DNA of 28,571 nucleotides from positions 1 to 28,571 of the IMG/VR virus record IMGVR_UViG_3300006802_000401; one strand, 5' to 3'. Both the position numbers and the translations under genes were made by a program. The notes beneath the pieces were generated by a model that saw only the letters and a program-made list of their open reading frames with translations, had not been told where the DNA came from and searched no databases. Each line of letters begins with the position of its first letter. Position 1 is the first letter of the stretch. This DNA is from a virus. Of the stretch, positions 1 through 28,571 are shown in pieces.

Positions 1-32
1 AGAATCTTTGGAAAGTCGTTATCAATGAACAC
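1..32 (-). CDS. 5' end of next virion gene (possible major capsid), partial
   Basis: A GTG start at 32 opens a frame that runs off the left edge; the visible peptide is MFIDNDFPKI. A strong Shine-Dalgarno, GGAGG, lies ten bases upstream (plus-strand cctcc at 43-47). It follows the portal gene and the candidate scaffold gene on the same strand. In T7-like and many other phages the order is portal, scaffold, major capsid, so by position this may be the capsid gene. Ten residues are too few to recognise a family, so the product is an inference from gene order only. Confidence 0.45.
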   Translation of the reverse strand, partial: MFIDNDFPKI

Positions 33-84
33 TTTGTTTTATCCTCCAGTGTCGCAGGAAGTGTTTTTATCGGGTGAAAGATTC

Positions 85-146
85 AGACATTTATATGTCT
101 TATCTAACACAAATTTTAGCAGTCGGTAATTTATTCAATCACCGAC
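85..146 (-). promoter_or_regulatory. two hairpins between candidate scaffold gene and next gene
   Basis: Two inverted repeats lie in the 120-base gap ahead of the partial gene. AGACAT/ATGTCT (85-90/95-100) is perfect with loop ATAA on the minus strand. A ten-pair stem at 122-131/137-146 has one G-U pair and a five-base loop. Neither is followed by a T-run on the minus strand, so a classic intrinsic terminator is not supported. TATAAATG within the first repeat resembles a -10 or T4-type late box, but a single copy proves nothing. Plausible roles are RNA processing or a separate promoter for the capsid gene. Confidence 0.35.
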
Positions 147-152
147 ACGCTA

Positions 153-1115
153 TCACTCCATTACAAACAGTTTGTTTGCAACGGTGTTGGGTTGAGCCTG
201 GTTCAGAATGCGCCAGGCGTTCTGGGGATCACGAGCCATGATCTCGTTGAAATCGCCCCAGAAGTTGCCGGGCTGCTGAGGAGCTGCGGCGGCAGGGGGA
301 GCGGGCAGTTGACCGAGTTGAGGCTGGGCCACTTGCTCGGTGCGGTAGCCGGGAGTCTCCAGCTGAGCTTCGTTTTCGTACACGGGATAAGGACCTTCAG
401 GGCCGAAGAACTTAAGCGTGTAATCGCTCAGGACATCGGGGTTGGTAAGGATTTCGTTGTAAGCGAGGTTCTCTTGGTGCTCGTTTACAGCGAACTCAGC
501 GTAACCTTTGATGGTTTCACTTGCGCGGTTTCCCCACGCGACGGCGCTGTCCAGCATTGTTTCCAGCTGAAGAGCGTAGTTGTTCAGGATTGCCGGAGCT
601 TCCATCCCGAACGCGTCCATTACCTGGCGGGACTCCTGGCTCATCCCCACGTAATCCGCGATTTCCTCCAAGGATGGACTCGAGGAGGTTTGGGAAGAGC
701 TGGGCGAGGATGCCTGGCTGGGATATGAGGTCGGCGCTGCCGAGGGTTGCGTAGGTTGGGGGCTGGTCAACCCGTAGTTGGCCGGGGTATAGGTCGTCGG
801 AGCCGACTGTTGACCCTGGAACGGGGATGGAACTGGACTGCTCAGAAGGTTCACCACCTTGTTGAACGCCGATTCCCACGGATTGGAGGTCGATTCCGCC
901 GTCTGGACCGATGGGGACTGGGGGGCGTACTGAGTAGGGGCGGATTGGTAGCTGGGGGCCGCCTGAGGAACCGCTTGCGGGTAGCTGGTACCCACCTGAT
1001 AAGCCACTGGAGCCGGTGCTGCCTGCGGTGCTGCCACCACGTAGCTGCTTGGAGCTACCGCTGCGGGCGACGGTTGGCTCGTCTGTGGGATCGATTGGAC
1101 GGTAGCGTCCTGCAT
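153..1115 (-). CDS. candidate scaffolding protein, overlaps portal tail
   Basis: 320 aa. The start is well supported: AAGGAGATGA sits just upstream of the ATG. Residues 1-150 are rich in Pro, Gln, Ala and Ser with no clear fold. Residues about 150-240 look helical and acidic (for example EEIADYVGMSQESRQVMD), and the C-terminal part again has an Ala/Pro/Gln stretch before a short helical end. It sits between portal and the next virion gene, the usual place of a scaffolding protein, and a disordered-plus-helical composition fits that role. No family motif was recognised. Its first 599 bases also encode the last 199 residues of the portal frame, in a different frame, which explains part of the skewed composition. 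A head-decoration or head-associated protein is the alternative. Confidence 0.55.
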   Translation of the reverse strand: MQDATVQSIPQTSQPSPAAVAPSSYVVAAPQAAPAPVAYQVGTSYPQAVPQAAPSYQSAPTQYAPQSPSVQTAESTSNPWESAFNKVVNLLSSPVPSPFQGQQSAPTTYTPANYGLTSPQPTQPSAAPTSYPSQASSPSSSQTSSSPSLEEIADYVGMSQESRQVMDAFGMEAPAILNNYALQLETMLDSAVAWGNRASETIKGYAEFAVNEHQENLAYNEILTNPDVLSDYTLKFFGPEGPYPVYENEAQLETPGYRTEQVAQPQLGQLPAPPAAAAPQQPGNFWGDFNEIMARDPQNAWRILNQAQPNTVANKLFVME

Positions 1116-2865
1116 AACTCATCTCCTTTTGTAGAGCTTCTAAAGTTCGATACAGATATGGAGTTAAATCCAATCTTGGATCCGCAGCCATCGGAAGATC
1201 CGGTGATTGCGGGTGGGGGGTCTGCATCATCCCTCCCACTAAGCGAGCGAACTGAGAGTATGCACCCTGTAGTTCGTTCACCATCCTGAACGGGAACCCA
1301 GATAACATCTCGGCCCGTTCCTCATCCGTCTTAGACGGGAAGAGGTACTTCAGTGCTTCAATGCTATCAACACCTAACTCTTGTAAGTTTCTTACAACAA
1401 TTGAGTTGTTGAGGATGTCCTGGGTTGAGTCCTCGTAAACGGGACCCGTCCAGCGCCACAGCATTGTCACATCACCATCTGGGATGAGACCTGTAACGCC
1501 TGGTGGAATCTGTTGTGTTTGAACAGATGCCATCATTAGCTGTTTAATTTGTTGGTTGAAACCATCCAACGCAGCTTCATACAAATCTAATTCATCTTGA
1601 GATGCATTTTCGGATGGAGGTACCGGTTTCTCGATACCGGCTGCAGCTGCAATTGACTCTCGGAACAGTTTTTCTTCCTGGAAAATAATCAGTTCAAGAC
1701 AACGACAAATTCCGTGCGTATAGATGGCAGTTGCTTTCTTCTTAGAAGTTGCTGAGACCCGCCCGAAGAGAGACTTGTATTCAGTCGCAGTAACACCAGC
1801 AGAAATAGAAAGCTCGTCAACACCACCCAGCGCCGTACGTACTTCTTCTCTAAACTGCCGGGCAAAAGCATTCTGGTCACCAGTGATGGCGTCGGGGACA
1901 ATGTAACCAACTCGGTCGTTTGGTTCCAGGTTTGCAATGATGCGTGGAACTCTGATCTGACCATCGAGACCACGGGAGACAGGGTCTTGCTTAAACGCCG
2001 AACGACTAAGGGCACTGGGACTGCCAAAGCCAGAGTTTGCTGCAATCGAGGGGCGTTGGATAACGCTGTCTCCCCCGGCATCAATCAGGTCAGTCTTCGG
2101 ACGAGAAGACAGCAGGGTTGGGTTGCCAAAGAACGTAATGTTCTTCCGCATGGTGCGGACCAGATCGTCATGCGTAACAATCTGATTGGCGAGAGCATCA
2201 AACTCTCCGTAACCCTCCATAGAAAACCCTTTCGGGTTGTTAAAGATTTCTACGCAGGGAATAAAACCGAGGGAATTTTTAAATTTCTTGGTTGTGCCAG
2301 GGGTGGTATAGGAGGGAAGATCAAACGACATCTCACCTTCTGAGTGAGTTTCTTCGATAACGTCTGCTTTGATCGAGAGCTTGATATAGCGCTTGGCACC
2401 CTGATCGGCCGTGGTGGGGTTACCAGTCATGTTGGTGACGTTAATGTTGTCACCAAAACCAAAGCCACGACGGACCTTGTAGCTGTAGATGATCACCACC
2501 TCTTCCAGCTCGCCGTCTACGTTGTAGAAACTGCGATACTCGTGCTCTCGGAAATAGTAGAGACGATAGTTTTGTTTGGTGGGACGGATGTAAAAAAGAC
2601 CCTTGCCATCACAAAGGAAATAATCCCAGATGGAATCAAGTCGCGTATCAAGCTGGTTGTACTTGATTACGCGGTCAATAAAGTCTTTACGTTGGTTTCC
2701 AAAGTTGTCTTGACTGGGGAAGAACTCGATACCCTGACGGATACCGAACAGCTTCATCTGCGCCAGATGCGACGAAACGATGCTGGTATCAACGACGGTC
2801 GCAGCATCTTTATCAATGTAAGCATTGATGATTTCTTGAAGCCTGGCTTTAGCGTCCGTCGCCAT
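517..2865 (-). CDS. portal protein
   Basis: 782 aa. Forms the dodecameric ring at the capsid vertex through which DNA is packaged. The call rests on general portal character (an N-terminal alpha/beta region with FFPSQDNFGNQRKDFIDRV, a central DALANQIVTHDDLVRTMRKN helix, a FREEVRTALGGVDELSISAG segment) and on its position after terminase and before a scaffold-like gene. The start has AAGGGG about ten bases upstream. Up to about residue 583 the sequence is ordinary globular protein. The last 199 residues are Gly/Ser/Pro-rich with a basic end and overlap the next gene in another frame. That tail may be real dual coding or a frame that merely stays open. Length is above that of many portals because of this tail. 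Confidence 0.8.
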   Translation of the reverse strand: MATDAKARLQEIINAYIDKDAATVVDTSIVSSHLAQMKLFGIRQGIEFFPSQDNFGNQRKDFIDRVIKYNQLDTRLDSIWDYFLCDGKGLFYIRPTKQNYRLYYFREHEYRSFYNVDGELEEVVIIYSYKVRRGFGFGDNINVTNMTGNPTTADQGAKRYIKLSIKADVIEETHSEGEMSFDLPSYTTPGTTKKFKNSLGFIPCVEIFNNPKGFSMEGYGEFDALANQIVTHDDLVRTMRKNITFFGNPTLLSSRPKTDLIDAGGDSVIQRPSIAANSGFGSPSALSRSAFKQDPVSRGLDGQIRVPRIIANLEPNDRVGYIVPDAITGDQNAFARQFREEVRTALGGVDELSISAGVTATEYKSLFGRVSATSKKKATAIYTHGICRCLELIIFQEEKLFRESIAAAAGIEKPVPPSENASQDELDLYEAALDGFNQQIKQLMMASVQTQQIPPGVTGLIPDGDVTMLWRWTGPVYEDSTQDILNNSIVVRNLQELGVDSIEALKYLFPSKTDEERAEMLSGFPFRMVNELQGAYSQFARLVGGMMQTPHPQSPDLPMAADPRLDLTPYLYRTLEALQKEMSYAGRYRPIDPTDEPTVARSGSSKQLRGGSTAGSTGSSGLSGGYQLPASGSSGGPQLPIRPYSVRPPVPIGPDGGIDLQSVGIGVQQGGEPSEQSSSIPVPGSTVGSDDLYPGQLRVDQPPTYATLGSADLISQPGILAQLFPNLLESILGGNRGLRGDEPGVPPGNGRVRDGSSGNPEQLRSSAGNNAGQRRRVGKPRK

Positions 2866-2902
2866 TAACTATTGCCCCTTTTAATTGATACTAGCAGTAT
2901 AT

Positions 2903-3316
2903 TCAAGCACCACGGACGGGGGTTGGCGGTAAGCCACCACCACCCGGACCATAGGGTGCATAACCGAGTCCTGGATAGAACTTCACGGGAGTGTTAGGTC
3001 CTTGAGCGGGGCCTTGTTCACCACCAGGGAGCTGGGCCATTTGCATGCCACCCATATTCCCAATAGCACCGAACAGATTGCTGCTGCCCGGAACAGCTGC
3101 AAAGGGGAGTCGCGGACCAGGAGCATTCATCCGGTCGTAATACTGCTGAAGATCTTGGGGACGATCATCAAATTGCTTCAGCTCTTCCAGCTGCTCTCTC
3201 GTCATTCCTTTAAAAGGACTACGAGGACCAATGTCAAAACTGGGGTTACCTGCCATGTAGACGCCACCGTTACCGGGCATCCCTGGAACACCGTATCCGC
3301 CGTCAGTTCGTAACAT
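2903..3316 (-). CDS. small Gly/Pro-rich hypothetical protein of the virion module
   Basis: 137 aa, between the AbrB-like gene and portal. Both ends are Gly/Pro/Met-rich (GVPGMPGNGGVYMAG near the start, YGPGGGGLPPTP near the end). The middle has a short helical, acidic stretch (MTREQLEELKQFDDRPQDLQQYYDRM). No family was recognised. The weak AAGATTGAGACG before the ATG is only a poor ribosome site. Spacing to portal is 37 bases, so it belongs to the same transcript. Composition resembles other low-complexity minor proteins in this block, suggesting a minor head or connector component, but nothing shows this directly. Confidence 0.7.
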   Translation of the reverse strand: MLRTDGGYGVPGMPGNGGVYMAGNPSFDIGPRSPFKGMTREQLEELKQFDDRPQDLQQYYDRMNAPGPRLPFAAVPGSSNLFGAIGNMGGMQMAQLPGGEQGPAQGPNTPVKFYPGLGYAPYGPGGGGLPPTPVRGA

Positions 3317-3342
3317 CTACTTATCGTCTCAATCTTCCTATT

Positions 3343-3525
3343 TTACTCTTCTAAAACTTCGTAGCCAGCAGAATCGTTTACCTTGCTGATCACGATTCCT
3401 TCACCACGGACATCCCAGTTGAGAACATCACCTTCCAGCCATCCAAGGTCTTCGATTACTTCGTCGGGGAGAACAATATACTGATCTCCGTTTTCGTCCT
3501 CTTGGACCTCAAGGATGTAGCTCAT
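3343..3525 (-). CDS. AbrB/SpoVT-like small protein
   Basis: 60 aa. The pattern of alternating strands around LPDEVIEDLGWLEGDVLNWDVRGEGIVISKV matches the swapped-hairpin AbrB/MazE DNA-binding fold, in which a Pro-Asp-Glu turn is followed by a Leu-Gly-W-x-x-Gly-Asp segment. Versions of this protein are common in marine cyanophages. The ATG overlaps the stop of the upstream membrane protein (ATGA), so translation is coupled. The protein is acidic, unlike most DNA-binding AbrB domains, so a protein-binding role, such as an antitoxin-like or host-regulator mimic, is also possible. Confidence 0.65.
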   Translation of the reverse strand: MSYILEVQEDENGDQYIVLPDEVIEDLGWLEGDVLNWDVRGEGIVISKVNDSAGYEVLEE

Positions 3526-3821
3526 TTTGACAGAAGCTTTTCCATAAGCTTATCAAGCTTATTATTTATTTGTCTAAAGTTTTCGTGCATCTCCTGGATT
3601 TCTCGTAAGAAATCAACCTTGAGCACATAGTCCATGGGCAGCTGCTTTACTTCGTCTTCCAAGCAATCAATCCGCCTTTTCTGTGAACTAATATAACTGA
3701 AAGCTTGATCTATTTTCTCTTTCTGCCTATCAAGGATTCGATTGGCTACCCAAGAACCACCTGTTAATGCAGAAACAGCAGCTGTCAAGCCTATTGCTAT
3801 GTATTCGGGACCCACTGTCAC
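3522..3821 (-). CDS. single-pass membrane protein with coiled coil
   Basis: 99 aa from the GTG at 3821, preferred because AAAAGG lies six bases upstream. A TTG at 3857 would add 12 residues and overlap terL by 11 bases. Residues about 8-24 (IAIGLTAAVSALTGGSW) form one hydrophobic segment near the N-terminus. The rest is a charged coiled coil ending in DYVLKVDFLREIQEMHENF and a Lys/Leu-rich helix. A short N-terminal anchor plus a cytoplasmic or periplasmic coiled coil is seen in phage holin-like and spanin-like proteins and in unassigned cyanophage proteins. Lysis is one possibility, but no endolysin is visible nearby. Stop overlaps the AbrB-like start. Confidence 0.65.
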   Translation of the reverse strand: MTVGPEYIAIGLTAAVSALTGGSWVANRILDRQKEKIDQAFSYISSQKRRIDCLEDEVKQLPMDYVLKVDFLREIQEMHENFRQINNKLDKLMEKLLSK

Positions 3822-3846
3822 GTTGCGCCTTTTAACAATTCTAAGT

Positions 3847-5373
3847 TTAGAAATCAAGTTGCAACTGACCCTTTCTTCCTAGTCCAGTCACCAACCAGAC
3901 CAACGCGTCAACACAGTCATCATGGCTACTGACACCGAAGTTCGTGAGTTCCTCGAAGAGATTTGTGAAGTTCCGGTATCTGTTGAAGATGATTTTGCGA
4001 TCTTCAAACATCCCGATGATGCCACGGAACCGTGCCAACTTATCTGCACGGAAGCCTTTCACTGGGTGCCAGATCAGGTTGTAGAGACTTTCGTTATTGA
4101 GGCAGACCCGTTTGAAGTCAGCTTCGAGAGAAGCCTGGTACTGCACTGCTTCTGACCAGATATCACAAGTGTTGTAAGTCGGGAAATAGTTACCACTCTC
4201 GTCACGTCCCAGGATGGACCAGTCATTGAGAAGCTCTTTCATCGCATCAAGCTTTTCAAGGTTACCCATCACCCTGATGCGGCGGTAATCAATGATGTGA
4301 ATTCGATCTCCAATCCGTCCGCCTAGAACCATAACGGTGTAATCGTTCTTTTCCTTGACACCAGCAGACAAGTCGACTCCGATCCCAAGAGCGTCAAACT
4401 CTGTTGCAATCTCTGCTTTCACAATCAGCTCTGGCGCCAGGGACAGTTCATTCTGCCTGACGATCTGGTTCATGTACTGGAACGAAAAGGCGATTGGTGC
4501 CTGCCGTTTCTTTTCCTTTAGATAGTCAAGTGACCACATTTCGGGCCAGTAGGATTCTTCATCTCCCGTTTTGGGATCATTGTGAATTGCGGAGAGAACA
4601 ATCTGTGTCCAATTGTTCTGCTCGTTGAAGGTTGTGGAATGAATGTCATCATGTCGGAAGCGGGTTCCAAGGCAGATGGCCCTGGCTCCTTCGAACATGG
4701 TTGGTGCGATCACAGCGTTCCAGTTGTCCTGCATCTGCTTTCGGATGTCAGGGTTGGAGATATCTGCTGCTGACTTGATGGCGTCATCAATCATCACCAG
4801 GTGAGAACGCTTTGAGGTCACCGAACCCTTAAGACCAGCAGCACAGAGTGTGAATTGTTCTTCACCCGTGGTATCGATGCCTGCAAACTTGTGGTCAATC
4901 GACCAGTACTCATTACTGGTGACGTTTTTGAGCAAGCGAACTGTTGGGAACACCTCCTGGTACCGTTTGCTTTCGATGATGCGTTTGATAGTTGCAGACT
5001 TGGAGCGTGCAATATCCACCGTGTAGGACAGATACAGAATCTGCAGTGGCTTCTTGGCTGCAGTGTGGATGCCAATGGCCCAGGCGGTCAGTAGGCCCAG
5101 CACTGTGGACTTGGCTGAACCCCGTGGGGCAAGTAGATCGATATTGGGGCCAGCAATCTTGATCAGGCAGTTGCTGTCTTCGTCGGTGATGAAGTGACGA
5201 TGCCAGTCCTTATGGTGTTGAGCAGGGGGTTTATCAGCAACGTACTCACAGAAGTAACCAAAGTCCTCCCTTGCTTTTTCCAGGAGGTGTTCGTTTTTAT
5301 TTTCTTTAACCTGGAAATTACGTGCAGCAGCCTTAGCGTTACGGCGATACGCAAGATGAACGTAAGAGGGCAC
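3847..5373 (-). CDS. terL: terminase large subunit
   Basis: 508 aa, normal family length. The ATPase-nuclease motor that packages DNA through the portal. ATPase domain: Walker A-like APRGSAKST at about residues 82-90, Walker B LVMIDD at 192-197 with the catalytic acidic pair, and a coupling motif CLGTRF at 234-239. Nuclease domain: GIGVDLSAG at about 330-338 (first metal-binding Asp) and HDDCVDAL at 484-491 near the end. The start is GTG at 5373 with no Shine-Dalgarno. It lies 28 bases after the 393-aa gene in transcription order. All motifs needed for activity are present, so the gene looks intact. Confidence 0.95.
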   Translation of the reverse strand: MPSYVHLAYRRNAKAAARNFQVKENKNEHLLEKAREDFGYFCEYVADKPPAQHHKDWHRHFITDEDSNCLIKIAGPNIDLLAPRGSAKSTVLGLLTAWAIGIHTAAKKPLQILYLSYTVDIARSKSATIKRIIESKRYQEVFPTVRLLKNVTSNEYWSIDHKFAGIDTTGEEQFTLCAAGLKGSVTSKRSHLVMIDDAIKSAADISNPDIRKQMQDNWNAVIAPTMFEGARAICLGTRFRHDDIHSTTFNEQNNWTQIVLSAIHNDPKTGDEESYWPEMWSLDYLKEKKRQAPIAFSFQYMNQIVRQNELSLAPELIVKAEIATEFDALGIGVDLSAGVKEKNDYTVMVLGGRIGDRIHIIDYRRIRVMGNLEKLDAMKELLNDWSILGRDESGNYFPTYNTCDIWSEAVQYQASLEADFKRVCLNNESLYNLIWHPVKGFRADKLARFRGIIGMFEDRKIIFNRYRNFTNLFEELTNFGVSSHDDCVDALVWLVTGLGRKGQLQLDF

Positions 5374-5401
5374 GTTATTTGATTCAGACTGTTATTAAAT
5401 A

Positions 5402-6583
5402 CTAACCCATGCGGGCAGCAGCTCTGAATGGATCTTCTGCTGCAGCAGATTTACGATAAGCCTCTGCTGCCTTAGCCGAAGCAAGCTGCTTCTCCTTAGA
5501 CATATCAAACTCTGATTGCTGTGTTAGTTTTTCACGCTGCTCATCGCTCTGTTGAGCTGCCCTTGCAACTCGTACGTCAACTGGTTGATTCTCCTGAACA
5601 AATCGAATCGGTTCAACTCGTTGGCGTCCTGGGTTGTTGATTGTGTCAATAGTAGAAGGCCCGTAGGACGGTCTATCTTTGCTGCCAAAATTCCTAACAG
5701 GTGTGTAAGGCCCTTGAGGGATAGCAGGAGTATTCCAAGCAACCTCACCAAAATCTTCGCCTCTGGGACCTTTTTGAGATTGTTGTGGTGGAACAATAGC
5801 TTCAGATCCTTCCTTGCCTTGAGCAACATACTGATCTAAAAACTGTTGAGAATCTTGAACACCTTGATCTGCTTGTTGTTTTAAAATTTCAATGTTTTTT
5901 TGCAGGGCTTCATTGCGCCTTGCTTGCATGTAATCAGATCGACCAACGTTATAAATGCCATATTTTTGTACTTCAGGATCATCGGCAGTTGCACCACGTA
6001 CATGCCAACCGCCCGCTCCGGTATTACGAATTAGACCGGATAGATTTTGATTAGCCCAGGAGGGGTCAGCAGTGCCAGCAGATTGCATGGCTATCATTTC
6101 CCTGACACGCGCAACTTGTGCTGCGTCTGGGTTTTCTTTTGTTAGATAACCGCCATACTCTCCATAGTTTGGAGTGTAGTAAAGGCCGCCTGCAGCTGCG
6201 TATTCACCTGCCGCAAGAGGATCACCAAAGCCTAATTGCTGACGGGCTGCATAGTCATATCCAATGCTTGCCTTGTCTTCGGCGCTGAGATCAGACATGC
6301 CCTCGATGTCGGCACGCTGAGCTGAATCTAAAGAATTGAGGAATTGTTGAAAATAGTCAGAACTAGAGGAGGAAGCCGGTTCAATAATAGATACTTCTTC
6401 AAACTCTGGGCTTACAGACGCATATGTATTATCACTGCCAGCATCTGCCAGGGGTACATAAGCACCACTAGGGAGAAATGGGTTAGCTCCGGGTTTACGG
6501 CCTGGGTTGCTACGATACCATTCGGCAGCGGGCATGCCGTAGGTCTTGAGCATCCAGTTGTATAGGCCTTCGTTAACAGCCAT
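5402..6583 (-). CDS. hypothetical virion-module protein
   Basis: 393 aa, immediately before terL in transcription order. The N-terminus (NEGLYNWMLKTYGMPAAEWY) looks folded. The centre has Tyr/Gly-rich stretches (YYTPNYGEYGGYLTKENP) and a Trp-containing segment. The last 150 residues are charged, Gln-rich and probably helical or disordered. No motif of a known family was recognised. No ribosome site is visible and the start lies 4 bases after the stop of the 71-aa gene, suggesting coupled translation. Position next to terL would allow a packaging accessory or structural role, but this cannot be decided here. Confidence 0.75.
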   Translation of the reverse strand: MAVNEGLYNWMLKTYGMPAAEWYRSNPGRKPGANPFLPSGAYVPLADAGSDNTYASVSPEFEEVSIIEPASSSSSDYFQQFLNSLDSAQRADIEGMSDLSAEDKASIGYDYAARQQLGFGDPLAAGEYAAAGGLYYTPNYGEYGGYLTKENPDAAQVARVREMIAMQSAGTADPSWANQNLSGLIRNTGAGGWHVRGATADDPEVQKYGIYNVGRSDYMQARRNEALQKNIEILKQQADQGVQDSQQFLDQYVAQGKEGSEAIVPPQQSQKGPRGEDFGEVAWNTPAIPQGPYTPVRNFGSKDRPSYGPSTIDTINNPGRQRVEPIRFVQENQPVDVRVARAAQQSDEQREKLTQQSEFDMSKEKQLASAKAAEAYRKSAAAEDPFRAAARMG

Positions 6584-6587
6584 TTAT

Positions 6588-6803
6588 CTAACCGAAGAAG
6601 TCGCGATAGCTGGGCATGTCGACTTCATAAGGAGACTTGTAAGGATCGTAGGGACGTTGGCCAGATTTCTGAAGAGTGGCAAACATCTCATCAGCAGGAG
6701 CACGCATACGCGCTAAGCGTTCCTGGCGTTGTTGTGCCATACGAGAGGCAAACTCGTCATTCATCATCTTGCCCGCCATTGGAGCCTTAGATGAACCGCC
6801 CAT
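6588..6803 (-). CDS. small basic hypothetical protein
   Basis: 71 aa. Starts with MGGSSKAP, has an Arg/Gln/Met-rich helix (NDEFASRMAQQRQERLARMR) and ends in an aromatic segment (PYDPYKSPYEVDMPSYRDFF). The start codon shares one base with the stop of the preceding 54-aa gene (TAATG), so the two are probably translated together. No family recognised. It resembles other tiny charged virion-module peptides in the block. Confidence 0.65.
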   Translation of the reverse strand: MGGSSKAPMAGKMMNDEFASRMAQQRQERLARMRAPADEMFATLQKSGQRPYDPYKSPYEVDMPSYRDFFG

Positions 6804-6967
6804 TACTTTTCTCCTTTACTTGCTTTCTTTTGTTCTTGATATTTACGAGCTTTATCAAGAGCCGCCTTACGCTTCTCTTTGTCATTCATTTCGGAGCCAT
6901 CTTCTTTTTTGGCTTCTTTCTTTTTGAAGTGCTCCAGGAGCTGGGGCGGCATCTTACCTTTTGCCAT
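6803..6967 (-). CDS. 54-aa Lys-rich peptide
   Basis: An ATG at 6967 (two bases after the stop of the 196-aa gene) opens 54 codons ending in TAA at 6803-6805. It begins MAKGKMPPQLLEHFKKKE and continues with a Lys/Glu/Ala helix (NDKEKRKAALDKARKYQEQ). Small peptides starting with a Lys-Met-Pro-Pro element followed by a lysine helix occur in structural operons of many phages, but I know no function. The tight junctions on both sides (2-base gap, 1-base overlap) support it as a real gene. Binding to nucleic acid or to an acidic virion protein is a guess from charge. Confidence 0.7.
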   Translation of the reverse strand: MAKGKMPPQLLEHFKKKEAKKEDGSEMNDKEKRKAALDKARKYQEQKKASKGEK

Positions 6968-6968
6968 A

Positions 6969-7559
6969 TCAGCGACCTAAACCACGCATACGGGCGACAA
7001 GCTGCTGGTACTCAGGCGTGCCTTGATCAGGCATCCGATTGGCGCGGCCAGGACCAAAGGCAATACCAGAGCGAGGCTGACCTGCTCCACCAAAAGGAGT
7101 ACCAAAGATCCCAACACCACGCTCAACAGCGCCACCGGGAGCAACCTCAGCACCGCCACCTTCACCTGCGGCCCGCTGGAAATTACGGAAGATTTCCTCA
7201 CGGCGACCAGTGCGATCACGTTCGCGGGTCACTTCACCACGGCGATAAAGCGCTTCTTCAAAACCAGGGGGTTTCGGTGCGTCTGCAGCACCAGGGCGCT
7301 CACCCGGGAACATAGAAGCTGCGCCGACCTGAGGACCGCTCTGCTCTTGGAACCTTTCGGCCAGTGCTTCTGCAACACCCGGAGTTTCAGGTGCGCCACC
7401 TTCACTACCCGATAAAGCACTACGACGACGAGCGCGACCTTCTGCGGCACGTTGCATCGCAGTATTGTCGCCACGGCGGCCAGCTTTGAGGCTTTCTGCC
7501 ATCCTTGCACGGGCGCCGGATCTACCCGCTAATTGTTGATTTTGCGTTTCAGCGCCCAT
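6969..7559 (-). CDS. Arg/Gly/Ala-rich hypothetical protein
   Basis: 196 aa, strongly basic in the N-terminal 70 residues (ARARMAESLKAGRRGD, EGRARRRSAL), then Gly/Pro/Ala-rich with few hydrophobic runs, ending with a short helix (PEYQQLVARMRGLGR). Probably largely disordered. No ribosome site of note. Its reading direction and 39-base gap to the 205-aa gene put it in the same transcript. Possible roles are a DNA-condensing or head-internal protein, based only on charge and place. The reverse frames are also long here, a consequence of high G/C content, and were not called. Confidence 0.6.
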   Translation of the reverse strand: MGAETQNQQLAGRSGARARMAESLKAGRRGDNTAMQRAAEGRARRRSALSGSEGGAPETPGVAEALAERFQEQSGPQVGAASMFPGERPGAADAPKPPGFEEALYRRGEVTRERDRTGRREEIFRNFQRAAGEGGGAEVAPGGAVERGVGIFGTPFGGAGQPRSGIAFGPGRANRMPDQGTPEYQQLVARMRGLGR

Positions 7560-7598
7560 TTTTCTTTTTGCGTTAAAACTATTTTAAAGGACTTAAGC

Positions 7599-8216
7599 CT
7601 ATTCCTCTAGTTGCATTCTAGCCCACACACTCATTGAGGCTTCGTTCAAAGGGATCTCAATTGGATCATCCTTGAATACAAACAACAGTTCACGAATTGC
7701 TCGGTCAGCACCAGCCATCAGCAGGCCTTTACGGTCACGAGATGTTGTGAACTGTTCAATCTGTGCAATAGCACCGCGCAATTCTTTTTGCATTGATGCA
7801 ACACGCGCAACACCTGCATCGCGTTTAACAACACCCATCTCCACGGCTTCCCGTAGTTTGCGGATGTCTTCTTGCATCTCTTCAATTTCAAAAAGAAGAG
7901 TCTTGCGGTGATCAGGCTTTTTATATTTACTGTTGACCCAAAGATCGCACGCAACAATGCTCCCTGTATACCCAAGGAAACGGGCATACAAGAAGCACTC
8001 GATCACTGAATTGTTATCAGCTGCGAAGGAGCAAAACGATTCTTGAGTGGAGGAATCAAGATTATCGACCCATTGGTCGAAGACCTCAATATCGATAAGC
8101 TCGTTGCGCCTGTCCGTAATCGCGGGCCTCGTCTTCCTGGCGGAATCGTTGACTTTGCTCTGCGGAAGTTCGCTGCTCTTCTGCGCCTTTACCGATGGTT
8201 TCTCGTTCTTGAGCAC
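7599..8216 (-). CDS. helical protein, weak terminase-small-subunit candidate
   Basis: 205 aa from a GTG at 8216, chosen because GGAGGA lies six bases upstream and no later ATG keeps the N-terminal domain. The N-terminal 30 residues are basic and disordered. A folded helical part follows (IDIEVFDQWVDNLDSS, ECFLYARFLGYTGSIVACDLWV), then a coiled coil (about residues 105-150) and a C-terminal helical region (RKGLLMAGADRAIRELLFVF). Helical domain plus coiled coil near terL would suit a small terminase subunit, but no HTH is clear. Its first 131 bases overlap the end of the 84-aa gene in another frame. Confidence 0.7.
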   Translation of the reverse strand: MLKNEKPSVKAQKSSELPQSKVNDSARKTRPAITDRRNELIDIEVFDQWVDNLDSSTQESFCSFAADNNSVIECFLYARFLGYTGSIVACDLWVNSKYKKPDHRKTLLFEIEEMQEDIRKLREAVEMGVVKRDAGVARVASMQKELRGAIAQIEQFTTSRDRKGLLMAGADRAIRELLFVFKDDPIEIPLNEASMSVWARMQLEE

Positions 8217-8340
8217 CGGTGTCCTCCATCTTCTTCTTTGAGAATTCGTAAGCTACTCCAGCTGCCTGGCGGTATTTATCCAGGTCAAACCAGTCATCCG
8301 TGTTGTAAGTATCAGTGATACTGGTTGGAGTTGCAGTCAT
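8086..8340 (-). CDS. 84-aa hypothetical, paralogue-like N-terminus
   Basis: N-terminus contains NTDDWFDLDKYRQAAG, closely matching NTTDDYFDITKFEELL of the gene just upstream (8355-8522). The rest is a charged Glu/Gln/Arg helix (GKGAEEQRTSAEQSQRFRQE). The resemblance supports both small genes. Its last 131 bases overlap the start of the 205-aa gene in a different frame; the overlap covers the low-complexity end only. No ribosome site is apparent. Function unknown. Confidence 0.65.
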   Translation of the reverse strand: MTATPTSITDTYNTDDWFDLDKYRQAAGVAYEFSKKKMEDTGAQERETIGKGAEEQRTSAEQSQRFRQEDEARDYGQAQRAYRY

Positions 8341-8354
8341 TCTACTAACTCAGA

Positions 8355-8522
8355 TCAGAAGTTGCCCATCATACCGGCAAGACCGGTAGCAAAGATGTCA
8401 CGGCGGCCTTCAACGCTCTTTTGGCGCTGCTGACGCTGCTTGGAGGATTCGAGGCGATTCAGAAGCTCTTCGAACTTCGTGATATCAAAATAATCGTCGG
8501 TGGTGTTACCTGCGACAGTCAT
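8355..8522 (-). CDS. 55-aa peptide with TDD-Y-F-D motif
   Basis: ATG at 8522, stop TGA at 8355-8357. Begins MTVAGNTTDDYFDITKF, then a basic Gln/Arg helix (ESSKQRQQRQKSVEGRRD) and a hydrophobic end (IFATGLAGMMGNF). It fills an otherwise empty space between the 84-aa and 376-aa genes and shares its N-terminal motif with the 84-aa protein, so it is probably real. A short peptide with a Gly/Met-rich hydrophobic end could be a virion or ejection component; nothing more can be said. Confidence 0.65.
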   Translation of the reverse strand: MTVAGNTTDDYFDITKFEELLNRLESSKQRQQRQKSVEGRRDIFATGLAGMMGNF

Positions 8523-8565
8523 GATTCTCTAAATGACTACTGAAGTAATTATAAGAGATAGATCC

Positions 8566-9696
8566 TTAGAAGCTGAAAGCGCCAACAAGGGACTTGTAGA
8601 TGTCACCCTGTGCGGCAATCTTCTGGACTTCCTTGGCACCTTCGTTCTTCAGTTTCTGGGTTTCCTTGTCAATCTCACCTTGCAGGTTGGTCAAACCAGC
8701 GCTATAGAGGAATTGACGGGAATCGCGAATGTTCTGAAGCTGCTGCTCAATCTCAGCAGGAGTGCCAGTGAAGCCCTCACCGAATGCAGGAAGTTCAACC
8801 TTGGTGCCACCTTTGAGATCTCCTGCGTAAGTCGGGAGAAGATTCTTATCAAAAGAAAAGGTGCGCTTGCCAGTACCAACACCCTCTGCATCCTTAAGCT
8901 CTTCACCAAACATGGTGTCGTAGTAGGAATCCAGATAGCTCTTGTTGAACTTCTTCTGGTATTCCTGACCTTTGTAAAGAGACTCTTTGAGATCAGAGAC
9001 TGACTGGTAGTAGCCACCTTTAAAGCGTTCCAGGCCTGCGGTCTGTTCTTCTTCGGTTGCTTTGCGGCCCAGGATTTCTTCATAGGCAGCACCAAGTCCA
9101 GTCTGGAAGCGGCCGGGGGCAATCTCTTCGCTATAGAGTTTTGCAAACTGGGAAGCTTCTCCCTCCTTGCCATACAGCTCATATTGCGTAGTGTAATCAC
9201 GCAGGTATTGCTGAGCCTCACCGAAGCCAATGATGCCACTGCGAAGCTGTTGCTCTAGATTTTGTTTATAAGGATCGTAACCAGCAGAACCAGCTGCAAG
9301 ACGGGCAGCTTCTTTCTGAGCAGCAGCTTGCTCTTTGGCAATGATGCGATCTTCTTCTCGAGTTGACCGCTGACGGTAAAACTCTCTATCGGATTCTGCG
9401 TATTGTAGTTCTTGTTGTTGCAGACCGAACAGCTGAGCATCCCTGGATTGCTGATAAGCCAGCTGTTGCTGACCCATCGATTGCTCAAAAGCGAGTGCCT
9501 GGTCAGCACGCGAATCAGCTTTAAGATCTAACTGATGACGGCGTTCGTCAACAGTGCGCTGGTACGCAAGAAGCTCAGATTCCCTTTCGCGTTGACGACG
9601 AGCTTCCTTTCTGTCAAACTCTAACTGGCGCTGAGCAACACGCTCTTGAGCCCTTGCGACTTCACCTGAGTTGTCACTACCTCCTCCGCCGCCCAT
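8566..9696 (-). CDS. coiled-coil virion-module protein
   Basis: 376 aa. After an N-terminal Gly run (MGGGGGSDNSGE) residues about 12-130 form a long Gln/Arg/Glu-rich helix with clear heptad character (AQERVAQRQLEFDRKEARR and onward). The middle contains PYKQNLEQQLRSG and a Tyr/Phe-rich folded part, and the end is again helical (NLQGEIDKETQKLKNEGAKE). It resembles rod-like minor structural or internal virion proteins by architecture only. Lies between the 253-aa Gly-zipper protein and the small peptides. A Ribosome site is weak. Confidence 0.75.
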   Translation of the reverse strand: MGGGGGSDNSGEVARAQERVAQRQLEFDRKEARRQRERESELLAYQRTVDERRHQLDLKADSRADQALAFEQSMGQQQLAYQQSRDAQLFGLQQQELQYAESDREFYRQRSTREEDRIIAKEQAAAQKEAARLAAGSAGYDPYKQNLEQQLRSGIIGFGEAQQYLRDYTTQYELYGKEGEASQFAKLYSEEIAPGRFQTGLGAAYEEILGRKATEEEQTAGLERFKGGYYQSVSDLKESLYKGQEYQKKFNKSYLDSYYDTMFGEELKDAEGVGTGKRTFSFDKNLLPTYAGDLKGGTKVELPAFGEGFTGTPAEIEQQLQNIRDSRQFLYSAGLTNLQGEIDKETQKLKNEGAKEVQKIAAQGDIYKSLVGAFSF

Positions 9697-9738
9697 GTTT
9701 AACGATCTCTAATACTTAAGGTATTCTAACTTGGCTAA

Positions 9739-10500
9739 TTAACCGTAGAAAGTAGGGGTGTAATTGCCAAACATCTTGTCCATGAGACCACGCTGGATAG
9801 CGACAGCTTCCTCAACGCGTCCCTTGCGCTCGCGGCGACGCAACTCACGAGCTTCTGGGGAGAGAGCAATCGAAATATCTTGACGGCTACGACGACCCAT
9901 TTCAGCTGTTTCCATGGGATCCGTAAATAACGTACGGAATTTTGCGGCTTCTTTTCCTAATTCAAATTCATCTCTTTGGCCTAGGCGTTCTAAAGCAAAA
10001 GCATTATCCGCCTGGCGCATGGCGTTGTTAGTGCCGATGATGGAATTCAGGGCATCCATGGACTTACCAGCCAGGTTACCCATCATGTTGACACCACCAG
10101 CCACAAAAGCCTGATTGATATCACTCTGTGATTTCATCAGGTGGGCATTCATACCGTACCGATAGTTATCAGCACGAGCATCAGCGGCTGCCTTGATATT
10201 TTGCAGGTCGGCAATGGAGCGATAACCGCGATCCAAACGGTTTTGACTCATGGCCATTTGCTGGCCATAGAGGTTGCCAAGTGCGGCTACGTTGGCTGCA
10301 TTGGCTTGGATCTGAGCGGCACGACGCTGAGCATTACCCTGGAAGATACCACCAACAACGTTGGAGATGGCACCGACCCCAAACATCGCTGCTGAAAATG
10401 GATCGATTACCATGCCTCCTCCTGCTTTGGTTGCTCCTTGTGCGAGTGCTTCGCTATTAGAAGAAAGATAATCAGCGGCTGATGAAATACCGAAAGCCAT
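9739..10500 (-). CDS. candidate internal virion (ejection) protein
   Basis: 253 aa with a strong Shine-Dalgarno (AAAGGAGGAAAG before the ATG). Residues about 30-55 hold a small-residue hydrophobic segment (MVIDPFSAAMFGVGAISNVV) followed by GGIFQGNAQRRAAQIQANAA and long helices to residue 200. This order, a glycine-rich hydrophobic segment then a helical rod, is that of T7 gp14-type internal virion proteins, which leave the capsid and help form the channel across the cell envelope. That is an architectural match, not a detected homology. Confidence 0.7.
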   Translation of the reverse strand: MAFGISSAADYLSSNSEALAQGATKAGGGMVIDPFSAAMFGVGAISNVVGGIFQGNAQRRAAQIQANAANVAALGNLYGQQMAMSQNRLDRGYRSIADLQNIKAAADARADNYRYGMNAHLMKSQSDINQAFVAGGVNMMGNLAGKSMDALNSIIGTNNAMRQADNAFALERLGQRDEFELGKEAAKFRTLFTDPMETAEMGRRSRQDISIALSPEARELRRRERKGRVEEAVAIQRGLMDKMFGNYTPTFYG

Positions 10501-10526
10501 CTTTCCTCCTTTCTATTTATTGTAGA

Positions 10527-11036
10527 TCAGAAATATGTAGGGGCACTCCCACCTTGGACAGCGGGGATTGCCATTGGTGTACGCAGGTTACGATAACCTT
10601 CCGACATGGCCTGCGGTGCAGCAACAGTCAGAGCAAGGTAATTCTGAAGTCCTTCGGGGGTGCCATAAGGATTCATCGACATGCCAATACCCTTCATCAG
10701 GTTATCCATGCCGCTACCAAACATGTTGAAGGCGGTTTGACGAATACCTTTACGGGTTTGGTATTTATCCGCCATTTCCATCAGCTGTTCCTGGTAAGGA
10801 ATAGACATTTGCTCTTTGGCAATGTCAACAAAACCAGAAACAAGCCTTTCATCACCAGAAGGGAAAAGACTTTGACGCAGTTGAGCGCCCAGGTCTTTCT
10901 TTTCCTCTTCCGTCATGTCTTTTGTTAACTGTCGCCAGGTATTAAGACCTTGTTGAAAAACTTCAGGCCCGGTGTTACCGAATTGCATTTGGCCAGCTAG
11001 ACCTGGCACAGATGCCTGGTTGAAAGTAATAGCCAT
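10527..11036 (-). CDS. hypothetical virion-module protein
   Basis: 169 aa. The middle is helical and charged (TWRQLTKDMTEEEKKDLGAQ) with a following MEMADKYQTRKGIRQ segment. The C-terminal part is Met/Gly-rich (FGSGMDNLMKGIGMSMNPYG). No family recognised. Three bases separate the stop of the 281-aa gene from its start, so translation is likely coupled. It sits within the run of putative ejection proteins. Confidence 0.7.
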   Translation of the reverse strand: MAITFNQASVPGLAGQMQFGNTGPEVFQQGLNTWRQLTKDMTEEEKKDLGAQLRQSLFPSGDERLVSGFVDIAKEQMSIPYQEQLMEMADKYQTRKGIRQTAFNMFGSGMDNLMKGIGMSMNPYGTPEGLQNYLALTVAAPQAMSEGYRNLRTPMAIPAVQGGSAPTYF

Positions 11037-11039
11037 TGA

Positions 11040-11885
11040 TCAATACCGGAAGACGGAACCTGCGTAGGGGTTGCTGGTCATCATGGTGCGGAGGTTGGCA
11101 CCTGCTTGTTCTTGTGCGCCACCGGCCAGCTGGAAGGCGTACTGCTGACGGTTAAGAGCACCGGTCAGTTGACCTAGTTGTTGGTTCAGTTGCATTTGAC
11201 GTTGCATCTGACGATCCAGGTACTGGTTGGCCACTGGAAGCATGGCTTGTGCGCCAGCCACGTTCGACTGAACGCCGTAGTTCATCAGCTCACGAATCTT
11301 GGCCAGCTCAGCTTGAGAAGCTGCATCCAGACCAACGCCTGTGCCACCTGTAATGCCAGGGGTCTTACCTGCTTCCCGTTGTTGACCAGTGATAGCGCCA
11401 ACTGCGCTTTGGGCTGCATTGGCAACACCCCCTGCAATGCCGCCACCAACGCCGCCGCCAACTAAACCGCCAACAGCGCGGATACCAGCAGAAGCAAGTT
11501 TGCCCTTGGCGCCAGGGAGAGCAGCTTGTGCTGCGTTGGCCAGGCCACCAACTAGACCGGCACCAGCAATACCACCGCCAATTTCACCAACGCCACGAGC
11601 AATATCACCTTGAGCAAGGCTACTTAAACCATAGGCAGTGGGAGCAGCAACGCCTGCCGCAATTTGACCAGTGCGGGTACCAGCAGCTTCTGCAACTTGG
11701 CGACCAGCTTCTTTAACGCCAGCGCCAGCGCCCTTAAGGCGATTCATCAACTCTTCAAAGTAACCAGGGCCTGCACCAGCGGAAGTACCTGGAGCACCAA
11801 GACCAGTTACAGGAACAATGGCGCCGCCGGGCAGACCCGACTGAGGCGCTTGCATGGACCCAGCAGGGTAACCGACGTAAGCCAT
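11040..11885 (-). CDS. glycine-zipper protein, candidate ejection/pore protein
   Basis: 281 aa. Residues about 65-165 consist of repeated Gly/Ala/Val helices with GxxxG spacing (GGIAGAGLVGGLANAAQAAL, GGLVGGGVGGGIAGGVANAA), the hallmark of membrane-inserting glycine zippers. The C-terminal third is a Gln/Leu-rich coil (YLDRQMQRQMQLNQQLGQL). A glycine-zipper core in a virion operon suggests a protein that inserts into the host envelope during DNA entry. Ribosome site is weak (AGGTTCG). Confidence 0.75.
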   Translation of the reverse strand: MAYVGYPAGSMQAPQSGLPGGAIVPVTGLGAPGTSAGAGPGYFEELMNRLKGAGAGVKEAGRQVAEAAGTRTGQIAAGVAAPTAYGLSSLAQGDIARGVGEIGGGIAGAGLVGGLANAAQAALPGAKGKLASAGIRAVGGLVGGGVGGGIAGGVANAAQSAVGAITGQQREAGKTPGITGGTGVGLDAASQAELAKIRELMNYGVQSNVAGAQAMLPVANQYLDRQMQRQMQLNQQLGQLTGALNRQQYAFQLAGGAQEQAGANLRTMMTSNPYAGSVFRY

Positions 11886-11929
11886 ATCTAAAACGAACCT
11901 ATGTTTCTAGATGATTTAATTTTATCAGC

Positions 11930-12880
11930 CTACATACTTTGCTGATATTCAGACGTAGTAGGAAGTTGTGGACGATTAGCAGCTGCAATCGCTGCATTCA
12001 CAACGTTGCCCACGGTAACACCAGCAACAGAGCCTAGGGTTCCAGAGATACCTCCACGGATTGCACGTTGACGTGGTTCATACATCTTGACGACAGGTTT
12101 ACCGGCTGGCGTTTTACCCCGGCTTTGAACCATCGCTTCCCGCGCCGCAATAGAACCAGCAATAAACCCACCAGCCATAGGAAGGGTAACAGGAAAACCA
12201 AGAGCACGCACTTCAGGAACGCCCTGGAGATTTTCCATTGTGCCTTTAACAATACCAAGATCCAACAGACCACGTTCGTTGTAAAGGAAGTTTTGATAAT
12301 TGGCGTAACGCTGTGGTGTCAAGCTGGGGATATCTTGTTTAGCCGTCTCATACTTTAAGGGCGATCCAGTGCGGCCCATAAAGAAACGTTCAATCAATTC
12401 CTGAGCAGGCTGAGCAGTTTCGCGTCGATCCTCTGATCCTGTCTCTGCGTAACTTTGTGCGTAACCCTTGGGACGGAACATCTCCCCAGGATTCAACAGG
12501 TCATAGGTACCAGCAGCAGAGATAGCTGGGGCTGCAATACCAAGTGCCGCAGCAGCACGCGCAGTTGGAGAGCTGATTCCACGAACGCCATACTCAACGC
12601 CTTTCTGGGCTACAGCAAGGGGGTGGTTGTAGCGCCACCAGTAGGTACGCGAACCGTCGTTTGCGGCATCAACCAAAAGACGGGAAGCATAAGCACCAAC
12701 AAATTGAGCTGGTGTTTCTTTGGCAGAGACTCCCAACATTCCAATTTGTTGTCGGAACCGTGGATCTAAGATGCTCTGCCCATAACCAAGGCCACCAGTT
12801 GCGCTGCGTTGTTGAGCAATGTCCGCTTTTTTAGCGCCGGTCTTGATGTCTTGAAGGATATTTTTGATTTGAAAGTTCAT
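11930..12880 (-). CDS. Ala/Gly-rich virion-module protein with hydrophobic segments
   Basis: 316 aa. An N-terminal helix (NFQIKNILQDIKTGAKKADI) precedes two small-residue hydrophobic stretches, around residue 110 (ARAAAALGIAAPAISAAG) and 215 (VTLPMAGGFIAGSIAAREAM), and a third near the C-terminus (GGISGTLGSVAGVTVGNVVN). The ATG overlaps the stop of the 212-aa gene (ATGA), with AGGGGG upstream. Likely part of the same putative ejection set; no homology seen. Confidence 0.7.
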   Translation of the reverse strand: MNFQIKNILQDIKTGAKKADIAQQRSATGGLGYGQSILDPRFRQQIGMLGVSAKETPAQFVGAYASRLLVDAANDGSRTYWWRYNHPLAVAQKGVEYGVRGISSPTARAAAALGIAAPAISAAGTYDLLNPGEMFRPKGYAQSYAETGSEDRRETAQPAQELIERFFMGRTGSPLKYETAKQDIPSLTPQRYANYQNFLYNERGLLDLGIVKGTMENLQGVPEVRALGFPVTLPMAGGFIAGSIAAREAMVQSRGKTPAGKPVVKMYEPRQRAIRGGISGTLGSVAGVTVGNVVNAAIAAANRPQLPTTSEYQQSM

Positions 12881-13515
12881 CCCATTTGCCCCCTGGAGAT
12901 GCCATAGGGATCGATACGTGGATCAACGCTCATCCCACGGCCAAGAGTTGATTCCACACCCTGAAGTTGGAACATGGTTCCAGGGGATAGGGCTTCTCCT
13001 TGCAGACGATTAATCAAATCACGTTGCAACAGTTGCTGCTCTGTTGTTGCCGTCTGATCCATGACGACTGGTTCTGCGATCAGCTGTTGGATTTGAGCTG
13101 GATTCATTCCAACCAGTTGCTGGGATGGATACAAGGGAGCAATTCCCATGTGTGTGCCAACACTTCCAACACCCATGCCAATCGCCTGGAGAGTTGACAT
13201 CTCTCCTGGTTTAGCACCGGCAAGGAAGTTAGCAACCTTACTCCTTTTGGCACCTTCACCAACTATGTTGGTAATTGTCTGGGGCGTGACCTTACCTGCT
13301 AAACGAGCACCAACGGTCGAAAGAGCTAAGTCAAGAGGACCCGTAGCAAGAGTTGCAGCAACACCACCACCCGTCAAACCTGTAAAGCCAGTGTTGAGTA
13401 CGGCTCCAGGGATAGCCGCTTTAGCTGCCTCCTTAGTTGCAGGAGCAAGCATCGCTTTGCCGACGCGAGTGCCGAGCAGCCCTTGTATTAATCTCCCGGC
13501 ACCAGCTAACTGCAT
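12877..13515 (-). CDS. Ala/Gly-rich hydrophobic virion-module protein
   Basis: 212 aa. The first 90 residues are hydrophobic and small-residue rich (LIQGLLGTRVGKAMLAPATK, GFTGLTGGGVAATLATGPLD). The second half contains a Gln/Leu segment (NPAQIQQLIAEPVVMDQTAT) and ends in DPYGISRGQMG. GGTAGG upstream of the ATG is an acceptable ribosome site. The stop overlaps the next start by four bases. Its membrane-compatible N-terminal half again suggests a component delivered into or across a membrane. Confidence 0.7.
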   Translation of the reverse strand: MQLAGAGRLIQGLLGTRVGKAMLAPATKEAAKAAIPGAVLNTGFTGLTGGGVAATLATGPLDLALSTVGARLAGKVTPQTITNIVGEGAKRSKVANFLAGAKPGEMSTLQAIGMGVGSVGTHMGIAPLYPSQQLVGMNPAQIQQLIAEPVVMDQTATTEQQLLQRDLINRLQGEALSPGTMFQLQGVESTLGRGMSVDPRIDPYGISRGQMG

Positions 13516-13554
13516 TTCTATTACCTACCTTTATCTATTGTATAAGACCTATCG

Positions 13555-14187
13555 TTAAGCTTCTTCTGGAGCTTCATCGGCCGTCTTCGTTCCTTCGTAT
13601 TGCTCTGTGCCTTTAGAAGGAAGGTTTTTCATGACGCCTTTACGATCCAGAAGTTGAGAAATAGACATCTTGCCTTCTGCTTCATTATCAACACGGGTTT
13701 CAGCCATCGCCATCAGATATCCATTCGGATCTGGATTCTTCATGCGAGGCATTGGATTCTTGGCTGATTTGCCAGGTTTAATGGTTGGGCTAAGGCGATA
13801 CGCTTGAACCCACACAGGGTTGAAATCCGGTTGATCCTCAGGACGTTGAGAAGTTAAAGCACGGCCTTCATTGAAGTCATAGCTCTCTGGTCGATTGAAG
13901 CGACCAAGTCCCTCAAAGAGTTCGTATTGAGAATTGACTTCTTGATTGTTGTCAAAGAAAGGAGAGTTCTGAACAAAGTTGAGTTCTGGATTGAGTTCCC
14001 GCTTACGGGTCATCATCCGATTGGTCAAATCCCGTTCAGTAAATCTTGAGGGGTTCCAGGGGTATTGGCCAGAGTCTGGCTTAGCCCGAAACAACTCCTC
14101 GAAGTTCAGATTTTTTCCAATCTGACCTCGACGGTTAAAAGGGTTGGTGACGTACCGACCAAGATCTAGCCTATGGTCTTTTGCCAT
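13555..14187 (-). CDS. hypothetical virion-module protein
   Basis: 210 aa, hydrophilic, with many Asn, Pro, Arg and Phe (DLGRYVTNPFNRRGQIGKNL, FTERDLTNRMMTRKRELNPE). No hydrophobic segment and no known motif. The ATG shares one base with the stop of the 74-aa lysine-rich gene, so translation is coupled. Probably a soluble structural or assembly protein by position. Confidence 0.7.
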   Translation of the reverse strand: MAKDHRLDLGRYVTNPFNRRGQIGKNLNFEELFRAKPDSGQYPWNPSRFTERDLTNRMMTRKRELNPELNFVQNSPFFDNNQEVNSQYELFEGLGRFNRPESYDFNEGRALTSQRPEDQPDFNPVWVQAYRLSPTIKPGKSAKNPMPRMKNPDPNGYLMAMAETRVDNEAEGKMSISQLLDRKGVMKNLPSKGTEQYEGTKTADEAPEEA

Positions 14188-14411
14188 CAGTCAGCCTTCT
14201 TTTCTTTTTTCTTCTTGTGCAATCCTACCAGCGTCTTACGGAGGTTTGCCTGCTTCACTGTTTTCTCATCGTACTTGTCGGGGTTGGCAAGCACGTTCTC
14301 TTGCAGCTGAGCAGTCGTGATCCCTTTCTTTTTGGCTTTAGCAGTGAAGGCGCCTTCCTTCATGTCCATGCCTTGGATCCACTTTTTCTTTTTCTTCTTT
14401 TCTTCAGCCAT
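14187..14411 (-). CDS. Lys-rich KKKKKW-type small protein
   Basis: 74 aa, very basic: MAEEKKKKKKWIQGMDMKEG at the start and a KKKKEKK cluster at the end. The centre (FTAKAKKKGITTAQLQENVL) reads like a short helical domain. Small proteins with a lysine run followed by Trp-Ile-Gln are common in phage structural operons and are of unknown function. One can suppose DNA or tail-protein binding from charge. It starts 4 bases after the stop of the 886-aa gene. Confidence 0.75.
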   Translation of the reverse strand: MAEEKKKKKKWIQGMDMKEGAFTAKAKKKGITTAQLQENVLANPDKYDEKTVKQANLRKTLVGLHKKKKEKKAD

Positions 14412-14415
14412 TAGA

Positions 14416-17076
14416 TCAGAGGCGACGGAGAGATTTTAAGTATTGATTGACAAGAGACTGAGCCTTGTCCGGAGGTGCTGTTCTTTGTATTCTAAGAATG
14501 TTTTCCGAAATTCCAGCATACTGGCGTCCTTGTGGTTTACGCTCTTGTGTACCAAGACTTTCAATGACCTGAGAGTATTCCGGAGCCATCGGAACGTCCC
14601 CATAGGGATCAGCTTGAGCAAGACGCATTGCTTCGGCTTCGATCTCGTCCTGTGTATAACGAGGAACAGAAGGGCGAATTTCTGGATCCGCACCTTTTTG
14701 GCTAGTTAAGCGAACTCCATACTCGTCAATCTCCCGTCCTGTTTGGGTACGATCGCCAGTCCATGGAGCAACTGCGGCTCCAGTTTCAGGATCATAGTCA
14801 CGAATCCGACCACCACCTTGGATTGCACGGATTTCTTCATCAAGCCTTTCGCCAGCAGTAAACTCAGCAATATTGCGACCGCCGCCGCCTTTCTCACCAA
14901 TATCTAATGCACGACGCTCAGCCCGTAACTCCATGGTTTCAGGAATGAACTCACCGGTGTCAACGTCAAGCTCACCAAAAACGCGATTAGCTTCACCAGA
15001 CCAGTCAGAAAGCGTGGTTGGATACTTCCGCTCGTATTCCAGTGCGTTAGAGGCAATCTTGCGCTGTGCTCCACCAATACGAGCTTGGATGCGGTTCGAT
15101 TCTTCGCGACGATGCGGGTGGCTTTCTGGATTACGGAACTGGTAGCGAAGAGCATTAAGTTGGCCTTCCAGCTCTTGCGCTTTACCGCGATTGCCGGTCA
15201 TTTGCGCTTGCTCAAGTTGTGGTTTGATCAGCGCAGCTTGACGTTCGATGATGGCACGGCGCTCGCTAAAGATTTCATTCATTTCTGGCTGAAGCTCAGC
15301 CTTCAGATTTTCCACGAACTCGCGGTCTTGGCCCAGCCGACCTTGAACGTAATCTTCTGCGGAAAGAGCAGTGTCTTCTGTAATAACAGGACGACGTAAC
15401 TCGGAAATATCAACAAGACCTTGACCTGGAACATTAACTTGAATACCTGACTTAGGTACAACAGCTCTCAACTCTTCACTTGGGTAGCCCTCCAGGGACA
15501 TTGGGGGACGTGTTTCAAACAACCTGCGCTTTTCAGCAGGCATATTCTCGAAGGTTTCAAACTCTACGGGGGATAGTCCAAAGCGCTTGGTACGTTCAGC
15601 CGCCTCAATATCTCCAGTCTTTGAGAACAACTCTAACGCTTGACGCCGTGCAGAATACTTAGGACCATAAGAAGATGCCTCTGGTCCCAGGCGACGAGCC
15701 AGCTCTCTCTCGACACGGCCTGGCGCTGCAGACAACTCTTGCCGCTCTAGTTCGCTTGCAATTTTTTGCCGTTCTGCTTCCATGAAGCGAGCAGCAGATG
15801 TTTCTCGTAAAGGCTTATCAATTCGACCAGCTGTTTCTGCTTGGTCCACGGGAACACCATCTGGCGTCATCGATGCAGCAACATCAATGTTGTTGGTGCG
15901 ATCTTCGGCCTGATCGATCAGTGCCAGGTTGGTATCTTCGTTTCGCTGCAGCTGTTGGCGAACGCGACCCGTCATCTGGTCTTCACCAGAGTCAAGAGCG
16001 TTAATTGCCTGGTCAACATTGAACGCTTGTTTAGCTTGTTGGTTCTCAGTTAGTGATTCACGACGCAGATCGTCAATCACACGCATTGCCTTGCCTTGTT
16101 GCTCCATCCGGTACTGACGAACAGAGGCCTGTGCCCGGCGATCAGCGCGTGCTTGGCTTTCAACAAGCTGGTTGTACTCGGTAAGAAGGCGATCTACCGC
16201 ATCACCTTGCGGTTCAGCTGCTTCTCTGACGTAACTCATCAGATTCAGCTGTGCAGGAGCCGCTTCCAGTGGTCGAGATGTTGAAAGCGAAGTTGTTACG
16301 TCTTTTGTGATGCCTAATGGCAAGTTTTCGCCTGTTTCTTCCGCCAATGCGCCTGCAGGAGAGCGCAATGCCATCAATGTGCCGCCAACACCGGGAATTT
16401 CGGGCTGATATGCGCCAGTACGACGGGATGCCTCGACCAAACTCGCTGTTGCTGCCTTCCTCCTAGCCTCCGCCACATCCGCCGACACCGTTTCCCTTGG
16501 ATCGGGGCGGTACGCCACGAATTCGGGTTCTGCCGGAGGCAGAGCACGAGTAATAGGTGTAACTTCTCTCGCTGCTTGAGTAATATCTCGGACTGCACCA
16601 GTGTCAGTAGGTAGATCCCACGGATTTGGGGCTGTTGCTACCCTCTGCACCACCTGTTGAGTAGCAGTCGGAGCAGGTGATGGACCAGAACTTGGGGCGG
16701 GTTGCCGGGGAATGGGCGGCCGCGCGGTACCGGCTCCGGGACCTGCACCAGTGCCCCGTTGGAGCTGCGGGATGGGCTGCGCTGCACGGCGGACGGCGTC
16801 ATCTAGGTCCACCACGTTGACGGGCTGTACGCCCCTTCTACCTGCCAATCTGCGTGCGCCCAGGAATGCCAGGGTGCCCACCCCTGCTGCGGTCGCTAAG
16901 CCACCAACGGTTTGGAGTAAATTCGGTCCTTGCTCCTCTTGCCGAGGCTGCTTGAGCTGATTCCGCCTCCATTCCATGACGTATGGAGCTAAAGCTGCTC
17001 TTCCTTCCGGATCTTCCGGTACTGGCGACCCAGTAGCTTGACTGAAAGCGTAAAAGTCGGCCTGAGAGATCGCCAT
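14416..17076 (-). CDS. 886-aa membrane-anchored, coiled-coil virion protein
   Basis: The longest gene and the first one of the leftward block. N-terminal domain (SQADFYAFSQATGSPVPEDP) is followed by a hydrophobic, glycine-containing segment at about residues 53-74, then a Pro/Ala-rich linker, and from about residue 180 a long, charged, largely helical body rich in Glu, Arg and Gln. Large size, one membrane segment and helical body fit a large internal virion or ejection protein, or a tail-associated rod. No lysozyme or other catalytic motif was seen. No Shine-Dalgarno precedes the ATG. Confidence 0.75.
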   Translation of the reverse strand: MAISQADFYAFSQATGSPVPEDPEGRAALAPYVMEWRRNQLKQPRQEEQGPNLLQTVGGLATAAGVGTLAFLGARRLAGRRGVQPVNVVDLDDAVRRAAQPIPQLQRGTGAGPGAGTARPPIPRQPAPSSGPSPAPTATQQVVQRVATAPNPWDLPTDTGAVRDITQAAREVTPITRALPPAEPEFVAYRPDPRETVSADVAEARRKAATASLVEASRRTGAYQPEIPGVGGTLMALRSPAGALAEETGENLPLGITKDVTTSLSTSRPLEAAPAQLNLMSYVREAAEPQGDAVDRLLTEYNQLVESQARADRRAQASVRQYRMEQQGKAMRVIDDLRRESLTENQQAKQAFNVDQAINALDSGEDQMTGRVRQQLQRNEDTNLALIDQAEDRTNNIDVAASMTPDGVPVDQAETAGRIDKPLRETSAARFMEAERQKIASELERQELSAAPGRVERELARRLGPEASSYGPKYSARRQALELFSKTGDIEAAERTKRFGLSPVEFETFENMPAEKRRLFETRPPMSLEGYPSEELRAVVPKSGIQVNVPGQGLVDISELRRPVITEDTALSAEDYVQGRLGQDREFVENLKAELQPEMNEIFSERRAIIERQAALIKPQLEQAQMTGNRGKAQELEGQLNALRYQFRNPESHPHRREESNRIQARIGGAQRKIASNALEYERKYPTTLSDWSGEANRVFGELDVDTGEFIPETMELRAERRALDIGEKGGGGRNIAEFTAGERLDEEIRAIQGGGRIRDYDPETGAAVAPWTGDRTQTGREIDEYGVRLTSQKGADPEIRPSVPRYTQDEIEAEAMRLAQADPYGDVPMAPEYSQVIESLGTQERKPQGRQYAGISENILRIQRTAPPDKAQSLVNQYLKSLRRL

Positions 17077-17178
17077 CTGGGGTTATTGACTATTATTTTG
17101 CTTTCACACATTCTATTCTGATTTAATTCCAGGGTATAGGTGGTTGTATAGTTGGTATTGATCAAGTTTTAGTCCGAT
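17077..17178. promoter_or_regulatory. divergent promoter region with 12-bp-spaced repeats
   Basis: Separates the leftward virion block from the rightward early-type block, so both transcripts must start here or nearby. It is A/T-rich. Two near-identical ten-mers, TATAGGTGGT (17135-17144) and TATAGTTGGT (17147-17156), are spaced 12 bases apart, about one helical turn. This is the form expected for a tandem operator. TTGACT at 17085-17090 could be a -35 box, but no good -10 box stands at the right distance. Function inferred from layout. Confidence 0.4.
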
Positions 17179-17388
17179 ATGGACGCTGGAACACGTCAAA
17201 AACGGGTCGAAGCGCTAGAAGCGATCAAAAATAAGGCTATGGAGATGGCTGCTCAAGGTTCGGACTCCGATACCGTGCGCAGTTTTGTAACCGAAGCGAA
17301 GACAGATCTGGCATATGAGCTTCCGGATGAGGAAGCATTCACGAAAGCAGCGCGTGCAACCCTCGCTTATAAACGCAAGAAAGGTTAA
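17179..17388 (+). CDS. 69-aa hypothetical helical protein
   Basis: First gene of the rightward arm. All-helical and charged (QKRVEALEAIKNKAMEMAAQ; ELPDEEAFTKAARATLAYKR). No ribosome site. It forms a monocistronic unit: promoter region upstream and a textbook intrinsic terminator 30 bases after its stop. A small protein expressed alone from the divergent promoter region could be a regulator or an early host-interaction protein. No DNA-binding motif was recognised. Confidence 0.7.
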   Translation: MDAGTRQKRVEALEAIKNKAMEMAAQGSDSDTVRSFVTEAKTDLAYELPDEEAFTKAARATLAYKRKKG

Positions 17389-17417
17389 ACGGGACTAATT
17401 CTTGATCTAACGAAATC

Positions 17418-17443
17418 GCCGGGGAAACAACCCCGGCTTTTTT
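17418..17443 (+). terminator. intrinsic terminator
   Basis: Perfect seven-pair GC stem GCCGGGG/CCCCGGC (17418-17424/17431-17437), loop AAACAA, followed by TTTTTT. Ends the transcript of the 69-aa gene. Confidence 0.93.
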
Positions 17444-17787
17444 GTGTCAATATTTGGGCTAATTGGGGAAAATAACTACAAAAATGAAATTTAGGTACGC
17501 TGTTATACCAAAAGGGCGCCCTTTATATCCCCAAAAAGGGATCAGATTTTCCTGACGCTTCTCACATACCTTACCCGCGGCTGAATCTGGGTAGAAAAAA
17601 AAGAATGGGGGGATGGTACCACAGAATTCCCATGAGAATTGTGTTGAAATCCACATAATTCCCTTGTATATCGCGCCCAAACTTGGGGAGCGCTCCTCCG
17701 CCCTGTAGCTGCGGTATAGAACTGTTACGGAATCATTACATTGAAACTACGTGAGAAGTACGTGATAGAACAGAGAGAAGAACATCA
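17444..17787. other. 344-base gene-poor region with palindromes
   Basis: No convincing gene. A minus-strand frame of 73 codons exists (17459-17680) but has runs of aromatic residues and no start signal. Two perfect palindromes occur: AAAGGGCGCCCTTT (17511-17524) and GGAGCGCTCC (17687-17696). ACGTGA is repeated (17749-17754 and 17760-17765, approximate) just ahead of the next gene. Such features in a gap between a terminator and an operon suggest operators, or possibly a replication or packaging site. No iterons or marked A/T-rich unwinding stretch are evident. Confidence 0.5.
17644..17672 (+). promoter_or_regulatory. candidate sigma-70-type promoter
   Basis: TTGAAA (17644-17649), 17-base spacer, TATATC (17667-17672). 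Expected start near 17680, about 108 bases before the 65-aa gene and just upstream of the GGAGCGCTCC palindrome, which would then lie at the transcript start. A second TTGAAA at 17741-17746 has GATAGA after another 17-base spacer, a poorer match. Confidence 0.4.
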
Positions 17788-17985
17788 ATGGAACATTTGT
17801 TCTTGTCAACTTTGAACGTTATCAAACCAATGGGAGTTCGACGTTATCTTGCAGATCAACTCATCAAAGCTGCCAAGGCTTTGAAGGAAGATCAGAGCAA
17901 GGAGAAGATTGAAGCTTTGGTTTCTGTTGGTCGCATCAAGCTGGCCAACAAGATCATGCCTAAGTCCACTACTACTCTTCGTTGA
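17788..17985 (+). CDS. 65-aa basic hypothetical protein
   Basis: First gene of the operon running to the SSB-like gene. N-terminal hydrophobic start (MEHLFLSTLNVIKP) then a basic amphipathic helix (RRYLADQLIKAAKALKED) and a basic C-terminus. GAGAAGAA eight bases before the ATG is a weak purine-rich ribosome site. No family recognised. Confidence 0.65.
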   Translation: MEHLFLSTLNVIKPMGVRRYLADQLIKAAKALKEDQSKEKIEALVSVGRIKLANKIMPKSTTTLR

Positions 17986-17990
17986 GAACC

Positions 17991-18203
17991 ATGACTAAGC
18001 ACTACATGTTTGACGCAGTCCTTGCCATCACCATGGGCACAGGTATGGGCTTGTTGCTTTCTGTGTTCGCACAGAAGGGACTCAACCAGCACTACCTCAC
18101 CACGTGTCATGACAAGCCCAACCATAATCTCATCATGGTCAATGGGTTCCTCGGTGACACGTACTACTGCATCCACAATGCATACCTTGGTATCAAGCAA
18201 TGA
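17991..18203 (+). CDS. 70-aa small membrane protein
   Basis: Starts at the ATG six bases after the previous stop. A TTG nine bases earlier would overlap that stop and is less likely. One hydrophobic segment, residues about 7-24 (FDAVLAITMGTGMGLLLSVF), followed by a polar, His/Asn-rich domain with two Cys (TTCHD, YYCIHN). Probably one-pass membrane protein; with a Cys pair outside, a disulfide is possible. The stop overlaps the next start (ATGA). Confidence 0.6.
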   Translation: MTKHYMFDAVLAITMGTGMGLLLSVFAQKGLNQHYLTTCHDKPNHNLIMVNGFLGDTYYCIHNAYLGIKQ

Positions 18204-18382
18204 TTCAATTCAAGAACACTTCATGGCACGGTGGTACTCACAACACCACACTCAGAGTCAGATGCGCCAAGGAATCCTTGGAGCGTCAGCGTGCCTACAA
18301 GTATCTCAACCTCGCACATTACACTGCACATCTCCAGTATGAGATGGAGCAGATGTGGGAGGAAGAACTACTTGCAGACTGA
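18200..18382 (+). CDS. 60-aa hypothetical protein
   Basis: Translationally coupled to the membrane protein by a four-base overlap. Basic N-terminal half with RVRCAKESLERQRAYKYLNL, then an acidic end (YEMEQMWEEELLAD). Looks like a short helical hairpin. No family recognised. Confidence 0.6.
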   Translation: MIQFKNTSWHGGTHNTTLRVRCAKESLERQRAYKYLNLAHYTAHLQYEMEQMWEEELLAD

Positions 18383-18388
18383 TTCCTC

Positions 18389-18431
18389 CACTGAGAGCCT
18401 TCGGGCTTTCTCTGCAGGATTCATCTCCTGC
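18389..18431 (+). promoter_or_regulatory. double-hairpin leader, copy 1 (before ssb-like gene)
   Basis: CACTGAG leads into a seven-pair stem with a two-base bulge (18393-18399/18404-18412) capped by a UUCG tetraloop, followed at once by GCAGGA/TCCTGC (18414-18419/18426-18431) with a six-base loop. The same arrangement recurs downstream of the ssb-like gene (18859-18900): the CTGAG entry and the second hairpin are conserved, while the first stem differs in sequence but still pairs. There is no T-run, so it is a leader or processing element rather than a plain terminator. Confidence 0.6.
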
Positions 18432-18456
18432 TTCTAACTCAGTTCATTTCCTTATC

Positions 18457-18852
18457 ATGACCGACACCACCACCAAGATGCCTGACTTCCAACAGGCAAC
18501 TGTGCATGGTCGCATCGCATACATGGAGAAGGTTGAGTACCAGGGTGACACTTTCCTCAGTGTTGTCCTGGCTCATACCATGTCCGAACAATGCGATGCA
18601 CGGATCCGCTTCACCAACAAGAACGGTTTACTCACTGCCTACAACAACGGTACGGTAGTGATTGGCCAAGAACTTACGGTAAGCGGTCGGATCAAAGGCA
18701 TTCGCACCTTCTACATGAAGGACGATGTCCTCACTCCGCTCAAGAACCCTGAGATTCAGATGAGCGTAGGTGGTTACATCTTTGGTACCAAGCCTCAGCC
18801 TAAGGTCGAGGCACCCAAAGCAGAGCCTACGCTGGAAGAGATTCCATTCTGA
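18457..18852 (+). CDS. ssb: single-stranded DNA-binding-like protein (OB fold)
   Basis: 131 aa from the ATG at 18457, the first in the frame after the leader hairpins. An upstream extension of the frame would run through those hairpins and is not credible. Residues about 11-105 have OB-fold strand spacing (VHGRIAYMEKVEYQGDTFLS; VVIGQELTVSGRIKG; DDVLTPLKNPEI). A Pro/Lys/Ala-rich linker leads to an acidic tip ending EEIPF, like the DDDIPF-type tail through which bacterial SSBs recruit partners. Coats ssDNA during phage replication. The fold and tail make the call strong although residues for DNA contact cannot be verified. Confidence 0.75.
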   Translation: MTDTTTKMPDFQQATVHGRIAYMEKVEYQGDTFLSVVLAHTMSEQCDARIRFTNKNGLLTAYNNGTVVIGQELTVSGRIKGIRTFYMKDDVLTPLKNPEIQMSVGGYIFGTKPQPKVEAPKAEPTLEEIPF

Positions 18853-18858
18853 TTTCTG

Positions 18859-18900
18859 CACTGAGGGGATTTGTCCCCTCTCTGCAGGATTCACTCCTGC
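18859..18900 (+). promoter_or_regulatory. double-hairpin leader, copy 2 (after ssb-like gene)
   Basis: First stem GAGGGGA/TCCCCTC (18863-18869/18874-18880) with loop TTTG, second stem GCAGGA/TCCTGC (18884-18889/18895-18900) with loop TTCAC. Shares CACTGAG and TCTCTGCAGGATTCA with copy 1. Precedes the 62-aa membrane protein by 19 bases. Confidence 0.6.
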
Positions 18901-18919
18901 ATCCCATTGCATTCAGCTC

Positions 18920-19108
18920 ATGAAACGCATCATCTCACTGGGCCGCAATCGTTACATTCATCTCGATAGCTATGGCGATCGTGGTAGCAGCCCAGTCTCT
19001 AACTTCCTGATCACACTGTTTGTCATTGGTCTTGCATCGATGACAGCAGGTGCTCTTGTCGGTATCGACATCACACAACCCAATGCTCAACCTACTATCC
19101 AACGCTGA
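18920..19108 (+). CDS. 62-aa single-pass membrane protein
   Basis: Basic N-terminus (MKRIISLGRNRYIHLDSYGD) and one strong hydrophobic segment, residues about 27-48 (VSNFLITLFVIGLASMTAGA), then a short polar tail. Positive-inside rule puts the N-terminus in the cytoplasm. No Shine-Dalgarno; the leader ends CATTCAGCTC before the ATG. One base separates its stop from the next ATG. Function unknown. Confidence 0.65.
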   Translation: MKRIISLGRNRYIHLDSYGDRGSSPVSNFLITLFVIGLASMTAGALVGIDITQPNAQPTIQR

Positions 19109-19109
19109 C

Positions 19110-19460
19110 ATGACTACTGAACTCAAGGAACACACCAAGCTGCTGGAAGATCGCATCCAAGGGCTGATCGACGCACTCGTTACCAACTATGAGAAGAGAT
19201 ACGGCGAATGCGGTATTGAATTTCACATGGTACGTGGCGTCAAGTACTACAAGCTGATCGAGCGTAGTACCAGGCAATCAAGCCTTGGAGGAGGTGGATC
19301 AGTCCATGCATTCATCCACAGACAGTCTGGTGCTGTTTACAAACCTGCATCATGGAAGGCACCAGCCAAACATGTGCGGTACAACTTACTAGATGATGTA
19401 TCGTACGAGACCTGCCTACAGCGTGCTGATTGGGCAGGCGGATACCTATACATCAGGTGA
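19110..19460 (+). CDS. conserved phage hypothetical (YKPASWKAPA family)
   Basis: 116 aa. Helical N-terminus (LLEDRIQGLIDALVTNYEKR), then a conserved core: GVKYYKLI, SVHAFIHRQSGAVYKPASWK, AKHVRYNLLDD and a WAGGYLY end. I recognise this core from many phages of cyanobacteria and other bacteria, where it is unannotated. A SVHAF strand followed by a Gly-rich turn and a Lys-Pro-Ala-Ser-Trp segment suggests a small beta fold. Start chosen at the first ATG after the preceding stop. Role unknown. Confidence 0.75.
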   Translation: MTTELKEHTKLLEDRIQGLIDALVTNYEKRYGECGIEFHMVRGVKYYKLIERSTRQSSLGGGGSVHAFIHRQSGAVYKPASWKAPAKHVRYNLLDDVSYETCLQRADWAGGYLYIR

Positions 19461-19489
19461 CCCCCAGACCCCATCGAGTACCAGGGGGA
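19458..19489 (+). repeat. stop-codon-embedded C-rich repeat, copy 1
   Basis: Begins with the TGA stop of the 116-aa gene: TGACCCCCAGACCCC, then GAGTACCAGG. CCCCC (19461-19465) can pair with GGGGG (19484-19488). The same 15 bases begin at the stop codon of the zinc-ribbon gene (21975). Probably a transcript-end structure, but without a T-run. Confidence 0.6.
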
Positions 19490-19505
19490 CGAAGACTATT
19501 CTTTA

Positions 19506-19546
19506 GCTAGGCATCACCTACGCCAACTAGGTGTGTAAGTCCTAGC
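19506..19546 (+). promoter_or_regulatory. covarying two-stem leader RNA, copy A
   Basis: Outer stem GCTAGG/CCTAGC (19506-19511/19541-19546), conserved CAT on the 5' side, inner stem CACCTA/TAGGTG (19515-19520/19528-19533), loop CGCCAAC, then conserved TGTAAGT closing into the outer stem. A G-poor leader runs from here to the ATG at 19577. Compare copies B and C: stems differ, pairing and the internal-loop bases are kept. Confidence 0.7.
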
Positions 19547-19576
19547 ACTCACCTTGACCTTTACCCAATTCAACTC

Positions 19577-19714
19577 ATGACTAACCTTCAACAACTTGAC
19601 AACAACTACAACGCTGATCTGATGGATGCCATGTCAGACATCTATGAAGAGCAGCAAGAAGCTATCAGAGAAACCGAACCAGAAGACTGGGAGGGATACG
19701 ATGACCAAGCCTAA
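19577..19714 (+). CDS. 45-aa acidic peptide
   Basis: Starts at the ATG that follows leader copy A and the CAATTCAACTC string also seen before other starts here. Helical and very acidic (NADLMDAMSDIYEEQQEAIR, TEPEDWEGYDD). Ends at TAA 19712-19714, overlapping the start of the next frame by 14 bases. No family recognised; its place at the head of the transcript and typical leader support it. Confidence 0.6.
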   Translation: MTNLQQLDNNYNADLMDAMSDIYEEQQEAIRETEPEDWEGYDDQA

Positions 19715-20318
19715 CTCCACGGCGACTAGAACATCAGTACTCACTGAGGATGTTGATATCATCCTTCACATCATCGTCATCATCTCCATCATCATCACTG
19801 AGTTCATCTCATGCTTCATCCCACAACCCAAGCCATCGCAGAATCCTTCGGCTACGTCCCCTTCTCTGAAGAAGAAGCCGAGGAGCAGTTCCAAGCAGAC
19901 ATCAGCTGGGACCCAGAAGGCAGTGGCCTCCCGTCGAACGGCAGTGTCTACCGCAACAAGCAAGGCACGCTCCGTTGCTACTGGAAGCCCAGCCAAGACG
20001 AGGAAGACCTCGAAGGATGGTACGACATCCCGAGCAACGAAGACATCGAGGAGTGGTCCTTCGATAGCATCTGCTGCACCCCAGCAGGCGACGAAGTCGA
20101 ACCCGACCATCCCGATAGCTGGCTCTCAATCCTCGGTCTCATCTGATGTCAACTCAGCTACAGAACCAACTCCCAGCGCTGACAATCAACCAGCGCAACA
20201 TCTACACCTACTTCCTCAATCACAGAAGGAAGAACGGCAAGAGTCCCTGCTTCGTTCCAAGGCTTCCGTCTCAAAGCTCAAGGCTCGACCAATACCTCCA
20301 GGCTTTGGCCAAGCTTGA
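19701..20318 (+). CDS. short membrane protein with long overprinted basic tail
   Basis: 205 codons from ATG 19701. Residues about 19-40 (DIILHIIVIISIIITEFISC) are a clear transmembrane segment encoded by an ATC-rich tract that overlaps no other gene. From about residue 42 the frame enters the 111-aa gene in another frame and becomes Ser/Thr/Lys/Ala-rich and basic, staying open for 500 bases into the 86-aa gene. The membrane part is credible. The tail may be genuine or only an open shadow of a G/C-biased gene, in which case the real product has no clear end. TTG- or ATG-initiated upstream extension to 19626 would overlap the 45-aa gene and was not used. Confidence 0.4.
   Translation: MTKPNSTATRTSVLTEDVDIILHIIVIISIIITEFISCFIPQPKPSQNPSATSPSLKKKPRSSSKQTSAGTQKAVASRRTAVSTATSKARSVATGSPAKTRKTSKDGTTSRATKTSRSGPSIASAAPQQATKSNPTIPIAGSQSSVSSDVNSATEPTPSADNQPAQHLHLLPQSQKEERQESLLRSKASVSKLKARPIPPGFGQA
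19811..20146 (+). CDS. 111-aa acidic hypothetical protein
   Basis: ATG at 19811 is fixed by an in-frame TGA four codons upstream. Reads as ordinary protein: PTTQAIAESFGYVPFSEEEA, then SVYRNKQGTLRCYWKPSQDE with Trp/Tyr/Cys-rich strands and an acidic end. Strongly negative overall. Stop shares a base with the next start (TGATG). No family recognised. It lies inside the membrane-peptide frame; this frame has the better codon and residue pattern. Confidence 0.65.
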   Translation: MLHPTTQAIAESFGYVPFSEEEAEEQFQADISWDPEGSGLPSNGSVYRNKQGTLRCYWKPSQDEEDLEGWYDIPSNEDIEEWSFDSICCTPAGDEVEPDHPDSWLSILGLI

Positions 20319-20406
20319 GGAGTACGGACTCATCCGTGTAGACAGATCCGCTGCTAACTACACAGCATGGATCATCTCAGAACCTAAGGAGAGTATTTGT
20401 ACTTAA
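20146..20406 (+). CDS. 86-aa winged-helix-like protein
   Basis: LTINQRNIYTYFLNHRRKNG resembles the first helix of LexA-type and other winged-helix domains (x-Q-R-x-I-x-x-Y-I). SSRLDQYLQALAKLEEYGLI would be the recognition helix region, and DRSAANYTAWIIS the wing strands. Single-domain, so a DNA-binding repressor or regulator is plausible, inferred from pattern only. Coupled to the 111-aa gene by a one-base overlap. It ends 30 bases before leader copy B. Confidence 0.55.
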   Translation: MSTQLQNQLPALTINQRNIYTYFLNHRRKNGKSPCFVPRLPSQSSRLDQYLQALAKLEEYGLIRVDRSAANYTAWIISEPKESICT

Positions 20407-20435
20407 TATTGTTTGTCATTTGCGAATAGCGAATA

Positions 20436-20468
20436 CCTGGGCATCACCTCTGGTGTGTAAGTCCCAGG
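20436..20468 (+). promoter_or_regulatory. covarying two-stem leader RNA, copy B
   Basis: Outer stem CCTGGG/CCCAGG (20436-20441/20463-20468), conserved CAT, inner stem CACC/GGTG (20445-20448/20452-20455) with a three-base loop, conserved TGTAAGT. A leader with no G follows to the ATG at 20508. From 20459 it shares 27 identical bases with copy C. Confidence 0.75.
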
Positions 20469-20485
20469 CTTTACCTCAACCTCAC
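20459..20485 (+). repeat. 27-bp direct repeat, left copy
   Basis: Identical to 21483-21509. Together they bracket a roughly 1-kb segment that holds a 61-aa plus-strand gene and an inverted 248-aa gene. Confidence 0.85.
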
Positions 20486-20507
20486 ATCAAATCAAATCAA
20501 ATTAACC

Positions 20508-20693
20508 ATGTTGAACTTTATTTGTATGACTGCTGTCTGTGTACAGCAGTACCTTGGTACAGGTTATGTACTTACTTCAGATGGACAACGTTTCATCTGG
20601 GATGGTTTTAGTAAAGACTATGTCTGTACTAATTATTCAAACATATATCAATGTGCATCAATTCAACTTCCAACAATTTATTGGTATCGATAA
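20508..20693 (+). CDS. 61-aa Cys-containing hypothetical peptide
   Basis: Starts at the ATG after leader copy B (attaacc before it). Hydrophobic N-terminus (MLNFICMTAVCVQQYLGTGY), four Cys and many Tyr/Thr. Could be a short secreted or membrane-associated peptide, but a clean signal peptide is not present. Its 3' end overlaps the convergent 248-aa gene by 16 bases. A/T content is higher than in genes to the left. Confidence 0.5.
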   Translation: MLNFICMTAVCVQQYLGTGYVLTSDGQRFIWDGFSKDYVCTNYSNIYQCASIQLPTIYWYR

Positions 20694-21424
20694 CCTGGAT
20701 TGCGCCTAATGTAATCCTCAGTCTGTTCTTCCATCAAGGCTCTGCCTGCAGACAATGGTGTATCAACAGTTGGACCTGATAAAGACAACGGTATTCTTTG
20801 ATCAAGTCCAAATCCATAATATGGATAACTCTTTTGTTCCCGTTGTTTTGGTGTTATGAACTGACTGAGATATGGCGGCAAAATTTCCTCGACTTCACCA
20901 CCTGGCATTCTTTTAACACCAGGGATCATTTGGTTTCGTCCGCCAAAGTTGATCGTGGCTTGGATACTTTTATCTCCAGCCCATGTACCTTGTAAACCAA
21001 ATGGACCAACATTAATACTTCCACCTGTTGGATTAAAGCCTGCACGCCATCCTTGATTGGATTGAATATCTAATCCACCAGGTGTTAACGATACCATTCC
21101 AGTATTATCTGCAAGACTCAAACCTTGTCCTGTAAAAGCACCAAGCAATTGTGCGGCTTCAGGACTATGACCAGTAGATCCCATCATTGGATTGTAGTCT
21201 GGCGTCCAGCTTGCTGGGTTTGCAGTTACAGTGTTCAACAAATTTTGGAAAGCTTCGCCAGCAGCTTCCTTTGTGAACGGTTTAAATTGATTGTAATCAA
21301 CAGGTGTTTTCTTTAAACGTCCTTCATTTAAAACTTTTTCAAAATCATCTGTATACGCAAAGCCACCTAACGATGGGCCAGCAAGTAATCCTTGCATTCC
21401 AGCAAGTGGGATAGCACCAGGCAT
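20678..21424 (-). CDS. 248-aa inverted gene, virion-like hypothetical
   Basis: Minus strand, against its neighbours. Start at ATG 21424; a TTG nine bases further out (21433) has no better ribosome site. Gly/Pro/Ala-rich N-terminus (PGAIPLAGMQGLLAGPSLGG), a middle of beta-like repeats (NPTGGSINVGPFGLQGTWAG) and a polar Tyr-rich end. Composition resembles the minor virion proteins of the left arm, which share this strand. Flanked by 27-bp direct repeats within leader copies B and C, with a different base composition, hence it looks inserted. No family recognised. Confidence 0.65.
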   Translation of the reverse strand: MPGAIPLAGMQGLLAGPSLGGFAYTDDFEKVLNEGRLKKTPVDYNQFKPFTKEAAGEAFQNLLNTVTANPASWTPDYNPMMGSTGHSPEAAQLLGAFTGQGLSLADNTGMVSLTPGGLDIQSNQGWRAGFNPTGGSINVGPFGLQGTWAGDKSIQATINFGGRNQMIPGVKRMPGGEVEEILPPYLSQFITPKQREQKSYPYYGFGLDQRIPLSLSGPTVDTPLSAGRALMEEQTEDYIRRNPGYRYQ

Positions 21425-21454
21425 TGATATCAATTAGTTTTATTCATTGTACAA

Positions 21455-21491
21455 CTGGGCATTCATCTCAATAAGATGATATAAGTCCCAG
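21455..21491 (+). promoter_or_regulatory. covarying two-stem leader RNA, copy C
   Basis: Outer stem CTGGG/CCCAG (21455-21459/21487-21491), conserved CAT, inner stem TCATCT/AGATGA (21463-21468/21474-21479) that shares no sequence with copies A and B, conserved TATAAGT. A leader without G leads to ATG 21523. Confidence 0.75.
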
Positions 21492-21509
21492 GCTTTACCT
21501 CAACCTCAC
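21483..21509 (+). repeat. 27-bp direct repeat, right copy
   Basis: Identical to 20459-20485. It spans the 3' half of the outer stem of leader copy C and the first part of the G-free leader. Confidence 0.85.
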
Positions 21510-21522
21510 CTCAAACCAAACT

Positions 21523-21783
21523 ATGGCCTACAAGAACGAATACACCTACGTTCAAGAAGCTTTGACTCTGCTGAAAGCAATCAGCGAACGTGAATCAAAG
21601 CGTCATGAAATGGATCAGCACCTCACTCCGAGCATGCTTGCACTGCTCGATGACGAGATCATTCCCATGATTGAGAATGAACTTGATGTGGACTATGCAC
21701 CAGACGAGGTGGGCGAACCGCCTATCACGATGGCTGAAATGCATGCCGCCGCATGGAAGGAACATCAAGCCATGCACTCATGA
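21523..21783 (+). CDS. 86-aa acidic hypothetical protein
   Basis: Follows leader copy C. Helical: EYTYVQEALTLLKAISERES and LTPSMLALLDDEIIPMIENE, then an acidic loop (DVDYAPDEVGEPP) and MAEMHAAAWKEHQ. No family recognised. Overlaps the zinc-ribbon start by four bases (ATGA). Confidence 0.65.
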   Translation: MAYKNEYTYVQEALTLLKAISERESKRHEMDQHLTPSMLALLDDEIIPMIENELDVDYAPDEVGEPPITMAEMHAAAWKEHQAMHS

Positions 21784-21977
21784 ACGAAGATCTCTCTGAC
21801 TTCATTCCAATTACTGGACGTTCAAGAGTCGGAAGGTTTGGCAGATTGATACTCTGTCCTCATTGCCATGAAACAGCCCGTGTTTATCACTTTGCATGGG
21901 TTGCTTTGCAATGTGGAGGATGCAAAGCCATGGTTAACAAGACTGATTATTTAATGCATCGGTTAACCAAGGCTTGA
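21780..21977 (+). CDS. 65-aa zinc-ribbon protein
   Basis: Two Cys pairs, CPHC at residues 26-29 and CGGC at 45-48, separated by TARVYHFAWVALQ, make a treble-clef or zinc ribbon. A C-terminal NKTDYLMHRL helix follows. Small proteins with this CPHC-x-x-RVYHF-x-W pattern occur in cyanophages. The zinc site is probably structural; nucleic-acid or protein binding is unknown. Stop TGA begins the C-rich repeat copy 2. Confidence 0.75.
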   Translation: MNEDLSDFIPITGRSRVGRFGRLILCPHCHETARVYHFAWVALQCGGCKAMVNKTDYLMHRLTKA

Positions 21978-22010
21978 CCCCCAGACCCCCGCAGGGGAGT
22001 ACCAGGAGTA
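21975..22010 (+). repeat. stop-codon-embedded C-rich repeat, copy 2
   Basis: Starts with the TGA stop of the zinc-ribbon gene and shares TGACCCCCAGACCCC and GAGTACCAGG with 19458-19489. Here CCCC/GGGG around GCA gives a compact hairpin. A second inverted repeat CCTAT/ATAGG follows at 22013-22017/22024-22028 in an A/T-rich tract. Confidence 0.6.
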
Positions 22011-22080
22011 AACCTATTTATATATAGGGAACTCTTATTGATACTCCCTTGCTTTCCTTGACAACACTGGTAGACTCCTC

Positions 22081-22281
22081 ATGTCTCAACCAAAGTCTCC
22101 ACTGAACTTTGATCGAACCATTGGTGGATTTAACATCACTGAACATGGTGTTAAGTCTTATACCAAATCAATCAAGCTTGGGCCATTCCAACTCACATTG
22201 AATGCCCGTAAGTCAGGTGTTCTTGGATCGATCTCGATACCAGGCACTGGCTTGTCCAAGCGCAACATCAAACTCTTCTGA
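22081..22281 (+). CDS. DUF4236-like small protein
   Basis: 66 aa. The core KSIKLGPFQLTLNARKSGVL followed by a SISIPGTGLS end matches the DUF4236 pattern (x-F-R-K-S-I-K-L-x-P-G, K-S-G, P-G-T-G-L-S). DUF4236 proteins are short beta-rich proteins of unknown role, usually fused to other domains; here it stands alone. ATG lies after CTCCTC with no Shine-Dalgarno. TTGACA at 22058 is too near the start to serve as its -35 box. Confidence 0.7.
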   Translation: MSQPKSPLNFDRTIGGFNITEHGVKSYTKSIKLGPFQLTLNARKSGVLGSISIPGTGLSKRNIKLF

Positions 22282-22294
22282 TTCAATTCAAACC

Positions 22295-22480
22295 ATGTCT
22301 CTTTACCTTGACGAACTTACGTTGTTTGATCGCATCAACCTTGCTGACTGCGCACGGCGCAGAGCAGAGATGAATGTAATCAATGACGATAGATTCACCG
22401 GTGAGTTCAACACTGCAAAGATGTGGACTAAGTATCGGTGTGTCATCACAACTCAGTACTCCTACATCGATGAAGGCTAA
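22295..22480 (+). CDS. 61-aa hypothetical protein
   Basis: ATG preceded by a G-free ATTCAATTCAAACC leader. DELTLFDRINLADCARRRAE reads as a helix; the rest is mixed. Stop and next start share TAATG. No family recognised; overlap-coupled placement between real genes supports it. Confidence 0.6.
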   Translation: MSLYLDELTLFDRINLADCARRRAEMNVINDDRFTGEFNTAKMWTKYRCVITTQYSYIDEG

Positions 22481-22728
22481 TGACTGTACTCGCAATCGAA
22501 GACACCTCATTCACTGACACTCATGTCACTGTTACAGCAGTTGTGGACGAAATGCGTTTGCTTTACCGAGCAACTCATTTCGACCCTGAAGAGTGGGCTC
22601 CTGCTCTTTGTGAAGCAACTATCGAGCTGGATCCAGAGGAACCAATTCCTCTTGATGAAGATGGCTTCTGTCGCTATCTTGATCAGCTCGACCCTCAGTG
22701 GCAAGTCCTCTCACCTGATGACATCTAA
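22480..22728 (+). CDS. 82-aa acidic hypothetical protein
   Basis: Strands at the N-terminus (TDTHVTVTAVVDEMRLLYR) then an acidic, Pro-rich half (ELDPEEPIPLDEDGFCRYLD). Coupled on both sides by one-base overlaps. No family recognised. Confidence 0.65.
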   Translation: MTVLAIEDTSFTDTHVTVTAVVDEMRLLYRATHFDPEEWAPALCEATIELDPEEPIPLDEDGFCRYLDQLDPQWQVLSPDDI

Positions 22729-22913
22729 TGATTGGATTCTCTCTTGAATTCAAACGCTGGTACTTTGTACTGCGTGGTCCCAAAGGTCGTGTCTATCTAG
22801 CTACTGGCTTTGCTAAACGCATGCCAGTCATGATACCGACCGGTACGTATGACATGGAACAGTACATTGAAGAGACATCAATGTTCTTAGATATCCATCG
22901 ATACGAAGACTGA
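22728..22913 (+). CDS. 61-aa hypothetical protein
   Basis: Beta-like and basic: FSLEFKRWYFVLRGPKGRVY then an acidic helix (DMEQYIEETSMFLDIHRYED). Last gene of a three-gene overlapping string. Ends nine bases before the leader hairpin of the PcfJ-like gene. Confidence 0.6.
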   Translation: MIGFSLEFKRWYFVLRGPKGRVYLATGFAKRMPVMIPTGTYDMEQYIEETSMFLDIHRYED

Positions 22914-22921
22914 TCAATCGT

Positions 22922-22946
22922 CCTGGGCATGACGTTAAACTGCCCA
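22922..22946 (+). promoter_or_regulatory. hairpin leader, degenerate copy D
   Basis: CCTGGGCAT is shared with leader copy B. Here the stem is TGGGCA/TGCCCA (22924-22929/22941-22946) with an 11-base loop and no second stem. A G-free leader, including CTTTACC as in the others, leads to ATG 22969. Possibly a reduced member of the A/B/C family. Confidence 0.45.
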
Positions 22947-22968
22947 TTCCCTTTACCAATTCAATTCA

Positions 22969-24759
22969 ATGCAATTCCAACTACCTTCCAATCTCCAGAC
23001 AGAACTCCTTGCGTACGACCCAACACTGAAGGTGTTGGCTCAACAAGCTAAGCCAAAGGCAACGAGGAAAGCTAAGTATCCTCTCGGCAACATCCCTCAT
23101 CTCATCCCACACAACGTGGTGCGTGAGTCAGATCAACAAGCTGCGATTGATCACATCAACCAGCAGAAAGCACCTGATCGTTTCAGAGTATTTACTACGC
23201 CTGTGGACGTAGCAACTCCGCAGGCTCGCCTCAAAGTCATTGCCATCTTGTACCACTACGAACAGGTGTGGTACGCAGCATGGCTACCTCCCAAGCACGA
23301 CAAAGGTCAGTATGTTTATGGACATGGCTATGCCTTTAAGAACACAGCAGCTGCCGCCAAGGTGGCACCTAGCTGGATCTGGAACACCAAAGATGAGTGC
23401 ATCGCGCACACCATTGGACGTGGTGTTCAGACCTTTACCTTTGCTGACATTGTTACAGAACAAGACATCAAGGCTTCTCCTGATAGCGGCTACAAAATTC
23501 AACTATGGCAAGCACCTAACCTTTACTGCCAGAAGGGATATCAGATCAGAGACAATGTTGTTAATCCCTTTGAGCAAAGCTTGAAAGAAGATATCCCTAC
23601 CTGGGATGACTGCCGTGGCATCTTTGATCGTATTCGCTGCAAGAATATCTTTGATGCAGCAGAGATACCTAAGATGATGGCTGAGTTTATTGATCCATTG
23701 CATGGATTAACTGTCGATGGTTTAGTAGCTGCTGCAGAAGAATTTAATGTTCGGGCAGTTAGTACATCTAGCACTTACTGCACACTGCAATCAATTGCTC
23801 ACATCGTTACCAAGCCTGCTATCAAGAAGTTATTGCAACAAGAACTTGATTGTTCCATTCATGCATATACAGATCCATCTAATACCAGGCGTGCTCCCAT
23901 CAAGCAAGGCTTTAATACTTTTGTTCAAGTCATCAACTCTATTGACTGGATCCATAACCTATGGCCTGACTGCCCCATCGATTACTACCAAACCTATTAC
24001 AGAGAATTGCGCTACATCAAACTGAATCACATCCGTACACGTAGCTATGACAACAACTCAACTGCATTGGTTGACTGGTTGCGTCGGCACATGCCTGTTG
24101 CATCCATGTTCACCATGATGCGCAAGTATCTTGAGCAACAAGACATCAACCGTTGGATTGATAGTGACGTTGGTTATGGGCGTCAAAGTTTCTATGAACT
24201 TAACGACACATTCTCTATGGCACTGCGCATCTTTAACAATGACAAGGAACTTGTACCACCCAAGCGCTGGCGCATTGCAGAGTTCCATGATCATGTCCAA
24301 GCTGAGTCCTGGAAGATCCAGAATCCTAAGGAAGCTTTACGCCAAGATCTATTCCCTGAACCCATCAGGGTTGACCGTGGTGATGAGCACTGGTCATTCT
24401 TCCAGCCTGTTGACACACACCAGCTAGCGATGTGGGGCCAGGCCGTACGCAACTGCGTCGGTTCTGCATCTCACTACGCAGAAGACATCAAGAAGCGTAA
24501 GCATTTCATTGTGCTCTGCATGATTGATGGTAAGCCAATGTTCACCATCCAACTGGTGGTTGACATGGGCATGATGTCTGTCAAGCAGATTGCTGGCGTA
24601 GCCAACCAGCGTCTGACGGACGAACAACGGGAAGCTTACACAGAAGCATTCCATGAGGCATTGCGTATACGCGAGATGCAGCTTGGAGGCCATGTACCAA
24701 CAGAAGAAGATTTTCTTGCGGTCTTGCAAGAACAAGAGGAGCAGCTACAATCTGGCTGA
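22969..24759 (+). CDS. PcfJ-like protein
   Basis: 596 aa. The C-terminal part, residues about 480-560, has the PcfJ signature: AMWGQAVRNCVGSASHYAED, a hydrophobic strand around HFIVLCMIDGKPMFTIQL and KQIAGVANQRL. PcfJ is named for a protein of the enterococcal conjugative plasmid pCF10; the biochemical role is unsettled, and relatives occur in phages and plasmids. The N-terminal 450 residues are long and helical with Trp/Tyr-rich parts and no motif I know. Largest gene of the right arm, with its own leader hairpin. Function cannot be stated. Confidence 0.7.
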   Translation: MQFQLPSNLQTELLAYDPTLKVLAQQAKPKATRKAKYPLGNIPHLIPHNVVRESDQQAAIDHINQQKAPDRFRVFTTPVDVATPQARLKVIAILYHYEQVWYAAWLPPKHDKGQYVYGHGYAFKNTAAAAKVAPSWIWNTKDECIAHTIGRGVQTFTFADIVTEQDIKASPDSGYKIQLWQAPNLYCQKGYQIRDNVVNPFEQSLKEDIPTWDDCRGIFDRIRCKNIFDAAEIPKMMAEFIDPLHGLTVDGLVAAAEEFNVRAVSTSSTYCTLQSIAHIVTKPAIKKLLQQELDCSIHAYTDPSNTRRAPIKQGFNTFVQVINSIDWIHNLWPDCPIDYYQTYYRELRYIKLNHIRTRSYDNNSTALVDWLRRHMPVASMFTMMRKYLEQQDINRWIDSDVGYGRQSFYELNDTFSMALRIFNNDKELVPPKRWRIAEFHDHVQAESWKIQNPKEALRQDLFPEPIRVDRGDEHWSFFQPVDTHQLAMWGQAVRNCVGSASHYAEDIKKRKHFIVLCMIDGKPMFTIQLVVDMGMMSVKQIAGVANQRLTDEQREAYTEAFHEALRIREMQLGGHVPTEEDFLAVLQEQEEQLQSG

Positions 24760-24772
24760 GCCCGCACGGTTT

Positions 24773-24805
24773 ACCAGCCTTAGCCTCGATACTAGGGCTG
24801 GTTTT
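24773..24805 (+). terminator. intrinsic terminator-like hairpin
   Basis: Eleven-pair stem (24773-24783/24792-24802, one G-U), loop CCTCGATA, then TTTT. It follows the PcfJ-like gene but the ATG of the next gene lies only five bases after the T-run, so it can also act as an attenuator or translation-start structure. Confidence 0.6.
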
Positions 24806-24809
24806 AACC

Positions 24810-25088
24810 ATGGACTCCAAAGAACATCAAGAGTACCTGAACAACGTAAGAGCTATGGCTGATGAGGCAGCCTATGACTACACCGATGACCAACTCCTAG
24901 CTATGGCTCTTGGAAACATTGGTGACTACATCCATGACAACTCACCTCAGTACATCCTGATCGACGAAGATCCTCGCAACGAGGAAGACTACGACACCTG
25001 GGAGTACGGCACTGAGCCGTTACCACAGGATCACACTTGGCACTCTGCAGCTATTGATGTAGAGGTAAGTCCAAGTGAGGCCGACTAG
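24810..25088 (+). CDS. 92-aa acidic hypothetical protein
   Basis: Very acidic: helix QEYLNNVRAMADEAAYDYTD, then LLAMALGNIGDYIHD and a loop of Asp/Glu/Pro. Its last ten bases are also the first ten of the tRNA gene: the stop codon TAG occupies tRNA positions 8-10. No family recognised. Start ATG is the only one after the terminator-like hairpin. Confidence 0.65.
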   Translation: MDSKEHQEYLNNVRAMADEAAYDYTDDQLLAMALGNIGDYIHDNSPQYILIDEDPRNEEDYDTWEYGTEPLPQDHTWHSAAIDVEVSPSEAD

Positions 25089-25154
25089 CCCAACGGCAGA
25101 GGCAAGCGACTTAAAATCGCTCAAGTCCCGGTTCGAATCCGGGGTCGGCTACCA
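25079..25154 (+). tRNA. tRNA-Leu(UAA) with short variable loop
   Basis: 76 bases with encoded CCA. Acceptor GGCCGAC/GTCGGCT (G-U at pair 1), D-stem GCC/GGC, anticodon stem AGCGA/TCGCT with loop CTTAAAA giving anticodon UAA, T-stem CCCGG/CCGGG with loop TTCGAAT. Reads codon UUA. Variable loop is five bases, so the molecule has class I form although cellular tRNA-Leu is class II with a long variable arm. Overlaps the preceding gene by ten bases. Confidence 0.93.
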
Positions 25155-25177
25155 ACACACCTACTCAATTCATTTCA

Positions 25178-25540
25178 ATGGAATTCCTTTCTGCAATTCG
25201 CCATCTCATCCCAGAGTTCCACGCTTATTCTGATGATGAGCAACGGTACAACATTGGAGCAACCTGGACAGCGGCTGACGGCCTTAAGGACTATCACAAC
25301 GTCGAGTTGCGGTACGTTCGAAACTCAGAGCGTCTTGCCCTCCAGGGTGATCCCCAGCCTGATGGCAGCTGGAAGTATGTGGAACCCACAGGACGTGTCC
25401 ATACCATGTCCGCAGAACGGGCACGCATGTTCATGGAACAGACGCACGCCCATGCCACCATCATGTGCGGAATGCTGGATCGCTTAAAAGATTCAGGACT
25501 TCTAGAAGAAGTGGTGGACACTGCTGCCCAACCCGCTTAA
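25178..25540 (+). CDS. 120-aa hypothetical protein
   Basis: First gene after the tRNA, with a G-free leader ending TTCATTTCA. N-terminal helix (EFLSAIRHLIPEFHAYSDDE), a strand-rich middle (HNVELRYVRNSERLALQGDP) and a C-terminal helix (TIMCGMLDRLKDSGLLEEVV). No family recognised. A terminator-like hairpin lies 20 bases beyond the stop. Confidence 0.65.
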   Translation: MEFLSAIRHLIPEFHAYSDDEQRYNIGATWTAADGLKDYHNVELRYVRNSERLALQGDPQPDGSWKYVEPTGRVHTMSAERARMFMEQTHAHATIMCGMLDRLKDSGLLEEVVDTAAQPA

Positions 25541-25559
25541 TATTCACGCGGAATGTTCA

Positions 25560-25588
25560 AGCCCCTGCGCAAGCGGGGGCTCTTCTCT
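25560..25588 (+). terminator. intrinsic terminator-like hairpin at start of operon
   Basis: Nine-pair GC-rich stem (25560-25568/25573-25581, one G-U), GNRA-type loop GCAA, then TCTTCTCT. Weak T-tract. The following ATG (25589) starts eight bases after the stem, so both termination and control of translation of the operon are possible. Confidence 0.6.
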
Positions 25589-25981
25589 ATGAAACTCAAC
25601 GAACAATCTCAACCTGAGACAGACGAGTCTACTGTTGAAGTAACAGATGAACAGCAATACGATCCTGAGCTTGCTCTCAAGATCATGGAAGCTGTACCTC
25701 GTCACACCTGGCCTGCTGTACTTGATGCATGCGTGGCCAACATCGTTGATGAACTTCCATCCGATACTTTATTCCGCATAGCTGAACTCTATTTAACTGA
25801 CTATTACATTGAGAACCCCAGGCAAATTATTCCTGACATGCTGCGCATTAAAGGTGCTGAGGCTACGGTCCACATCCTTGATGCACTTCAGTTAGATAAG
25901 CTGCCTGGTCCTGCCAAGATGCGTGCAGAGGAAGAAGAACAACGTACTGATAACTCACCAAGCTCAATCGATCCCGACTGA
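25589..25981 (+). CDS. 130-aa acidic helical hypothetical protein
   Basis: Start at ATG 25589; an in-frame ATG at 25553 would place the terminator-like hairpin inside the coding region, so it is not used. Acidic N-terminus (TDESTVEVTDEQQYDPELAL), then a fully helical body (WPAVLDACVANIVDELPSD; FRIAELYLTDYYIENPRQI). Leads a string of five overlapping genes ending in thyX. No family recognised. Confidence 0.65.
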   Translation: MKLNEQSQPETDESTVEVTDEQQYDPELALKIMEAVPRHTWPAVLDACVANIVDELPSDTLFRIAELYLTDYYIENPRQIIPDMLRIKGAEATVHILDALQLDKLPGPAKMRAEEEEQRTDNSPSSIDPD

Positions 25982-26376
25982 TGGCTTTTCAGAAGACTAT
26001 TCTTCCTGATTGTCCTCAATGCAAACAACCTGGACTCAGAGTTATTGAATCCAGGAAAACTGATTTTGCTACAAGGCGACGCAAGAAATGTGAACACTGC
26101 GGCTTCCGAGTTACAACTTATGAAGTCACTGCAGATTTCTATGAGGAAGCCAAGAGTAACCTCTATCTTGTTTCGCAACTACACAAGTTACTTGGAGGTA
26201 AGCCACTCCCATCTGGAGTAGAACCACCCCCATCTGGGGTGGACTTCAAAGCACTCAACAAATGCAGTGACTGCCAACACAACAAGGATGGTTGTTACTG
26301 CGCATTCGATTTCCCTGAGTACGACACAGCCGAGTCGTATGACTGCAATCACTTTCAACTCTGGAAACCCAAATGA
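25981..26376 (+). CDS. NrdR-like zinc-ribbon protein without ATP-cone
   Basis: 131 aa. Residues 11-48 copy the NrdR zinc-finger pattern: CPQC (11-14), VIESR, an Arg/Lys cluster TRRRKKC and CEHCGFRVTTYEV, matching C-x2-C, V-x-D-S-R, R-R-R-x-x-C-x-x-C-G-x-R-F-T-T-Y-E. NrdR represses ribonucleotide reductase genes through this finger and an ATP-cone. No ATP-cone follows here; instead a second cluster of Cys at about 95, 98, 105, 107 and 122 appears, perhaps binding another metal. Possible phage decoy or regulator of host nucleotide metabolism, by inference. Overlaps both neighbours (TGATG; ATGA). Confidence 0.75.
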   Translation: MAFQKTILPDCPQCKQPGLRVIESRKTDFATRRRKKCEHCGFRVTTYEVTADFYEEAKSNLYLVSQLHKLLGGKPLPSGVEPPPSGVDFKALNKCSDCQHNKDGCYCAFDFPEYDTAESYDCNHFQLWKPK

Positions 26377-26675
26377 GCACCAAACGTCAGTACACCTACA
26401 CCATTGGTGATCGCGTAGCAGAACGTCCCAAAGCACACGGCATCTTTGCTGTACGCAATGAAGTTCGTGATCGGATCCAGCAGTACAGGTCTCAGCGCTA
26501 TGGCACTGTGGTTGGTCTCAAGCTTAAGCCCAACAAGTCAGGTGCCAAACAGAAGTTCCTCATGATCAGATGGGATCATCTACAGACTCCTACTGAACAT
26601 GCACAGATGCGTATCTGTCCTGCTGATCAACTCGAGAAGTTACAATCGGAGGGTTATGGATTCGAAGTGGAATGA
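26373..26675 (+). CDS. SH3/Tudor-like small basic protein
   Basis: 100 aa. YTIGDRVAERPK and YGTVVGLKLKPNKSGAKQKF, then LMIRWDHLQTPTEHAQMRI, give the strand-turn pattern of small SH3-like (KOW/Tudor-type) barrels. Basic, so nucleic-acid binding is likely but unproven. Coupled by four-base overlaps on both sides. Confidence 0.6.
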   Translation: MSTKRQYTYTIGDRVAERPKAHGIFAVRNEVRDRIQQYRSQRYGTVVGLKLKPNKSGAKQKFLMIRWDHLQTPTEHAQMRICPADQLEKLQSEGYGFEVE

Positions 26676-27019
26676 GAGTTGAGAAGCCCTGGGGTTGGTA
26701 CGACACACTAACCCCAGATCAAACTGCACTCTTCCGTGGCTACCTCGTTAAAGAACTCCACGTCAAGAAAGGCCATCGCCTCAGTCTCCAACGCCATCAA
26801 CACAGATCTGAACACTGGATCGTAGTAACTGGTGAAGGATTGTTTGAATGTGATGGTCGCGTTCAGTTAGTTAACGAAGGCACTCACCTCTACATTCCAA
26901 AGTACGCAGTACACAGACTCACTGCACAGGACCAAGACATTCGTATTGTCGAAGTTCAGTGTGGTGAAATCATTTCAGAGGAAGACATCGAACGTCTCGA
27001 GGACGACTATGAACGTTGA
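26672..27019 (+). CDS. mannose-6-phosphate isomerase type II-like cupin
   Basis: 115 aa, single domain. KPWGWYDTL opening and GHRLSLQRHQHRSEHWIVVT then GTHLYIPKYAVHRL are the two cupin motifs (metal ligands two His, one Glu, later His) as in the C-terminal isomerase domain of ManC/AlgA. The end ISEEDIERLEDDYER also matches the family's S-E-x-D-I-x-R-x-x-D-x-Y-G-R tail. Catalytic activity as a lone domain is plausible but not certain; other sugar-phosphate roles remain open. Its stop lies 11 bases inside the thyX start. Confidence 0.8.
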   Translation: MRVEKPWGWYDTLTPDQTALFRGYLVKELHVKKGHRLSLQRHQHRSEHWIVVTGEGLFECDGRVQLVNEGTHLYIPKYAVHRLTAQDQDIRIVEVQCGEIISEEDIERLEDDYER

Positions 27020-27659
27020 ACTAACCTGGCTCACGCCCAATGCAGAAGAGATGATTGTCAAGATGGCACGGGTCTCTGCCCCTGCTAATCAAGACAACAT
27101 GGATACTGCACCACGATTGTTGAAGTATCTAATCAAGCACAAGCACTGGTCACCTTTTGAGATGGCCAACATGTGTGTAGAGATTGAAACCACACGTGCA
27201 ATCTCACCCCAGATTCTTCGGCATCGGTCCTTCTCATTCCAGGAATTCAGTCAGCGCTACGCAAGCGCAGCTGAGATGGGTGGTATTATCCTGCCTCACC
27301 TCCGTAGTCAGGACCGCAAGAACAGACAGAACTCCAATGACGATCTAAAGGAACGTCTTGGTGGTGAGAAGCTGACTAGCTTTTATCGCCGCATGTCTAC
27401 CATTCTGGAAGACTCCAAGCATCTCTACAACGAGATGGTCAGTGAGGGTGTTGCCAAGGAGTCAGCACGCTTTGTTCTGCCTCTTGCGACACCGACACGC
27501 CTTTACATGAACGGTACACTCCGTTCGTGGATCCACTACCTCCAACTCCGCTGTGACTCAGGTACCCAACTCGAACACAGAGAAATCGCAGAAGCCATCA
27601 AAACAATCTTCTGCAAAGAGTTCCCCGTCATCGGAGAAGCAGCCTTTGCAGAAGACTGA
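27009..27659 (+). CDS. thyX: flavin-dependent thymidylate synthase
   Basis: 216 aa from ATG 27009, preferred over a start at 26946 that would overlap the cupin by 74 bases. Makes dTMP from dUMP with FAD and methylenetetrahydrofolate. Signature RHRSFSFQEFS at residues 71-81 (RHR-x7-S) for dUMP/FAD binding, HWSPFEM at about 46-52, and the C-terminal RSWIHYLQLRCDSG...EHREIA region. Normal family length and intact. Overlaps the cupin by 11 bases; both sit in the coupled operon with the NrdR-like gene, suggesting support of phage DNA synthesis. Confidence 0.96.
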   Translation: MNVELTWLTPNAEEMIVKMARVSAPANQDNMDTAPRLLKYLIKHKHWSPFEMANMCVEIETTRAISPQILRHRSFSFQEFSQRYASAAEMGGIILPHLRSQDRKNRQNSNDDLKERLGGEKLTSFYRRMSTILEDSKHLYNEMVSEGVAKESARFVLPLATPTRLYMNGTLRSWIHYLQLRCDSGTQLEHREIAEAIKTIFCKEFPVIGEAAFAED

Positions 27660-27665
27660 TGAACT

Positions 27666-27706
27666 AGAGAAGTGGCGATCAGAAGGTCGCGGCAGTCTCT
27701 TTTTTT
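27666..27706 (+). terminator. terminator candidate after thyX
   Basis: AGAGA/TCTCT (27666-27670/27696-27700) enclosing GCGA/TCGC (27675-27678/27687-27690), then a T-run of seven. Imperfect stem with internal loop. It also lies within the 3' end of the converging 38-aa gene. Confidence 0.5.
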
Positions 27707-27795
27707 AACTCCTTAACAGCACGCTTGGACTCCACATCCTTGCGTGCTTTCTCTTTCTTCTGACCCACCAGGTAAACGATCAGTGCTTTGTTCAT
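27679..27795 (-). CDS. 38-aa basic peptide
   Basis: ATG at 27795 with GGAGGT eight bases upstream, the best ribosome site on this arm. Starts MNKALIVYLVGQKKEKARKD, then Lys/Glu-rich. A short hydrophobic N-terminus followed by a charged helix suggests peripheral membrane contact. Coupled to the DUF4278-like gene (ATGA). Confidence 0.65.
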   Translation of the reverse strand: MNKALIVYLVGQKKEKARKDVESKRAVKELKKETAATF

Positions 27796-27944
27796 TTGAT
27801 TTGACCTCCAGTGACAAAGGGAAAGTAGCAGATGTTACGGTACACCAGCACGTTCCAAGGGCGGTGGACTAAGTTCCACCAGGCCCGATCCTTTTTGGCC
27901 TGCTCTTCTTGGTTGTATTTGCAACCGCGATACACTAATGTCAT
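27792..27944 (-). CDS. DUF4278-like protein
   Basis: 50 aa from ATG 27944, which gives the usual family start M-x-L-x-Y-R-G-x-x-Y (MTLVYRGCKYNQEEQ). A second related element, LVYRNICYFPF, closes the protein. An in-frame ATG at 28004 would add 20 residues and is possible. DUF4278 is found in cyanobacteria and their phages and lacks a known function; a useful host hint. The stop overlaps the 38-aa gene. Confidence 0.65.
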   Translation of the reverse strand: MTLVYRGCKYNQEEQAKKDRAWWNLVHRPWNVLVYRNICYFPFVTGGQIK

Positions 27945-28018
27945 TGCTTTAGTATCGATTGATACGGAAAGTATATGATCATTGATGTATATGATGTTGT
28001 TCATTGGGTTACACAGCC
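27945..28018. promoter_or_regulatory. divergent gap with 16-bp-spaced direct repeat
   Basis: Between two divergently read small genes. GTATATGAT occurs at 27971-27979 and 27987-27995, a period of 16 bases; TATCGATTGATA at 27953-27964 is a near-palindrome. A shared promoter or operator is likely by layout. Confidence 0.4.
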
Positions 28019-28210
28019 GTGACTTCTTCTGATTCTTGTAAAACTCTTGCTAAAACATTGGGTTTTAAGGGACGTTTTGTTTTGTTTTTCTTTGGTTTTA
28101 TGGGATTAATTTTCCCTGGTTGGACTGCTTACACTGCGTTTGTAGCAATTTCACAAATCGCAAAAGATGATGACATGATTGAATTAATCAATTCATTTAA
28201 CTCTCACTGA
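28019..28210 (+). CDS. 63-aa single-pass membrane protein
   Basis: Start GTG at 28019; TTG at 28004 would add five residues; an in-frame TGA at 27992-27994 rules out longer forms. Polar N-terminus (TSSDSCKTLAKTLGFKGR), then a hydrophobic stretch (VLFFFGFMGLIFPGWTAYTA) and an acidic end. A/T-rich. No family recognised. Confidence 0.5.
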   Translation: MTSSDSCKTLAKTLGFKGRFVLFFFGFMGLIFPGWTAYTAFVAISQIAKDDDMIELINSFNSH

Positions 28211-28212
28211 GA

Positions 28213-28230
28213 TATTCCCGATCAGGAATA
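28213..28230 (+). promoter_or_regulatory. leader hairpin before the last gene
   Basis: TATTCC/GGAATA (28213-28218/28225-28230), loop CGATCA. A weaker GGAC/GTCC pair follows, then a G-free run (from about 28264) to ATG 28289 ending CAACTCAACTC. No T-run. Similar in plan, not in sequence, to the other leaders. Confidence 0.4.
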
Positions 28231-28288
28231 CGGACCTGGGATGTCCCTAAACTCATACATAAGTTCAACTTATCATTCAACTCAACTC

Positions 28289-28571
28289 ATGAAGCTCCTC
28301 AAGTTCTCCACTGGTAACGGCAAACTCAAGAACCGTTTGATCTTTAACTTGCCAGCTGGATACGCATGCCCACATGCTGGGGTGTGCAAGACATTTGCTG
28401 ATCGCACCACAGGATCCATTACTGATCTGCCTCAGTACACAGGCGTAGAAGCAGAGCGTGACTACCGCTGCTTTGCTGCCATGGCAGAGACACGGCCTAC
28501 TGTCCGTGAAGCCCGTTGGCACAACTGGGATCTGGTCCGTGAGACCATCCACATGAATGGCAATCAAGCCA
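28289..28571 (+). CDS. conserved phage hypothetical, 3' truncated by window
   Basis: 94 codons visible. Opening LLKFSTGNGKLKNRLIFNLP, then AGYACPHAGVCKTFADRTTG, YRCFAAMAETRPTVREARW and HNWDLVRE. I recognise this series of Cys, STGN and ARWHN elements from marine phage proteins of unknown function. Three Cys at the ACPHAGVCK and YRCFA sites could bind metal. Start fixed by leader and by coding pattern. The gene continues outside. Confidence 0.75.
   Translation, partial: MKLLKFSTGNGKLKNRLIFNLPAGYACPHAGVCKTFADRTTGSITDLPQYTGVEAERDYRCFAAMAETRPTVREARWHNWDLVRETIHMNGNQA

Follow-up and report, generated by a model that had tools for sequence, protein, structure and literature searches.

The stretch of DNA analysed here (the window, 28,571 nt) is a 28.6-kb virus record and represents a fragment of an S-EIV1-like cyanophage; its terminase shares 82% identity with the enzyme of Synechococcus phage S-EIV1, which was isolated from a high-arctic lake. 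On its plus strand, several small reading frames as well as a tRNA gene are preceded by copies of one compact motif:

19506-19546, plus strand: RNA motif copy 1 (outer stem GCTAGG/CCTAGC, core CAT/TGTAAGT, inner stem CACCTA/TAGGTG)
19547-19576, plus strand: leader from copy 1 to the ATG at 19577 (30 nt, G-poor, without a Shine-Dalgarno sequence)
20436-20468, plus strand: RNA motif copy 2 (outer stem CCTGGG/CCCAGG, inner stem CACC/GGTG)
20469-20507, plus strand: leader from copy 2 to the ATG at 20508 (39 nt, G-poor, without a Shine-Dalgarno sequence)
20508-20693, plus strand: 61-aa gene downstream of copy 2, conserved among related contigs
21455-21491, plus strand: RNA motif copy 3 (outer stem CTGGG/CCCAG, inner stem TCATCT/AGATGA, loop strand TATAAGT)
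21492-21522, plus strand: leader from copy 3 to the ATG at 21523 (31 nt, G-poor, without a Shine-Dalgarno sequence)
21523-21783, plus strand: 86-aa gene downstream of copy 3, conserved among related contigs
24810-25088, plus strand: conserved 92-aa ORF, with copy 4 within its last codons and its 3' end overlapping the tRNA-Leu gene
25034-25077, plus strand: RNA motif copy 4 (outer stem CACTTGG/CCAAGTG, core CAC/GGTAAGT, inner stem TCTGCA/TGTAGA)
25079-25154, plus strand: tRNA-Leu(UAA), starting 1 nt past the end of copy 4

When the window sequence was rechecked, copies 1 to 3 had the coordinates and stems given in a preliminary description of this DNA. That description had counted three copies, one too few: a window scan allowing a variable third base of the CAT detected a fourth, laid out as CACTTGG CAC TCTGCAGCTATTGATGTAGA GGTAAGT CCAAGTG. 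The pattern GGCATN8-24TRTAAGTCC matched three times in the window and not once in 100 shuffles, and a covariance model, whose training set included all four window copies, gave them E-values of 1e-8 to 4e-12, with the next window match at 0.65. Copies 1 to 3 each stand, as proposed, at the start of a plus-strand gene group of their own (the ATG at 19577 downstream of copy 1 opens a 45-aa ORF), but copy 4 heads the tRNA instead. The 92-aa ORF (24810-25088) and the 5' end of the tRNA-Leu (25079-25154) share 10 nt, and tRNA maturation would strip the stop codon from the mRNA of this ORF. Besides, a conserved minus-strand gene (20678-21433) sits among the plus-strand genes of the window, with its start codon ~30 nt from copy 3.

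The motif is composed of an outer helix, an asymmetric core, GGCA(N)...(N')RUAAGUCC, and an inner helix, and both GGCA and RUAAGUCC are unchanged in nearly all copies. The internal loop had been read as 3 x 7; it is rather 2 x 6 (CA / RUAAGU), since the T of CAT and the leading T of TRTAAGT face each other as a U.U position, which is elsewhere occupied by G-C, C-G, G.U or A-U. Among 252 copies, this N-N' position was U.U in 198, G-C in 25, G.U in 16, C-G in 10 and A-U in 3, and no mismatch other than U.U occurred. RNAalifold additionally predicts a pair between the GGCA cytosine and the AAGU guanine, which would leave a U bulged. About 12 invariant core bases are held between two variable helices, and the smallest form measures 28 nt. 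While the core stays invariant, the gap between its halves ranges from 6 to more than 40 nt, so that a factor can read both halves together only when the motif is folded.

Pairing in both helices is under selection. In scans of IMG/VR in which all positions were fixed and only the third outer pair was varied, this pair was G-C in at least 119 stretches, A-U in 44, G.U in one and A.C in none, and a scrambled-core control returned a single stretch. A looser pattern gave 113 stretches with U-A at this pair, some of them due to chance. The inner stem was unselected in the scans, and its first pair formed in 114 of 117 different loops; over 329 copies, it was formed in 313, against 232 expected under independence. 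In an alignment of 54 diverse copies, 11 of 13 pairs showed changes on both sides, the covariation score was reached by none of 500 shuffles, and slid controls scored 0.06-0.12 as compared to 0.46 for the true alignment. Since paired arms were a criterion in choosing these 54 copies, cleaner evidence for pairing comes from the pattern scans. At positions unselected for pairing, G.U combinations outnumbered A.C ones by 57 to 13, which points to the sense strand as the folded one and, hence, to RNA. An excess of GNRA and UNCG loops was discarded as proof of RNA: the other common loops, TTAC and TTGC, are reverse complements of GNRA loops, so that this excess is not strand-specific.

The motif is thus a conserved, covarying RNA structure of the sense strand. 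Its earlier portrayal as a selected RNA structure in leader position that is absent from Rfam was borne out and strengthened by further strong covariation, and a search that could have returned the window copies only turned up hundreds with additional covariation. In all, hundreds of uncultured phages as well as one sequenced isolate, S-EIV1, share a compact RNA element whose covariation is decisive.

At the motif, in the window and 17 other loci, no Rfam 15 family reached its gathering threshold, also in a scan opened up to E 10. The only Rfam 15 matches in the scanned loci were tRNAs and one Glutamine-II riboswitch (RF01704; L151:6691-6745) in a motif-bearing phage. As stated before, the motif is not a glutamine riboswitch, which cmscan found elsewhere in L151 and never at the motif. 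Glutamine-II, or Downstream-peptide, RNA is alike in being a short cis-acting RNA of cyanobacteria and cyanophages, but differs in sequence and fold. A core of roughly 12 invariant bases flanked by variable helices, the location beside tRNAs and the occurrence in tandem units would suit a small self-cleaving ribozyme, yet the Rfam ribozyme covariance models gave no match and the 28-nt smallest form is below the size of the known natural self-cleaving ribozymes, which makes this a very improbable reading. A candidate mimicry of rRNA was likewise dropped, as nothing convincing was seen in E. coli rrn and the best model match covered the outer arms only. The preliminary description had also put forward a ligand sensor. 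A ligand-sensing riboswitch would fit the 5' leader position, and cyanophages do carry candidate regulatory RNAs of a riboswitch-like sort (PMC2864571). However, with up to nine copies per phage record, which precede tRNAs and small, for the most part uncharacterised genes, and with neither an alternative fold nor an expression platform apparent, we regard it as the most improbable of the options considered here. The manA, wcaG and PhotoRC-II RNAs resemble the motif in being structured leader RNAs of cyanophage genes (PMC2864571); they are bound to particular metabolic genes, whereas the motif recurs, up to nine times in a record, ahead of various unrelated genes as well as tRNAs. No published description of the motif was found in the open-licence literature.

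Copy number ranges from one to nine per phage record, mainly as clusters on one strand, and at least four groups of phages carry the motif:

Group 1: S-EIV1-like phages
Group 2: phages with a phrog_4652 gene (beside RecT in L165), part of them close to S-CBS1/S-CBS3
Group 3: S-CBWM1-like phages, with the motif upstream of the major capsid gene
Group 4: phages with terminase phrog_2 and tRNA-Asn

The terminase or capsid relatives are cyanophages in three of the four groups (1 to 3). Of the copies in S-EIV1 itself, the one at 41437-41477 is clear, that at 40727-40786 weaker and that at 65516 marginal. In the search of isolates, no copy was present in S-CBWM1, S-CBS1-4, S-TIM5, Syn5, P60, S-CRM01, S-PM2, S-CBP1 or Lsp-JY19. 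A candidate copy in P-SSP7 (E 1.4e-4) is doubtful, as it is not conserved in the relatives NATL2A-133 and 9515-10a. Bacterial and archaeal genomes totalling 257 Gb contained two matches to the CTGGG form; both lack the inner stem and were dropped as host-genome copies. The motif may aid in assigning uncultured viruses to cyanobacterial hosts. Genes of the phrog_4652 type are found in divergent motif-bearing phages (L026:1670-2257, L165:1988-2659, L224:7015-7656). In L026 and L165 the motif directly follows this gene, and in L165 a RecT-like annealing protein adjoins. In L026, an S-CBS-like phage, long G+C-rich intergenic repeats of the GGCNNGGC type lie right behind the motif (1400-1640, minus strand).

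Where both neighbours were present, 93 of 162 copies begin 0-7 nt past the stop codon of an upstream gene on the same strand. This leaves no space for a terminator, and these copies would thus be co-transcribed with the upstream gene. The motif-to-ATG distance has a median of 29-30 nt in each class of stop-codon distance (0-8, 8-30, 30-80 and 80-150 nt; Spearman rho 0.09), and in the S-EIV1 group the motif lies a median 29 nt upstream of the AUG. Being independent of the stop distance, this constraint faces the downstream gene. S-CBWM1-like copies lie 43-49 nt before the AUG, and copies of the S-CBS-like group have no nearby ATG. Besides, 43 copies are located upstream of a tRNA, at a distance of 3 nt (n=27), 4 nt (n=15) or 5 nt (n=1). 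The tRNA-adjacent copies differ in spacer sequence and in tRNA-Leu sequence; many to most of them are orthologous, so that their spacing does not reflect many independent events. In the orthologous copies, the motif also codes for the end of a conserved protein (DHTWHS..I.V.VSPS). The bases immediately 3' of the motif are barely conserved. A sigma-70-type promoter test on the motif flanks revealed no -35/-10 elements at a fixed upstream distance, and an upstream A/T signal considered as a -10 box falls on the upstream gene's stop codons. An intrinsic terminator was rejected, too: no U run directly follows the hairpin, and the 3' flank is mixed C/U/A, the doubtful P-SSP7 candidate excepted.

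The downstream RNAs are of two unrelated kinds, each at its own fixed distance, which suggests a role of the motif in setting RNA 5' ends, most simply through cleavage by a sequence-specific factor. We therefore favour, at a probability of roughly 0.4, a cis-acting recognition site, probably for an RNase, which sets the 5' ends of mRNAs and tRNAs. Acting in cis, the motif would be recognised by a factor that determines where the downstream RNA begins. An RNase, be it from the host or a common accessory factor, would cut polycistronic phage transcripts at the folded motif or immediately 3' to it, releasing tRNAs with little or no leader and leaving cistrons with a G-poor, Shine-Dalgarno-free leader of ~28 nt. 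Both the cut, with its position, and the nature of the factor are inferred. An RNase site and a binding site for a phage protein had both been suggested earlier. Either kind of site fits the spacing, but the recogniser need not be phage-encoded: BLAST across 16 genome sets, several of them fragments, found no protein common to all groups, which renders a host factor likelier. A recogniser common to unrelated cyanophages would, if so, indicate an undescribed host RNA-binding protein or nuclease.

Cleavage between cistrons is known from the T7-type RNase III R sites, where several structures of the stem-internal-loop-stem kind lie between co-directional genes and divide the messages. The motif, too, is a stem-internal-loop-stem structure between co-directional genes. 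However, R sites are longer and recognised by shape, whereas the motif has ~12 invariant core bases, and its copies, unlike R sites, also occur ahead of tRNAs and in phages unrelated to each other. Pure processing meets its main difficulty in copy 3 of the window: because the divergent conserved gene starts only ~30 nt away, the copy 3 transcript is no obvious read-through product.

This location, along with the short fixed distances to tRNAs and AUGs, would be accounted for if the motif were a hairpin promoter in single-stranded DNA with transcription starting just 3' of it. Such small hairpins, the promoters of the N4 virion RNA polymerase, precede early genes of that phage. Yet the N4 hairpins act as single-stranded DNA, while the motif has sense-strand wobble pairs (G.U over A.C, 57:13), two helices and a fixed asymmetric core. 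The loop length of 6 to more than 40 nt also speaks against such a promoter, as do the more than half of the copies that abut a stop codon and would be transcribed from upstream anyway, and, for S-EIV1 at least, an annotation that lists neither an RNA polymerase nor a giant virion gene. We consider it quite improbable.

The main rival of an RNase site is a translation-initiation leader, in which the folded motif would dock a ribosomal or RNA-binding protein ~28 nt before the AUG and so replace the Shine-Dalgarno sequence, or would stabilise the 5' part of the mRNA. None of 116 motif genes has a Shine-Dalgarno-like site, as opposed to 213 of 1260 (17%) other genes on the same contigs, and leader G content is 4.5% for motif genes versus 16% for the others. 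The tight AUG spacing, independent of the upstream gene, agrees with such a role as well. However, many cyanobacterial genes lack a Shine-Dalgarno sequence anyway, and the tRNA-adjacent copies, a non-coding tandem array and the S-CBS-like copies without a nearby AUG would all be left unexplained, so that we deem this rival unlikely, though a serious contender.

The tandem arrays are found in three low-GC contigs, between the phrog_4652 gene and the next gene. They comprise five (L165:2659-3372), four (L166:1900-2545) and three (L167:1755-2160) units of ~130-155 nt, and are non-coding. In each unit the motif is followed, after ~90 nt, by a second conserved hairpin, GCCTGT-ACTTA-ACAGGC (AAGTYYGCCTGTACTTAACAGGC), with the next motif ~10-15 nt further on. 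Tandem units of 130-155 nt that each start with the motif are expected of a unit separator, and the arrays may encode a family of small RNAs. They also bear on the option that the motif modifies a passing RNA polymerase in the manner of the HK022 put RNA, whose cis-acting hairpins head early phage transcripts. Several sense-oriented copies at the heads of gene groups and before a tRNA would be in keeping with antitermination; put RNA differs from the motif in size and sequence, though, and the motif adds many copies and a strict distance to the AUG or tRNA, which an antiterminator does not require. Given also that successive copies lie within ~130 nt of each other in L165-L167, antitermination appears improbable.

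For the preferred RNase site, the spacing rules (~29 nt to the AUG, 3-5 nt to the tRNA) sharply predict transcript 5' ends. More far-reaching, and possible rather than likely, is that the motif defines a new, phage-restricted class of RNA, with which unrelated cyanobacterial viruses set 5' ends through a sequence-specific host nuclease or a minimal ribozyme. If true, phages would possess a general punctuation between cistrons that at the same time matures tRNA 5' ends.

Further genes of the window include one for a 596-aa protein with a PcfJ-like domain (Pfam PF14284; 22969-24759) and one for a protein with an N-terminal NrdR-like zinc ribbon (25981-26376), near which a thymidylate synthase gene is located (26946-27659).
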